The notes beneath the pieces are model-generated. The model was not told where the DNA came from and ran no database searches. It saw nothing but the letters and a program-made list of their open reading frames with translations. The position numbers were made by a program, and so were the translations under genes. Positions 1-41,032 of a stretch of DNA of 41,032 nt are shown in pieces (within the stretch, counting starts at the first letter, position 1; the number at the start of each line of letters is the position of its first letter). Source of the stretch: a virus. Location of the stretch: the IMG/VR virus record IMGVR_UViG_3300046534_001481, positions 1 through 41,032 of that record. One strand, given 5' to 3'.

Positions 1-125
1 TGGTTAACCTTATCGGTGAATCGATTCCTGATGAACACAGAGACAACTTCTATATAGCAACAGCAGTGGTTCAATCTAAAGTCGTGTTTGAGAATATCCA
101 ACTTGGAGTTAAGATTAAGTTTTAA
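1..125 (+). CDS. 3' end of a rightward gene of unknown function (partial)
   Basis: An open frame enters the window from the left (first whole codon at 3) and stops at TAA 123-125. The last 40 residues end in ENIQLGVKIKF. I do not recognise the family from this fragment. It is the only rightward gene at the left end. It converges on the tail fibre gene with the two stop codons overlapping (122-124 on the other strand), so no terminator fits between them. By position it is probably another virion or late gene, but that is inference. Confidence 0.6.
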   Translation, partial: VNLIGESIPDEHRDNFYIATAVVQSKVVFENIQLGVKIKF

Positions 126-2350
126 TCTGTATACTGGATTGTGATCCAACCTCGGTTGTATGACGTAGCATTGAAATTAATATTGTTAAAAGCCCCTGAT
201 GTTGATCTAGATAAGTTAATCTGTGTAGGGCCAGCCACCAACGCGGAACTGCCCGAGCCTCCTGAATCATACCTAACAAGTTCATAATACTCATCATTAT
301 TATCATTTCTAACAATCGCAGAGATTGACCTTATCCTTGATACGGCCACTCCGTGTGTAACACCAATTACACTGTTCGAGTCCATATCCCAATCACCAAT
401 ATCATAAACCCACGTATTCAGCTTTACATTACTATTTACTGCGCCGGAAGTTATTGTACCAGCAAAGATTGCGTTCTGAAACGAGTTTAGCGTCAAGCAA
501 TCTGTAGCACCATTAGTTCTAAGTCTGATATCAACAGGTGAGTCAATATATAGTTTATCATCATTAAATAATTGCATGATTGTGAAAGTAGTATTATCGG
601 TTTTCTTTGACTGGAACGTTCCCCCACTCGCGCCGTTCTCTAATAATATGGAACCACCAGCAGCTACCCCACCAACAAAAGTGGCATTTTGTGATGCGTC
701 TAACGTCAGTGCTGTGGTTGATCCGTCTGTTCCGAATACTAAATATCCATTATCTCCAACTGTTATACGGGCCCTTTCAGCATTATTTACATTTGCGAAG
801 AAAATGTAAGATGGAGTAGACGCACCTCCTTTAATTTGTAGGGCTGCGTAGGTGTCCTGTGACTGTACATTCAGTATCGAGGCCCCAGCTGTTGTCTTAA
901 TAAAGTCTCCTTTTTGAGCAGTGATATTACCAACGAATACAGTGTTCTCCAAACTGTCAATTGTAATTGCTGTACTGGTAGCGTTATCATCAATACCTGT
1001 TGATCTGAATGAACTTAGGGTTCCAACAGATACAATATTAGGTTGTGTTGACGTTTGCAAAGTACCCGATAAATTCGTAGCTGTTATAGCTGTGGCATTT
1101 ATTGTAGTGCTCGTTAGGGAGACAACACCTGTGATCACGCCATCCTTGACGTATACATTTCCATCTAATACAATAGAATTAGCACCGGGTGGTGTTATGA
1201 AAATATCCCCTATAGAAGATGAAATACCGTTCCCATTCAGCTCAATGTTGTCAACGGCTAAAAATGTTAGATTACCTAGAGAGGTGATGTTAGTTTGTGC
1301 AGCCGTATTCAATAAACCCGAAAAGGTAGTGGCGGTCACACCGCCAACAAAAGTTACGTTATCTGAAATATCTATTGTAATTGCTGTACCGGAAGCATTG
1401 TCATCTATACCTGTTGATGTGAGATTACCCATTGTAACATCACCAGCAAAGATTGCATTTTGTGATGAATCTAACGTCAGTGCTAATGTATCTGCATCGC
1501 CAGAATTGAAGTATAATGAGTTAATTGCACCGATATATTGAATGCTAGCCCGTACCGTTCCATCTTCCGAGAAGTATATACTGCCTGTATTACTTGTCAG
1601 GGCGTCTAATGTTATTAATGCCTCGCCTGTAGCTCCGTCACCAACAGTTAATACACCAGACAAAATGGATGCATCGCCAGTTGCTGTGAGAATACCCAGT
1701 GATGCATCACCGACGGTAATATCAGCATTTTCTTGTAGTATACGTCGAGTTTGGCCTGTACCAACACCCGCAGATGCAGGACCTATGATAGTTTTGGCAA
1801 ACCAATCTAATTCAGATTCATCCCAGAATAATCGTGCATCGATGTATGGAACACCTGAAGTATATTCACCGCGTTTATATATTAAACCAGCATCGGATGG
1901 TAAAGGGTTTGTAATTACACTATCGTCACCAAGTACAACAAAATCCGCGGTTATTGATAAACCTTCACTGCCACCTGCTGGATATAATAGATTTGCATTA
2001 GTTAAATCAAGCGTGTTTCCTGCTGTGAATGTAAATGTTTTAGTGGTACCATTAAAGTTGATATCACCGTCTAAATCTAAATCACTGGTGATAGTCTGAG
2101 AACTTCCAGATACCAAATCAATCTTTGTAGCATGTACTTCGTTGATCGAATCGACAAACGAGCCCTTGGCTGTTGTTGTCAGTGAAGTTAGTGCACCATG
2201 TTCAGCATGCAATTCAATCAAAGCACCTGTTATATCATTGCTATTGGTGGTGTCTAATAATAAAGGATCACCAACATAATCAGACAAATCGTTAGTTTCG
2301 ATTCTAAATTCATCAAGTGAGTATGTTTTAGGTGTATTAAAATTCGCCAT
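122..2350 (-). CDS. Repetitive tail fibre / receptor-binding structural protein
   Basis: 742 residues. The centre consists of degenerate beta-rich repeats built on phrases such as LTLDSSQNAIFAG, STGIDDNASGTAITID and NVTFVGGVTA, typical of trimeric phage fibres. The last ~100 residues form a separate domain ending in NRGWITIQYTD, a C-terminal pattern common in marine myovirus fibres. No intramolecular chaperone or peptidase motif is visible. The start is ATG 2348-2350, in a TAATG overlap with the coiled-coil gene upstream. A late promoter octamer lies 32 bases before it. As the last gene of the baseplate block it probably carries host recognition; its exact place in the virion is inferred. Confidence 0.8.
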   Translation of the reverse strand: MANFNTPKTYSLDEFRIETNDLSDYVGDPLLLDTTNSNDITGALIELHAEHGALTSLTTTAKGSFVDSINEVHATKIDLVSGSSQTITSDLDLDGDINFNGTTKTFTFTAGNTLDLTNANLLYPAGGSEGLSITADFVVLGDDSVITNPLPSDAGLIYKRGEYTSGVPYIDARLFWDESELDWFAKTIIGPASAGVGTGQTRRILQENADITVGDASLGILTATGDASILSGVLTVGDGATGEALITLDALTSNTGSIYFSEDGTVRASIQYIGAINSLYFNSGDADTLALTLDSSQNAIFAGDVTMGNLTSTGIDDNASGTAITIDISDNVTFVGGVTATTFSGLLNTAAQTNITSLGNLTFLAVDNIELNGNGISSSIGDIFITPPGANSIVLDGNVYVKDGVITGVVSLTSTTINATAITATNLSGTLQTSTQPNIVSVGTLSSFRSTGIDDNATSTAITIDSLENTVFVGNITAQKGDFIKTTAGASILNVQSQDTYAALQIKGGASTPSYIFFANVNNAERARITVGDNGYLVFGTDGSTTALTLDASQNATFVGGVAAGGSILLENGASGGTFQSKKTDNTTFTIMQLFNDDKLYIDSPVDIRLRTNGATDCLTLNSFQNAIFAGTITSGAVNSNVKLNTWVYDIGDWDMDSNSVIGVTHGVAVSRIRSISAIVRNDNNDEYYELVRYDSGGSGSSALVAGPTQINLSRSTSGAFNNINFNATSYNRGWITIQYTD

Positions 2351-2583
2351 TACTTAGAACTCTTCTTTGGTTTGTTTAAGGTATTTATAATGCCCGCCAG
2401 GATTTCCTTCAGCTCTGCAACTTCGGAGCGTAAGGCGTTAACTTCATTCTGTTTTTCACTAGATTTCGCCTTACGTTCCTTGTGTTTAGCCCAAGCACGT
2501 TTATTCGTATTGAGAATTGCCTTCGTGTTTGGGTCGCGTGCCAAATCAGACTCCCCTTTCACCTTAATTTTATTTTCGCTCAT
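2350..2583 (-). CDS. Small lysine-rich coiled-coil protein, probably virion associated
   Basis: 77 residues, very rich in K and E. A basic N-terminal part (KVKGESDLARDPNTKAIL) is followed by a predicted coiled coil (residues ~45-70, VNALRSEVAELKEILAGII) and a lysine tail. I recall similar short proteins beside structural genes of T4-like marine phages, but cannot assign a role. It sits between the giant DUF4815-type protein and the fibre and overlaps the fibre start by TAATG. It also contains the fibre's late promoter. Confidence 0.6.
   Translation of the reverse strand: MSENKIKVKGESDLARDPNTKAILNTNKRAWAKHKERKAKSSEKQNEVNALRSEVAELKEILAGIINTLNKPKKSSK
2382..2389 (-). promoter_or_regulatory. T4-type late promoter TATAAATA for the tail fibre gene
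   Basis: Exact TATAAATA on the minus strand, inside the small upstream gene. With T4 spacing (octamer about -13 to -6), transcription would start near 2376, giving a ~26-nt leader before the fibre ATG at 2350. That leader contains GAAGAG as a ribosome binding site. This would let the fibre be made independently of the long baseplate transcript. Confidence 0.65.
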
Positions 2584-2593
2584 TTCATATCTC

Positions 2594-5500
2594 CTATGAC
2601 ATTGCCAGTGCGCGGAATTCTTTAACCTGCGGGACCTTTGCTGAATCGTTACTTAACAATACAAGTTTTACTTGAAAGGCATTGAACTCATCAACAGGAA
2701 TTCCAGCACCTAAATCTGGGAATGTAGAACCTGATCCAGACCCATCAATGAAGTATTCACCTGATTCAAAGTCATATTCAACTTCGGTGAAATTTGCAGC
2801 GTCATCACTTTCAGGTGCAGCAAGAACAGGGAAACCATACACCCATGGTGTATCATCAATGCTTGTGGTATCATCAGTTTCTAATCTGTAATACAATGCA
2901 ACATCAGTTCCAACAGGTCGATTTATAGTCACCCATATTTTAATACTTGATGCAGGGTTTTCTAACAGAACCTTTCGAGTTATGTACTTAGTAAGTGAGG
3001 AATTATCATGAGGGTCAAGATCATCTACAAATCTTGATACCGCATTTGGATCGTCAAAAATTGTATTTGTGTTTGATAAACCAGAACCTTCAAACGTCGG
3101 GTTATTAATTCGATTGCTTATGGCAATCACAGACATTCTTTGAGTGTCAACCACAGGTGATAGGTTAGATATAAGTGAATTCATCGTACCTCTGATATAT
3201 AAATTCTTACCAACACCTACAACTTCATTATCAGCCGATGGTATAACCTGAGATGATCTAAATACGATATCGTTATTTGGTGTAATCGCCGTAAATGCAC
3301 CAGTGGCAACTGGTGACGCAGCCAATGGAGATGTATCAATTGCCCAACTTAAATATGTGCTTGGTACTACAATTGATTTAAGTTGAGTGTGCATTAAATC
3401 GAATTTTCGATTTTCTGTAACTTTCATTATAGAACCACCACTGTAACTCGAGATATCAGCTGCGTCCGTATTCTTCGCAGTTATCTGATAGGAATCCATT
3501 TCAGCGTTTGATATTGTAAATTGTCCTTCAAGATTAGCTTCTGCTATTCCATTTACAAACCCAGCAATGCCTGTCACAGATTCAATAGTTAATTTTGACC
3601 CATCGACCATGCCGTGATTTTTATGGTGAATTCGAACAATTGTACTAAGATCATAAGTTTCAATTGGGTCTTTTCTTAGCAGTTCTTTAGGAACATCTTT
3701 GTTGACCAATATAACGTCTCGTGGTACAGATATATCAAAATCCGCACGATACATAGTGAATTTAAGATCTTTAAATTGATCTGCAGTCCATGTAGAATCG
3801 TTCGCTGATTTGAATAAAACACCTGCAGCAGGTTGTTTAGTAATTCTATGTGTAATAATTGTTATATCTTGTTGACCAAGTTCAGATACCCAGGCTTCAT
3901 ATGATGTATCTTCGGCTTTAAGTACAAAAGCATATTCCACACCTTGCTTAAGAAAAACAGGATCGTCAAATAGGAAAGTAGTTGCAAGACTTGCATCCGC
4001 AGAAGCAACAATAGCAGCATCACCAAAAGGTAATATCTTCTCGGCAATTATTTGTCTGGTTGGATATCCGTTAAGTACTGCACGTATTTGGCACAACACC
4101 GCAGCTTTTGAAGTTGTTGCAATAGTCCTAAAATATGCATCTATTTTAGTTATAAATGCTCCACCTAAATCATTAATTACAAAAGTTTGTGCAAGCGGGT
4201 CATCGCCGCCCTGGCCGCCATTACCAGCACCACTAAATGGTGTTATACTTGCAACAGGTATTGGTGGTACACCAGGTGTCACGACAACATCAATTGATTG
4301 TTGAACAGTTCTTGTTACTAATGCTCTAACCGCACTGGTTTCACTGGTTTCAAATTGAGGAACCTTCGTACTTAATACTGTGCTTTCAGATGTTCTAACT
4401 AAACCTTGCGCAGCATAAGTTGAAGTCGCGGTTGAAGTCGAAAGATTATCGTTATTAGTAGAGTCGTCTGTTAATTTAACGGAACGAGTACCTGTTTTGA
4501 ATTTTAGAAGATTTCCAGATGGCACAATAAAGGAACCATAAAGCTCACCATTTGCGTCGGATATCAGAGCTGTAGTTCCTTGTGGGTGTGAAGTCAACCC
4601 ATTATAAGTTTCATCGGGTGCGTTGGATAATCCCCATGCAACCCAATCTGCTTTATTTTGTAATCTTGCATAACTCGTGATATCAACATCATCAAAGAAC
4701 AAGTACATTAAGGTTTCTGGCTTGACGCGCCCTGCATAAAAGTGTACAGTTCTGCTGCGTATGAATGGAACGAAGTTAATGTCAACAGTTCGTTCACCAA
4801 GATTTTGTTGGACCGTATTGAAATTCAATTCAGTCTGAAGTCCTGTGTTGCTTTGCAAACTAGGAGTTGTTAGTGTGGTAGTAGTATTTGTAGTAGCGAT
4901 AGTACCGGCAACTACATCACCAGTTATAACTCTTTCTGCAACCGAATCATTGACTGTAGCGCCAGTCCACCAAGTAGACCAACCATTCCATTCAGTTCCA
5001 AGAATTCCGGCCTCTTCTGCCATAAATGCAATCGCATCATAGGTGCCAGTGTCGTTGATAACAACATTAGGTCGCGTCTGTACGTCAACCCAATCATCAC
5101 TTTCAGGATTCAATTCAATATTACTTGAATAATCGAAAACAAGGAAAGGCATAAGATTTTCGAATGTAGACGAATAAGGTTGCTTGATCGCAACGACATG
5201 GCCGTCACTATTAGGACCCGCATTAGAAAAAGGTAATGTCACAATACTTCTGTGTTTCAGAGTATCAGTGGTGTAAGTTCCACCCATCTCATCAATTTTC
5301 AAACTCATTGCATCCTGATGAAAGTGAGGGCGCAGAATTCCATTTTTAATATCCATAGATACTGCATAGTCACGATTGGTTACTTCACCAATACCATGCC
5401 CGTTGAAGTTATCAACTACAAAACCATTCTTAAATCGTTCAGCACCAGATGCATCGGTTACATTCGCACCAAGAACACTTTGCTCTAATAAAGATAATGT

Positions 5501-7978
5501 TGTGTAATATTCTAAATTCTTAACTCGTTTGTCAATTTTACCAATGTCGCGCATTGTGTATCGACGGTTATCTATAATCTTAGGTTTAATATTGGACGTA
5601 AGACCAGTGTATGGATCGATATTAAGATTATAGATTGCCATTGCATCATCTAAATCTGAAGGTGTGCGAGGTTCTTGAGCAGAAACCCCCTTGATGATAT
5701 CAAAAGCACCTTCTTTTCTTAACACTAGTTTGTCTATACGTGGAAGATATATTTCCATATCGGTACGCATTAACGATCCTGCTTTAGGGAATTCAACAAG
5801 ACTACCATTACCGATAAATCCAGTACCTGCACTATTGAGTGTTGGGCGGAAATCAAGCACACTATGTAATTTAAAATTACCACTGTTGCTTATGTGTGAT
5901 GGAATTTCATGCCAATCAATGAACGCCGTGTTGTATGAATCGACAGAAAAGAAGTCACCAGCGCCGTGGGTAAAATGATCAATTTCGACCAATATTCTTC
6001 CGACAGGAGCAGGAACAAATTTCTTCAATACAAGACGAACATGACCATAGAAGTTATCACGTTGGCCATTGTCTAAAACGTAGCGGTCTGTTATGTCAGT
6101 GTCTGTGTCGAGGGCATTGGTACCCGCATCACCAGACATATAGATTGCATTAACACGAATTGCATCGTAAATGTTATTTGACGCGCCTAAATTATCGGCT
6201 GAACCACCTGTTACATTTGGAGTTACGATATTAATTGAAGAGCTTGTGAATGTTTTACTTTTCAGATCAACCGCACTAGTTGATTTGTTGACTGTGACTT
6301 GAATTGTATATACATCAAGATCTGTTCCAGATGTTGGTGTGAATTGAACCGCGGAAGTACCTAAACCTGTAACAGATGCGTATGTGCTATCCCAAACACC
6401 AGTGTCGTTGTTGGCAACGGCGGTTATTTCTGTAATGACTTCTGGATTCGATGAACTTATGTTGACAACACCACCTGCCATTGTTACAGTGATAAATCTC
6501 TTTACACTATAATCGATATCGTCTGGAGATGCCGCAGGTGCAAGTGTCTTTACACTGGTATATGCTAATGGGAATACAGCAATATTGTTTTCAGTGCCTT
6601 CTAGTAAACCAGGGGTTGCAATCGTCGCAAGAAAATCATTGGTTGTTTCATTTTTATATACTTGATTCCATGTACTAACAAGACCGGTGAATGCAAGATC
6701 AAATAGATATACTCTGTAGGTGGTGCCTGATACATATTCAATCGCACGAACTCTACCTGTACCTATGTTTGCGCCAGAATTCCGTAATAAAACTTCAGAG
6801 AAATTGACAAGATTTTGCAATTCTCCCGCAATTGAAGTTACAGTTACATAATTACCATAATTCATTGATACGCGAGTATTATTAATATATTCTATATCAG
6901 TCGCGGCCAATGCTCTGTCGATATCAATCTTTGTTGGAGCAATAGTTTGAATTCTAACACCTTCAACATAAGCAACTGAAGGTTCTAAAATTACTTGCAT
7001 CTTAGTTGCAGGTTCTGTTGGGTGTTCTTCTACTGAAATTCCAAAAGGGTTAACCGTGTAGTTACCAGACTCTTCAAATGTGCGAGTGCTGAATACGTCT
7101 AATATTGCATTGTAATCAGTTGTTCTTGCTTCGCGTTGAATAACACCATTTTCGACAACAACCAATAATACATATGCATTGATTACCTGAGCATCGATAT
7201 CAAGTTCCTCAATGGCCAAATCCAATTCTATCACATATCGATGCGCGCCAGGAGCAGCAAAGTTAGGTGCACCGTTTGCATTGTCAACCAAATTACTATG
7301 ACCTGCGTCTGTATTTGTAACAACTTTTTCATTGATCGATAGTACTATTCGTTTTGACGGGGTTGATGAATATTTGTCTACGATTATAGTTTGAGCAGGG
7401 CAGAATACAAAGTTACCATTTACGAAAAACAAACCATCCGTGATTGTGTAACTTGTTGCAGTTCCTACTGGTGCAGGGTCGACGCCGCCAATGGTAACTG
7501 TACCATTCAATGTAGCACCAGCCACAGTTAAAACTTCAGTATCAAGGAAGAATTTCTTTAAATTGTCCGTACTTGTTGTTACATATTTTAGGAAAAATGT
7601 GGTTGGGTCAGTAACAGGGTTTGCACCTTCAGTTGCTATTGATATAATTTCAGCGGTAACACCATCGGCGTGCGCCAATGTTAAACCTATATCTAGGTCT
7701 AAAGCATCTTGCATTATTTGGAAATCACCACTATCGGTGAGTGCAACCGTGACATAATTTACTACATTGTTATATGAAGGTTCTGCCCCAATAATCTTAG
7801 AACCATCCTTGAATACATGCTCACCAAATCTTGAAATTTGATTCTGCAATGCAGTTTGTAATTGTGTCAGCTCTCGTGCTTGTACAGCATGACCTGGTCT
7901 AAATAAGGTCCGCAGATAATTCTTCGTTTCGTCGAAGTCGTCGAAAAAGGGAGCCGAAGGGTATGTTGTTAATGGCAT
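2594..7978 (-). CDS. Giant baseplate/fibre-connector protein, DUF4815 type
   Basis: 1794 residues. The N-terminus (FDETKNYLRTLFRPGHAVQA, then RELTQLQTALQNQISRFGEH) is the hallmark of the DUF4815 structural proteins found in cyanophages, pelagiphages and other distant T4 relatives. The rest is beta-rich with several Ig-like and jelly-roll-like stretches and a central tail-like section (residues ~1300-1500). No enzyme motif is seen. It lies directly after gp8, where T4 has gp9-gp12. It may therefore replace the gp10/gp11/fibre-attachment parts of the baseplate edge; that replacement is inference. Start at ATG 7978. Confidence 0.8.
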   Translation of the reverse strand: MPLTTYPSAPFFDDFDETKNYLRTLFRPGHAVQARELTQLQTALQNQISRFGEHVFKDGSKIIGAEPSYNNVVNYVTVALTDSGDFQIMQDALDLDIGLTLAHADGVTAEIISIATEGANPVTDPTTFFLKYVTTSTDNLKKFFLDTEVLTVAGATLNGTVTIGGVDPAPVGTATSYTITDGLFFVNGNFVFCPAQTIIVDKYSSTPSKRIVLSINEKVVTNTDAGHSNLVDNANGAPNFAAPGAHRYVIELDLAIEELDIDAQVINAYVLLVVVENGVIQREARTTDYNAILDVFSTRTFEESGNYTVNPFGISVEEHPTEPATKMQVILEPSVAYVEGVRIQTIAPTKIDIDRALAATDIEYINNTRVSMNYGNYVTVTSIAGELQNLVNFSEVLLRNSGANIGTGRVRAIEYVSGTTYRVYLFDLAFTGLVSTWNQVYKNETTNDFLATIATPGLLEGTENNIAVFPLAYTSVKTLAPAASPDDIDYSVKRFITVTMAGGVVNISSSNPEVITEITAVANNDTGVWDSTYASVTGLGTSAVQFTPTSGTDLDVYTIQVTVNKSTSAVDLKSKTFTSSSINIVTPNVTGGSADNLGASNNIYDAIRVNAIYMSGDAGTNALDTDTDITDRYVLDNGQRDNFYGHVRLVLKKFVPAPVGRILVEIDHFTHGAGDFFSVDSYNTAFIDWHEIPSHISNSGNFKLHSVLDFRPTLNSAGTGFIGNGSLVEFPKAGSLMRTDMEIYLPRIDKLVLRKEGAFDIIKGVSAQEPRTPSDLDDAMAIYNLNIDPYTGLTSNIKPKIIDNRRYTMRDIGKIDKRVKNLEYYTTLSLLEQSVLGANVTDASGAERFKNGFVVDNFNGHGIGEVTNRDYAVSMDIKNGILRPHFHQDAMSLKIDEMGGTYTTDTLKHRSIVTLPFSNAGPNSDGHVVAIKQPYSSTFENLMPFLVFDYSSNIELNPESDDWVDVQTRPNVVINDTGTYDAIAFMAEEAGILGTEWNGWSTWWTGATVNDSVAERVITGDVVAGTIATTNTTTTLTTPSLQSNTGLQTELNFNTVQQNLGERTVDINFVPFIRSRTVHFYAGRVKPETLMYLFFDDVDITSYARLQNKADWVAWGLSNAPDETYNGLTSHPQGTTALISDANGELYGSFIVPSGNLLKFKTGTRSVKLTDDSTNNDNLSTSTATSTYAAQGLVRTSESTVLSTKVPQFETSETSAVRALVTRTVQQSIDVVVTPGVPPIPVASITPFSGAGNGGQGGDDPLAQTFVINDLGGAFITKIDAYFRTIATTSKAAVLCQIRAVLNGYPTRQIIAEKILPFGDAAIVASADASLATTFLFDDPVFLKQGVEYAFVLKAEDTSYEAWVSELGQQDITIITHRITKQPAAGVLFKSANDSTWTADQFKDLKFTMYRADFDISVPRDVILVNKDVPKELLRKDPIETYDLSTIVRIHHKNHGMVDGSKLTIESVTGIAGFVNGIAEANLEGQFTISNAEMDSYQITAKNTDAADISSYSGGSIMKVTENRKFDLMHTQLKSIVVPSTYLSWAIDTSPLAASPVATGAFTAITPNNDIVFRSSQVIPSADNEVVGVGKNLYIRGTMNSLISNLSPVVDTQRMSVIAISNRINNPTFEGSGLSNTNTIFDDPNAVSRFVDDLDPHDNSSLTKYITRKVLLENPASSIKIWVTINRPVGTDVALYYRLETDDTTSIDDTPWVYGFPVLAAPESDDAANFTEVEYDFESGEYFIDGSGSGSTFPDLGAGIPVDEFNAFQVKLVLLSNDSAKVPQVKEFRALAMS

Positions 7979-7988
7979 ATTTTATATC

Positions 7989-9476
7989 CTAGAATTCAAT
8001 TATTATTTTAACGTCTTCAATCTGTGTGGTGTTGCGATTAACAGGTGCGCGATTCTCAGCAAATATAATTTCACCACTATATCTTTCATATTCTGCATCA
8101 ACTACAGGCCCAGAACTTTCAACCGTCAATGTAAATGTGGCACCTATTGCTTCGCTGATCGTTTCGTTGATCACAAAATCAATTCGGTTTGTTTTTTTGC
8201 TTTGGTGATAATATACTATGTCTGTAGCTGCGTCAAATGAATCTACTATTGCTGTTGCACCACTGGTTCCACCCGTAATAAGACTTCCATTTTGTAATGT
8301 CGCGCCTGCGCCTGTTACAGCACCTGTAACACATTGGACACCTTTAGTCCCAGATAGGGTAACATTATCGATTGAATTACCTACTATTGTAGAATTAGCC
8401 AAAAGAGGGCTTGTTATAACACCGACTTGACGGAACGCAGTACCTGTAATAAAGTCACCGTCACCGTCATTATTTCCATCCAATTTAACATTCACCCCGG
8501 CGAAGAAACCGCCAAGTTCATATACAGGATCATATCCATGCCCATTAGGAGGAGATATAATTACACGAGCCTCAAAACCGCTTCCGGTACCACCGTTCGC
8601 CTGAACAGTTGCATTACTATAGCCCGAACCCATATTGGTTCCAACACCATCAACTATATTAGCTAGCAAGTCAATTGTTATACCGGTAACACTCGTACCA
8701 TTATCAGAGACGTCAGCGATATCAATGATAGCCCCTGTTCCGTCACCTAGTATAGTATATGAAGTGGGCATCACTGTGTATGTTCCACCTAGTACTATGT
8801 CAATTCGGTAAATAGCACCTTGATTTCGTGTAATTGCATCTTGCTGAGAAAGCCATTGACTTTTGTTATCAACAGCCAATGGCACTGTGGTTGGTAATTG
8901 TTCATCATCATTCACCCCACCAACACTTCGTACAGTTTTGACGGGCATGAAACTATTTGTTAAGAATTTTTCAGAATCGAATGCCTGTAGGGTATACATA
9001 TATTTCCATATATAACCATCACCTTCTTCAACAGCAACCTCTGTGTTTGTGTGAATAGGCATAGATGTTGCGGCAACACCAAATGGTGCAAATACACATT
9101 TATATACTTTGAATTGAAGTGATAATATGTAGAAAGCTTTATCATAAATGTCAGCGTCTTCATCATCCCATGCAACGTAGTTAGTCCCAGATACCCAATC
9201 ATGCCGAGGAATTACATGGGTTATATCGCCTGCAGACAATGCTTTCATTGCGATTAAATTATCATGTACATCATATAGATCTTTTTGATGATCTAGTGGA
9301 GCTATTGCATCATCATCCTCGGTAGCTGTCCAGTCGTCAACGGCCGACCATGAATCACCTTTACCTATGAAGACGTATTTAGACGAAAGCGAACCACTCA
9401 CGTCAGCACCAATTAAGGTCTTTCTGAAGTTTCCAGCATTTTCTGTTCTAAATCTATTTGTTACAATTGCAGGCAT
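7989..9476 (-). CDS. gp8: Baseplate wedge protein, gp8-like
   Basis: 495 residues, longer than T4 gp8 (334). The N-terminus MPAIVTNRFRTENAGNFRKT followed by YVFIGKGDSW and, near residue 155, GYIWKYMYTL matches the gp8-like wedge family of marine T4 relatives. The middle carries GSGY-type beta repeats (NMGSGYSNATVQANGG), which also occur in the gp7-like neighbour. The position between gp7-like and the giant protein agrees with T4 order 6-7-8. In T4, gp8 dimers link gp6/gp7 to the wedge periphery. Confidence 0.8.
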   Translation of the reverse strand: MPAIVTNRFRTENAGNFRKTLIGADVSGSLSSKYVFIGKGDSWSAVDDWTATEDDDAIAPLDHQKDLYDVHDNLIAMKALSAGDITHVIPRHDWVSGTNYVAWDDEDADIYDKAFYILSLQFKVYKCVFAPFGVAATSMPIHTNTEVAVEEGDGYIWKYMYTLQAFDSEKFLTNSFMPVKTVRSVGGVNDDEQLPTTVPLAVDNKSQWLSQQDAITRNQGAIYRIDIVLGGTYTVMPTSYTILGDGTGAIIDIADVSDNGTSVTGITIDLLANIVDGVGTNMGSGYSNATVQANGGTGSGFEARVIISPPNGHGYDPVYELGGFFAGVNVKLDGNNDGDGDFITGTAFRQVGVITSPLLANSTIVGNSIDNVTLSGTKGVQCVTGAVTGAGATLQNGSLITGGTSGATAIVDSFDAATDIVYYHQSKKTNRIDFVINETISEAIGATFTLTVESSGPVVDAEYERYSGEIIFAENRAPVNRNTTQIEDVKIIIEF

Positions 9477-9487
9477 TTGTTTTCTCT

Positions 9488-11542
9488 TTATGTAATATTG
9501 TTATTTACTTTGTAATATATATCAGTTAGTAGCGCGGTGTGATTAGCGCCATCGATTTCTGCAGCAGGTATTGCTGTAAACTCTGCGTCTGTTGGATATA
9601 CACCAGCAGCACCGTCGAAGTTTTGATCGTCGTATTGATATATATATGTTCCCAAAGCACTATTTGGGTCTATTATCGTATTTTTTTCATTATCCATTGC
9701 TTCAAATGTAATGTCACCATAATTATACATTGGCGTATTATCAAAAAAGTGTATCAAGTCTACCCAGCTGTTACTTATACCAGAACCTAGGTCTGATTCC
9801 ATCAACAACATCAATTCCATTTGAACTTTCTTAGATGATGTGACAACATCAGGCATAAATCCATTGTCGATTATGACTGTCGGTGCGATTTGATAACCTG
9901 AACCTGGGTTATCCAACGTAATTGTATCGAAGTAGCCGTATTGATCTAAAACAACTGTCGCGATTGCTTGGGTGCCAACAGGATCAATCGATGTTGGTGC
10001 ACCTATAGTGATTGTCGGAATATCAAGCAAATCAAACTTCATACCACCCGACACATTAATTGATTGTATACTACCTTTGGATGGATTTTCATCAACGGTT
10101 GCTGTAAATGAAGTATAAGCACTACCGCCTGCACTACCGCCATTAGCCGCAACAGATACAAATGGAATTCCAGCATTTGTAACACCGTCCGCGACGATAC
10201 GGCCATTACTATCGATAGTAACAACAAATGTAGCGCCAACACCGCCAACACCAAATAGATTTATTGTTGGTGCAACAGAGTATCCCCAACCAAGATTTTG
10301 GAATTCAATGTATTCCAAAGCTCCAGAGTTCAGTACTGCTGCACCTGTCTGTGCACTTTCAAACAATCTAACATTGAATGAGGGGTAACGTGTACTGACA
10401 ATAAAGCTTATAAGTAGATTAACATTAATAGAAGCCAATCCTAAGTTATTCTTTGGCATCGACGAGTTAATTCTTTGTGCGTCTAGTTCGCCATTATTTA
10501 GTAAAAATATGAATATGACAATTTCACCGAAGAATTTGAAACCCGCTGGGTGTATCAACTTTTCAAATGTATCACCCCATAACTCAAGGTTACTTCCGGT
10601 TCTTAATAGATATGAGAATCTCTGGTAAAAGAATGAATCCTGTATCCTCTTATTATCAGAAAGATAACCTTGATTGTCAATCGCTTTTCCTGTGGTAAAT
10701 TCCTGACCTGAAATTGAACCATCGGCGTTGAAGGTGTCTTTGAATGAATCAGTTAACAAATCCCATTGACCATTCGATGGTATTAGCACATCATCATATG
10801 GGTATTTTACTTCAACATCATCATTGAGCAAAACTCGGAAAAATGTATTAATTGATTCGGCAGAACCACGTTCGCGATAAAACTGTACAATGTTCTTATA
10901 GAAGAGTTTCTTTTCACTCTGCAATTTTCTAGGTATAGCCGCGGCTATTTCCTTTTGAATCTGTTCAAGATAGAAATCTGTAATCGTATCAATATCTCTA
11001 TTCTCAAGTAAGGTGTTTATGCTATAAGTGGGAGCATCACCTGTATATTTAATAATAGGAGTTACAAGACGTATTTGTTCGTTTTCATACACAGACAAGT
11101 TATTATCTGTAATCATAAACAACGAACCGTATGTAGTGGGTTCGTTAATCAAAGCTTCGGGAAGATTATTAGTACCTGAAATGAACGGAAAAATGTAGTC
11201 GTTTAGCGATTCCGATTCTGAGTCAGATGGGTCTAATTTAAGTTCGTTACCCGCAGAGTCATATAATATAGTTAATGGATTATCTGCAGCTATCCCTATA
11301 TCGTAGAAATAGTCGTTTGATTCGCCACGGAATATAAGACGACTATTGATTACTGTAGCAAAGAACGATTGATCTGCTAATTTGTAAAAGTGACCAAAAA
11401 GATTCATGAAATCGTAGTATGAATCTAACATTTCAGTCAAGAGTTCGGCTTCCTCACGTAACTCAAGAGGAATCAACCCTTCAATTCGGACGTTTTCCTT
11501 AGTTTTCCGTCTGGAAGATGCAACCGTTTCGATAATCGCCAT
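9488..11542 (-). CDS. gp7: Baseplate wedge protein, gp7-like
   Basis: 684 residues, clearly shorter than T4 gp7 (about 1030). The N-terminal half has the helix-rich wedge signature (LELREEAELLTEMLDSYYDF; later FYRERGSAESINTFFRVLLN), common to gp7/gpI-type baseplate proteins. The C-terminal half has beta modules with GWGYSVAPTINL and GSGYQIAPTVII repeats. It starts at ATG 11542 in a TAATG overlap with gp6 and lies in the T4 order 25-6-7-8. The name rests on synteny plus these patterns, not on an alignment. Confidence 0.7.
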   Translation of the reverse strand: MAIIETVASSRRKTKENVRIEGLIPLELREEAELLTEMLDSYYDFMNLFGHFYKLADQSFFATVINSRLIFRGESNDYFYDIGIAADNPLTILYDSAGNELKLDPSDSESESLNDYIFPFISGTNNLPEALINEPTTYGSLFMITDNNLSVYENEQIRLVTPIIKYTGDAPTYSINTLLENRDIDTITDFYLEQIQKEIAAAIPRKLQSEKKLFYKNIVQFYRERGSAESINTFFRVLLNDDVEVKYPYDDVLIPSNGQWDLLTDSFKDTFNADGSISGQEFTTGKAIDNQGYLSDNKRIQDSFFYQRFSYLLRTGSNLELWGDTFEKLIHPAGFKFFGEIVIFIFLLNNGELDAQRINSSMPKNNLGLASINVNLLISFIVSTRYPSFNVRLFESAQTGAAVLNSGALEYIEFQNLGWGYSVAPTINLFGVGGVGATFVVTIDSNGRIVADGVTNAGIPFVSVAANGGSAGGSAYTSFTATVDENPSKGSIQSINVSGGMKFDLLDIPTITIGAPTSIDPVGTQAIATVVLDQYGYFDTITLDNPGSGYQIAPTVIIDNGFMPDVVTSSKKVQMELMLLMESDLGSGISNSWVDLIHFFDNTPMYNYGDITFEAMDNEKNTIIDPNSALGTYIYQYDDQNFDGAAGVYPTDAEFTAIPAAEIDGANHTALLTDIYYKVNNNIT

Positions 11543-13437
11543 TATCTATGTCTCGATGAAGTTACATAATCGACGGCACCAGCAGAACCCGCGACTTCAA
11601 TTCTATCGATTGAACCTGTAATATTAACTTCACTTAATTCCATATCTAATAATTGATTACGTTTCGGTGCAATGTCGTATGAGTTCGGGGTCATAGTAAC
11701 TCTGACTTCAATTGATGAATCTGGTGTGAAGTTTTCAAGAACTACTTTACCTAAATCCGGATAAATTGTACCGGCCTTTGGAATGACTTTAATGTCGATA
11801 TCGTCAATAGTCTTGTATACAAATACAATTCGTTGAGTGGGGTTATCTAAATCTATTTCATCACCAAAGAAGCAATCGACTCCGTTGATCTTAAAAGTGG
11901 TCGAACTTATTGTATATGAACTTCCCTTCGTTATATATGTTGGAGATGAAAAATTCAAAATATGTGAATTAACAACCTTTGCATTGATATTAATCTTCTT
12001 TAGCATATAGACACGAGCATTTGAACTTATGATGCCTGCATCAGCCGAATCAATTGTTGACAACAAGTTAGAATGTCTCATAACACCATTGAATCTACGA
12101 AGAGATGTTAGATTATAATCTGTAATAACTTGAAGACAAAGTGCTTCAAGTTCAGCATTCGTTCTGTCGGTCTGATTTGGATTGTATTTAAAAAACACAT
12201 CAAGTGCTATATAAGTATATTCTGGGTCAACGAATACAGGCTCGATCGATACAACATTCTTACCGCGAAGTATAGTTGTTATTTCTGTCTTGGCCGATGC
12301 AGTCAACACACGACCCGACTTTGGCTTGATCGAAACATACACTCTACCAAAATCAGGCGGATCACTATTTTCACCACCCCATGTAGACAGAGTTTCAATG
12401 TCTCCATATTCTTTAATAATGATCGATTTGTAATCATCTGCGGTAACAGCACGATTCTGCGTGATGAATGTAAGCGGTGCGTTATAACGTATCGATTCTA
12501 ATCCCTCGCGGAATGAACCACCTGTTGACAACTCACCCAATATAGAAATAGATATATCTACTTTATCTTCGGTGTTACCATCAATTTCAGATGCCAGAAT
12601 GAACGGCTTATCGGAATTCTTTCCAGCTCCATTACCATCTTCACCTGAGGAGTAGATATATTCAATTTCTACTATATTATTTGACGATGGCTTTAAACCT
12701 GTAATACCATCACCAAAATATATTTCATAAGAACCGCCAGTGTTTTCTTGTAAGAAGAACACATTAGACACAGCATCTAAATTTATAAATGATGTGAACT
12801 TATTGTATATAAGATAGTTTTCAGAGTCAATATTATCACGCACACGAACTACCATGGTAGTGGTGTCTATATTTTGATCGGGTATAACAAAACGTTGATT
12901 ATCAACAGTTGTATCAACTTTATCTCTAATAGTTTTCAAAATACCTTGCTTAATCGAGATATCTTTGAATGTGAAGGTTCCATTTGGTATGCCAAATTCA
13001 TCGTTATTTTGGTTAATAGTCTTGGAATCGAGCACGACAAACGGGAAAGTTACGCCATTGATTACAGATGTTAATGAGGTTCCTCGAAGCAATGTAAGTG
13101 TCGCCGGAACTGCAAGATTCACTTCAATTGGGTCGATAATATCCATATCAACAGAAACTGTCGAACCGAGAGTTGATCTTGGTGTATATCCTAATAATTT
13201 AGCATGAGAGATTACATTACCACGTATCTGTGCAGAGTCGAGGAAAGACTCGTTAATAGTATAATGAGCATTAAGTGCGTTGTAGTGCGTGTTATACGCT
13301 AACAAATCCAACAGAATGGCCATACCACTTCCATCGAAATTGTAATCGTTGAATTGAGTTTGTGCTTCCAAATACTCTTTAAGATTAGTTCTTATCTTAT
13401 CAAAGTCTAATTCGGTAGCATTAAGCAAATTCGGCAT
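11542..13437 (-). CDS. gp6: Baseplate wedge protein gp6 (gpJ-like)
   Basis: 631 residues, close to T4 gp6 (660). The N-terminus FDKIRTNLKEYLEAQTQFND followed by GSGMAILLDLLAYNTHYNAL is diagnostic for gp6/baseplate J proteins, which form the dimeric iris ring around the hub. A central region (RAVTADDYKSIIIKEYGDIE) is also conserved in gpJ proteins. It is coupled to gp25 by a TAATG overlap and to gp7 in the same way. Confidence 0.92.
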   Translation of the reverse strand: MPNLLNATELDFDKIRTNLKEYLEAQTQFNDYNFDGSGMAILLDLLAYNTHYNALNAHYTINESFLDSAQIRGNVISHAKLLGYTPRSTLGSTVSVDMDIIDPIEVNLAVPATLTLLRGTSLTSVINGVTFPFVVLDSKTINQNNDEFGIPNGTFTFKDISIKQGILKTIRDKVDTTVDNQRFVIPDQNIDTTTMVVRVRDNIDSENYLIYNKFTSFINLDAVSNVFFLQENTGGSYEIYFGDGITGLKPSSNNIVEIEYIYSSGEDGNGAGKNSDKPFILASEIDGNTEDKVDISISILGELSTGGSFREGLESIRYNAPLTFITQNRAVTADDYKSIIIKEYGDIETLSTWGGENSDPPDFGRVYVSIKPKSGRVLTASAKTEITTILRGKNVVSIEPVFVDPEYTYIALDVFFKYNPNQTDRTNAELEALCLQVITDYNLTSLRRFNGVMRHSNLLSTIDSADAGIISSNARVYMLKKININAKVVNSHILNFSSPTYITKGSSYTISSTTFKINGVDCFFGDEIDLDNPTQRIVFVYKTIDDIDIKVIPKAGTIYPDLGKVVLENFTPDSSIEVRVTMTPNSYDIAPKRNQLLDMELSEVNITGSIDRIEVAGSAGAVDYVTSSRHR

Positions 13438-13880
13438 TAGCGTACTCTCTCTATGTAAAATTCAACACTAACATCGTCGGTCAGATTGATTACTGTAAAA
13501 TTTATCGATACGAATATGGTATTTGTATCATCGTTATTGGTTATATTTATATAGTTAATGCTAACACGTGGTTCATATTTTTCAATGACACGATACATTT
13601 CCTGCTTTAAAGAACCTATTGTTATGCTGGTGTTTGGTTCAAACAACAGATCGCGAACACCACTACCTAACCAAGGTTGGAACAAGCGCTCTTTCTTAGA
13701 CGTTAATATAAGATTCTTGACTGATTGCTTTACTGCTGCAAGATCTCGTAAAGGGACTATATCACCATGGAGAGGATTTTGGCGTAATTTCAAATCAAGA
13801 TCGGAGTATCCTTTGTTGCGGGATACTATACGATTCTTTTCATTAACTACGCTCTTGTCGCTTAATATTTCTGTAGACAT
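13437..13880 (-). CDS. gp25: Baseplate wedge protein gp25 (GPW/gp25 family)
   Basis: 147 residues. The core contains DIVPLRDLAAVKQSVKNLIL, ERLFQPWLGSGVRDLLFEP and IEKYEPRV, the standard GPW_gp25 pattern including the EPRV motif that docks to gp6 and the sheath. Start at ATG 13880. No ribosome binding site precedes it. Instead a late promoter octamer ends five bases upstream, so the mRNA may begin at the ATG itself (see findings). No other in-frame start lies upstream before the promoter. Confidence 0.93.
   Translation of the reverse strand: MSTEILSDKSVVNEKNRIVSRNKGYSDLDLKLRQNPLHGDIVPLRDLAAVKQSVKNLILTSKKERLFQPWLGSGVRDLLFEPNTSITIGSLKQEMYRVIEKYEPRVSINYINITNNDDTNTIFVSINFTVINLTDDVSVEFYIERVR
13544..13551 (-). 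promoter_or_regulatory. Possible internal late promoter before gp6
   Basis: Exact TATAAATA octamer on the minus strand inside gp25, about 100 bases before the gp6 start. It could boost gp6 and downstream wedge genes. It lies in AT-rich coding sequence, so a chance match is possible. Confidence 0.35.
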
Positions 13881-13885
13881 ATGTT

Positions 13886-13893
13886 TATTTATA
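13886..13893 (-). promoter_or_regulatory. T4-type late promoter immediately before gp25
   Basis: Exact TATAAATA, minus strand, followed by AACAT and then the gp25 ATG. With T4 spacing the +1 base is 13880, the A of the ATG. Confidence 0.7.
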
Positions 13894-13899
13894 CACTAA

Positions 13900-14853
13900 T
13901 TACGATGGAGGGCCAGTTTTTCCACCACTATCACCAGTGTGAGTATGGTCATCCAAACTGGTCAAAGCGGAATCAACGGTGGCAGCATTTAACGCACCAC
14001 CCGCGTCTATTGTCGTACCAGCCCGGATCGATGAACCAACGACGATACTACCGCCAATCGCCAAATCACCTGTGATCGTCGTCTCAGAGCATGTGAGCGT
14101 GGTACTCCCACCAACGACTATATCTGCGTCTTGAAGAACGTGCAATCGAGACGAAGCACCAATATTTACGACCGAATCACCGTCGATATGAACTTCCATC
14201 AAACCCGTGATATGTGTCTTGTCGTTACCTGTGGTAATATTCCATTTGTTCCCATTTCTTTGTACAATATCACCGTTGGGATGCATTTCGACGAGTGTAC
14301 CCGAGCTGTGCTTAATTCGTATTCGCTCAGCACCAACAGTATCATCAATCTCTATTACGTGGCCTGTCGGGGTTTCAGTCACTTTATTATGTGGATATAC
14401 CGCGGCATATGGAGATGCAGGTTCTGCACTTGTATTATCGAGAGGATAAGATATAATATTAACACCAGTAGCGAGGAGATTAACATCACTTCTATTCAAA
14501 TACTCTGTTTTTGGATAAGTAGCTGTCGGGTCACAAAATCCCTTACTCTTATCTGGAGCATCTCCCTGTTCTCCCATCATACTACCCATGATAACAGGGT
14601 CTTGGGCACTTGCGCCATCACGAAAAAATCCAACGACCCAACTACCAGCATATAATCCATGAGGTGATGCACCAAGTCCTGACATACCCGAGGCAGTACA
14701 TGGCATCATCACAGTTGCCCATGGTAAATCTTCTGTTCCTATCAACGTCTTTGATTCATCATGGAATCCGAAACAACGTACTCGAACTCTATTAATCATT
14801 CTTGGGTCATCAATGTCTTCTATAACACCGGTAAACCAATTAAAATTATTCAT
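13900..14853 (-). CDS. gp5: gp5-like baseplate hub spike without lysozyme domain
   Basis: 317 residues. The N-terminal OB-fold (FTGVIEDIDDPRMINRVRVR, then WATVMMPCTASGMSGLGASP and VVGFFRDG) is that of gp5/gpV spikes. The C-terminal ~150 residues are short V/I/G-rich repeats typical of the triple beta-helix needle. The extreme C-terminus has DDHTHTGDSGGKTGPP; the HTH pair matches the HxH motif that binds iron at the tip of P2 gpV-type spikes. Unlike T4 gp5 there is no muramidase domain between OB-fold and needle. The start at 14853 is set by an ATGA overlap with gp27 and by AGAGG upstream; the longer frame has no ribosome binding site. Confidence 0.9.
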   Translation of the reverse strand: MNNFNWFTGVIEDIDDPRMINRVRVRCFGFHDESKTLIGTEDLPWATVMMPCTASGMSGLGASPHGLYAGSWVVGFFRDGASAQDPVIMGSMMGEQGDAPDKSKGFCDPTATYPKTEYLNRSDVNLLATGVNIISYPLDNTSAEPASPYAAVYPHNKVTETPTGHVIEIDDTVGAERIRIKHSSGTLVEMHPNGDIVQRNGNKWNITTGNDKTHITGLMEVHIDGDSVVNIGASSRLHVLQDADIVVGGSTTLTCSETTITGDLAIGGSIVVGSSIRAGTTIDAGGALNAATVDSALTSLDDHTHTGDSGGKTGPPS

Positions 14854-16145
14854 ATAGGTACCTCTACCGAATCTCTTGCTATTTTTGATGAGCATGTGTA
14901 TTCATTATCAACAAATCGATGTACTGTATTAATAATAAGATATTTGCCGGACATATATTGATCAAATAAATCTTCCGCATCAATCTTCTGCCTATTTTCA
15001 AGGCCTGGATCGATTGATCGTGGTAGCAGTATATCGATTATACTTCCCGCACTTAGTGCAGGGTCACCACTCAATGTGACTATGTGGGTCATTTCGTCAA
15101 TGTTCTCCGCTACGGATTGCATATGCCCATATATTTCGACGATGTTAGAGTTATATGACTCAGCATTCTCATGGGATAATTGATTTTTATTTATAAGTTT
15201 ATAAGATGCGTTGAATTTACCAAGCTCTTTACCATTTATTTGAAAGTTTGGGGAATACAGTTGATTTTTATTTATAACAGTCTTTCCATCTTTATTGAAA
15301 GTGTGTGTCGCAAAGGTCTTAGTTGATACATCAACAGACAATGTTCTACTTGAATATACCCCTGCTATAACGTTTCTGATCTTCGAAAAGCCCAAATCTG
15401 ACGACATAGCGATGATTCTATACTTCTTTTGGTTATAATCCAACTCATCCCATGTGTCTCCATCAATCTTAGTTTTGGCCTGATGTGTAAATGTAGCGCT
15501 ATTCTTATAAACACCGTCATTCACATTTTCTATCATACTTTTAAATGATTCTATATGAATACCATCATTAAATGTTTCAAAGACATAGTACGGAAAGGTC
15601 CTTTCATTGTATGCACGAACCATAAGCATATCAATGGCATCATTAACTGTAATATTGGGGAAAACACCCTTGATTATGTTGCTGCCACCTTCAATAAATG
15701 CTATCTTAGTATTCAACTCAACATTATACAGGCTTTTCATTGTGTTCACGAAAGAACCTTGAAATTTCTTTGATAGTCGTGTGATATTACCAAGATAGAA
15801 GTGTTCAGACACCGCTGATAGTTTATAAACTTGTACATTGCTCTTGGGACGTGCATATAAAGGAACCCCAGTCACATATGCGGCTCTTGTGTACTCTTGT
15901 ACTTCCGCGCCATCAAACTTCTCCATTACAAGAGTTATCTTTTCATTACCACTAATCTTTACATAGTTAAAAAAGTCAGCAGAATCCAATATAGTAAACT
16001 CGTATTCCAACGTTTTACTGTATATGCTTTCCGTTATTTCAACCTCGGTGACCAATTTAGTTATATTCCACACGTCTCCATGTGAGTTCTCCAATTCAAT
16101 TTTAGAGAACTTATATGAGGTTGGCGATATATTAGACAGACTCAT
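14850..16145 (-). CDS. gp27: Baseplate hub protein gp27-like
   Basis: 431 residues, near T4 gp27 (391). Beta-rich with the hub/gpD start pattern (KIELENSHGDVWNITKLVTE, EFTILDSADFFNYVKISGNE). It directly precedes the gp5 spike with an ATGA overlap, as expected for the gp27 torus that holds the spike trimer and continues the tail tube. The first 14 bases overlap the end of gp53. Two nearly identical INKNQL segments occur at about residues 290 and 317. Confidence 0.87.
   Translation of the reverse strand: MSLSNISPTSYKFSKIELENSHGDVWNITKLVTEVEITESIYSKTLEYEFTILDSADFFNYVKISGNEKITLVMEKFDGAEVQEYTRAAYVTGVPLYARPKSNVQVYKLSAVSEHFYLGNITRLSKKFQGSFVNTMKSLYNVELNTKIAFIEGGSNIIKGVFPNITVNDAIDMLMVRAYNERTFPYYVFETFNDGIHIESFKSMIENVNDGVYKNSATFTHQAKTKIDGDTWDELDYNQKKYRIIAMSSDLGFSKIRNVIAGVYSSRTLSVDVSTKTFATHTFNKDGKTVINKNQLYSPNFQINGKELGKFNASYKLINKNQLSHENAESYNSNIVEIYGHMQSVAENIDEMTHIVTLSGDPALSAGSIIDILLPRSIDPGLENRQKIDAEDLFDQYMSGKYLIINTVHRFVDNEYTCSSKIARDSVEVPI
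15180..15277 (-). repeat. Two direct 17-bp repeats, each containing a late-promoter octamer, inside gp27
   Basis: The 17-mer TTATAAATAAAAATCAA (minus strand) occurs at 15180-15196 and again at 15261-15277, 81 bases apart. It encodes the repeated INKNQ residues and includes TATAAATA at 15188-15195 and 15269-15276. Either the protein repeat creates the octamers by chance or they are internal late promoters for the spike gene 330-410 bases downstream. Confidence 0.5.
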
Positions 16146-16998
16146 TTAATATTCTCTTGAAACGTAATACAAAGTCCTGTATATTTTCAGGTCGTATGAC
16201 TCTTATGGCGGATCGTTTGTTATTCAATTCGTCTTCGTACTCACGATGGGTCACGATAATAGTTTCATCGTCGGGAACACCACCTTCAACACTGCCACCT
16301 GATGATACATTTGAAGGGAAAAATGTATCGTTATCCACGATCAACCCATTGCTGTCAATATAATATTTTGGTGCTATACGTCTATCAAACACTTGATGGC
16401 TCGAGACTACATCCCCTGTTAACAAACCAGTGAGGTTTTCAGGTGGTGCGAAGGTTTGCAAATTCAAATCTGCTTTTACCCAGATAGGGTCAAGTTCAGT
16501 GCCGGTGTTCTTTTCAATATTCTCAAGGATTAACTGAGAACTCCTCGAGTCCTTTGCTGCCAGAGTACCGCGGTGATTAGTGGTGGTTCCTTGCACAAGT
16601 TCACCAATTTGGAATTTTCCCGCGATTGAATCTCGAATTTCTATTTGACCAAATATGTCGGTGGCGATCACGGGTTTTGTATTAATAACAATTCCCTCAT
16701 ACTCACGATTCATATATTTCTCGAATTCTTGCGACGACAAAGGCCAGCCACTCAAACCTTCGTTTAATGTATCGTTTATAAGGAAGAAAGTCCAATAGTA
16801 CTCTGGAGTACCATAAAGTTTATATGATAATGCGTCTGGGCGTTCACCATCATGTATTTGATAGAACTTATACCCATTGGCGTCATCTATAGCTTCATCT
16901 TGCACCTTGATATATCTGAATATGTCCTTGATGCGAGTCTTAACGCCATCATTAAAGAACTCATATTGTACATACGGAAATGGTTTAAAAAATGACAT
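16132..16998 (-). CDS. gp53: Baseplate wedge protein gp53
   Basis: 288 residues, longer than T4 gp53 (196). The N-terminus FFKPFPYVQYEF, then the LysM-like segment YKFYQIHDGERPDALSYKLY and TPEYYWTFFLINDTLNEGLS, is diagnostic of gp53, which clamps gp6 and gp25 in the wedge. An inserted beta region follows at residues ~110-190. Start chosen at ATG 16998, just after the gp48 stop; the longer frame (to 17022) begins inside gp48 without a ribosome binding site. Confidence 0.9.
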   Translation of the reverse strand: MSFFKPFPYVQYEFFNDGVKTRIKDIFRYIKVQDEAIDDANGYKFYQIHDGERPDALSYKLYGTPEYYWTFFLINDTLNEGLSGWPLSSQEFEKYMNREYEGIVINTKPVIATDIFGQIEIRDSIAGKFQIGELVQGTTTNHRGTLAAKDSRSSQLILENIEKNTGTELDPIWVKADLNLQTFAPPENLTGLLTGDVVSSHQVFDRRIAPKYYIDSNGLIVDNDTFFPSNVSSGGSVEGGVPDDETIIVTHREYEDELNNKRSAIRVIRPENIQDFVLRFKRILNESV

Positions 16999-16999
16999 A

Positions 17000-17818
17000 T
17001 TATTTAATCTTTTCCTTTTCAAGTTTTATCAAGTCATTCTGTGTCTGAGATCGAGTTTCCTGAAATGATAATGAGATATCGATCTCTGCAGGGGCACCCG
17101 TATCCTCAAAGAACACACTTGACGTGGCGTTATAGGTTACATTCAATGAAGTTAAGTAACACTCCGCTATTGCTGCAATGTATTCGTTTTCCTTGTCATC
17201 AACCCAGAATGATATCTTAAATTTTGAAGGATATTTTAAGATGAAATCATCAGTCTCTTCTGGGTACATATTTAATTTAAATGTGTCTTCAATTGCTTTA
17301 ATAATCTTTGATTCTTCAGCTGATGAAGCCATCAATTTAAACGCGAATGCATATGCTCGGGGTGCGGTACCTGTGAAGTTCACGTTGGTATATGCATTAA
17401 GTACTTGTTTGTTCGCGAACTGAAATACTTCGGTCGCGCTTGTAAATGATGCACCTGGCACGGCCTTTGCAAGAATACCTGCCGCTACTGCACCACCTAT
17501 GTTGCCGCCACCTGTATCGATAAAACGATCAATTGAACTACGTACAGAGTCCATACTTCCCGACAAAAATCCACCCGCGGTAAGTGAGCCACCGTTCTTA
17601 AATTGAGAACCAATAGCACCAAGATTCATTGTACCATATGAAGCACCATCGGAGAAATTCAACCCAGCAGGTACTGGCAATATCACTTCAGACACTTCAA
17701 TCGCGTCTTGAATTTTAAACCTCATGTATGAACTCGAGTCTGACTTGTCTAGGTCAGAAGGGAACTGCAAACGTGTGGGTGCTGGGTGCCGTTCGTTTGC
17801 AAAGTTGATTAATGGCAT
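17000..17818 (-). CDS. gp48: Baseplate tail-tube cap protein, gp48-like
   Basis: 272 residues from ATG 17818 (MPLINFANERHPAPTRLQFP), preceded by AGGAA. The longer frame to 17899 would cross the late promoter and is rejected. The region SEVILPVPAGLNFSDGASYG, a central glycine/alanine-rich helix segment, and a tube-fold C-terminus ending in SLSFQETRSQTQNDLIKLEK match gp48-type proteins. These sit on the gp27 hub and start the tube together with gp54. First gene of the leftward late block. Confidence 0.8.
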   Translation of the reverse strand: MPLINFANERHPAPTRLQFPSDLDKSDSSSYMRFKIQDAIEVSEVILPVPAGLNFSDGASYGTMNLGAIGSQFKNGGSLTAGGFLSGSMDSVRSSIDRFIDTGGGNIGGAVAAGILAKAVPGASFTSATEVFQFANKQVLNAYTNVNFTGTAPRAYAFAFKLMASSAEESKIIKAIEDTFKLNMYPEETDDFILKYPSKFKISFWVDDKENEYIAAIAECYLTSLNVTYNATSSVFFEDTGAPAEIDISLSFQETRSQTQNDLIKLEKEKIK

Positions 17819-17830
17819 ATGGTTGTTCCT

Positions 17831-17838
17831 TATAAATA
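17831..17838 (+). promoter_or_regulatory. gp4: T4-type late promoter for gp4
   Basis: Exact TATAAATA on the plus strand; predicted start near 17844 gives a ~28-nt leader with AAGG before the gp4 ATG at 17872. It faces the minus-strand late promoter at 17857-17864, so the two transcripts overlap at their 5' ends. Confidence 0.75.
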
Positions 17839-17856
17839 AAACTATTATTATGTGTT

Positions 17857-17864
17857 TATTTATA
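17857..17864 (-). promoter_or_regulatory. T4-type late promoter for the gp48-gp53-gp27-gp5 block
   Basis: Exact TATAAATA on the minus strand; predicted start near 17851, leader about 33 nt with AGGAAC before the gp48 ATG at 17818. The predicted 5' ends of this and the opposite promoter are complementary over roughly eight bases. Confidence 0.75.
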
Positions 17865-17871
17865 AGGCAAT

Positions 17872-18312
17872 ATGGCATACTCTGGAAAGTTCGTACCAAT
17901 CAACAAAAAGAAATACAAAGGAGACTACACCAAAATAGTCTATCGTTCAACGTGGGAGAATGCTGCATTCAAGTGGCTCGATAACAATCCTGATATAAAG
18001 TATTGGAATTCTGAGGAAGTGATTATACCTTATATCTGTGCAACCGATCGTAAAAGACACAGGTACTTTGTCGACCTATACTTCGAGAATACAAAGGGAA
18101 AGAAGTTCATAATTGAGATTAAACCAAACAAGGAAACAAAGCCACCCAAGAAAGGTGCTCGCCGTACCAAGAAGTTCATACGGGAATCAATGACATATGC
18201 AAAGAATCAATCCAAATGGGCCGCGGCCACTGAGTTTGCATTGGATAATGGTTGTGAGTTCTACGTTTGGGATGAATTTGTCCTTAAATCGTTAGGTATT
18301 AAGATCATGTAA
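17872..18312 (+). CDS. gp4: Head completion nuclease-fold protein gp4
   Basis: 146 residues, close to T4 gp4 (150). The sequence MAYSGKFVPINKKKYKGDY, then YRSTWENAAFKWLDNNPDI, WNSEEVIIPYI, YFVDLYFENTKGKKFIIEIKPNKET and the C-terminal YVWDEFVLKSLGI match the gp4/gp50 head-completion family. Its fold resembles TnsA/PD-(D/E)xK nucleases: E in the first helix region, D of YFVDLY, and E-x-K of IEIKP. It acts on filled heads before tail joining. Translated from AAGG-CAAT-ATG. Confidence 0.92.
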   Translation: MAYSGKFVPINKKKYKGDYTKIVYRSTWENAAFKWLDNNPDIKYWNSEEVIIPYICATDRKRHRYFVDLYFENTKGKKFIIEIKPNKETKPPKKGARRTKKFIRESMTYAKNQSKWAAATEFALDNGCEFYVWDEFVLKSLGIKIM

Positions 18313-18349
18313 CTTATGGTATACCAACCTGCCCCGGCACGACTTAGTT

Positions 18350-18378
18350 ATTATAACACACTTAGACACATTTGTCAA
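18350..18378 (-). promoter_or_regulatory. Consensus sigma70 promoter pointing antisense into gp4
   Basis: On the minus strand, TTGACA (18373-18378), a 17-base spacer and TATAAT (18350-18355): a perfect host-type promoter. Transcription runs leftward from about 18343, through the whole of gp4 in antisense. The first sense gene it would reach is gp48, about 520 bases on. No coding frame with a ribosome binding site begins just downstream. Confidence 0.7.
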
Positions 18379-18388
18379 CCATTTTCTT

Positions 18389-18396
18389 TATAAATA
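18389..18396 (+). promoter_or_regulatory. T4-type late promoter immediately before the gp2-like gene
   Basis: Exact TATAAATA on the plus strand, then CAATT, then ATG at 18402. T4 spacing puts +1 at 18402, the A of the ATG. Confidence 0.7.
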
Positions 18397-18401
18397 CAAT
18401 T

Positions 18402-18989
18402 ATGGCATCATCAATATTTTCAGATTTACAAGCAGCTGCATTCCGTGGAGGTGTCACGGCACGTACCAGAGAATCAGCAGAGTGGTTCCAGAGCCGTATT
18501 AAGGACATGGGCACAATCAACCGTAACAAGTTGTTAACTGACAGTAGACTGCAAAAGAGACAGCGCTTCGGTGTCGGAAACATGTACATGTACTTCTATA
18601 ACCCTAAGCATCGTAAAACCCTACCTTATTATGATACATTTCCTTTGTCAATCATGGTAGGGCCCGCACCAGACGGCTTCTACGGCATCAACTTGCATTA
18701 TCTCGCTCCACCCTTACGTGCCACATTATTCGATGAGTTATTGTCTATATCCTCAAATAAGCGGTTTGATGAAACGACAAAATTTCGGTTGAATTATGAA
18801 TTGTTATCGGGCGTTCAACGGTTCAAGGCATTTCGGCCCGCGTTTAAACATTATTTAACAAAGCAAGTGCAGAAACCTATAGCACTCGTCGAAGCTTCGG
18901 AATGGGAATTGGCGATCTTTCTTCCAACCGAATCATTCAAGAAGGCATCAAATTCCCGAGTATGGAATGATTCTAAGAAAGCAATATGA
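18402..18989 (+). CDS. Probable DNA end-protector, gp2-like (tentative)
   Basis: 195 residues from ATG 18402 (MASSIFSDLQAAAFRGG). The conserved-looking core is VGNMYMYFYNPKHRKTLPYY, DTFPLSIMVGPAPDGFYGIN and LHYLAPPLRATLFDELL. I recall this pattern from T4-superfamily proteins annotated as gp2 (protects DNA ends in the filled head), but the naming is uncertain. The neighbour gp4 acts in the same head-finishing step, which supports the idea. No ribosome binding site precedes the ATG; a late promoter ends five bases before it. The stop overlaps the homing endonuclease start (ATGA). Confidence 0.6.
   Translation: MASSIFSDLQAAAFRGGVTARTRESAEWFQSRIKDMGTINRNKLLTDSRLQKRQRFGVGNMYMYFYNPKHRKTLPYYDTFPLSIMVGPAPDGFYGINLHYLAPPLRATLFDELLSISSNKRFDETTKFRLNYELLSGVQRFKAFRPAFKHYLTKQVQKPIALVEASEWELAIFLPTESFKKASNSRVWNDSKKAI
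18978..18989 (+). repeat. Left direct repeat bounding the homing endonuclease
   Basis: AAAGCAATATGA here is repeated as AAATCAATATGA at 19493-19504 (11 of 12 identical). Each copy contains the ATGA stop/start overlap. Confidence 0.55.
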
Positions 18990-19504
18990 AACATAATCAT
19001 CACATCATACCAAAACATATGGGAGGCACTGATGAAGCTTCTAATATGGTTTTACTCAATATTGATGAGCATGCCGAAGCTCACAGATTATTATACGAGA
19101 CTCATGGTTTATTAGAAGACAAATTGGCTTGGAAAGGTCTTGCCGGTCTCATGGGTAAAGAAGAAATCATGGCAGCTCTATATAAAGACCCAACCCACCG
19201 AAAGAAAATTTCAGATGCATGTATGGGTCGCGAGCCATGGAACAAAGGAAAAACTGGAGTTCAAGTTGCATGGAATAAAGGTATTGCATGGGATGAGGAA
19301 ACTAAATTAAAAATGAGCGGCCCGCGGCCTGATGTTAAAAACGCGGGTAAATATACACGAAGCGATGAAATAAAGGAAAAGCAATCAAATGCCGCCAAAA
19401 ATGAGACAAAAATATCTTGTACGGAATGTGGAACTATGATTAGACTATGTCATGTTAAAATACATGTTGGTTCTAAGAAATGTAAATTAAGGAAATCAAT
19501 ATGA
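18986..19504 (+). CDS. Free-standing HNH homing endonuclease with NUMOD3 motifs
   Basis: 172 residues. The N-terminus HNHHIIPKHMGGTDEASNMV with downstream EHAEAHRLL is the HNH (beta-beta-alpha metal) nuclease core. Around residue 90 come two NUMOD3-like DNA-binding motifs (EPWNKGKTG, AWNKGIAWDEETKLKMSG). The C-terminus has a possible zinc ribbon (C-x2-C then CHVKIH and KC). It overlaps its upstream and downstream genes by ATGA on both sides, and a near-identical 12-bp repeat marks both edges. It is most likely a mobile intruder between two late genes. Confidence 0.85.
   Translation: MKHNHHIIPKHMGGTDEASNMVLLNIDEHAEAHRLLYETHGLLEDKLAWKGLAGLMGKEEIMAALYKDPTHRKKISDACMGREPWNKGKTGVQVAWNKGIAWDEETKLKMSGPRPDVKNAGKYTRSDEIKEKQSNAAKNETKISCTECGTMIRLCHVKIHVGSKKCKLRKSI
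19493..19504 (+). repeat. Right direct repeat bounding the homing endonuclease
   Basis: AAATCAATATGA, the partner of 18978-18989. If the endonuclease were removed between the repeats, the gp2-like and gp54 genes would again be joined by an ATGA overlap. Confidence 0.55.
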
Positions 19505-20184
19505 GTTTATTGGAAAAGACTACAAAATTTGTTTCGCGTGTTACAGGTCATGGCATCGATGATTTAAAATCAGCAATAAGCCGTAAAGGTGGTGTTGCAA
19601 AGTCGAATTATTTTGCTATCTACATGGAAATGCCGTTGTTAAATTTGAATGCTGGTAGTATTGCAACCAATATATTGGCAGGCAATACATCAATATCTCA
19701 GATTTATAACGATCCCCGAGACGTTACATTCCTATGTGAATCCTGTGCCATACCTGGTCGTGGCCTAGCAACAGCTGAATATGCAAGTGGACGCCACGCA
19801 ATCAAAATGCCATACGGCTTTATCAATGAGGACGTTACATTCTCTTTCATATTGACAGAAGACTATCATATGAAACACTTCTTTGATGAATGGCAGGCCC
19901 GCATCATGACTTTCGATACTAATCGATTGAAGTACCGGAAGAATTTTACCACAGATATTACGATAGTGCAATTAAGTTCTAATGGAACGCCTATATATAC
20001 TGTGAAATTAGAAAATGCATATCCTGTAACTGTAAATTCCATCGAATTGAATACAGGAAATGAGAACACTGTTCAAAAACTAAATGTTGCTATCACATAT
20101 GAAAATTTCAAAGAGAGTAGTTTATCCGATTTAGGTTCGGATATCATCGATGGCATTACATCAAGCGTAACTGATTTATTTTAA
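19501..20184 (+). CDS. gp54: Tail-tube-fold protein, probably the tube initiator gp54
   Basis: 227 residues of the gp19/gp54 tail-tube fold: NYFAIYMEMPLLN, then FLCESCAIPGRGLATAEYAS, KMPYGFINEDVTFSFILTED and HFFDEWQARIMTF, with the final strand VQKLNVAITYENF. An N-terminal helix (~35 residues) precedes the fold, which suits gp54 rather than the plain tube protein gp19. The major tube gene normally sits beside the sheath gene, which is not here, and gp26 and the tape measure follow. gp19 remains possible. Confidence 0.75.
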   Translation: MSLLEKTTKFVSRVTGHGIDDLKSAISRKGGVAKSNYFAIYMEMPLLNLNAGSIATNILAGNTSISQIYNDPRDVTFLCESCAIPGRGLATAEYASGRHAIKMPYGFINEDVTFSFILTEDYHMKHFFDEWQARIMTFDTNRLKYRKNFTTDITIVQLSSNGTPIYTVKLENAYPVTVNSIELNTGNENTVQKLNVAITYENFKESSLSDLGSDIIDGITSSVTDLF

Positions 20185-20208
20185 TATAGTATATTGTGAG
20201 GATATATA

Positions 20209-20931
20209 ATGGCTTTACCGATTGTTGAAACACCGAAGTACGAAATGATTATACCTTCAACTGGGAAATCAGTTGAATACCGACCTTATTTGGTCAAAGA
20301 AGAGAAAATATTAGTAATGGCGATGGAATCGAAAGACTCCACAAGCATGATTAGGGCTATACGAGACGTGATTGAATCATGTACTTTCAAGGCAGTTAAT
20401 CCAAATAATCTGACCATGTTTGATCTTGAATTTATATTCCTTAAATTAAGAGCGGTGTCTGTTGGCGCAATGGCCCATATAAAGATTAAATGTGATAACA
20501 AACAGGCCAAGTGTGAAGTGTACCACGAGTTAGAATTGGATTTAGATACTGTTGCGGTTCAGGGTAAAATTGAAAAAGAACATAAAGTTCCGTTGAATGA
20601 GACCATTGGTGTTATTCTAAAGTATCCTACAGTAATGGGCTCTTTAACCACGTCTAAAATGGGTGATGATGAAAACAGTTATAATATGATTCTCGCAACC
20701 ATTATATCTTGCATTGACGTTATCTATGATAACGATAACATGCATTATGCCAAAGATTCAACGAATGCGGAACTGCAAGATTTCGTCGAGTCGTTAAACC
20801 AAGAGCAGTTCAAGAAATTAAATGAATTTTTCAGCGATATGCCACAATTAAAGCATGATATTACTTTTACATGTTTAGGGTGTGGTAAGGAAAATGAGAA
20901 GACTATCAAGGGTTTACAGAGTTTTTTCTGA
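20209..20931 (+). CDS. gp26: Baseplate hub assembly protein gp26 (tail assembly chaperone)
   Basis: 240 residues, near T4 gp26 (208). The N-terminus LPIVETPKYEMIIPSTGKSV EYRPYLVKEEKILVMAMES and the region FDLEFIFLKLRAVSVG are diagnostic of the T4 baseplate gp26 family. Zinc-ribbon-like cysteines occur as CDNKQAKC in the middle and CLGCG near the end. Ribosome binding site GTGAGGA. The last codons are AGT TTT TTC TGA, which form a perfect -1 slippery site, so part of the product is probably extended by 65 residues (next entries). Acts ahead of the tape measure gene, as G/GT proteins do. Confidence 0.87.
   Translation: MALPIVETPKYEMIIPSTGKSVEYRPYLVKEEKILVMAMESKDSTSMIRAIRDVIESCTFKAVNPNNLTMFDLEFIFLKLRAVSVGAMAHIKIKCDNKQAKCEVYHELELDLDTVAVQGKIEKEHKVPLNETIGVILKYPTVMGSLTTSKMGDDENSYNMILATIISCIDVIYDNDNMHYAKDSTNAELQDFVESLNQEQFKKLNEFFSDMPQLKHDITFTCLGCGKENEKTIKGLQSFF
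20922..20928 (+). promoter_or_regulatory. -1 ribosomal frameshift site, T TTT TTC
   Basis: The heptamer is in the correct phase (X XXY YYZ with TTT and TTC as zero-frame codons) and lies directly before the gp26 stop TGA at 20929. Slipping back one base continues into a 65-codon frame ending at 21125. Confidence 0.75.
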
Positions 20932-21125
20932 TAGCCCTTTCTCATGAATCGTTAGTTAATATAATTAAGACTAATTTTGCTTTGATGCAACATCATAGTT
21001 ATAGTTTAACAGAACTAGATCGAATGATGCCATGGGAGAGGGAAGTATACGTTACATTACTTGCCGCTTATATAAAAGAAGAAAACGATAGAATAAAAGC
21101 TGAACAACAAAAGACGGGACGATAA
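20928..21125 (+). CDS. C-terminal extension of gp26 reached by -1 frameshift (gp51 / gpT analogue)
   Basis: 65 codons read after the slip, starting LIALSHESLVNIIKTNFALM and containing SYSLTELDRMMPWEREVYVT LLAAYIKEENDR, the short helical motif of T-type tail assembly chaperone extensions. The frame is open from 20898. Its first initiators are TTG 20982 and ATG 20985, with no ribosome binding site and only after the conserved part has begun. The fusion would be 305 residues. Its TAA overlaps the next ATG (TAATG at 21123-21127). Independent translation from 20985 is the alternative. Confidence 0.75.
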   Translation: MIALSHESLVNIIKTNFALMQHHSYSLTELDRMMPWEREVYVTLLAAYIKEENDRIKAEQQKTGR

Positions 21126-21409
21126 TGAATAACGATATAGATGGTGATGGTAAGATTGATAACGCCGATGCAGAGCTAAAAAAGAAAATGCTTGAATTGC
21201 AAATTCGCGAAGATAAGGCGGATCAACAGGGTAAAATGGCATGGGCTGCTATTATGATGACCTGTGTATTCACCATGGTATTATTATCAGAATTCGTTTC
21301 GATTGAACGAATCACAGCAATGGCCCAGGCAATCGATTGGTTTTATATATCCATGACTTCTATCGTGGGTGTATTCATGGGCGTTACAGCTTACGCAACT
21401 AGGAAATAA
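21125..21409 (+). CDS. Small membrane protein with an EF-hand-like calcium loop
   Basis: 94 residues. Residues 4-15 (DIDGDGKIDNAD) fit an EF-hand or dockerin-type loop with acidic residues at positions 1, 3, 5, 9 and 12. A charged helix (ELKKKMLELQIREDKADQQG) follows, then two predicted membrane segments (residues ~39-57 and ~70-90). I know of no T4 counterpart. It lies between the assembly chaperone and the tape measure, coupled to the former by TAATG and ending just before the AGGAAATA site of the latter. A holin-like or DNA-injection role is speculative. Confidence 0.65.
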   Translation: MNNDIDGDGKIDNADAELKKKMLELQIREDKADQQGKMAWAAIMMTCVFTMVLLSEFVSIERITAMAQAIDWFYISMTSIVGVFMGVTAYATRK

Positions 21410-21410
21410 T

Positions 21411-23108
21411 ATGGCAACCGCAACACTAACAGATATCGTTGAACGAATGAGAGCCGAAGGGTCATTGACTCGTAATAGTGGCACGAATTCCATCAAGTCG
21501 ATGAAGTCATCTATTCAAGATATCAGCAATACTCTGATCAACGGGCCGACCGCGTCATCAAGTGCCATCGAGTCATATATCGATTTTATGCAGAATGGTG
21601 CTATAGCGGAGGTTGAACGATCAAGGGAATTGTTGCTTGAAAATGAGGCGCTGCGTGAGCAAATAGAAGAAAACACCGACCGTATTGTCAAGTCTCTTGA
21701 TGGCATAGAATTTGATAAAGGATTCGATTTTGGTGGATTCGCACTTAATCTTATCGCGGCAATAATGCAACTATCAGGAGCGATCATTGGTGGTTTGTTT
21801 GTCGGAGCATTGCTTGGTGCATGGAAAGAAGCGAAGGTATGGGGTAGGGTTATCAAATTCATGACCACAGGTATTATGAATGCATTGCGATTGGAAGGTG
21901 TGGGTGCCTCAATTGCGCTTCAATTCACAAAAATTGCAACGAGATTGAAAGATGCACGAATTGCAATAGGTCTCGCGTTTGACGCATTCAAAGGTAATAC
22001 ATTCCTTACAAAATTAATAGAACCCATTGCCAAATATTTCGACGAGTTTTTTAAATCACTGCGTGCTTCATTTAATGTAGTCAAAGCTATGTTTACAGGA
22101 CTCGGTACTGGTGGCATTTTCAAACCAATAGCTGAGGCATTCAAATCGTTGAAAACATTTGGTAGCTCTATCGGTGGATTCTTTAAAGGGTTAGGCGAAG
22201 CGGCCAAGGTTCTTGGCGGATTCTTTCAGAAGTTATTCGTTCCACTAAGAGCAGTTATGGTTTTATACGAAACTTATGTTGGTATAATGGATGGTTTTGC
22301 AGCAGAAGGTCTTCTTGGTGGTATTAAAGGAGCATTGAAGGGTTTCTTCAAGGGAATGGTAGGCGACATTCTAAACTTAATTAAAGATGCGGTGTCGTGG
22401 GTCGCGGAGCAATTAGGATTTGATAAGTTTGCCTCGTTGCTTGATGGGTTTGATTTCAATGTACTGATGGGTGATATCATCAATGGGTTGTTTAAATTCG
22501 TGGGTGGTGCAATCGATGGTATCTCTACTTTCTTTGAGAATATGAGTATCTCTGAATCACTCTCGGGTGCGAGGGATAGTTTTGGTAGTCTCGTAACTAA
22601 AATTGTCGACTCGGTGTTTAAGTTCTTTAGCAGTGCTGTCGATGGTTTAGTTGCGTTATTCACTGGAGAAATGAGTATAGGTGCTGCGTTAGGTAACGTA
22701 GGTAATGCTATACAAGGGTTTTACAAGAAAATCTTACAAATGATTCTACCAACACCAGATTCAAATGCGAAGTGGTTTGATATAGGTAATTTACTATCTA
22801 AAGCTATTCCAGATGAAGTGTATGCATTTGCAGGATTGAATCCTGAAACAGGTGCGCTTATTCCTGATGATGTTGATTCACTTGTACCAAATATGGGAAC
22901 ATCAAAGATCAATGCTGAAAGTATGGTAGCGAATGAATCTGCCAGCATCAATAGAAATGGAGGTGCACCCGTAGTAATCGTTGGTGGTGGAACGACCGAT
23001 AATAGTGTGATCACTAATAATGTTGACAGTCGTAGTACTCAAGTCAATGTTACAGGTGCTAACAATAAAATGGGCCTTAACAAACAAGGCCCTGGACAAT
23101 TCAACTAG
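21411..23108 (+). CDS. gp29: Tail tape measure protein, gp29-like
   Basis: 565 residues from ATG 21411, preceded by AGGAAATA (T4 gp29 is 590). Helical N-terminus with a coiled coil (LLLENEALREQIEENTDRIV, residues ~75-100). Hydrophobic Gly/Ala-rich membrane-like segments follow (LIAAIMQLSGAIIGGLFVGA). Many amphipathic F/G/A/K repeats such as FKGLGEAAKVLGGFF come next. The flexible C-terminus has PVVIVGGGTTDNSVITNN. Position after the chaperone pair is the normal place for a tape measure. The last eight bases overlap the convergent endolysin gene. Confidence 0.82.
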   Translation: MATATLTDIVERMRAEGSLTRNSGTNSIKSMKSSIQDISNTLINGPTASSSAIESYIDFMQNGAIAEVERSRELLLENEALREQIEENTDRIVKSLDGIEFDKGFDFGGFALNLIAAIMQLSGAIIGGLFVGALLGAWKEAKVWGRVIKFMTTGIMNALRLEGVGASIALQFTKIATRLKDARIAIGLAFDAFKGNTFLTKLIEPIAKYFDEFFKSLRASFNVVKAMFTGLGTGGIFKPIAEAFKSLKTFGSSIGGFFKGLGEAAKVLGGFFQKLFVPLRAVMVLYETYVGIMDGFAAEGLLGGIKGALKGFFKGMVGDILNLIKDAVSWVAEQLGFDKFASLLDGFDFNVLMGDIINGLFKFVGGAIDGISTFFENMSISESLSGARDSFGSLVTKIVDSVFKFFSSAVDGLVALFTGEMSIGAALGNVGNAIQGFYKKILQMILPTPDSNAKWFDIGNLLSKAIPDEVYAFAGLNPETGALIPDDVDSLVPNMGTSKINAESMVANESASINRNGGAPVVIVGGGTTDNSVITNNVDSRSTQVNVTGANNKMGLNKQGPGQFN

Positions 23109-23553
23109 TCTCGAAATGAGGACCGTCGATGAATACTCTTCGACGGTTCTTGATACATTCCGACAAATACTCGTAGTGCGCTTCTTCCATATCAGGTACT
23201 TCTCTAATATCCTTTACCTGCCATGCACCACCCCATCTGATTGAAACGTTAAGTTCAATCGCGGCCGTTCGCATTGCATCGGCGATACAGAAATAGACCG
23301 GCATTTCCCATGAGATGTTTTTACCAATATAACCTACAAGATCAACGGCACGACCATCAATATGTTTCGAGTCGAGGGTTAGAGTTGCGCCTGCCGCAAG
23401 TAATAGCTTTTGACGAGCCAGAGTACGAACACCTTCGGTAACACCAAAGTCCATACTTGTGATTTCAATTGCGCGATTGACTACCTCAACGAGGTTATCA
23501 TCGACACCTTTCATGCGATCTTTTGACCGCTTCGATAATTTAAACGTAGACAT
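23101..23553 (-). CDS. Endolysin, M15 L-alanyl-D-glutamate / VanY-type peptidase
   Basis: 150 residues from ATG 23553, with AGGAAAGGA upstream (the frame to 23580 would start inside the terminator hairpin). Zinc motif S-K-H-I-D-G-R-A-V-D-L (first His and Asp) at ~residues 77-87 and the third ligand in DGPHFE near the C-terminus match M15C peptidases such as the T5 endolysin. It would cleave the peptide stem of murein at lysis. No signal peptide, so a holin is required. The spike lacks a lysozyme domain, so this is the only murein hydrolase visible in the window. Confidence 0.88.
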   Translation of the reverse strand: MSTFKLSKRSKDRMKGVDDNLVEVVNRAIEITSMDFGVTEGVRTLARQKLLLAAGATLTLDSKHIDGRAVDLVGYIGKNISWEMPVYFCIADAMRTAAIELNVSIRWGGAWQVKDIREVPDMEEAHYEYLSECIKNRRRVFIDGPHFETS

Positions 23554-23567
23554 TTCCTTTCCTATAA

Positions 23568-23594
23568 AAAAAGGCGACACTAGGCCGCCTTTTT
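23568..23594 (-). terminator. Intrinsic terminator after gp32
   Basis: On the minus strand, AAAAAGGCG, a nine-base loop, CGCC and a run of seven T: a 9-bp stem counting the A/T arm. It lies between gp32 and the endolysin start. It would end most gp32 transcripts. The plus-strand version has five T and could also stop the rightward tape-measure transcript. Confidence 0.85.
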
Positions 23595-23618
23595 GAGATT
23601 AGCTATTCTGAAATAGAG

Positions 23619-24518
23619 TTAGCTGTTTGCAAGTTTCGCAAAGTACGACATTGTTTCATCGTCATCACCACCAGAATTATCACCTTTAGAATCGGTAACA
23701 GGTTCATCTTTTGACTTAGGTTCTGGAGCATCCATCGACTCTTCTTGCTGAATTGATTCGGCAGTATTCATCGGAGTTGTTGAACCAAGAACACGAGCCA
23801 ATTTTGCTTTTAATTCCGCATATGGCTTGAAGTTCGATGGGTCAGTGAATTTAGCGAGAGGTTCTAAAGTTCCGTATAAGGCTTCAAGCTTTGTGTCATC
23901 ACCATCAAGGAATGGCTTCGCATCGGCGAATTCAGACTTATCATAGTTCACCCAACCTTCAACTTTACGAATCTTAACTTTGAAATCCGCACCACCCCAA
24001 AAATCAAATGGGTTAACCGCTTCTTCATCATCAAATTCAGGTTGCATAGAATCCATGATCTTATCAAAGATCTTCTTACCGAACTTGTATTGCATTACCT
24101 TACCTTCGTTACCTGGGTTTGCAGCATCCGCAACTACGAATATGTTTGCAACATAATGTAATCGACGTTTCTGCTTACGAGCAAGTTCCTTATCTTCGTC
24201 AGCTCCAGTAGCCCACAATTGAGAATTGTACTCTGAGACAGGGTCGTCTTCACCAAGAGTTGTACGGGAATTTTCGATGTACCATTGACCGGTCGGTCCT
24301 TGAAAACCATGGTCCCAATAACGAACCCAAGGCAATTCTTCACCTTCGGCAGCAGGAAGGAAACGAATAACAGCATAACCATTTCCCGACTTATCGCGAG
24401 TTGGTTTCCATACGTTATCATCGCCATATGATTTCTTTGCACCACCAACATTTTCAGCGGCGGTAGTCATAGCTTTTAGTGCCTCAGAACGAGACTTCTT
24501 CATGTTTTTAAACGACAT
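23619..24518 (-). CDS. gp32: Single-stranded DNA-binding protein gp32, zinc ligands absent
   Basis: 299 residues (T4: 301). N-terminal basic cooperative-binding segment (FKNMKKSRSEALKAM), OB-fold core with VIRFLPAAEGEELPWVRYWD, HGFQGPTGQWYIENS and FDFWGGADFKVKI, and an acidic tail (GDNSGGDDDETMSYFAKLA) for partner binding. T4 gp32 holds zinc with one His and three Cys; here the His of HGF remains but the protein has no cysteine at all. It organises replication, recombination and repair at forks, next to its partner gp59. Start ATG 24518 after GGAAAAAG. Confidence 0.95.
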   Translation of the reverse strand: MSFKNMKKSRSEALKAMTTAAENVGGAKKSYGDDNVWKPTRDKSGNGYAVIRFLPAAEGEELPWVRYWDHGFQGPTGQWYIENSRTTLGEDDPVSEYNSQLWATGADEDKELARKQKRRLHYVANIFVVADAANPGNEGKVMQYKFGKKIFDKIMDSMQPEFDDEEAVNPFDFWGGADFKVKIRKVEGWVNYDKSEFADAKPFLDGDDTKLEALYGTLEPLAKFTDPSNFKPYAELKAKLARVLGSTTPMNTAESIQQEESMDAPEPKSKDEPVTDSKGDNSGGDDDETMSYFAKLANS

Positions 24519-24544
24519 TTTTCTTTTTCCTAATTTTAGTATTG

Positions 24545-24606
24545 CAGTGTATTTACAGTGTATTATTCAATGTATCATTATATAGTGTATTATATATACG
24601 AGTCAA
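24545..24606 (-). promoter_or_regulatory. gp32: gp32 promoter and repeat-rich AU leader (possible autoregulatory operator)
   Basis: TTGACT at 24601-24606, an 18-base spacer and TATAAT at 24577-24582 form a probable promoter whose -35 overlaps the gp59 stop. Downstream and around it are four imperfect copies of AATACACTG (24545-24553, 24556-24564, 24569-24577, 24583-24591). T4 gp32 represses its own mRNA through an unstructured AU-rich leader; this stretch is a natural candidate for the same control. Confidence 0.5.
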
Positions 24607-25187
24607 AATATACGAATAATATCATTTTTAATCTTTTCAGATATAGACGGACTTACAATGAATGGAGCGTAGTTGTTAATCTTCGCGTACAGTTCAGGCC
24701 AGAGTATAGTATCAACTACATGCTTATTGGCATGTTCGACAAATCCGGTTAAACTATTCACAACAACCACAGTTTCTAAACCGATTTCCTTTGATAAGTA
24801 TTCATGAATGATAGAAGGATAAGTCCTATTACCTGTCATCAACACATCATCGAATGAACTGTATTTAGACTCTAGTGCATGTAAATCTTGTTTGATATTG
24901 TAACTAAGTGACTCATTAACTTTTAACCAATTTTGATATTCCTCCTCTTTAGTTATCATTTCACCAACCCATTTACAATCATTTACTAAATGGGCTACAT
25001 AATATTTGATTAACTCATCTTTATCATCGAAACGCTTCGCGACCTTAGAAAAGAAATACTTGTCCTTCCTTTTCCAAAACGACTGTTGAGTTGCACTTGT
25101 TTTAAACCGATATTTGATTGCATCGTATTTAGAAGTGAAGTGCAACTTCAGCGCGTTATGATACTGATAAGCATCAAACGGTTCCAT
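24603..25187 (-). CDS. gp59: Helicase loader gp59
   Basis: 194 residues from ATG 25187 (a TTG one codon earlier is possible). The segments SKYDAIKYRFKTSATQQSFW and KRKDKYFFSKVAKRF correspond to the T4 gp59 N-terminal domain (KYDVIKYNW, RRDKYFF in T4 as I remember it). The rest is helical as expected. gp59 loads the gp41 helicase onto gp32-coated forks. It is followed by gp32 and lies near gp33, as in T4 (33-59-32). Confidence 0.85.
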   Translation of the reverse strand: MEPFDAYQYHNALKLHFTSKYDAIKYRFKTSATQQSFWKRKDKYFFSKVAKRFDDKDELIKYYVAHLVNDCKWVGEMITKEEEYQNWLKVNESLSYNIKQDLHALESKYSSFDDVLMTGNRTYPSIIHEYLSKEIGLETVVVVNSLTGFVEHANKHVVDTILWPELYAKINNYAPFIVSPSISEKIKNDIIRIF

Positions 25188-25192
25188 CAATG

Positions 25193-25858
25193 CTATGTTT
25201 TCGCTTGAGTTGCATTTGCTTCGGCTACAATTCCTGCCATCACCTCTGCATTTTTACCAACACTTCGATAACTTGAAGTAGTCTGGGCAAACTGATCATA
25301 ACTATAACCCATAGCTTCCGCAGTTGCATTTGACTGAATGTTATTTACAAAGCCGTATTGATCACCGGTGCGCTGAGCATCGATATTAGCACCAACAAAG
25401 ATGAATTCCCATGTTGATTCTAGCTTGTCAACAAGCGCTTTTACTGCGGCTGGTGTGAATTCACGACTTGCATTTTCCATGCCGTCGGTGTGAATCAATA
25501 CGATTGCTTTTTCTTCATTCTGATTGGCAGTCAATACACAACCAACGGCATCATTCATGGCAGTCATGCCGCGAACATAATAAGTTTCAGAGGTAAGTGG
25601 TACTGCAGATGCTAAATCAATTGCATCGTATAGCAACTCATACTGATTATCGAATAATACAAGGGTAAGTTTTGCCTCACCTTTTTCTGCTTGTTGAGTT
25701 TTGAGAAAGTGGTTGAAGTGGGTTATAACTTCGTCGGCGAGATGTGACATTGAGCCAGATCGATCAAGCACACATATAATATGTGTTGCCGCTTCATCGA
25801 CTGATTCGGTGGTGACTGTGGTAGTTGTCGTGGTGACAACTTTTTTAGCATTAGGCAT
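25193..25858 (-). CDS. von Willebrand factor A domain protein
   Basis: 221 residues. After a Thr-rich N-terminus (VVTTTTTTVTTE) comes a complete vWA domain: MIDAS motif DRSGSMS (residues ~33-39), the conserved Thr in RGMTAMND (~95-102) and the Asp in HTDGMENAS (~124-132). Such domains bind Mg2+ and a protein partner. It sits between gp59 and gp33, where T4 has nothing of this kind. Ribosome binding site AAAGGAAAT. No signal peptide or membrane segment, so it acts in the cytoplasm. Partner unknown. Confidence 0.85.
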   Translation of the reverse strand: MPNAKKVVTTTTTTVTTESVDEAATHIICVLDRSGSMSHLADEVITHFNHFLKTQQAEKGEAKLTLVLFDNQYELLYDAIDLASAVPLTSETYYVRGMTAMNDAVGCVLTANQNEEKAIVLIHTDGMENASREFTPAAVKALVDKLESTWEFIFVGANIDAQRTGDQYGFVNNIQSNATAEAMGYSYDQFAQTTSSYRSVGKNAEVMAGIVAEANATQAKT

Positions 25859-25872
25859 ATAGATTTCCTTTG

Positions 25873-26109
25873 TTATAGTGGCAGGGTGTTGCCACCCTTA
25901 AGATAATTGCATCGTACCATTTCGGCTTCAAGTTTATCCTTTATAATGGTCGAAATAAACTTGTTAGCATCCTCTGGGTACAATTCGTGCTTCTCGCATA
26001 ACATGAGGATAGCATCTAGATATCCCATTTTATGCATTATCACCGCGCTTTCGACCATCATCGAAAACTTCTTGCGGGTGATAAGGTTTTCCTCGACTTC
26101 CGCGATCAT
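25873..26109 (-). CDS. gp33: Late transcription co-activator, gp33-like
   Basis: 78 residues from ATG 26109, set by an ATGA overlap with the preceding gene (a longer frame to 26157 lies inside that gene). The region MVESAVIMHKMGYLDAILML CEKHELYPEDANKFIS resembles the helical core of T4 gp33. The C-terminus ends NTLPL, short of the T4 clamp-binding tail (TLDFLL). gp33 bridges host RNA polymerase flap, sliding clamp and sigma gp55 at TATAAATA promoters. Position beside gp59 matches T4. Confidence 0.75.
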   Translation of the reverse strand: MIAEVEENLITRKKFSMMVESAVIMHKMGYLDAILMLCEKHELYPEDANKFISTIIKDKLEAEMVRCNYLKGGNTLPL

Positions 26110-26354
26110 GTTAATGGTACGAACTCCGTAACATTCGCAACACGAAACGAACGCCATCCTTCCGCTAGGACGTCATAGACTGCAAGTACAGCCTCGTTCT
26201 CGGCTCGATCATCAACACCCTTGGGTGACATTTCGGCGGGAATAAGTGTTGAATCGAGTGTACAAGTCATCACACGAACTTCATCGTTCACTTTGGTGAA
26301 TGTAACTTTAACTGGAGCGATTCGTAACTGGTCAACCATTTCATTGCGTTTCAT
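26106..26354 (-). CDS. Small SH3-like beta-barrel protein (DUF2693/WYL_2 type)
   Basis: 82 residues: APVKVTFTKVNDEVRVMTCT LDS, then NEAVLAVYDVLAEGWRSFRV. This is the pattern of small phage Sm/SH3-barrel proteins often near replication genes. Ribosome binding site AGGAAATATT before ATG 26354. It is the first gene after the promoter at 26388-26416 and is coupled to gp33 by ATGA, so this promoter likely also drives gp33, the vWA protein and gp59. Function unknown. Confidence 0.75.
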   Translation of the reverse strand: MKRNEMVDQLRIAPVKVTFTKVNDEVRVMTCTLDSTLIPAEMSPKGVDDRAENEAVLAVYDVLAEGWRSFRVANVTEFVPLT

Positions 26355-26387
26355 AATATTTCCTGTTGATTAATTGTTTATACGTGT

Positions 26388-26416
26388 ATTATATCATAAC
26401 TAATTGGGTTTGTCAA
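26388..26416 (-). promoter_or_regulatory. Consensus early sigma70 promoter
   Basis: TTGACA (26411-26416), 17-base spacer, TATAAT (26388-26393), followed by ACACGTATAAACAATTAAT, a variant of the downstream box shared by the other early promoters. The -35 overlaps the stop of the Lar-like gene. Confidence 0.85.
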
Positions 26417-26625
26417 TCATTAATTCGGTTATTGAACTTCGTTGCCGCGATCCCTCTTAGTTCCTCAATGGTACCAGCATCATCATCTACGACAGTATCA
26501 AAGTTCGAGCCACATTCACCCGAGCAGATGATGAAATGACAATCATGGATATCATTTGGATCATGGTCGCCGCACCATGCAGCTTTGCCGCCACAAAATG
26601 GGCAGGGTTTTAATTCATTTTTCAT
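26413..26625 (-). CDS. Lar-like zinc-ribbon protein
   Basis: 70 residues from ATG 26625 (AGGATTAAT upstream). The N-terminus NELKPCPFCGGKAAWCG is the signature of the restriction alleviation protein Lar family, with further Cys (CHFIICSGECG) completing a zinc ribbon. In lambdoid phages Lar modulates host restriction; many phages carry such domains without a tested function. It overlaps a 29-residue membrane ORF by ATGA. Confidence 0.75.
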   Translation of the reverse strand: MKNELKPCPFCGGKAAWCGDHDPNDIHDCHFIICSGECGSNFDTVVDDDAGTIEELRGIAATKFNNRIND

Positions 26626-26711
26626 ATTAATCCTGTATGTAAACCAGCAATTAGAAGGCAGACCGATATAATTCCGAATAACCAACCATATATTAGTGTG
26701 CCCCAATCCAT
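26622..26711 (-). CDS. 29-residue single-span membrane protein
   Basis: MDWGTLIYGWLFGIISVCLL followed by IAGLHTGLI: almost entirely one hydrophobic helix. It starts by a TAATG overlap with the gene upstream and ends in an ATGA overlap with the Lar-like gene, which strongly suggests it is translated. Function unknown. Confidence 0.65.
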   Translation of the reverse strand: MDWGTLIYGWLFGIISVCLLIAGLHTGLI

Positions 26712-27214
26712 TACAGCTCTCCCAAGCTCTGACTAAGAAGCTCTGCGTTTCTCTTCTTTATATTATGAACATACTTTCGTTCGAGTGCCAGTTTAGATTC
26801 AAGCTCAACTATATGTTTTGCTGCATCCATAGCTATGGATTCTGCTACGTGATCGCCTACACAGACCCCCATACACTCAGTGGCATAAGGGAATACAGGG
26901 AATACTTCAAGATCATCTTTGTACCACGGATAACCTAGAACTTTACCTAATGTCTGGCAAACAGAGTCATCGGTTCTTCTAACCGCAGTCTCAAGCCTGC
27001 TTAAGCGTTCTTTTAATTCGTAGTTCTCTCTAACTACGTCAATCGTCGCTATTCTGTCTTTTATCATATCAGTTAACTTAGTCTCAAGCTCATCGATCTT
27101 TTCCTGCTGCTGATTCCACGCTAATGTTGCACCCTTAGTTAAATCTGATGTCTCAAGCGGCAGCCATCCTGCAAATTGAAATTGGTCTATAAACCATTTT
27201 TGAAAGTTACTCAT
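26711..27214 (-). CDS. Coiled-coil early protein, unknown
   Basis: 167 residues: two helical coiled-coil regions (residues ~35-75, QQQEKIDELETKLTDMIKDR; and ~130-165, AKHIVELESKLALERKYVHN) separated by a segment with three Cys (CQ, CMGVC). The start uses the AAGGTGATCGA-ATG cassette and overlaps the previous gene by ATGA. I do not recognise the family. Confidence 0.7.
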   Translation of the reverse strand: MSNFQKWFIDQFQFAGWLPLETSDLTKGATLAWNQQQEKIDELETKLTDMIKDRIATIDVVRENYELKERLSRLETAVRRTDDSVCQTLGKVLGYPWYKDDLEVFPVFPYATECMGVCVGDHVAESIAMDAAKHIVELESKLALERKYVHNIKKRNAELLSQSLGEL

Positions 27215-27453
27215 TCGATCACCTTATTTAATTTTTCGAGTAGGCTAGTGTTATAAGCCTCAAGCTCAACATTAGTGTTCAAGGCATCGACTAATTGCTT
27301 ACGAATAGTTTCCGTGTATAGTTCAGATTGTTGATAGGCTAGGTCAAGCTCGTCGATACGATCTGCTGCATCTAGTCTATTCTGACCCCCCATAGTCTCT
27401 TCTTCGCCTTCAGCGTAAGAGCGCAACATCTCAACCAGAGTGGATTTACTCAT
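27211..27453 (-). CDS. Small acidic coiled-coil protein, unknown
   Basis: 80 residues, mostly helical (AADRIDELDLAYQQSELYTE TIRKQLVDALNTN). ATGA overlaps on both sides; the first with a 16-residue ORF. Resembles its neighbour only in style. Confidence 0.65.
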   Translation of the reverse strand: MSKSTLVEMLRSYAEGEEETMGGQNRLDAADRIDELDLAYQQSELYTETIRKQLVDALNTNVELEAYNTSLLEKLNKVIE

Positions 27454-27500
27454 TCGATCCCACCCCCTTCTGCTTCATTGTATACCATATATCTATTCAT
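27450..27500 (-). CDS. 16-residue leader-like ORF
   Basis: MNRYMVYNEAEGGGIE, with the strong site GAGGAAGTATT before ATG 27500 and an ATGA overlap with the next gene. It may mainly deliver ribosomes to the downstream start. Confidence 0.45.
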   Translation of the reverse strand: MNRYMVYNEAEGGGIE

Positions 27501-27520
27501 AATACTTCCTCTGTTGGGTG

Positions 27521-27796
27521 TTATAAGTTAATTCCACAGTCCTTTACTTGATCCCACATGAGACCGTCATCCGTTTTATCTTCTAATATTTTCTTACTTC
27601 CAAAATATTTTATTGCCTCTTCATAACTACCTTTAGTATCAGCGGGTATTTGCTCAATATCTAAAAATTCGCATTTTATTGTACCGTGATCTGTTCGTTT
27701 CCAATAGCGGCATAATCCATTAATCCGTATGACTCCATCTTTCATCTCACCAAAGCCTCCATAACAGTAATCGCCTCTCGGTATTTCATTATCCAT
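27521..27796 (-). CDS. Unknown early protein
   Basis: 91 residues, MDNEIPRGDYCYGGFGEMKD, then a C-x-YWKRTDHGTIKCEF segment with three Cys that could bind metal. Starts inside the end of the preceding gene by an 8-base overlap. Followed by one copy of the GAGGAAGTATT cassette. No family recognised. Confidence 0.65.
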   Translation of the reverse strand: MDNEIPRGDYCYGGFGEMKDGVIRINGLCRYWKRTDHGTIKCEFLDIEQIPADTKGSYEEAIKYFGSKKILEDKTDDGLMWDQVKDCGINL

Positions 27797-28166
27797 CGTC
27801 AGCTTCCTCTCTCCTAGTGTGTCTCTGCCCAGTTGACATCCCGTGAGTATCTACTCTATATTTCGACATTAATCGATTCATTTCCTCAATTTCGATTTTT
27901 TCCTTGCGGGAGTTCTGCGTACTAGTAATCAGAACTCTTTCTTCTTCTTCTTCATCAGTTTCAAGCCGTTGATATGTCAAATTAACTTCCATATATCCAC
28001 AATCCCAATGGGTAGCCGACTCGCACCGAATTTGGGCGCTTTCCATATATTCCACCGGCACTTTATCAATCAGTTCTTGCCAGAATTCCATGAATTCCGA
28101 AACTTTACAATACCAACCGTCGTGGTCATTGTTGCCATATACTTCTACAGTTTTCATAATTTTCAT
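27789..28166 (-). CDS. Unknown early protein
   Basis: 125 residues from ATG 28166, fixed by the ATGA overlap and GGAAG upstream. N-terminal mixed alpha/beta part (YGNNDHDGWYCKVSEFMEFW), middle strand region (AQIRCESATHWDCGYMEVNL) and a charged C-terminal helix (DEEEEERV). No family recognised. Confidence 0.65.
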   Translation of the reverse strand: MKIMKTVEVYGNNDHDGWYCKVSEFMEFWQELIDKVPVEYMESAQIRCESATHWDCGYMEVNLTYQRLETDEEEEERVLITSTQNSRKEKIEIEEMNRLMSKYRVDTHGMSTGQRHTRREEADDG

Positions 28167-28366
28167 TGATCTTCCATCCATTGCTTTAAACAAGTAGGGC
28201 AGTCAAAATCTATCCAATAGGAATCACACGAAGGGTCGTAGTTTCCTGAATTAGAACCATATTTCCTAATGACCTTTGTATGTTTACATTTGTCTTGGTG
28301 CTTTCGTAACTCGACATAGAGTTCAAGGATTTCTCTTTCAATTCTATGGGATTTTAATTCTCTCAT
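28163..28366 (-). CDS. Small zinc-ribbon-like protein
   Basis: 67 residues. An N-terminal helix is followed by a C-x-H pair (DKCKH), then CDSYW and a CPTC pair, which would form one zinc site. ATGA overlaps on both sides. Unknown function. Confidence 0.65.
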   Translation of the reverse strand: MRELKSHRIEREILELYVELRKHQDKCKHTKVIRKYGSNSGNYDPSCDSYWIDFDCPTCLKQWMEDQ

Positions 28367-28611
28367 GCGCTACAAACGCCCAGAAAGTCAACAGCCAATT
28401 GAGTCCAATGAGGTCGCCCCGTGGTTTTATCCCAAGTCATAAGATCAGTTTCGTTGAACTCTTCCCATAACTCATCAGTTATGTAAGGTAAACTTGTTGT
28501 GCCCATTCGATCATTGGCTACATGCCACGGTGTCCAATATCCATCAAGCATTTGTACTGGTTCGAACCTCTTGCCTTCCCATTTCAGGCCGTAGCGGATT
28601 AATTCAGTCAT
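28363..28611 (-). CDS. Unknown early protein
   Basis: 82 residues, rich in Trp (WEGKRFEPV, DGYWTPWHV, TGRPHWTQL). Preceded by AGGGAG. Coupled by ATGA on both sides. No family recognised. Confidence 0.65.
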   Translation of the reverse strand: MTELIRYGLKWEGKRFEPVQMLDGYWTPWHVANDRMGTTSLPYITDELWEEFNETDLMTWDKTTGRPHWTQLAVDFLGVCSA

Positions 28612-28964
28612 CTCCCTATTCTCATTTTTCTTGCATCAATGAATGCTGGCGACCCTATGTCCCAATTTAAGTCTTCGCGCTTTGCCCATTCTGCCGCTTC
28701 AAGCCAACCTTCTCTATACGCAATAATGAATTGAGAATTAAGGGTATCGTAGTTGTGCTGACAATATCGCTTCCATGATTCGATATCTTTATCTTTTTGG
28801 GTGATTGCAGTACGTTGATTGTGAATACGCAATTCGAGTCTCTTGATTAGGTCATCTAGCTCATACAATGACTTGCGTTGATTATGGTATATTTCTAAAG
28901 CTCGTTCGTTCTTAAACTTAAGTTGCTCGATCTCTTCTTTAAGTTCGACAGTCTCGTTACTCAT
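28608..28964 (-). CDS. Coiled-coil early protein, unknown
   Basis: 118 residues. A long coiled coil (residues ~3-65, ELKEEIEQLKFKNERALEIY) precedes a C-terminal part with REGWLEAAEWAKREDLNWD. The GWLEAAEWA stretch resembles the GVAWAL part of the next gene, as if both carry the same short motif. ATGA coupled. Confidence 0.65.
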   Translation of the reverse strand: MSNETVELKEEIEQLKFKNERALEIYHNQRKSLYELDDLIKRLELRIHNQRTAITQKDKDIESWKRYCQHNYDTLNSQFIIAYREGWLEAAEWAKREDLNWDIGSPAFIDARKMRIGR

Positions 28965-29200
28965 ATGATTAACCCCTCAATTCCATTGATAACAGCACAC
29001 TTTCCACGACGACATCTCAATCTATTAATCACTTCCTTGAGCATAATATTCTCCGCCTCAAGCTTCTTGTCATTTTTTAAAGCCCATGCCACTCCGAGTC
29101 TAAAACTGTCAGACAGTTGACTAGACTTATCGGTTGCAAGTCCGTGTGCAAGCAGTCCAGCTTGTTCTAAACTGGACAAGGGTACATTGAGCATACTCAT
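28961..29200 (-). CDS. Unknown early protein
   Basis: 79 residues: N-terminal helical part (SFRLGVAWALKNDKKLEAEN) and a basic LRCRRGKC segment. Uses the AAGGTGATCGA-ATG cassette also seen at 27214. ATGA coupled downstream. Confidence 0.65.
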   Translation of the reverse strand: MSMLNVPLSSLEQAGLLAHGLATDKSSQLSDSFRLGVAWALKNDKKLEAENIMLKEVINRLRCRRGKCAVINGIEGLII

Positions 29201-29204
29201 TCGA

Positions 29205-29303
29205 TCACCTTTTAAGTATTACAATCACCAGCAGAATTGCCAGCAGAATTGCCAAAAACAGGGAAAAGTAATTCCCACTTGAAACATCAATCAGTATTGT
29301 CAT
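29205..29303 (-). CDS. 32-residue single-span membrane protein
   Basis: MTILIDVSSGNYFSLFLAIL followed by LAILLVIVILKR: short polar start, one transmembrane helix and a KR end, with a duplicated LAIL unit. The ATG overlaps the stop of the upstream gene (ATGA), with GAGGGAATC upstream; it ends just before the next start. Function unknown. Confidence 0.65.
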   Translation of the reverse strand: MTILIDVSSGNYFSLFLAILLAILLVIVILKR

Positions 29304-29620
29304 TTGATTCCCTCGGTTTTAGCTATTTGTTTTCGCATAGCTAAATTGCAGCACTGGATAGCTTTTTTGGAATATAGCGCGATATCTATCGAATCCAATA
29401 TAGCCTGAAATTCAACAGTAGGCTTGGGGCATAGCTCGTCAAGTATCGATTGCTGATCTGCAATAACAAGTTCAAGCTCTTTCAACTTAGCTTCAAGTTC
29501 CTCGATTTGATATTGCAGATCAGCAACGCAAGGACCTTCAGTCCCATATAGTTCCCGTAGCTTCTCGTTTATTGATTTATACCGTAATTTCTTCGCATTT
29601 CGTTCTTCTAAACTGCTCAT
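29300..29620 (-). CDS. Coiled-coil early protein, unknown
   Basis: 106 residues with a central coiled coil (residues ~34-65, LQYQIEELEAKLKELELVIA) and five Cys, two adjacent near the end (QCCNLAM). Start region TGGTAGTATTATTATG is a copy of that at 30264-30279. Confidence 0.65.
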   Translation of the reverse strand: MSSLEERNAKKLRYKSINEKLRELYGTEGPCVADLQYQIEELEAKLKELELVIADQQSILDELCPKPTVEFQAILDSIDIALYSKKAIQCCNLAMRKQIAKTEGIK

Positions 29621-29627
29621 AATAATA

Positions 29628-29843
29628 CTACCATTTCAATGAATGAATTACGTCTTGATACAGACCACCAATGGCGTCTCTAAACTCTTCCGGGCCTATT
29701 GCACTTGGAGAATCGAATGCCCATTCAGCAATGAATATACATGTAAATGTAAATGTCAATATGAGAACCAAAGCGCAAACAGGTATGGTAAACACCGAAA
29801 TCAAAGCTACGCGTATCAACCATTGTATTGTTTTTAATATCAT
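29628..29843 (-). CDS. Small membrane protein, unknown
   Basis: 71 residues, a hydrophobic N-terminal half (ALISVFTIPVCALVLILTFT and following, one or two spans) and a soluble acidic C-terminal part (GPEEFRDAIGGLYQDVIHSL). ATGA overlap with the gene upstream. Confidence 0.65.
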   Translation of the reverse strand: MILKTIQWLIRVALISVFTIPVCALVLILTFTFTCIFIAEWAFDSPSAIGPEEFRDAIGGLYQDVIHSLKW

Positions 29844-30046
29844 TCGTCTGTTTCCTGTTCCTGAAAATAGAAGTTTACGAGATTTTCAACCAAAGCGGGA
29901 TTAACACTCCCCTTATAATCACTCATCACTAAATGCATTGCCTCCTTTAAATCATCAGGAGCATTTATCTCCAACAAATATTTGATATACAAAGGGTTTG
30001 CTGGCGCAGTTAAGTTATCAGTTGTTATGAACTTATTCGGCCTCAT
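29840..30046 (-). CDS. Unknown early protein
   Basis: 68 residues from ATG 30046 (GGAG seven bases upstream); the longer frame to 30223 lies over the neighbour and is rejected. Sequence LYIKYLLEINAPDDLKEAMH is helical and acidic. Overlaps the end of the upstream gene by 14 bases. Confidence 0.6.
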   Translation of the reverse strand: MRPNKFITTDNLTAPANPLYIKYLLEINAPDDLKEAMHLVMSDYKGSVNPALVENLVNFYFQEQETDE

Positions 30047-30266
30047 TGAGGAACTCCAGTATATCTTTCTTGTTTCGAGACAACCATTTGCGAACATCGC
30101 ACACTGCGACTGTATAAAAACCGTCATCAGTTTCAATACTAAAATCGTTTTCGTTAAACCATGACTCAAATTGCAAAAATCTTTCATGTTCCATTGCCTT
30201 GTCCCGGGTCGGCCAACGAGCACCGTCTTCCGTTTTAAAGAATGTTTCTGTCACCGTTTCAATCAT
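30033..30266 (-). CDS. Unknown early protein
   Basis: 77 residues: ETFFKTEDGARWPTRDKAME, then FYTVAVCDVRKWLSRNKKDI. The first half resembles small phage proteins that start with TFFKT-DG-xF-x-T-x-x-A. Start cassette TGGTAGTATTATTATG. Confidence 0.65.
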   Translation of the reverse strand: MIETVTETFFKTEDGARWPTRDKAMEHERFLQFESWFNENDFSIETDDGFYTVAVCDVRKWLSRNKKDILEFLNEAE

Positions 30267-30273
30267 AATAATA

Positions 30274-30507
30274 CTACCAGTTTTCGGGATTTGAATCCCT
30301 TGTTAAATAATCAAATAACAAATCTTCCTTGCTTACAGACCACGCGATATAACCATCTTTCATCACATTAATCCCGATTGCCTTGAACTCATATTCATCA
30401 TGTTTATACGCAATCTCTACAGAGCAACTCCGACCCATTTTGCCATGTATTACATGGAACATCAAGTATAACTTATCTTCGACAGATAAGGTCTCCATAT
30501 GTGTCAC
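30274..30507 (-). CDS. Unknown early protein (GTG start)
   Basis: 77 residues if begun at GTG 30507, which overlaps the upstream stop (TAGTG) and has AAGGT at good spacing; ATG 30498 would give 74. Mixed alpha/beta sequence with SVEIAYKHDEYEFKAIGINV. No family recognised. Confidence 0.6.
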   Translation of the reverse strand: MTHMETLSVEDKLYLMFHVIHGKMGRSCSVEIAYKHDEYEFKAIGINVMKDGYIAWSVSKEDLLFDYLTRDSNPENW

Positions 30508-30722
30508 TACGATACCTTCGTAATTTCAAGATCGATATATTGATCGTATTGAAGACCTATACTGTCGTTAAGATCAAGCCTTGATAAGATCTCCGCGACC
30601 TGTTTGGTCGATGCCAACATGAAGTTGTTTGGGTATTTCACAAGGAACTCGTCTAATGTGTAGACGATTTGATTGTCCGCAGGAATAACATATTTTTCGA
30701 TGTGTTTTACTTGTAATGTCAT
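30507..30722 (-). CDS. Unknown early protein
   Basis: 71 residues from ATG 30722 with a strong AGGAGTCATAAT site. Sequence includes NQIVYTLDEFLVKYPNNFML and ILSRLDLNDSIGLQYDQYID. No family recognised. Confidence 0.65.
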   Translation of the reverse strand: MTLQVKHIEKYVIPADNQIVYTLDEFLVKYPNNFMLASTKQVAEILSRLDLNDSIGLQYDQYIDLEITKVS

Positions 30723-30723
30723 A

Positions 30724-31011
30724 TTATGACTCCTTTGCTGCACACTGTTTCATTGTTGAAAATACACTCAGAGTTAATCGTGCATCGCTATTTGTGAAAG
30801 TCTTAAGGTCTGCGCGCCAATCAACATCGGCCATGATATTATAAGAAATTCCCGCATCGGTGCCTTTGTTAGCTAAATAATAGCAACGAATTGAGTGATC
30901 GGCTGAAAATGCGACAAACGCAAGAATTAAACCGGCAGTGATTGCACTAAGAAAAATACCACCAAACCACTGTTCACCACGAGCATCTGCAATTCTTTCT
31001 AAAATATTCAT
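30724..31011 (-). CDS. Small membrane protein, unknown
   Basis: 95 residues from ATG 31011 (GGAAAAGAG upstream). One transmembrane helix near residues 17-36 (GIFLSAITAGLILAFVAFSA), then a polar domain with two Cys. Probably anchored in the inner membrane. Confidence 0.65.
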   Translation of the reverse strand: MNILERIADARGEQWFGGIFLSAITAGLILAFVAFSADHSIRCYYLANKGTDAGISYNIMADVDWRADLKTFTNSDARLTLSVFSTMKQCAAKES

Positions 31012-31073
31012 TTTTCTCTTTTCCTTATTATGTTTTTCAAGTAACATCTCTGAATAGTAATGATACATTGGGT

Positions 31074-31307
31074 TTAAACCAGGTACTGGTTGACTTGTTC
31101 GACACTGTACTGATTGTAATGAGTTCCGACGACTGCACGAACCATCAATCCATCATATTCTGTAATACCATACGAGAGCGATCCATCAGGGATTGTTCGA
31201 TATTCTTGGCCATCAATAGTCACCAAATATCTGGGATTGCCGTTGGGTGAATAAGGAAGTTTCCTTTCCACGATCAACTTGCCTATAACTTCTTTGACGT
31301 TTTTCAT
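31074..31307 (-). CDS. Unknown early protein
   Basis: 77 residues, beta-rich: YSPNGNPRYLVTIDGQEYRT and YGITEYDGLMVRAVVGTHYN. Possibly a small OB or SH3-like barrel; no family recognised. Confidence 0.65.
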   Translation of the reverse strand: MKNVKEVIGKLIVERKLPYSPNGNPRYLVTIDGQEYRTIPDGSLSYGITEYDGLMVRAVVGTHYNQYSVEQVNQYLV

Positions 31308-31316
31308 AATTATACC

Positions 31317-31559
31317 TTAGTTAAGGTCCCAAATAGGGAGACCAAGTTCGTGCCGAAACACCTTTTCACCACACATCTCCAATAGACCTGCGGCGGCCGC
31401 TATTTCATTTTGACGAGTAGTTCCCATTCCCAAATACAACAACCCAAGACATTTAAAGCCGTTGTCAGCCTCATCAACAGATGAATCTGGGAGTCGAGCA
31501 AGAAACTCATGAGCATGTTCCTTGAAATCGATATAACCTTTGCAAGTTAAAGTGCTCAT
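31317..31559 (-). CDS. Unknown early protein
   Basis: 80 residues, STLTCKGYIDFKEHAHEFLA, then GLLYLGMGTTRQNEIAAAAG, with three Cys. ATGA overlap with the next upstream gene. No family recognised. Confidence 0.65.
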   Translation of the reverse strand: MSTLTCKGYIDFKEHAHEFLARLPDSSVDEADNGFKCLGLLYLGMGTTRQNEIAAAAGLLEMCGEKVFRHELGLPIWDLN

Positions 31560-31867
31560 ACGACCACGATTGCGGCTTTCTTTTCACGATATTCAACGCC
31601 GTTAGCACGAAGACATTTGAAGCCCTCAGAGCTGCCGAATTCGATGGTGTCGTTAGGGTCGAGATCAAGATCGTTCATCATCTCGTTTGTCACAAGGGAA
31701 AAACGACCCTTGAGCAATGTATGAACTTTGGCGAACTTGTATTCGACTGTGATTTCTTTTGAATGGGAAATGACAGAACCAAGACCACCTGATTTCAGGT
31801 TATCCATGCAGAATTCAGAGTAACGGCCGCCGTTCGAGTCAGTAGTTTGATTGCAAGGGTTGTACAT
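31556..31867 (-). CDS. Unknown early protein
   Basis: 103 residues, first gene after the promoter at 31899-31927, with AAGAGAC before ATG 31867. Contains HTLLKGRFSLVTNEMMNDLD and LDPNDTIEFGSSEGFKCLRA. Beta-rich C-terminus. No family recognised. Confidence 0.65.
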   Translation of the reverse strand: MYNPCNQTTDSNGGRYSEFCMDNLKSGGLGSVISHSKEITVEYKFAKVHTLLKGRFSLVTNEMMNDLDLDPNDTIEFGSSEGFKCLRANGVEYREKKAAIVVV

Positions 31868-31898
31868 AATTTAGTCTCTTCAATTAATTTATAGGTGT

Positions 31899-31927
31899 AT
31901 TATATCATGGCCATCGGGCCATGTCAA
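31899..31927 (-). promoter_or_regulatory. Consensus early sigma70 promoter
   Basis: TTGACA (31922-31927), 17 bases, TATAAT (31899-31904), then ACACCTATAAATTAATTGA, the shared downstream box. It would drive the genes leftward from 31867. Confidence 0.87.
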
Positions 31928-31935
31928 CAACTATT

Positions 31936-32211
31936 TCAGTTTTCGATAGAATTAGTTGTTATATCGTTAGAACTTTTAGTTATACCACGTTCAAACAGCA
32001 TTTTGAGCGCTCTTTTCTCGTGTATTTGATTAGTCTTGTCATAACACTTAATCTTGGTGTCACCAGTCCAAGATTCAGCTATCCATTCAACTCCGCCGTA
32101 AACTTCGCAGAACTTCGCAGAAATTGCCAAGTCACCACTCGATACCTCTTGATATACACAACCTTGTGTCATAAGGGCAATTAATAGGGCCATTGCAATT
32201 TTCATTTTCAT
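31936..32211 (-). CDS. Small lipoprotein
   Basis: 91 residues from ATG 32211 (ATGA overlap; ATG 32205 is also possible). Signal peptide MKMKIAMALLIALMTQGC with lipobox LMTQGC, then a polar domain with three more Cys. It would be exported and lipid-anchored. A Rz1-like or superinfection role is possible but unproven. The C-terminus encodes ITKSSNDI within a 24-bp sequence (31961-31984) repeated at two places near 33.3 and 33.7 kb. Confidence 0.7.
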   Translation of the reverse strand: MKMKIAMALLIALMTQGCVYQEVSSGDLAISAKFCEVYGGVEWIAESWTGDTKIKCYDKTNQIHEKRALKMLFERGITKSSNDITTNSIEN

Positions 32212-32369
32212 CCCCAAGTACTCCATTGAACCGCGGCTTCACATCTCTCATCTTCCCTGAACTTCGCAGCTATGCGAGCATCCTTCTTTTCCTGTTCAAG
32301 TTCCGCAAGTTGATCGACCATTTCGGCAAATCGAATCTTAAGTCGTGCTACATGATCATCCGAGTTCAT
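32208..32369 (-). CDS. 53-residue helical protein, unknown
   Basis: MNSDDHVARLKIRFAEMVDQ, then LAELEQEKKDARIAAKFRED, a probable coiled coil. Strong site GAGGATTAGAA before ATG 32369; ends in an ATGA overlap with the lipoprotein gene. An i-spanin partner for the lipoprotein would need a membrane anchor, which is absent. Confidence 0.65.
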   Translation of the reverse strand: MNSDDHVARLKIRFAEMVDQLAELEQEKKDARIAAKFREDERCEAAVQWSTWG

Positions 32370-32371
32370 TT

Positions 32372-32524
32372 CTAATCCTCTTGGTTAAATCTTTCATTAA
32401 AATCGGCCACCGCTAGATCAGCACACGTGGCCGCTTCGCGTGAATATCGGCCTGCAGATAGAACAGCAAGATATGCCTGGGCCCAAATATATTCGTCGTT
32501 CATTTCACCATCGTACATTTGCAT
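32372..32524 (-). CDS. 50-residue unknown protein
   Basis: From ATG 32524 (GGGAG upstream; immediately after the previous stop). Sequence DEYIWAQAYLAVLSAGRYSR, EAATCADLAVADFNERF is a helical repeat-like pattern found in small phage proteins. Function unknown. Confidence 0.65.
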   Translation of the reverse strand: MQMYDGEMNDEYIWAQAYLAVLSAGRYSREAATCADLAVADFNERFNQED

Positions 32525-32525
32525 C

Positions 32526-32855
32526 TTATTTACTCCCAATTGCTGTGTGTTTGCATTTTCCACGAAACTTGAACCCAGGACAGTTGCACTTGACGTCTAC
32601 GCCGTTATCTGTAACAACGTATACGTTGCCCTTACTGCCTTGAACTTGACGACTGGTGATCGAACTATCGGTGTCTTCACTATAGGTTCTGATCTTCTGG
32701 AAAGTACGGCGAGATTTACTAAATCTCTTCATAGGTTCCTTGAACTTCTTGAAAGTATCGGAAGTCGCACCGTAACCGACAAGATGACCGGAGTCATTGA
32801 GATGATAGAATCCTGTATAATCCCAATTGGTAGTTTCCTGCAATATTGTAATCAT
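32526..32855 (-). CDS. SWIM-type zinc-finger protein
   Basis: 109 residues from ATG 32855 (TAATG overlap). The C-terminus KCNCPGFKFRGKCKHTAIG has the SWIM arrangement C-x-C-x(n)-C-x-H. The rest is beta-rich and basic (KRFSKSRRTFQKI). SWIM fingers bind DNA or protein; the target is unknown. Confidence 0.75.
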   Translation of the reverse strand: MITILQETTNWDYTGFYHLNDSGHLVGYGATSDTFKKFKEPMKRFSKSRRTFQKIRTYSEDTDSSITSRQVQGSKGNVYVVTDNGVDVKCNCPGFKFRGKCKHTAIGSK

Positions 32856-33079
32856 TAGAAGTCTGCCCAATCGTTGTCCTGGCCCGCGTTGATGCGAGCA
32901 CGCACCATATCTGCGTCCTCCGGCACGATCTCGTGACGATACAAATACCTAGGTCCACATTCTAGCACGACACACCACCGACCAGTGGCACCACGAGAGA
33001 CGATTGCCGCCCCTGCAACTTCAACATCAAACTTGATGCCATCCATATCGCATTCCCGAACCATCTGATTAATATACAT
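32855..33079 (-). CDS. Unknown early protein
   Basis: 74 residues: FDVEVAGAAIVSRGATGRWC and RYLYRHEIVPEDADMVRARI. Beta then helix. No family recognised. TAATG coupling downstream. Confidence 0.65.
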   Translation of the reverse strand: MYINQMVRECDMDGIKFDVEVAGAAIVSRGATGRWCVVLECGPRYLYRHEIVPEDADMVRARINAGQDNDWADF

Positions 33080-33081
33080 AT

Positions 33082-33231
33082 CTATTCCTCAATAAGTTCA
33101 AATTTAACAGCTTTAATACCAACAAAATCACACAATTGATCGGTACGTTCAATGGTTTGCAGTACAGCCTCAGCCTCGTCTGCTTCATTTCCTTCAACCG
33201 TAACAGTGATCATAACCTTGATTTCTTGCAT
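33082..33231 (-). CDS. 49-residue unknown protein
   Basis: MQEIKVMITVTVEGNEADEA, then EAVLQTIERTDQLCDFVGIK: a beta-alpha-beta pattern like a small ferredoxin-like fold. First gene after the promoter at 33263-33290, with GAGGAG before ATG 33231. Confidence 0.65.
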   Translation of the reverse strand: MQEIKVMITVTVEGNEADEAEAVLQTIERTDQLCDFVGIKAVKFELIEE

Positions 33232-33242
33232 AATTTTGACTC

Positions 33243-33335
33243 CTCAATTAATTTATACATGTATTATATCATAACCACATGGAATGTCAACAACTTAGTT
33301 CATATATCGTTAGAACTTTTAGTTATATGCATAAT
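33243..33335 (-). repeat. 93-bp promoter cassette, copy 1
   Basis: Identical but for one base to 33596-33688. It contains the -35/-10 promoter, the downstream box, the 24-bp motif (33304-33327) and the frame MHITKSSNDI-stop (33300-33332). Confidence 0.85.
33263..33290 (-). promoter_or_regulatory. Consensus early sigma70 promoter
   Basis: TTGACA (33285-33290), 16-base spacer, TATAAT (33263-33268), then ACATGTATAAATTAATTGAG. Confidence 0.85.
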
Positions 33336-33586
33336 ATATGAGTCAATATGGGCAGCACTCGAGCGATAGTTCGTTTGTGTTGTCTGTCAGTTATCGCTCG
33401 ATATTCTCGATATTCATCAGCAAATGATTCATTAACATCATTACCGATATATTGATTTGGTATTAATCTTGGGTGATATTTTCGTATGAGAACGAGTGCT
33501 AATTCCTTCGAAGCCGTTTTAGGGTTGGTGAATGTCTTGCCGTTTATCTCAATAGTGATAACTTGTTTGATTTTGACATGGTTCAT
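33323..33586 (-). CDS. Paralogous early protein A, unknown
   Basis: 87 residues from ATG 33586 (GAGAAGCC upstream). ITIEINGKTFTNPKTASKEL and the C-terminal KRTIARVLPILTHIL closely match the protein encoded at 35385-35669 (VEINGKTFKNPKSAAKEL; KRTVARVLPILTNIL), so the two are paralogues. The stop codon lies inside the 24-bp repeat. Function unknown. Confidence 0.75.
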   Translation of the reverse strand: MNHVKIKQVITIEINGKTFTNPKTASKELALVLIRKYHPRLIPNQYIGNDVNESFADEYREYRAITDRQHKRTIARVLPILTHILCI

Positions 33587-33615
33587 ATATGGCTTCTCAA
33601 TTAATTTATACATGT

Positions 33616-33643
33616 ATTATATCATAACCACAGGGAATGTCAA
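33616..33643 (-). promoter_or_regulatory. Consensus early sigma70 promoter
   Basis: TTGACA (33638-33643), 16-base spacer, TATAAT (33616-33621), then the shared box. Upstream of the paralogue at 33323-33586. Confidence 0.85.
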
Positions 33644-33652
33644 CAACTTAGT

Positions 33653-33685
33653 TCATATATCGTTAGAACTTTTAGTTATATGCAT
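33653..33685 (-). CDS. Possible 10-codon minigene MHITKSSNDI
   Basis: ATG 33685 is preceded by AAGGAAGTAGATT, the same start cassette used by the gene at 33870, and stops at TGA 33653. The same peptide frame occurs in the other cassette copy and, without stop, at the end of the lipoprotein gene. It could be a real micropeptide, a leader, or a remnant of duplicated DNA. Confidence 0.35.
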   Translation of the reverse strand: MHITKSSNDI

Positions 33686-33708
33686 AATCTACTTCCTTGG
33701 TTGGGGTT

Positions 33709-33870
33709 TTATATACTTTCTTCGTCAGACATGCATTGTTTAATCTCGCCAGCCTCTTCTGCATTCAGACAGACGCCTTCTAGCGCGTCAATAATATCAG
33801 TCATACTTGTGTCCTGAGCGTCTGATACTTGCTCAATTGCAATCATTGCTCTGTAAAGCGCTTTAGTCAT
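33709..33870 (-). CDS. 53-residue unknown protein
   Basis: MTKALYRAMIAIEQVSDAQD, then TDIIDALEGVCLNAEEAGEI: helical, acidic. ATG 33870 follows AAGGAAGTAGATT. No family recognised. Confidence 0.65.
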   Translation of the reverse strand: MTKALYRAMIAIEQVSDAQDTSMTDIIDALEGVCLNAEEAGEIKQCMSDEESI

Positions 33871-33911
33871 AATCTACTTCCTTGGTTTGGGTGTTATCGA
33901 TTAATTTTCGA

Positions 33912-34079
33912 TTATTCATCTCTAAACGGTGAACCACCACCAAATTTAATTACAACTTGGCTACCGCAACTCTCTACATTTTTAATGTTATCCCATCCGC
34001 CCTGACTATCCATGCAAATTACAATTGCATCATCATCAAAAGGTTCTAACAGTTTCAGCAACTCTTTTTTTGTAGCCAT
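33912..34079 (-). CDS. 55-residue unknown protein
   Basis: MATKKELLKLLEPFDDDAIV ICMDSQGGWDNIKNV: helix, then a beta strand and an acidic turn. Preceded by the AACACCCCCAACCAAGGAA cassette. I recall similar very short phage proteins but no function. Confidence 0.65.
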   Translation of the reverse strand: MATKKELLKLLEPFDDDAIVICMDSQGGWDNIKNVESCGSQVVIKFGGGSPFRDE

Positions 34080-34137
34080 TTCTATTCCTTGGTTGGGGGT
34101 GTTAGGGTCTCTTTCCAGTTGTATTTTTCCCCGATTC

Positions 34138-34602
34138 TCACAAGATCACACTTCCTGTATTCTTGGTTAGCCTCCACTCTGTCAGTGCCTCCTCTAAGTT
34201 GGCTTTTCGACTGATGGAGAAGCGTATCCCATTGAAATTGAAAGTGACGTATGCCACACCCCACTCAATGGCTTTCTCTTTTGCTTCTTTTATCGCATCT
34301 TTCACCTCAGTACCGGCAAGCATGCCCACTTCAACAGTAATATTAGAACTGCGTAAAGCCTTGGAACTGCGCTTTCTTGCTATCTCAAGACTATTAAGTA
34401 AGCTTTCATTTTCGCGCTTCAGCTCATCTAATGCTTGAAACACGGCATCTTGACCTAGTGGATGGGGTGCAGATGCACCGGTTAACCAGCGATGAAAGGT
34501 TGCCCTACTTATTTTTAACTTGCTACACACAAGATCATCTTCGAGTTTGTGAGATTTTAAAACAGAGTTAAACAATCTTGCAAATTCATATTCATCCATC
34601 AT
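34138..34602 (-). CDS. Helix-turn-helix DNA-binding protein with C-terminal domain
   Basis: 154 residues from ATG 34602 (AGGAAAAACGACA upstream; the frame to 34659 lies over the neighbour). Residues ~15-45 (LEDDLVCSKLKISRATFHRW LTGASAPHP) form a Cro/XRE-like helix-turn-helix. A coiled coil (LDELKRENESLLNSLEIARK) may dimerise it. The C-terminal ~60 residues are a small alpha/beta domain. Likely an early regulator; its operator could lie in the conserved promoter boxes, which is inference. Confidence 0.7.
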   Translation of the reverse strand: MMDEYEFARLFNSVLKSHKLEDDLVCSKLKISRATFHRWLTGASAPHPLGQDAVFQALDELKRENESLLNSLEIARKRSSKALRSSNITVEVGMLAGTEVKDAIKEAKEKAIEWGVAYVTFNFNGIRFSISRKANLEEALTEWRLTKNTGSVIL

Positions 34603-35116
34603 TGTCGTTTTTCCTATTAACATTATTATGCCATGATATAATCTTGGTGACAGTGGCATGATATAGATTAGTGAGCTTTGCTATTTGATCGTGATTATGC
34701 TGCCCTGCATTATATAGCTCCATTACTCTTGCCATTTTATCGCCACCAACGATCTGATCATAAACTTGACTCGGTTTGATTTCAACCCCATGTTCAGGGC
34801 AAGAATTGTGATAACTGTCATCGAAGATACAAGTGCAAGTTTTAGAAGTTTCGGTGTTATCGGTCTCATCGATCAATTTCTGAAAATTAGCATTAGCCAA
34901 GACCGGATATTCTGTATACAGTAATGCAAGATGTTCACAACCAAGTCGTACGCCCTTCTCATTCTTTATTGTATCAATATCAAATCTTCGGCCGTTGCAA
35001 ACTTGGAAATTGTATTTGGCAGTCGCACCCCCAGGCCCTGTGTTATTTGCCGTAATATCCGTGGCACAAACATCACAATATACGCGAGTCACTTCTTCCA
35101 TTTTAGTGATCTTCAT
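34592..35116 (-). CDS. Zinc-binding protein with C-terminal helix-turn-helix
   Basis: 174 residues from ATG 35116 (ATGA overlap). The N-terminus YCDVCATDITANNTGPGGAT has a C-x2-C pair; further Cys/His follow (GCEHL, CTCIFDD, CPEHG). The C-terminus HDQIAKLTNLYHATVTKIIS WH is a Trp/helix-turn-helix like those of resolvases. A probable DNA-binding regulator made together with the next HTH gene. Confidence 0.65.
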   Translation of the reverse strand: MKITKMEEVTRVYCDVCATDITANNTGPGGATAKYNFQVCNGRRFDIDTIKNEKGVRLGCEHLALLYTEYPVLANANFQKLIDETDNTETSKTCTCIFDDSYHNSCPEHGVEIKPSQVYDQIVGGDKMARVMELYNAGQHNHDQIAKLTNLYHATVTKIISWHNNVNRKNDNDG

Positions 35117-35388
35117 TTTGAATTTTTCCATAATCGGATTGTATTGGCTACGGCAAAAATTAAGAACCCGACGGCCACATATTGAATGAATGCCGCTTCA
35201 GGAATCTCAGTGAATAGACTTATTAAGCCCATAAAAGCCAAACCAATGAGACCAAATACTCCTACAGTGAATGCCAATGCAAGAAGAGCACCGGTGGTAA
35301 ACGCAGTATATGCCTGCCACTCTTTCCCTTCATAGTCTCCATAAACACCAGTACGGACGTCAGTAATCAAATCTTTTATAATTTTCAT
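35113..35388 (-). CDS. Small two-span membrane protein
   Basis: 91 residues with two hydrophobic segments (~residues 28-56, TTGALLALAFTVGVFGLIGL AFMG; ~66-83, FIQYVAVGFLIFAVANTI) and a basic end (RLWKNSK). Coupled by ATGA to both neighbours. Unknown function. Confidence 0.65.
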   Translation of the reverse strand: MKIIKDLITDVRTGVYGDYEGKEWQAYTAFTTGALLALAFTVGVFGLIGLAFMGLISLFTEIPEAAFIQYVAVGFLIFAVANTIRLWKNSK

Positions 35389-35669
35389 TTGTATTCTCGT
35401 TTATTCAATATGTTAGTTAATATAGGTAGCACACGAGCTACTGTTCGTTTCATGAAGCGGCCCTTTTCAGCTCTAAATGCTTTCCATTCATCATTTTCCT
35501 GCATTAATGCTTTCCATTCATCATTTTCCTGCATTGCAGATGGGCACTCTCTAGGGTGATGTTTTTGAGTTAAAGCAATTGCAAGTTCCTTTGCAGCACT
35601 CTTAGGATTTTTGAATGTCTTGCCGTTTATTTCAACGGTAGGAACTAATTTGATTGTGATGAGATTCAT
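35385..35669 (-). CDS. Paralogous early protein B, with internal duplication
   Basis: 94 residues. Shares VEINGKTFKNPKSAAKELAI and KRTVARVLPILTNIL with the protein at 33323-33586. The middle differs: MQENDEWKAL is repeated as MQENDEWKAF because of an exact 30-bp tandem duplication. Function unknown; the conserved basic helical C-terminus may be the working part. Confidence 0.75.
   Translation of the reverse strand: MNLITIKLVPTVEINGKTFKNPKSAAKELAIALTQKHHPRECPSAMQENDEWKALMQENDEWKAFRAEKGRFMKRTVARVLPILTNILNKREYK
35476..35535 (-). repeat. Exact 30-bp tandem duplication
   Basis: Two identical adjacent 30-base units (35476-35505, 35506-35535), in frame, adding ten residues. Exact identity points to a recent event. 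Confidence 0.95.
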
Positions 35670-35677
35670 TTCAACTC

Positions 35678-35869
35678 CTATTGAGAATTAAGGTCATTGA
35701 GCTTCGCAAATGAGTCCTTTGCAATGTCACGGGCCAAACGAGCCAATTCAACACGAATCAAGTCCTCAACCCAACCACTAATGTCGATAACGGGAGTTCC
35801 ACTTAACAATCGGTTTAGTTCAGTTTCAAGCATCTTCTTTTTGCTAATCATTAGTTGTTTATTATTCAT
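35678..35869 (-). CDS. Unknown early protein
   Basis: 63 residues: basic helical N-terminus (MISKKKMLETELNRLLSGTP) then an amphipathic helix (WVEDLIRVELARLARDIAKD). No family recognised. Confidence 0.6.
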   Translation of the reverse strand: MNNKQLMISKKKMLETELNRLLSGTPVIDISGWVEDLIRVELARLARDIAKDSFAKLNDLNSQ

Positions 35870-35891
35870 AATATAGTCACTATTTAATTGT

Positions 35892-36164
35892 CTAAGCGGA
35901 TTTCAAGAAATTCACACATTCATCAAGTGTGCCTTCGAAAGCAGGCATTCCTGTATAATCACCTCTCAATCCATCAACACCTTTGATGAAGTACGCGACG
36001 AAAAAATTGTCTTCGTTATCATTATAACCGATAATATCGAAACGGTTAGCATGTTCTATTACTTCTTCTAAAGATTCAACACCGTCGGTGTAACCAGCTT
36101 CAAAAGTTGCATGTTTGAAATTTTTGACGGCGATTAAGTATTCAGCGATTGATTGTGATATCAT
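35892..36164 (-). CDS. Unknown early protein
   Basis: 90 residues from ATG 36164 with GAGAAG upstream; first gene after the promoter at 36195-36223. Contains FKHATFEAGYTDGVESLEEV and NFFVAYFIKGVDGLRGDYTG, acidic overall. No family recognised. Confidence 0.65.
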   Translation of the reverse strand: MISQSIAEYLIAVKNFKHATFEAGYTDGVESLEEVIEHANRFDIIGYNDNEDNFFVAYFIKGVDGLRGDYTGMPAFEGTLDECVNFLKSA

Positions 36165-36194
36165 GGTTAGGCTTCTCAATTAATTTATACATGT

Positions 36195-36223
36195 ATTATA
36201 TCACGGCTATCGCGCCATGTCAA
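36195..36223 (-). promoter_or_regulatory. Consensus early sigma70 promoter
   Basis: TTGACA (36218-36223), 17 bases, TATAAT (36195-36200), then ACATGTATAAATTAATTGAG. Drives the cluster from 36164 leftward. Confidence 0.87.
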
Positions 36224-36252
36224 CAACTATTTTCACGAAAGATTTGATAGGG

Positions 36253-36325
36253 GTATTAACTTAGTTAATACGTAAGAATGCTGCATGTGGCAGGGTAAAC
36301 CCCTTCGAGCCAGAAAGCATGCAGC
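36253..36325 (-). ncRNA. Two-hairpin structured RNA after nadV (candidate)
   Basis: The 140-base gap between the nadV stop and the next promoter holds two strong inverted repeats: GCTGCATG/CATGCAGC (36280-36287 with 36318-36325), enclosing TGGC/GCCA and GGG/CCC inner pairs, and GTATTAAC-3 nt-GTTAATAC (36253-36271). There is no U-run for an intrinsic terminator. It may be a 3'-end stabiliser, a processed RNA or a non-canonical terminator; the strand is inferred from the flanking genes. Confidence 0.45.
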
Positions 36326-36363
36326 GTAAGCAGTTATGGACGTCCTTGTCCGTTTTGGGAATA

Positions 36364-37752
36364 TTATCGGTTAGATCGTGCGCGGATTGTCGAGAAATCG
36401 TCTTCAATCAGCAATTCGCCGTTTCTGTACACTTCGCGCAGAATGTTCTCACGACTTCCAAGTAAGTATTTACGAATCGATTCGTACCCATTGTCTGTCT
36501 TAATAAGGGCTTGTTCACCTGCCTTGCTTGCCTTTCCTTGGTCACCAACGGGGCGTTTGTAGACGTCCTGTCGAACTCCATTGATTACAGTGCTATTTGC
36601 TTTCATTGCGAACTTGAATGTATCGCGGTTGATTCCTTGCAACAGTGCACCACCCATACCGAACGCCAGATTATCAAGAGTCATGTTGGCTTCGATCAGA
36701 TTAGCAAGCAATACCTTGATGCTATCCTTATTGATTCCATCACCTTGAATAACTCTAACACAGTCAGGAAGGGTTCGAAAACCTTTATCATTTGTGGTAT
36801 AACCAAATTTCTCCATCAATATTTCGATGATTTCGATTGGTACGATAGTTGGGTCACCAGAGTCGGGACGAATAACAACTGTACCGCCACTCGCGATAAC
36901 TTCATCTTTTAACACTCCACCCCAAATATTTCTTGCGGCATTGTAGATATCATATGAATCGGAAACACAAGCGAATACTTTACCAGGGCCGCCAAATTTA
37001 ACCAACATATTTCTATATGCTTCAACTTCTTTATCTTCGCCCCAACTTGTGATCGTGCTATGTTCGGTAGCGGGAATACTGAATCCTGCCATATGTTCAT
37101 TGTAGTAACGACGACCCGCAACAAGTGCTGGAACTGTGTCTGTACCCATGAAATTCACAAGATGAGCAAGGCCGCCCATTGCTGCACTTTCATTACTTGA
37201 CACACCGCGACAACCAAAGTCATGCAATTTGAAATCAAGACCTTGAACCGAACCAGTCGTATCATAAGTCGCCTTCATCAATTGTTTGATTTTCCAGCTG
37301 TTAGTTGCAACAGTAATTGGGTACCAACCACCATCACGAAGTAACATTGTTTCGATGAAAGAGGTTAACCATGCGAATCGAGGGTCAGTATTTGTAACTT
37401 GAAACAAGACATTTCTCAATGGGATAACCATACCTTCAGGTACAGCTTCAATGCTTAATGGAAGTTTACCACCCATTTCATTGACAACGATAAGCCAATC
37501 TTCGTTGAATGGTTCGCCGTGTTCTGGAATGTATGATCGTGCTTCGTCTACATCAGCCATTGTGATAGGGGTAGTCAGATACTTTTTGGCAAACATCTGC
37601 ATACCAAATTGAAGTGATTCTGTATAATCGGGGTCATCAGAACCACGGGCTTCGCCATATGATGTGATGTATTCTGTTCCAGCAGGAATCTGTGGAGCGT
37701 GGCTGTATTTGTAACTGTCTGCCATCAGAATGAAATTTACGTTGGTATTCAT
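36364..37752 (-). CDS. nadV: Nicotinamide phosphoribosyltransferase (NAMPT/NadV)
   Basis: 462 residues, normal family length. Makes NMN from nicotinamide and PRPP. Diagnostic segments: DSYKYSHAPQIPAGTEYITS, FKLHDFGCRGVSSNESAAMG, GFSIPATEHSTITSWGEDKE (with the catalytic-type His), RPDSGDP (phosphoribosyl binding), VIQGDGINKDSIK and FGMGGALLQGINRDTFKFAM. The leader carries a hairpin and the TATAGGGAGACTATA cassette shared with the other NAD genes. Own promoter at 37818-37846. In KVP40-like phages the same enzyme feeds phage NAD+ synthesis. Confidence 0.96.
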   Translation of the reverse strand: MNTNVNFILMADSYKYSHAPQIPAGTEYITSYGEARGSDDPDYTESLQFGMQMFAKKYLTTPITMADVDEARSYIPEHGEPFNEDWLIVVNEMGGKLPLSIEAVPEGMVIPLRNVLFQVTNTDPRFAWLTSFIETMLLRDGGWYPITVATNSWKIKQLMKATYDTTGSVQGLDFKLHDFGCRGVSSNESAAMGGLAHLVNFMGTDTVPALVAGRRYYNEHMAGFSIPATEHSTITSWGEDKEVEAYRNMLVKFGGPGKVFACVSDSYDIYNAARNIWGGVLKDEVIASGGTVVIRPDSGDPTIVPIEIIEILMEKFGYTTNDKGFRTLPDCVRVIQGDGINKDSIKVLLANLIEANMTLDNLAFGMGGALLQGINRDTFKFAMKANSTVINGVRQDVYKRPVGDQGKASKAGEQALIKTDNGYESIRKYLLGSRENILREVYRNGELLIEDDFSTIRARSNR

Positions 37753-37756
37753 GTTA

Positions 37757-37807
37757 TATAGTCTCCCTATATTGTGTATTTTAAAAATAAGTGAGGTCCA
37801 CCCTCAC
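37757..37807 (-). promoter_or_regulatory. nadV: nadV leader: GTGG-loop hairpin plus ribosome-site cassette
   Basis: Hairpin GTGAGG-GTGGA-CCTCAC (37791-37807) close to the predicted mRNA 5' end, 19 AU-rich bases, then TATAGGGAGACTATA (37757-37771) and TAAC-ATG. The cassette is a 5-bp inverted repeat with the Shine-Dalgarno GGAGA in the loop. Confidence 0.65.
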
Positions 37808-37817
37808 CTATACAACC

Positions 37818-37846
37818 ATTATATCATACTAGGTTGCGTTTGTCAA
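37818..37846 (-). promoter_or_regulatory. Consensus sigma70 promoter for nadV
   Basis: TTGACA (37841-37846), 17 bases, TATAAT (37818-37823). The -35 overlaps the end of the nadM-nudix gene region. It lacks the ACATGTATAAATTAATT box of the early-gene promoters. Confidence 0.87.
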
Positions 37847-37849
37847 CCA

Positions 37850-38893
37850 TTATTTTGTAGGTAGTGCAAGCATTGTGTTGATAATATGAAAATGATCTTC
37901 GTACATCACATTTTCCATTCCTTTGAATTCCGACAAAGTGAACCATCGAGCTTCAAATGTTTCAGAACCATCACCTTTAACTTTAGGTAAGGACTGTGTT
38001 GGGTCGAGGGTCATACGAAAAGCATGAGTGATTGTTCGACCCCGAGTAGATCGTGTTGGTGAATCAAAGACTTCCCTTGCATCAATTGCTCGATGAAGTA
38101 CCTTTTCTGGAAGTTTCAAGCCGGTTTCTTCATGAAGTTCTCGCGTTACCGCTTTTTCAATTCGTTCATCAGGGTCGACAAATCCACCTGGGATAGCCCA
38201 TAAACCACGTCCGGGATATCCGGCACGTCGAACCAATAATACATGACCCGATTGAACCACAACCGCATCAACGGTTACAAATGTAGGTGCGTATGGTGCA
38301 CCTGCCCATGCAGCAAGATATGACTGAACAAAGACCCATTCCTGCTTTAACTCTGCATATTCTGGCGTTATCAGAAATGAACACAAATAATCGTAGACGT
38401 TATCAGTAATGACACCCTTGGCGAAATGGTGATCGCCTGTGAATAATAAACGCCGAATTTTAGTTGCGTCGATGCTTTCACCGTCTTCAGGATACAAAGG
38501 TTCTTCAATGAAGTCCCAATGTTTGAAATAGTTAAGGTAGAATGAACTTGAATCTTTACGGTTACCTATGATTCCGATCTTTTCCGAGTTATGAATCTGG
38601 GCGACAAGACCTACAGTAGCACCAACTTCTGCTATCCAAGCATTATCATCGTAAGTGTGGTCACCAATAGGACTGATAATCAAATTGGCGTCTGGTTCAA
38701 ATGATTGGCGAATCATCAATTTTCGTTCATCATAGGTAAATGGGTTTTTAATAGATCGAGGACCGTGTGGTGAACCTATCAACACAAGGACTTTATCGGA
38801 AATTGACAAAGCGTGCTCTATTGTTTTTTGGTGTGCAATATGGAATGGCTGGAATCTGCCGATGTACACAATTAAATCATATTCTTTTTTCAT
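37850..38893 (-). CDS. nadM: Bifunctional NMN adenylyltransferase / Nudix hydrolase
   Basis: 347 residues, the length of bacterial and phage NadM-Nudix fusions. N-terminal nucleotidyltransferase: GRFQPFHIAHQKTIEHAL (GRFQPxHxxH) and SIDATKIRRLLF. C-terminal Nudix box GGFVDPDERIEKAVTRELHE ETGL fits GX5EX7REUXEEXGU exactly (~residues 240-263). It joins NMN and ATP to NAD+; the Nudix half probably cleans up ADP-ribose or related nucleotides. KVP40 NatV has the same design. Its start is preceded by a pseudoknot-forming leader. Confidence 0.95.
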   Translation of the reverse strand: MKKEYDLIVYIGRFQPFHIAHQKTIEHALSISDKVLVLIGSPHGPRSIKNPFTYDERKLMIRQSFEPDANLIISPIGDHTYDDNAWIAEVGATVGLVAQIHNSEKIGIIGNRKDSSSFYLNYFKHWDFIEEPLYPEDGESIDATKIRRLLFTGDHHFAKGVITDNVYDYLCSFLITPEYAELKQEWVFVQSYLAAWAGAPYAPTFVTVDAVVVQSGHVLLVRRAGYPGRGLWAIPGGFVDPDERIEKAVTRELHEETGLKLPEKVLHRAIDAREVFDSPTRSTRGRTITHAFRMTLDPTQSLPKVKGDGSETFEARWFTLSEFKGMENVMYEDHFHIINTMLALPTK

Positions 38894-38946
38894 TATAGTC
38901 TCCCTATAGTGGTTATGTTACGACAATAGAACCACTCCATTGTCGC
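38894..38946 (-). promoter_or_regulatory. nadM: nadM leader: H-type pseudoknot next to the ribosome-site cassette
   Basis: On the minus strand, CGACAAT (38939-38945) pairs with ATTGTCG (38921-38927), and AGTGGTT (38930-38936) in that loop pairs with AACCACT (38908-38914). Connecting loops are 2, 2 and 6 nt, close to an ideal H-type pseudoknot. TATAGGGAGACTATA (38894-38908) and the ATG follow at once, so folding would sit against or block the ribosome site. The GTGG loop and cassette recur before nadV and pnuC. Confidence 0.7.
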
Positions 38947-38957
38947 GAGGTACTTCT

Positions 38958-39158
38958 TTAAATTTTATTTACTAGTCGTCTTACATCTTTCATAGCGGCA
39001 ATACAGATATCTCCTGTATACATACCATTTTCTTGATCGTCAGACCACGCTTCGACCAATGCAACTGTTCCTTTGAGGTGTTCAAATTGCAATTCTAAGA
39101 ACTGAACATATGCATCATTGATTGTAAGACCGATATACTTTGGTGGTTTTTGTGTCAT
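38958..39158 (-). CDS. 66-residue protein inside the NAD operon, unknown
   Basis: TINDAYVQFLELQFEHLKGT VALVEAW, then GDICIAAMKDVRRLVNKI: two helices, no known motif. The ATG overlaps the nadR stop (TAATG), so it is made with the NAD enzymes. It could be an accessory subunit or an unrelated insertion; no function can be assigned. Confidence 0.7.
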   Translation of the reverse strand: MTQKPPKYIGLTINDAYVQFLELQFEHLKGTVALVEAWSDDQENGMYTGDICIAAMKDVRRLVNKI

Positions 39159-40204
39159 TATACGTTTCCTAATAAATTACTAACGGCTTGTTCTGCCAAT
39201 CCGGTTCGTAGTTCCCAGTCAGGTAATCCATCGAGAGTTCTAAAATCTGCGATGCCAACGAAATTCCTTTTACATTTACTAAGATATGCAACCAAATCTG
39301 TATAAAATAACCAACGTTCTTCATATTCTGGTAGAATTCGGGTTCCATCATCAGTCCATTCTTTATATGGCTTCAACAATATGTACAGATCAAACTTGTC
39401 CAATGTTGCTTCATATAATAGATTAGATTCAAGTTCCTTGTCGCGTTGTTTCATATATATCTTGCTGAATAAATGTGTTGTGAATGATTCCGTATCTGAT
39501 ACAGTGTTCTGGTGTGTCGATTGTGCAGCGTGAAGCAAGGTTTTCTGCCCTGCAATAATTGCATAGAAATCACTGGCGTCAAGATCATTATTCCTGACTT
39601 CGGATAATGTACGACCGTATTCAGGCACCAAACCCATATTAAACTTCACGGCAAGATGATTTGTCAATGTTGATTTTCCGGTACTTTCAGGTCCGATGAC
39701 TACAATGTTTCGTTGATAATATGGTTTAACAACATCTGGTAAATAATCATAATAACCTGTAGGATTGTTTCTAACCTTAGTTCCCGAAACGTGAAATTGA
39801 TCACGATTCAAGTCTAATGGAATCCAACGAGCATTAAGTTCCTTTGCCAGTCGTTCACCGTATGCGTCATTTGTGAATACAGCATCGATAGATGAAACCA
39901 CAATTCGGCTAATCAATTTGACCCAACGGTACCAATAATCATCATCAATGGCCGTACCATTTTCATCCAATTCTGTATCACCAATATAATCGATCAATTC
40001 AATAATATTGACATTCGAATCCTTATATTGTTCTCTAAGCCAATTCCCTCGGGTGGATAAAGGGATAGGATCATCCTCTGCACCAGTTAACATAACGTCA
40101 ACATTCTTACAGGTCGCCGCGGCGTGATCAATCATGAGTTTATGACCATTATGAAATGGCATGAACTTTCCTAAACAGAATCCTTGCTTATATGCTTTTC
40201 TCAT
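39158..40204 (-). CDS. nadR: NadR-like NMN adenylyltransferase / ribosylnicotinamide kinase
   Basis: 348 residues from ATG 40204, set by the ATGA overlap with pnuC. N-terminal nucleotidyltransferase: GFCLGKFMPFHNGHKLMIDH (HxGH motif). C-terminal kinase from ~residue 175: Walker A GPESTGKST and DTESFTTHLF, as in NadR RNK domains. The N-terminal HTH repressor domain of enteric NadR is absent, so it acts as enzyme only. It turns nicotinamide riboside imported by PnuC into NMN and then NAD+. Confidence 0.93.
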   Translation of the reverse strand: MRKAYKQGFCLGKFMPFHNGHKLMIDHAAATCKNVDVMLTGAEDDPIPLSTRGNWLREQYKDSNVNIIELIDYIGDTELDENGTAIDDDYWYRWVKLISRIVVSSIDAVFTNDAYGERLAKELNARWIPLDLNRDQFHVSGTKVRNNPTGYYDYLPDVVKPYYQRNIVVIGPESTGKSTLTNHLAVKFNMGLVPEYGRTLSEVRNNDLDASDFYAIIAGQKTLLHAAQSTHQNTVSDTESFTTHLFSKIYMKQRDKELESNLLYEATLDKFDLYILLKPYKEWTDDGTRILPEYEERWLFYTDLVAYLSKCKRNFVGIADFRTLDGLPDWELRTGLAEQAVSNLLGNV

Positions 40205-40812
40205 TTCTGTTCCTGATATGCTTTGTACCAAGCGATTCCACCCATTGTTGCCAGAACTAAGAATACAACATACAGACCACTAACAACAACCAAACCTTTT
40301 GCGAAGTATACACCGATCGCGATTATATCCATTGCAACCCATAAGTACCACGATTCTACAAATTTCTTGATCATTAAGATTTGTGCAGCAATGCTCATCC
40401 AAGTCGTTAATGCGTCGATATATGGAAATGATGCGTCTGTGAAGTTTGACATATACATTCCGGTCAGACCTGCCATTACCAAGATGTTCAATACGATTAA
40501 TACTAAAGTGGAGGTGTTCATTGATTCGACAGGAAGGTCGTCGGATGCATTCGGACCTTTCTTCATCCACCAATACCAACCTAAGAATTGCACAGGTAGG
40601 AAAAAGGCGATGTTCAGCCATGCGTCACTATATAATTGATAATGCCAGAAAAGCGGACCAAGAAAGGCCACGCCGATAACACCCCAGAACCATGTCCAGA
40701 TGTTTTGTTTTATTGCGAGGTATACACAGGTCGCGGATGCGATTGTACCGGCTAATTCGACATAGCCCCATGTGTGATTGAAATAATCGATTACTACTTG
40801 TAGAATGTCCAT
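40201..40812 (-). CDS. pnuC: PnuC-like nicotinamide riboside transporter
   Basis: 203 residues with about seven hydrophobic segments. The PnuC pattern is visible in SATCVYLAIKQNIWTWFWGV IGV, WLNIAFFLPVQFLGWYWWMK and FVESWYLWVAMDIIAIGVYF AKGL. It would move nicotinamide riboside across the inner membrane, trapped by NadR phosphorylation. First gene of the NAD operon, with its own promoter, hairpin and the shared cassette; stop overlaps nadR (ATGA). Confidence 0.93.
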   Translation of the reverse strand: MDILQVVIDYFNHTWGYVELAGTIASATCVYLAIKQNIWTWFWGVIGVAFLGPLFWHYQLYSDAWLNIAFFLPVQFLGWYWWMKKGPNASDDLPVESMNTSTLVLIVLNILVMAGLTGMYMSNFTDASFPYIDALTTWMSIAAQILMIKKFVESWYLWVAMDIIAIGVYFAKGLVVVSGLYVVFLVLATMGGIAWYKAYQEQK

Positions 40813-40861
40813 TATAGTCTCCCTATAATTGAGGTTGAAATCAAGAACAGACCACCTGTTC
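40813..40861 (-). promoter_or_regulatory. pnuC: pnuC leader: GTGG-loop hairpin plus ribosome-site cassette
   Basis: Hairpin GAACAG-GTGGT-CTGTTC (40845-40861), 17 bases, then TATAGGGAGACTATA (40813-40827) and ATG. A short pseudoknot AGGT/ACCT between the loop region and the downstream CAACCTC is possible, parallel to the nadM leader. Confidence 0.65.
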
Positions 40862-40870
40862 CTAATGTTT

Positions 40871-40878
40871 TATTTATA
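40871..40878 (-). promoter_or_regulatory. Late-promoter octamer just after the pnuC early promoter
   Basis: Exact TATAAATA, minus strand, in the position where the other early promoters have TATAAATT. It could add late expression of the NAD operon (predicted start near 40865), or be a variant of the early downstream box. Confidence 0.4.
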
Positions 40879-40883
40879 CATGT

Positions 40884-40912
40884 ATTATAACACAAACTAA
40901 AGGGTTTGTCAA
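40884..40912 (-). promoter_or_regulatory. Consensus sigma70 promoter for the NAD operon
   Basis: TTGACA (40907-40912), 17 bases, TATAAT (40884-40889), then ACATGTATAAATA. Lies between the tRNA gene and pnuC. Confidence 0.88.
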
Positions 40913-40927
40913 CACATATTTTTGAAT

Positions 40928-41002
40928 TGGAAGGGGCGCTAGGGTTCGAACCTAGGATACCAGATTCAAAATCTGGCGTGTTTCCGGCTACACTACGCCC
41001 CC
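40928..41002 (-). tRNA. tRNA-Gln, anticodon UUG, with encoded CCA
   Basis: Full cloverleaf: acceptor GGGGGCG with CGCCCCT (one G-U pair at position 1-72), D arm GTGT/ACAC, anticodon stem CCAGA/TCTGG with loop TTTTGAA (anticodon TTG), T arm CTAGG-TTCGAAC-CCTAG, discriminator U and CCA at 40928-40930. It would supplement decoding of CAA. The U73 and the G1-U72 pair differ from the usual G73 of bacterial tRNA-Gln. Confidence 0.9.
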
Positions 41003-41032
41003 AATATTAGAATGTACAATGAATGAATCCCT

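Follow-up and report, generated by a model that had tools for sequence, protein, structure and literature searches.

In phage lambda, the short open reading frame (ORF) G carries a -1 slip site near its 3' end, with the slippery sequence G GGA AAG, and the T ORF, which has no start of its own, follows it between the tail tube and tape measure genes, in the gene order V-G-T-H. Conserved tail frameshifts, that of phage P2 E/E' among them, were reportedly described by Xu, Hendrix, and Duda in 2004. The mechanism by which the short and long lambda chaperones (gpG and gpGT) act is summarized in PMC5009743 (2016), in which the G-T frameshift is described as widely conserved and T4 is named as the exception. 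In a review of T4 (PMC3004832), gp26 and gp51 are given only as hub assembly chaperones. Our literature search on gp26/gp51 frameshifting returned no T4-like case; the relevant work, published in 2022 by Vladimirov, Gautam, and Davidson (Virology 566:9-15), came to light through papers that cite it. As cited in PMC12846349 (2025), that work reports poly-T slippery sequences in T4-like TAC-N genes, and as cited in PMC10885494 (2024), it reports that other T4-like phages carry a short gene and a fused long gene.

Here, we describe a tail assembly chaperone (TAC) locus in an uncultivated virus, IMG/VR record IMGVR_UViG_3300046534_001481, positions 1 to 41,032; this whole stretch of 41,032 nucleotides is referred to below as the window. 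Because the two citing papers refer to TAC genes of this sort in T4-like phages, the locus is, as far as those citations describe the published cases, a new instance of a kind already published in outline and is not novel in kind. The original prediction, made from the window sequence, carried the remark that no documented case for a T4-type gp26/gp51 pair was known to its author; this remark needs amending. The locus resembles the TAC-N/TAC-NC genes cited from that work in the gene involved and in the poly-T type of frameshift; it differs in coming from a new uncultivated phage, and a Shine-Dalgarno (SD)-like element and a test of selection are given here.

RESULTS

The gp26 locus has the gene order of a lambda-type tail chaperone. 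In profile searches, gp26 of the window matches PF12322 (E value of 2e-56) and phrog_150, "baseplate hub" (E value of 4e-59). It is followed by an ORF in the -1 frame, by one small ORF, and by the tape measure gene (Table 1), and it thus lies between a tail tube family gene (phrog_45) upstream and a tape measure gene (phrog_305) downstream, which is the position of the frameshifting TAC genes. The order matches that of lambda, with the tail-tube-family gene placed as V is to G, and the analogy with lambda G/GT that had been proposed for this locus fits on this point. The window differs from lambda in its slippery sequence, T TTT TTC in place of G GGA AAG, and in that it belongs to a contractile-tail myovirus, and detectable sequence homology to lambda is not expected. 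P2 E/E' is similar in its logic and genome position and differs in protein family. The window tape measure protein matches the protein in the same position in phage Melnitz (E value of 3e-11). From the sequence, we consider it very likely that the window comes from an uncultivated T4-superfamily myovirus and that this locus is its TAC gene. An AlphaFold2 model of gp26 has a mean pLDDT of 91.9. A Foldseek search of this model against the PDB gave no significant match; the top probability among the hits listed (0.63) belongs to the HK97 tail assembly chaperone 2OB9, but with an E value of 0.9 over 53 columns.

Two neighboring features were also observed. The small ORF that precedes the tape measure gene has an ATG that overlaps the T-domain stop (TAATG), an N-terminal D-x-DGDG-x-I-D calcium-loop-like motif (a weak Dockerin_1 match), and hydrophobic segments, and the ORF in the same position in Melnitz has a similar DTNGDGK motif. 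An HNH homing endonuclease gene (phrog_655, NUMOD3) is present at positions 18986 to 19504, between the DNA end protector and tail-tube-family genes.

Table 1. Features of the gp26 locus, with window coordinates
Feature	Coordinates	Strand	Evidence
Tail-tube-family protein, T4 gp54/gp19 type; upstream neighbor	19501..20184	+	phrog_45 (E 4e-30), PF06841 (E 5e-10)
gp26/TAC-N, lambda gpG-like short tail assembly chaperone, 240 aa, ending ...SFF-TGA	20209..20931	+	PF12322, phrog_150
Predicted frameshift fusion TAC-NC (gp26-T), 240 + 65 = 305 aa	20209..21125	+	Heptamer, conserved -1 frame, T4 gp51 (see text)
SD-like stimulator AAGGGT	20908..20913	+	Anti-SD energy peak in 91 loci
-1 slippery heptamer T TTT TTC, in phase with gp26 (T6, 20922-20927; C, 20928)	20922..20928	+	Sequence; 126/126 heptamer-type relatives
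0-frame stop TGA, directly 3' of the heptamer	20929..20931	+	Sequence; in relatives 0, 1, 8, or 9 codons beyond the heptamer
TAC-C/T domain, -1 frame, 65 codons + TAA (21123-21125)	20928..21125	+	phrog_634 (E 1e-25); tblastn; dN/dS
Small predicted membrane ORF, 94 aa	21125..21409	+	ORF list; phrog_27150 (E 2e-10), unknown function
Tape measure protein, 565 aa, presumed chaperone client	21411..23108	+	phrog_305, tail length tape measure (E 2e-7)

A slippery heptamer abuts the gp26 stop and is conserved. The 3' end of gp26 reads AGT TTT TTC TGA, in which the heptamer follows the X XXY YYZ pattern. Relatives of gp26 were gathered from viral contigs by means of motifs within gp26, and not by means of the heptamer, and named phages were added. 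T TTT TTN is in phase in all 126 distinct relatives of the heptamer type, a set that comprises every locus whose gp26 3' end could be read except those of the Ackermannviridae, Vibrio phages K469/K368, and the T4-type phages. The last base of the heptamer is C in 76 of these loci, T in 45, G in 3, and A in 2. The lineages represented are the Kyanoviridae together with marine UViGs, Schizotequatrovirus, Aeromonas phages, the Pootjesviridae, and one Variovorax phage. Throughout the 126 loci, the heptamer stays on an SFF, DFF, or NFF motif while the gp26 stop shifts between 0 and 9 codons further on. The alignment of related loci that had been proposed as a check on the prediction thus found the heptamer and the downstream frame conserved in every heptamer-type lineage, and no heptamer-bearing locus without a conserved -1 ORF was found among the relatives collected.

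The -1 extension is under selection ahead of any start codon. After a slip at the heptamer, the next codon in the -1 frame is CTG. The -1 ORF contains LTELDRMMPWEREVYVTLL and matches phrog_634, "baseplate hub assembly catalyst" (gp51), as well as, with less significance, the C-terminal end of phrog_150; a tblastn search with the T domain gave matches in 573 phage records. The earliest possible -1-frame starts in the window are TTG at 20982 and ATG at 20985, neither of which has a good Shine-Dalgarno sequence. The original prediction of an in-phase heptamer abutting the gp26 stop, of a -1 frame open for 65 codons to 21125 with this motif, and of the lack of any start with a ribosome site is borne out by these observations, with the correction that the coding extension begins at 20928 and not at 20898. 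In the relatives, the -1 peptide has conserved residues near its beginning (L3 in 77 of 89 rows, H5 in 75, L8 in 82, N15 in 83, and F16 in 87), and the usual first ATG in this frame is codon 18 or 19 (61 of 91 loci). For codons 1 to 17, which lie upstream of that ATG, the -1 frame has a dN/dS of 0.083 and the two alternative frames have values of 1.66 and 2.36; for the 57 of 91 loci that have no ATG, GTG, or TTG among the first 18 codons, dN/dS there is 0.082; these values come from pooled pairs, which are not independent, at a pS of 0.66. A start inside the -1 ORF cannot account for this conservation; slippage at the heptamer does. A conserved -1 coding extension without a start of its own, which is a mark of the frameshifting TAC genes, is therefore present at this locus. 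From the heptamer, the conserved -1 frame, and the in-frame fusion of both domains in T4 gp51 (see below), we infer the fusion TAC-NC.

Other routes to the T domain. In the database annotation of many relatives, the C-terminal ~44 to 48 codons of this ORF are given as a gene of their own, which implies that a short gp51 of about 46 to 47 amino acids, started in the window at the internal TTG or ATG, carries the T domain as a protein of its own. Met or Leu is indeed common at that position, which is also where the usual first ATG falls. However, a later start leaves unexplained the strong purifying selection on the -1 frame of the ~18 codons upstream, the internal starts have no good Shine-Dalgarno sequence, and in T4-type phages, the T domain is made only as a fusion. 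We therefore reject an independent T start as the main route, because selection is found upstream of that start, and consider a separate gp51 very unlikely. The Kyanoviridae entries named gp51 or baseplate hub assembly catalyst (loci L005, L006, L007, and L018) use an internal ATG start and omit ~18 conserved codons; these entries are probably misannotated fragments. The earlier statement that ordinary gene calling misses this ORF holds for the first ~18 codons and for the fusion but not for the C-terminal part, which has been annotated in many relatives.

Reinitiation or translational coupling at the gp26 stop, in place of slippage, would likewise yield the -1 frame, and PVA23, Rhizobium AF3, Dickeya Ds23CZ, and Vibrio K469/K368 have a TAATG or TGATG overlap that would suit it. 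In contrast, the window reads TGATAG and has no start codon near the stop, and several of the lineages that bear an overlap retain T TTT TTC or T TTT TTG. Furthermore, where the gp26 stop is 8 to 9 codons on, the conserved -1 peptide starts upstream of it, at the heptamer. Coupling is, by this evidence, extremely improbable as the source of the T domain.

Homopolymers are prone to error, but the possibility that a mistake in sequencing or assembly of the T homopolymer split one continuous ORF is rejected as negligible, because independent genomes, from isolates and metagenomes alike, show the identical arrangement at 126 distinct loci, always with a 0-frame stop 0 to 9 codons later. Chance as the origin of the -1 ORF, with the heptamer no more than a side effect of a conserved Phe-Phe motif, has next to no probability: the Phe pair is indeed kept in gp26, that of T4 included (LKEFFELL), but the T4-type gp26 homologues, which have no further need of the shift, carry FF or FV without a heptamer (TTC TTT or TTT GTT), and wherever a -1 T domain follows, neither the T ahead of the pair nor the TTT codon varies. 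In a set of 91 of the 126 loci, the codon before the Phe pair is any of six different codons, all of which end in T (log10 P of about -21), and the first Phe of the pair is always TTT, compared with 26% TTC among the other Phe codons of the gene (log10 P of about -12); both values treat as independent loci that are not.

An SD-like sequence lies upstream of the heptamer. In 91 of 91 loci, an invariant Gly codon places GG at positions -11 and -10 from the heptamer. Across these loci, the energy of pairing with the 16S tail stays close to 0 for most of the 90 nt before the heptamer and reaches a peak of about -6 kcal/mol for octamers that end 7 nt upstream of the heptamer. This pairing is stronger than in synonymous shuffles (-6.09 versus -4.94, with a standard deviation of the mean of 0.11). 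The element resembles the upstream Shine-Dalgarno sequence of Escherichia coli dnaX. A downstream stem-loop was considered as a stimulator and set aside: RNA structure there is unremarkable in the window (z of -0.81), and across the relatives it is only mildly stable on average (mean z of -1.46 versus about -0.4 in control stretches).

Some lineages lack the T6 heptamer. The Ackermannviridae (Kuttervirus, Taipeivirus, Miltonvirus, and Limestonevirus) have no T TTT TTN and instead have (A/G)TT TTC near the gp26 stop, with G as the preceding base in most and A in some. The site is followed by a conserved -1-frame FHLIFEIDLLSYF... peptide that matches phrog_9633, and phrog_634 with E values down to 8e-8; in most genera, this peptide starts ahead of any possible start codon. 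The slip site of T7 gene 10 is G GTT TTC, and the Ackermannviridae site, which it resembles, is possibly a slip site of the same type. This T-like peptide near the gp26 stop is mostly unannotated (loci L014, L099, L100, L101, and L105 to L125).

Vibrio phages K469/K368 and Dickeya phages of the genus Limestonevirus have a TAATG overlap without an X XXY YYZ heptamer. In the Vibrio phages, the T-like ORF starts at this overlap (L012, position 3723; L102, position 2723), which is possibly a coupled-start variant; no relatives were found when viral contigs were scanned with the Vibrio K469/K368 alignment. Relatives with a separate start for the second ORF and no slippery site had been named beforehand as the finding that would count against frameshifting; such an arrangement is found in part, in these two outlying groups. 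These lineages, like the fused gp51 of the T4 type, look like derived alternatives that do not undercut the frameshift of the window.

T4 gp26 and gp51 correspond to the short and long forms. In T4, genes 26 and 51 (positions 2803 to 4229 of the T4 locus) are on opposite strands, and therefore no frameshift can join them. PF12322 matches both T4 gp26 (E value of 9e-64) and residues 1 to 201 of T4 gp51 (E value of 4e-52), and the C terminus of gp51 matches phrog_634 (E value of 1e-23). The T-domain HMM that we built matches residues 201 to 247 of T4 gp51 (i-E value of 1e-6) and also the gp51 proteins of Klebsiella phage GF (8e-10) and Stupor (9e-4). PF12322 is found twice each in T4, Stupor, and KpnM_GF and once each in 12 other records tested. 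These matches indicate that T4 gp26 and gp51 are paralogues, in which gp26 is the short form and gp51 is the long form, with the short-form and T domains fused in frame. The T4-type pair is most simply explained by a gene duplication and an in-frame fusion that would have replaced the frameshift. Compared with the window, T4 thus has a gp26 homologous to the short form and a gp51 composed, like the predicted fusion, of a short-form domain and a T domain, and it differs in having two separate genes, on opposite strands, without a frameshift. Since T4 gp51 is a fused long form, it supports the view that the T domain functions as part of a fusion.

DISCUSSION

The heptamer, the conserved -1 coding sequence without a start codon, the gene order, and the homology to T4 gp26 and gp51 are direct observations. 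With a high degree of confidence, although on sequence evidence, we propose that the gp26 locus makes a short and a long form of the tail chaperone by -1 slippage; we infer the occurrence of the shift, its rate, and the mechanism of the chaperones. The majority of ribosomes would terminate at the TGA and release gp26/TAC-N of 240 amino acids. A minority would pause, under the influence of the upstream SD-like sequence and the adjacent stop, and would slip one base back with both Phe-tRNAs on T TTT TTC, after which they would read 65 more codons in the -1 frame to give TAC-NC of 305 amino acids. By analogy with lambda gpG/gpGT, many copies of TAC-N and a few of TAC-NC would together coat the tape measure protein, tail tube subunits would be recruited by the T domain, and both forms would depart before the tail is completed.

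We lean slightly toward a broader, joint reading, in which all T4-superfamily lineages without the duplication, Ackermannviridae included, make TAC-NC by -1 slippage. Under this reading, the Ackermannviridae would have swapped T TTT TTN for G RTT TTC, followed by a -1 T domain (phrog_9633), the SD-like stimulator would tune the heptamer sites of the other lineages, and T4 genes 26 and 51 would be a duplicated, slip-free end state.

The main idea is already in print, and the value of the present analysis lies in confirmation, in breadth, and in a cleaner mechanism. If the T domain is made as we propose, the short T4-type "gp51" of cyanophages and of many marine phages is not a 45-residue protein in its own right but the C-terminal portion of a frameshift fusion, and the gene calls at this position are therefore probably incorrect in hundreds of phage annotations. 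It would also explain the essential T4 chaperones gp26 and gp51, which have long been puzzling, as two forms of one lambda-type tail chaperone that has been split into two genes.

Follow-up and report, generated by a model that had tools for sequence, protein, structure and literature searches.

The window analysed here, i.e., the whole 41,032-nt stretch of DNA of IMG/VR record IMGVR_UViG_3300046534_001481 (a genome fragment), carries a set of NAD-salvage genes on its minus strand. The genes, the hairpins of their leaders (H1 and H2) and two predicted promoters are listed below.

40884..40912, minus strand: perfect sigma-70-type promoter (TTGACA-N17-TATAAT) upstream of the pnuC leader; consensus match, function not proven
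40840..40866, minus strand: H1 of the pnuC leader, an extended stem around GAACAG-GUGGU-CUGUUC (core 40845-40861)
40813..40827, minus strand: H2 of the pnuC leader, TATAG-GGAGA-CTATA, adjoining the ATG at 40812
40201..40812, minus strand: pnuC, NMN/NR transporter (Pfam PF04973, E 9.5e-47)
39158..40204, minus strand: nadR-like adenylyltransferase/kinase (Pfam AAA_28; phrog_3462, nicotinamide-nucleotide adenylyltransferase)
38958..39158, minus strand: 66-aa ORF without a Pfam or PHROG match
38920..38946, minus strand: H1 of the nadM-nudix leader, CGACAAUGGA-GUGGU-UCUAUUGUCG
38894..38908, minus strand: H2 of the nadM-nudix leader, adjoining the ATG at 38893
37850..38893, minus strand: nadM-nudix, bifunctional NMN adenylyltransferase/Nudix (Pfam NUDIX and CTP_transf_like; PDB 2qjo, E 6.4e-79)
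37818..37846, minus strand: perfect sigma-70-type promoter upstream of the nadV leader; consensus match, function not proven
37787..37811, minus strand: H1 of the nadV leader, AGGUGAGG-GUGGA-CCUCACUU, with a 6-bp core at 37791-37807
37757..37771, minus strand: H2 of the nadV leader, 4 nt upstream of the ATG at 37752
36364..37752, minus strand: nadV, nicotinamide phosphoribosyltransferase (Pfam NAMPT_N and NAPRTase; phrog_448)

In all three leaders, H1 with its GUGGU/A loop is followed by H2 (TATAG-GGAGA-CTATA), which bears the Shine-Dalgarno (SD) sequence within its loop, and then by the ATG. The exact H2 cassette, TATAGGGAGACTATA, is found on the minus strand at 37757-37771, 38894-38908 and 40813-40827, 12-19 nt from H1, and has no other exact copy in the record; the only near-match is a single further site at 3 mismatches. 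The original prediction, that a hairpin and an identical cassette precede pnuC, nadM-nudix and nadV and that the cassette occurs nowhere else in the window, thus held for the coordinates, the hairpins and the fold, and so did the proposed coupling of pnuC to nadR through an ATGA overlap (40201-40204) and of nadR to the 66-aa ORF through TAATG (39156-39160). The minimum-free-energy fold contains both hairpins in all three leaders (z -2.7, -3.6 and -3.2). The covariance model R1 recognised the nadM-nudix leader, which was outside its training set, at 38894-38941 with 25.0 bits, as well as the pnuC leader (40813-40861, 34.3 bits) and the nadV leader (37757-37807, 38.7 bits), both of which belonged to the training set. 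A nadV transcript from the predicted promoter would carry H1 close to its 5′ end, as inferred from sequence alone; the nadM element lies inside the gene cluster.

Distribution of the element among phages

Among leaders gathered by protein homology, the strict tandem element was found in 47 of 110 for the NadM cluster and 49 of 100 for NadV, against shuffled means of 0.15 and 0.4, respectively, and 9 of 960 other ORFs. The loop list for this count was compiled after seeing these same leaders, and the NadM protein cluster also takes in the NadR of the window. H2 alone preceded 82 of 110 NadM-cluster genes, 80 of 100 NadV genes and 102 of 960 other ORFs (about 72 in shuffles). All 126 matches of R1 lie on the gene strand, and the ORF that follows (121 examined) is NadV in 56 cases, NadM in 52, PnuC in 1 and another in 12, including one NadA.

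When 40 whole phage records were searched, 36 of the 38 sites at E<0.01 preceded NadM, NadV or PnuC. This search was a loose first look that misses known sites, such as the PnuC site of L123, so its absences are weak evidence: 9 of the 40 records showed no site, yet some of them (L086, L096, L126) do carry one. In the cultured complete genomes of DSS3P8, B23, RcXuper and MD18, three of which are kindred, all eight R1 sites, two per phage, precede nadM or nadV. Altogether, the element was found in cultured phages of Ruegeria, Phaeobacter, Rhodobacter, Synechococcus, Burkholderia and Xanthomonas, and the two hairpins were also seen in the nadM leaders of DLP6 and Cp1R7A-A1. Inspection of individual leaders revealed no tandem in KVP40 nadV, V09 nadM, 44RR2.8t nadM, CcrPW, Bambus and RHph_X66, and H2 without H1 in Mendera, RB43, XacN1 and ACP17 nadV. 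A single profile search of bacterial genomes with alignment A2 returned no relative; a restriction of the element to phages is not thereby shown.

Over 109 loci compared, the NadM cluster (107) and NadV (99) are the sole widely shared genes; the loci were mostly gathered with a NadM query, and hence the ubiquity of NadM is partly ascertained. Every cluster found in 42-55 loci lies on the minus strand and presumably represents an antisense shadow.

The exact cassette was rejected as the defining feature of the element. It occurs 52 times in 51 IMG/VR stretches, and only 4 of these copies represent the element, all before NAD genes in two related contigs (L021/L051 and L023). Another 26 stand directly before an unrelated phage ORF ('MAIAQAMC'); these near-identical sequences also have an upstream 6-pair hairpin, but its loop is UGAGG. 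The cassette alone is not diagnostic of the element.

Covariation and loop classes

Both stems, H1 and H2, covary among relatives. In 122 distinct R1 matches, 93.2% of cells are paired, and there are 555 double-change cells, whereas shuffling gives 160 and sliding no more than 113. Of five covariation measures, two lie near their ceiling and do not exceed shuffles. G-C pairs make up 18% of H2 stems and 54% of H1 stems. The linkers between the hairpins differ in sequence and in length (8-19 nt if stems are limited to 6 bp), and no core was seen beyond the loops, except that AAC is modestly enriched before H2. The H1 stems are free in sequence, while the H1 loops are constrained.

Between phages, the H1 loops fall into the types AUAGA, AGNGA, GUGG, GGGG and GGAG, with variants of 4 and 6 nt; at 104 distinct sites, G-AUAGA-C accounts for 70 and C-AGAGA-G for 15. 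Within a phage, the loop class is the same in 51 of 55 pairs from 45 records, against a permuted mean of 28.2, with none of 2000 permutations as high. Sites without an assigned class (14 of 126) were dropped from this test, and L072, L085 and L098 were mis-registered (AUAGA by eye), the value being left as computed; L079 is a genuine exception. Shared ancestry or gene conversion of the leaders could account for part of this within-phage agreement. On trees of the same 59 phages, the loop class changes 8 times for NadM (minimum 7) and 11 times for NadV. It may therefore fit the NadM tree somewhat better, though the difference is small and has no significance test, and it rests on FastTree trees with some hand-set labels. 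In several phages, the H1 loop resembles the SD loop (AAGA/AGGA, AAAGA/AAGGA, GGAGA/GGAGU, GGUGU/GGUGU).

These data refine the original prediction. Its reading of the stem differences as covariation held only in part: three stems of one genome are weak evidence, and the strong covariation comes from relatives. Its definition by a GTGG loop plus the exact cassette proved too narrow, describing one lineage's version of a wider element. Frequent occurrence of the cassette before unrelated genes of the same genome would have refuted it, and this is not the case in the available fragment. The check it proposed, a covariance model combined with co-occurrence with NAD genes, was carried out, and the sites mostly precede nadM or nadV. 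Its central claim, a phage RNA regulator of NAD synthesis, is strongly supported insofar as it concerns a cis-acting RNA element linked to NAD genes, given the covariation, the position at the start codon and the association with nadM, nadV, pnuC and nadA in many phages. As to its two alternatives, a metabolite sensor or a repressor site, the data speak for a protein-binding operator rather than an aptamer, in the absence of any ligand- or protein-binding data.

A putative translational operator and its rivals

The element itself, its covariation and position, its association with NAD genes and the within-phage agreement of loop classes are shown. That a phage-encoded RNA-binding protein controls the translation of NAD genes through this element is the reading we lean towards, by a modest margin; repression, protein binding and the identity of the binder are all inferred. 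In this view, H1, with its short loop rich in purines, would act as an anchor hairpin, and H2 would be a weak, A-U-rich hairpin displaying the SD sequence in its loop just before the start codon. The protein would recognise both loops, clamp H2 closed and stop ribosome loading, so that separately translated NAD genes would be tuned together. We favour an operator over an aptamer because no conserved core was seen beyond the loops, whose type and size vary between phages and agree within them. An observation against the operator is that a pair of hairpins, the second identical to H2, also occurs in the unrelated 'MAIAQAMC' family.

If one protein is to be singled out as the binder, NadM-Nudix itself would be the strongest candidate, exerting feedback on its own pathway as T4 gp43 does. 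Support for binding by the product of a controlled gene is indirect only, namely the fit of the loop class to the NadM tree. The bolder proposal that NadM-Nudix moonlights as an RNA-binding translational repressor of nadM, nadV, pnuC and nadA, with an RNA specificity that has drifted together with the loops of all its operators across phages of many hosts, falls short of being the probable one: there are no binding data, and, to our knowledge, neither NadM nor NadV is known as an RNA-binding repressor. If it were correct, a metabolic enzyme would, unusually, govern a multi-gene phage regulon through RNA, and the natural loop variants would offer ready-made tests of its specificity. As the repressor, neither the 66-aa ORF nor another small neighbour was retained: the former has no homologue among the ORFs of the 109 loci, and the next plus-strand family after the NadM cluster and NadV occurs in only 23 of them.

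Among the rivals, a very small metabolite riboswitch, in which NAD+, NMN, nicotinamide or ADP-ribose would join H1 and H2 and hide the SD sequence, is unlikely but remains possible, there being no ligand-binding data. It would suit the coherent regulon (nadM, nadV, pnuC, nadA) and the identical G-C-closed AUAGA loop in many phages (70 of 104 sites), and a small RNA may use the SD within its ligand site, as in type III preQ1-I (PMC10622847). Against it, none of the leaders, whether from the window or from seven relatives, gives a match at or above the cut-off of an Rfam family. Rfam 15 contains both NAD+ riboswitch classes, and a search at a permissive E-value of the NAD region of the window and the seven relatives gave only tRNAs above the gathering score; sub-threshold matches to cow-rumen-4 (E 8.9, nadV leader) and Fluoride (E 0.072, nadM coding sequence) were taken as chance. 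Moreover, the linkers are variable, without a core past the loops except for the AAC excess, and loops of 4, 5 or 6 nt that differ between phages and are uniform within one are hard to reconcile with a fixed ligand. Inspection by eye revealed no conserved pseudoknot; full complementarity between loop and downstream sequence (GUGGU/ACCAC) was noted only in the nadM leader of the window.

A host RNA-binding protein, CsrA/RsmA or another, might instead bridge both hairpins, with loop classes tracking the host. Two hairpins with GGA in the SD loop resemble CsrA targets, and in the minority GGAGU/A class (L131, L061, L105, DLP6 nadM) both loops carry GGA. Phage CsrA (PF02599) was detected in none of 23 element-bearing phage records, the same test being positive in 3 of 14 control genomes; any such protein would thus need to come from the host. 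CsrA requires GGA, which is absent from the commonest H1 loops (AUAGA, AGAGA), and host CsrA is a global regulator, whereas the element is almost confined to NAD genes; we regard this explanation as very improbable. Hardly more plausible is a constitutive translation enhancer or an mRNA-protecting 5′ structure without any regulator. In its favour, hairpins of the H2 type are also found before unrelated phage genes, with a further hairpin upstream in one family, and H1 would lie near the 5′ end downstream of strong predicted promoters for pnuC and nadV. Bare stability would not need a constrained H1 loop on free stems, however. Few other ORFs carry the tandem (9/960), H2 alone is far commoner before the NadM cluster and NadV than before others, and in the window the nadM element sits within the gene cluster.

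To overcome host defences that act by destroying NAD+, phages restore it. We found no control of the level of the phage NAD+ pathway described in the literature searched, nor any description of the element in the open-access part to which the search was confined (subscription journals were largely missing). Possibly, then, the element represents an undescribed phage translational control of NAD+ production, its function being inferred. Its presence in cultured phages makes regulation directly testable by reporters and binding assays, and it may mark NAD-related genes among unknown phage ORFs.

Comparison with known regulatory RNAs

The NAD+-II riboswitch (pnuC motif) likewise occupies a pnuC leader and overlaps the ribosome-binding site. 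With P1, P1a, a possible pseudoknot and numerous invariant nucleotides, it was reported from Streptococcus only (PMC7749635), whereas the phage element consists of two separate hairpins without a fixed core. The NAD+-I riboswitch (nadA motif), which controls NAD genes, has two similar tandem domains with the ribosome-binding site in the second; the phage element has only two small hairpins and no Rfam match at the leaders tested. Targets of CsrA/RsmA also comprise two hairpins with the SD in one loop, but the criterion of GGA in both loops is not met: H2 usually has it and H1 mostly does not. The RegA site is unstructured, A+U-rich and located at the AUG (PMC3014915), a criterion not met by the NAD element, which is structured as judged by fold and covariation. 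The manA and wcaG motifs, candidate cis-regulatory RNAs of cyanophages (PMC2864571), are also phage-borne and tied to metabolism genes, but the genes differ; the sole match to either was a sub-threshold wcaG hit in L075 (1331-1396), away from the leader.

The proposed operator may best be compared with that of T4/RB69 gene 43, which mediates autorepression of DNA polymerase. Unlike the latter, the NAD element consists of two hairpins, the second of which holds the SD itself in its loop; it covers several genes of one pathway in many different phages, and its binder is unidentified. The gene 43 operator comprises an upstream hairpin with a specific short loop and a sequence overlapping the ribosome-binding site (PMC3014915), an arrangement that the NAD leaders share. 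In both systems the loop differs between phages; for gene 43 the phages are related, and the loop is UAAC, or UAAA in RB49 (PMC3014915).

The NAD-gene leaders of the window and their cassette

The window, a virus record of 41,032 bases, has genes for a baseplate and for a phage single-strand DNA-binding protein (phrog_224); we read the phage as T4-like. Its features considered here are the following.

Right end, minus strand: pnuC, nadR, a 66-aa ORF, nadM-nudix and nadV
36195-36223, minus strand: third perfect TTGACA-N17-TATAAT promoter, before a 95-aa ORF downstream of nadV
40931-41002, minus strand: a tRNA gene (Rfam RF00005, 65 bits) close upstream of the pnuC promoter

The original prediction placed the 15-nt cassette TATAGGGAGACTATA, a hairpin (H2) with the Shine-Dalgarno (SD) sequence in its loop, before three NAD-gene starts and nowhere else in the window, and a hairpin (H1) with GTGG in its loop upstream of each copy. 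Both claims held: the three exact copies lie before pnuC, nadM and nadV only, each below a hairpin with the 5-nt loop GUGGU or GUGGA. Both hairpins were present in the ViennaRNA fold of each leader (z from -2.7 to -3.6). A perfect TTGACA-N17-TATAAT promoter precedes both the pnuC and the nadV leader; the nadM leader, inside the gene cluster, has no promoter of comparable strength.

A scan of IMG/VR for the exact cassette gave 52 copies in 51 stretches. Four copies, in two contigs (24.9 and 27.5 kb), represent the same H1 plus H2 element and precede nadM and nadV; their H1 stems are new, the H1 loop is GGGGU or GGGGC, and cassettes with up to two mismatches are confined to element sites in these records. 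Among the other 48, 26 directly precede an unrelated phage ORF family, 'MAIAQAMC' (stretches L004, L009, L011 and 23 others), where the hairpin GGTCCG-TGAGG-CGGGTC (loop UGAGG) stands above the cassette; the SD hairpin is identical and the gene setting different. These 26 sequences are near-identical, so that pairing cannot be tested among them. Thus, H2, even with a second hairpin above it, is no proof of the element by itself.

A tandem-hairpin element associated with phage NAD genes

The element is real, widespread and, in the sequences searched, almost confined to phage NAD genes; that it is cis-regulatory we regard as very likely. Among the loci collected by protein searches (the best 80 of 323 NadM loci and 13 NadV loci), many leaders showed the same architecture built from other sequences, with H1 loops AUAGA (the commonest), AGAGA, AGUGA, GGAGU and others, and H2 loops GGAGU, GGAGA, GGAUU or GGAAC.

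A model-free control used leaders from 109 loci found by protein homology, to which the window and L023, a locus first met in the cassette scan, were added. When an H1 loop from a list of 5-nt loops, an H1 stem of at least 5 and an H2 stem of at least 4 were strictly required, the element was found in 47/110 NadM-cluster and 49/100 NadV leaders, with dinucleotide-shuffle means of 0.15 and 0.4, and before 9/960 other plus-strand ORFs (shuffled 0.67), these nine including the window PnuC, another PnuC (L123) and a NadA (L088). H2 alone was present in 82/110 and 80/100 of these leaders vs. 102/960 for other ORFs. The NadM cluster comprised 113 ORFs (105 NadM, 4 NadR, 4 unclear), and the other ORFs, many of them certainly spurious, had a minimum length of 80 aa. 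The loop list was drawn up after inspecting the same leaders; shuffles and other ORFs were judged by the identical list.

The covariance model R1 was built from 27 leaders picked for pairing, and the 95.3% paired figure of these training rows is biased upward. Searched against both strands of 92 sources (790 kb), R1 returned 126 matches at E<=5, and every one lies on the gene strand. For the 121 examined (the three sites in the window were left out, as were the duplicates L139 and L140 at 1977), the next ORF was NadV in 56 cases, NadM in 52, PnuC in 1 and other in 12. One of these 12 is a NadA (PF02445), one (L066) overlaps a NadV start, and ten are ORFs of 108-215 aa lying about 1.1 kb or less upstream of nadM; none of the six searched against Pfam reached any family's cut-off. 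No element was found by R1 at the start of the 95-aa ORF of the window. The 126 matches (122 distinct) had 93.2% of cells paired; double-change cells numbered 555, against 160.4 for shuffles and no more than 113 for slid controls. Shuffles were not exceeded on two of five covariation measures (pairs with double changes; further pair types), and the alignment was fitted to the model.

In locus L088, a full element (2865-2907, H1 loop AUAGA) precedes a phage quinolinate synthase (NadA, PF02445), which extends the element's gene set to de novo NAD synthesis. R1 matches also head three unknown ORF families upstream of nadM, which might be unrecognised NAD-related genes.

R1 matches before unknown ORF families (grouped by eye)
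First group: L092 3629, L098 3628, L120 3173
Second group: L085 3603, L113 3605
Third group: L101 3223, L122 2883 (weak match, E 3.4), L117 3285

A gene family of ~160 aa, whose products look like macro-domain (ADP-ribose) proteins, recurs beside nad genes in 23 loci (e.g., L092 near 6507). At L120 3945, L072 5024 and L085 5012, an internal loop (2x2 or 3x3, judged by eye) separates the lower stem of H1 from its apical 3 bp.

Whole records and cultured phages

When 40 whole phage records were searched with R1, 31 of them yielded a total of 54 matches at E<=1. Those at E<0.01 number 38; 18 lie before NadM, 17 before NadV and 1 before PnuC, and of these one NadV site and the PnuC site were not among the loci read earlier. 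The remaining two lie at L092, before an ORF of 108 aa close upstream of nadM, and, without an ORF, at 155827 of G024, the whole record containing L152. The latter site (L152 328-369; G024:155827-155868; 31.4 bits) has an SD hairpin and an ATG with no open frame, ~1 kb before nadV, and could be a decayed gene. Among the 16 weaker matches, four stand at NadV and two at ORFs of nad clusters; the other 10 lie elsewhere and we take them as chance, although five of these precede an ORF.

The complete cultured genomes DSS3P8, B23, RcXuper and MD18, selected for nad loci with the element, each had two R1 matches, located in every case before nadM and nadV; by gene order, DSS3P8, RcXuper and MD18 appear kindred. 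R1 found no match in KVP40, RB43 and 44RR2.8t, and none at E<=1 in BUCT-ZZ01, BcepSaruman, K64-1 and pEa_SNUABM_49, the latter four because R1 covers only training-type 5-nt H1 loops. The first-pass genome search was lossy, so all these absences are weak.

Leader hairpins seen by eye in named phages
BUCT-ZZ01: H1 AAAGA, SD loop AAGGA
BcepSaruman: H1 tetraloops AAGA, SD loop AGGA; nadV stem with one mismatch
K64-1, pEa_SNUABM_49: six-base loops GAUGUA, GUAGUA, GUUGUA with GGAGUA or GGAGU
LucasX: AUAGA twice
OC nadV: GGGGU
Mesorhizobium phage Cp1R7A-A1 nadM (L199, upstream of 467): GGUGU in both hairpins, the second extending into the start codon; possibly the clearest example of an H1 that copies H2
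DLP6 nadM: GGAGU in both hairpins
SCTP-2: six-base loop GAUAGA before both genes; H2 unclear
X1: H2 beneath a long stem with an unlike loop
H2 only: Mendera, XacN1, RB43, ACP17 nadV, RAS14, Milchi
No clear tandem seen: KVP40 nadV, V09 nadM, 44RR2.8t, CcrPW, Bambus, RHph_X66, Mx1, phiM19 (H2-like stem, nadV only)

Protein operator or riboswitch

The original prediction left open a metabolite sensor or the site of a translational repressor. We rank a protein operator above a riboswitch, repression, binder and ligand all being inferred. Neither the leaders of the window nor those of seven relatives matched an Rfam family, and the NAD+-II riboswitch differs from the element in structure and reported range (PMC7749635). 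The nearest system in way of working is T4 gp43 autorepression (PMC3014915). The H1 loop class was shared within a phage by 51/55 pairs, drawn from 45 records (mean under permutation 28.2, 0/2000 as high; 14/126 sites without a class were left out); of the four mismatches, that in L079 is real and the rest look mis-registered. Since stems mostly differ within a phage, its leaders are not fresh copies. For the same 59 phages, the loop class requires 8 changes on the NadM tree (minimum 7) and 11 on the NadV tree, with ~20 in shuffles; the labels of ten rows were hand-set, and the difference between 8 and 11 carries no significance test. We infer that the operators drift together with a phage-encoded protein, NadM fitting best, and that common descent contributes.

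CsrA as the binder does not fit: H1 is mostly without GGA, and CsrA is encoded in 0/23 phage records. NadV is reported in every phage having NadM (PMC9503650); in the L133 and L137 records, possibly fragments, no NadV match was found. That paper contains neither 'riboswitch' nor 'untranslated', the only hairpin there being a protein fold, and no description of the element was found in the open-access literature searched.

For the putative protein operator, H1 and H2 loops resemble each other within several phages, a hint of a dimeric binder. H2 stems are rich in A-U, with 18% G-C pairs vs. 54% in H1, as would be expected if the H2 hairpin has to open for translation. AAC stands just 5′ of H2 in 41/104 cases vs. 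19 shuffled, a modest excess that may matter.

Follow-up and report, generated by a model that had tools for sequence, protein, structure and literature searches.

A predicted tandem-hairpin leader at the ribosome-binding sites of phage NAD-salvage genes

The NAD-salvage genes of a 41,032-base virus contig (the whole of which was analysed and is called the window here), like those of many other phages, are preceded by a leader of two tandem hairpins, a 5' hairpin (HP1) and, just downstream, a hairpin that presents the Shine-Dalgarno sequence in its loop (HP2). By sequence comparison, both hairpins are kept through compensatory change and show a strong preference for genes whose products synthesise or take up NAD precursors, and the conserved unit is this tandem pair rather than the pseudoknot of two interlocking stems (stems 1 and 2) that a preliminary description of the window had proposed. 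That such an element and its regulon exist we hold with high confidence; the full explanation that we favour, a cis-acting translational control element common to the NAD-salvage genes of this and many phages, is put forward with moderate confidence.

The NAD operon of the window and its leaders

The minus strand of the window carries an NAD operon, identified with Pfam, that consists of pnuC, a gene for a NadR-like protein, a 66-aa ORF, nadM-nudix and nadV. Its genes and leader elements, in the direction of transcription, are as follows.

40842..40864, minus strand: HP1 of the pnuC leader, UAGGAACAG-GUGGU-CUGUUCUUG, with TATAAATA upstream (sequence, fold, arm pairing)
40813..40827, minus strand: HP2 of the pnuC leader, a 15-mer identical to HP2 of nadM-nudix (exact match, fold)
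40201..40812, minus strand: pnuC, nicotinamide riboside/mononucleotide transporter family (PF04973, 9.5e-47; phrog_1880)
39158..40231, minus strand: NadR-like adenylyltransferase and kinase, whose start (ATG 40204 or TTG 40231) overlaps the end of pnuC (PF13521, 3.1e-21; phrog_3462, 1.2e-63)
38921..38945, minus strand: HP1 of the nadM-nudix leader, a 10-bp stem (one G.U) with pentaloop GUGGU, which holds stem 1 of the preliminary description (sequence, MFE fold, arm pairing across seven sister leaders)
38909..38920, minus strand: nadM-nudix leader, linker that joins HP1 to HP2, predicted single-stranded; most of the 3' strand of stem 2 falls here (AACCACT, 38908-38914), and its pairing is not kept in the sister leaders
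38894..38908, minus strand: HP2 of the nadM-nudix leader, UAUAG-GGAGA-CUAUA, with the Shine-Dalgarno sequence as pentaloop and a 3' strand that abuts the AUG (fold; pairing kept at the same register in other phages)
37850..38893, minus strand: nadM-nudix, NMN adenylyltransferase and Nudix (PF01467, 4.5e-10; PF00293, 1.1e-23)
37788..37810, minus strand: HP1 of the nadV leader, UAGGUGAGG-GUGGA-CCUCACUUA (sequence, fold, arm pairing)
37757..37771, minus strand: HP2 of the nadV leader, a 15-mer identical to HP2 of nadM-nudix (exact match, fold)
36364..37752, minus strand: nadV, nicotinamide phosphoribosyltransferase (PF04095, 7.9e-55; PF18127, 1.3e-19)

The 15-mer TATAGGGAGACTATA occurs exactly three times in the window, once each at pnuC, nadM and nadV and always next to the start codon on its 5' side, and each copy is accompanied by a 5' hairpin with the loop GUGGU or GUGGA. 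A loop-free double-hairpin scan of the window returned the same three places and no others, and a scan of the start region of the NadR-like gene found no two-hairpin leader of its own. The Vienna minimum free energy (MFE) structures of the three leaders show hairpin 1 and the Shine-Dalgarno hairpin (-17.3, -18.2 and -16.9 kcal/mol; z -2.6, -4.5 and -3.4). HP2 of the nadM-nudix leader is a weak hairpin (-2.2 kcal/mol) with the Shine-Dalgarno sequence in its loop, which might allow free translation. The 66-aa ORF (38958-39158, minus strand), between the NadR-like gene and nadM, has no Pfam or PHROG match. A fluoride riboswitch-like match within the nadM coding region (38387-38446, minus strand; E 0.072, far under the gathering score) is probably due to chance.

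The preliminary description had read an H-type pseudoknot directly upstream of the nadM-nudix ribosome site, and the pairing that it reported can be confirmed: both interlocking 7-bp stems are present on the minus strand (CGACAAT-GG-AGTGGTT-CT-ATTGTCG-TAACAT-AACCACT, then ATAGGGAGACTATA-ATG), with loops of 2, 2 and 6 nt. The 3' strand of stem 2, which had been placed two bases short of TATAGGGAGA, actually runs into it, its last T (38908) being the first base of TATAGGGAGA. Stem 1 pairs as claimed but does not end at 7 bp; three more pairs, GGA/TCT (one G.U), make it the 10-bp hairpin CGACAATGGA-GTGGT-TCTATTGTCG, with a nearest-neighbour energy of -12.0 kcal/mol versus -5.4 for the 7-bp stem alone, and for stem 2 to form the top three pairs of this hairpin must be broken.

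Two IMG/VR contigs also have the 15-mer ahead of nadM and nadV, and there the HP1 loops are GGGGU or GGGGC. Across the seven sister leaders the HP1 stem sequences differ, yet the arms pair in 44 of 49 positions (seven pairs each), and when the 3' arms were exchanged among the seven leaders a mean of 27.5 of 49 was paired (P = 0.0006). The seven Watson-Crick pairs of stem 2 in the nadM-nudix leader are uncommon among shuffled linkers (P = 0.009, or 0.057 when G.U is also counted), but the six sister leaders, i.e., the two others of this phage and the four of the two nearest relatives found, lack stem 2 and offer just 2-4 Watson-Crick pairs in its place, the same as shuffles; loop-linker pairing exceeds four Watson-Crick pairs in one of the seven. 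The loss of pairing in close relatives that had been named beforehand as telling against the pseudoknot was thus found at stem 2, whereas stem 1 stays paired. Because the six sister leaders pair no more than shuffles at stem 2, we take stem 2 to have probably arisen by chance in this leader alone and stem 1, by the same comparison, to be real and conserved. A pseudoknot whose stem 2 would keep the leader closed over the ribosome site, and which would cost the apex of the stronger hairpin, seems to us scarcely credible; it was rejected as the main structure since stem 2 is not conserved, and as a conserved mechanism it appears largely refuted. The wider proposal, that RNA structure at the ribosome site controls translation, loses its pseudoknot form and otherwise gains support, as a covarying structured leader recurs at nadM, nadV and sometimes pnuC across many phages.

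The 15-mer alone is not specific to NAD genes, because in 26 IMG/VR loci (L001 and 25 more) it directly precedes one unrelated gene starting MAIAQAMC. These 26 loci pass the loop-free scan (6-bp stem, loop UGAGG or UGAAG) and fail the R..G. loop rule used below; neither the 15-mer nor the loop-free scan is diagnostic of NAD genes. Altogether 51 IMG/VR stretches contain the 15-mer, and by eye only three of them, from the two contigs above, have it at NAD genes. The sequence CACTATAGGGAGA resembles the beginning of a T7 promoter, and a T7-type promoter was considered and dropped: the similarity ends near -7, and relatives have other inverted repeats in place of the inverted repeat TATAGGGAGACTATA.

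The leader across phages and in bacterial genomes

The same layout recurs with other sequences at nadV (13) and nadM (80) loci, for instance as UCUAGACG-AUAGA-CGUCUAG followed by GUAAA-GGAGA-UUUAC. HP1 has a stem of variable sequence and a purine-rich loop, mostly of 5 nt, and HP2 has a variable stem with the Shine-Dalgarno sequence as its pentaloop. A scan of 148 loci including the window (seven duplicates left out), in which an HP1 loop R..G. and a GGA in HP2 were required, gave 71 distinct matches, nearly all before nadM or nadV, of which a few with long spacing or odd loops are doubtful. The HP1 loops among the 71 are AUAGA (30), AGAGA (16), GGGGU (4), AGUGA (4) and rarer ones; the HP2 loops are chiefly GGAGU (30), GGAGA (23) and GGAUU (8), with GGAG as the commonest core, and GGAAC also occurs.

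To avoid choosing for stems, HP2 was also scored in a register fixed by the GGA alone, with a 5-nt loop. Watson-Crick pairs 1-4 then formed at frequencies of 0.85, 0.85, 0.80 and 0.88 before nadM (n = 74) and 0.86, 0.89, 0.86 and 0.86 before nadV (n = 63); the values were 0.29-0.33 before 853 other genes on the same contigs, and independent columns would yield 0.30-0.54 for nadM and 0.39-0.62 for nadV. Other loop sizes gave 0.13-0.60 at nadM and nadV, part of which is probably due to A- and T-rich flanks. For HP1, with the register taken from the loop motif alone, pair 1 formed at 0.95 (nadM), 0.88 (nadV) and 0.31 (other genes), counted on the genes in which the motif is present (58/74 nadM, 49/63 nadV and 204/853 others). 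HP1 pairs 3-5 dip and are often A.A, A.G or C.A, a recurrent internal mismatch. An HP2 stem of at least four Watson-Crick pairs is found at 75% of 76 nadM-class genes (among which the window's leaderless NadR-like gene is counted), at 90% of 50 nadV genes and at 4% of 873 others. Thirteen "other" genes have both hairpins, some with a doubtful HP1, and these are seven nadV genes missed by the filter, two pnuC, three phrog_1843 and one phrog_12218. A covariation table with two-sided change in 11 of 12 pairs is illustrative only, its rows having been picked for their stems and hence biased, and alignments A3, A6 and A7, in which MAFFT misplaced the HP1 register, were left out of the counts.

When IMG/VR was scanned with a DNA-only pattern (GATAGAC...AAGGAGTTT...ATG), at least 120 stretches and at least 102 distinct places were obtained. 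Among the places listed, 71 have both stems of at least four pairs, and 66 of these precede nadM or nadV (41 nadV and 19 nadM by short motif, four nadV and two nadM by eye), the remaining five preceding short ORFs of 108 aa (two), ~125 aa (two) and 67 aa (one). Of the 31 listed places that miss a stem, the motif assigns nine to nadM or nadV; it is absent from the other 22, two of which look nadM-like.

The phrog_1843 gene (function unknown, ~214 aa) lies upstream of nadM in L111:4268-4909, L127:4329-4976 and L132:3928-4572, with both hairpins in the first two and HP2 plus a doubtful HP1 in the third, and is a candidate NAD-linked gene. A two-hairpin leader also precedes 108-aa proteins, alike by eye, at L102:4673-4999 (phrog_12218, function unknown), L229:456 and L277:7794. 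A family of ~125 aa with a GEDPNCD-GG motif, by eye, lies between nadM and nadV in L052:6380-6760 and directly follows a leader at L213 and L312. In the nadV leaders of L087, L093, L094, L096, L097, L101, L103, L106, L118, L124 and L133, HP1 has AAGYCC before it and GGCA after it, and as these flanks span the AUAGA and AGAGA loop classes they represent conservation beyond pairing. L133 is also a second phage with the leader at pnuC (PF04973).

The models R1 and R2 recover the leader unevenly. Model R1 did not recover the window leaders at E<=1. Model R2, run on the window with no filters, returned nine weak matches, in which two of these leaders took first and third place (E 0.45 and 3.9) and the pnuC leader was missed; what connects the loop types is therefore their architecture and gene association. 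On whole records R2 matched 17 of 40, with 36 matches in total, 13 of these 17 records having two each, counted irrespective of the gene behind.

Eighteen named phages were inspected by eye. Both hairpins are visible in five: DSS3P8 (AUAGA), BUCT-ZZ01 (AAAGA), BcepSaruman (tetraloops AAGA and AGGA), and K64-1 and GAP32 (hexaloop GNNGUA). HP2 alone is seen in Mendera, D484, RB43, Matisse and LPCS28, the hairpins are ambiguous in KVP40, Arash and phiM19, and neither is seen in XM05, Bambus, CcrPW, AS-gz and X66; the leader is not universal. HP2 of D484, UAUAG-GGAGC-CUAUA, is very near the window version, and in the GGAGC loops of D484 and RB43 the outer G and C can pair, leaving a triloop; HP2 of KVP40 nadM has 3 bp at most. 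R2 found only DSS3P8 among the named phages, with its nadM and nadV leaders at 89835-89879 and 91229-91270 of KT870145.1, and missed the four others with visible hairpins. Folding of 13 leaders from eight named phages gave z from -3.4 to +0.8, below -2 in three of the 13; shuffled sequences fold at least as well as the RB43 leader (z +0.81), and the MFE structure of the DSS3P8 nadV leader does not show the expected HP1.

Promoter-like sites sit just upstream of HP1, which suggests that HP1 often lies near the mRNA 5' end: a -35/-10 pair was found there in 29 of 65 leaders versus a shuffled mean of 6.5, and the late-type promoter TATAAATA in 13 of 65 versus 0.45. T4 RegB is an endonuclease that acts at GGAG, and one could therefore suppose that the leader serves mRNA processing or stability, with HP1 as a 5'-end stabiliser and HP2 either offering GGAG to such an enzyme or simply displaying the Shine-Dalgarno sequence. 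The frequent start of the mRNA at HP1 and the GGAG core of most HP2 loops would suit this reading, which we nevertheless consider improbable, as it does not explain why HP1 loops fall into classes, why the leader goes with NAD genes or why some HP2 loops are GGAUU or GGAAC. An intrinsic terminator, i.e., a hairpin with a U run after it, was dropped as a candidate: over 65 leaders the linker after HP1 is variable, with 44% A, 29% U and 5% G, though single leaders, e.g., the window's nadV leader, do have a U run.

One strict AUAGA-type pattern, applied to 84,980 bacterial genomes, gave 42 places, three of them true by eye. A Robiginitomaculum MAG has leaders at nadM and nadV, with homing-endonuclease-like ORFs, by eye, on the contig. 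Thalassospira xianhensis has leaders at nadM and nadE, with genes for a nicotinate phosphoribosyltransferase and an isochorismatase-family protein downstream; in its nadE HP1 an A.A mismatch separates two apical pairs from an outer stem. The Thalassospira locus is probably a provirus, because a GOLLD RNA with a tRNA inside (L373:924-1396, minus strand) lies ~6.7 kb upstream of nadM, and GOLLD RNAs are linked to phages. In a Rhodospirillales MAG, leaders at nadM and nadV lie between PspA/sigma-54-activator genes and sugar-metabolism genes; no phage family was found in the ten neighbour genes scanned, and this chromosome segment has only the nadM-nadV pair. Model R2 found nothing further convincing in 385 alphaproteobacterial genomes: its four matches besides G023 itself either precede short LuxR-like ORFs, by eye (L364, L365), or have no downstream ORF listed (L366, L367), and none was counted. 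No matches were obtained when bacterial genomes were searched with a two-row NadM alignment, nor in a search with the window's NadR-like protein.

Probable translational control and its candidate ligands

The leader wraps the ribosome-binding site of NAD genes and therefore probably controls when they are translated. We think it likely, from the position of the hairpins, that this control would act through HP2: when closed, HP2 would hide the Shine-Dalgarno sequence and the spacer, lowering initiation. A factor reading the HP1 loop, and probably also the similar HP2 loop, would set the balance between the open and closed states, and the NAD genes of one phage would thereby respond together.

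As to this factor, the class of the HP1 loop at nadM equals that at nadV in 24 of 26 contigs, contigs with untypable loops having been dropped and the loop finder slightly favouring G at the next-to-last position; shuffling gives 11.4, and none of 10,000 shuffles was as high. That the loop class varies between contigs yet agrees within them leans towards a co-evolving protein, but the concordance could also reflect inheritance or leader exchange within a genome. Overall, we judge the chances that the ligand is a protein rather than a metabolite to be about even.

A dedicated third regulator encoded beside the cassette was sought and rejected, no family being near the frequency of nadM and nadV in an all-against-all comparison of 3382 ORFs from 92 loci: nadM is present in 92 (by sampling), nadV in 84, and the next recognised real family, which by eye is macro domain-like (L116:6047 and grouped loci), in 22. 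The larger ORF families with counts between those of nadV and the macro domain are, by their look, antisense ORFs of nadM and nadV. The absence of a third cassette gene, together with the leader on a chromosome segment that has only nadM and nadV, leaves NadM, NadV, a host factor or the RNA itself. Among these NadM (NadM-Nudix) is the candidate that we tentatively favour as the ligand protein. In such a scheme the NadM-Nudix of the cassette would repress its own mRNA and the nadV, pnuC and nadE mRNAs when NAD is sufficient, and NAD depletion by a host defence would release the repression. A NadM match is present in 20 of 20 records (one of only 64 residues at 34%), which is no independent test, because the records were sampled by nadM and nadV.

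The main rival is an NAD-family riboswitch, in which HP1, the linker and HP2 would jointly make up a binding pocket. Its ligand, NAD+, NMN, NR or ADP-ribose, would close HP2 over the ribosome site with no protein involved. What unites the regulon would then be a metabolite and not a pathway (nadM, nadV and pnuC, and in Thalassospira nadM and nadE together with the nicotinate phosphoribosyltransferase and isochorismatase-family genes), and the leader is kept in the Rhodospirillales MAG, where none of the ten neighbours scanned is a phage gene; a precedent for sequestration of the ribosome-binding site exists in the NAD+-II riboswitch (PMC7749635). On the other hand, a pocket is hard to reconcile with so few constant unpaired positions, given HP1 loops as different as AUAGA, AGAGA, AGUGA, GGGGU, GUGGU and, by eye, the tetraloop AAGA and hexaloop GNNGUA, and with a variable, A-rich linker containing 5% G in 65 leaders; loop classes that differ among genomes and agree within a contig suit a co-evolving protein better. 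We regard such a riboswitch as possible, if rather unlikely.

A host protein of the CsrA/RsmA type that bridges both hairpins and blocks the ribosome appears very unlikely to us. The targets of these proteins have a Shine-Dalgarno GGA in a hairpin loop and a second hairpin upstream, and the phage leaders share the hairpin over the Shine-Dalgarno sequence, the upstream hairpin and the GGA in the HP2 loop (in the counts given above, from a scan that required GGA), with A-N-GGA in many HP2 hairpins. The likeness ends at the upstream hairpin, as the commonest HP1 loops, AUAGA (30/71) and AGAGA (16/71), lack GGA, which makes host CsrA weak as a ligand. In addition, the leader is tied to NAD genes, and the strict pattern gave three true places among 42 in bacterial genomes.

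Relation to known systems

No leader matched an Rfam family at curated thresholds in the window, in 12 leader loci or in seven more, the matches there being tRNAs, a group I intron, GOLLD and one suhB RNA (56.4 bits; L143:4816-4896, upstream of a nadM leader). Below threshold, coding-strand overlap with a leader of the window is seen for one family alone, cow-rumen-4 RNA (RF02948), at the nadV leader (37756-37813, minus strand), with 20 bits versus a gathering score of 48.5 and E values of 8.9 and 2.4, i.e., at chance level. Its printed consensus does have two hairpins, with AAGGAGG at the second; however, several HP2 pairs are broken in the alignment, the family is annotated as an sRNA, and six other leader loci gave no match to it at E<=10. 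Identity with a known RNA family was thus rejected, there being no Rfam match at the leader above the curated threshold and the cow-rumen-4 match being at chance level and not recurring. The two-hairpin NAD leader is apparently uncatalogued as an RNA family. In open-access full texts we found no report of such a leader or of phage NAD-salvage gene control, and in those on cow-rumen-4 none of such an NAD leader; 104 RNA candidates are the subject of PMC2864571.

Similar to the phage leader, the NAD+-II riboswitch (pnuC motif) stands before pnuC and other NAD precursor genes and sequesters the ribosome site. It is described as having P1, P1a, a possible pseudoknot and mostly highly conserved positions (PMC7749635). 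In contrast, the phage leader has two simple hairpins with variable stems and linker, lies mainly at phage nadM and nadV, and has no conserved pseudoknot at the ribosome site (more than four loop-linker pairs in one of seven leaders). An Rfam search for NAD+-II gave nothing at the gathering threshold in the window and nothing at E<=10 in 36300-41032, though the Rfam copy may not hold this class. NAD+-I (nadA motif) is an mRNA leader with two tandem domains that controls NAD genes (PMC10702441), and the phage leader is likewise a tandem, two-part mRNA leader at NAD genes; it differs in that it has no Rfam match and carries the Shine-Dalgarno sequence in the loop of HP2.

Like the phage leader, the autogenous operators of T4-like phages (gp32, gp43, RegA) are leader RNA structures or sequences at the ribosome site that are common to co-regulated phage genes. 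These operators are pseudoknots, single hairpins or unstructured sites, and we know of none that is a tandem hairpin pair on NAD genes.

Phage NAD-salvage genes are thought to undo NAD-depleting immunity, and NARP2 is a label for the phage NAD+ salvage genes NadV, NadM and NadR. NARP2 in vibrio phages is the subject of PMC12028318, and the three genes are described in PMC9503650, within whose main text the word "riboswitch" is absent and "hairpin" denotes only a protein beta-hairpin. The window holds enzymes of this cassette, NadV with NadM and a NadR-like protein, by Pfam and PHROGs. The salvage genes are thus already known, and the leader is the new part.

Being compact, widespread and covarying, the leader offers an experimental handle on the control of phage NAD genes, and it points to unknown genes, phrog_1843 and phrog_12218, that are possibly part of an NAD response. 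It may also add a new RNA sensor or a new case of an enzyme acting as a repressor. We see roughly equal odds for and against its being a virus-borne NAD sensor, an RNA control element of a new class (a third riboswitch of the NAD family, or else an operator to which a moonlighting NadM-Nudix binds), that would turn on NAD-restoring counter-defence genes only once a host defence drains NAD.
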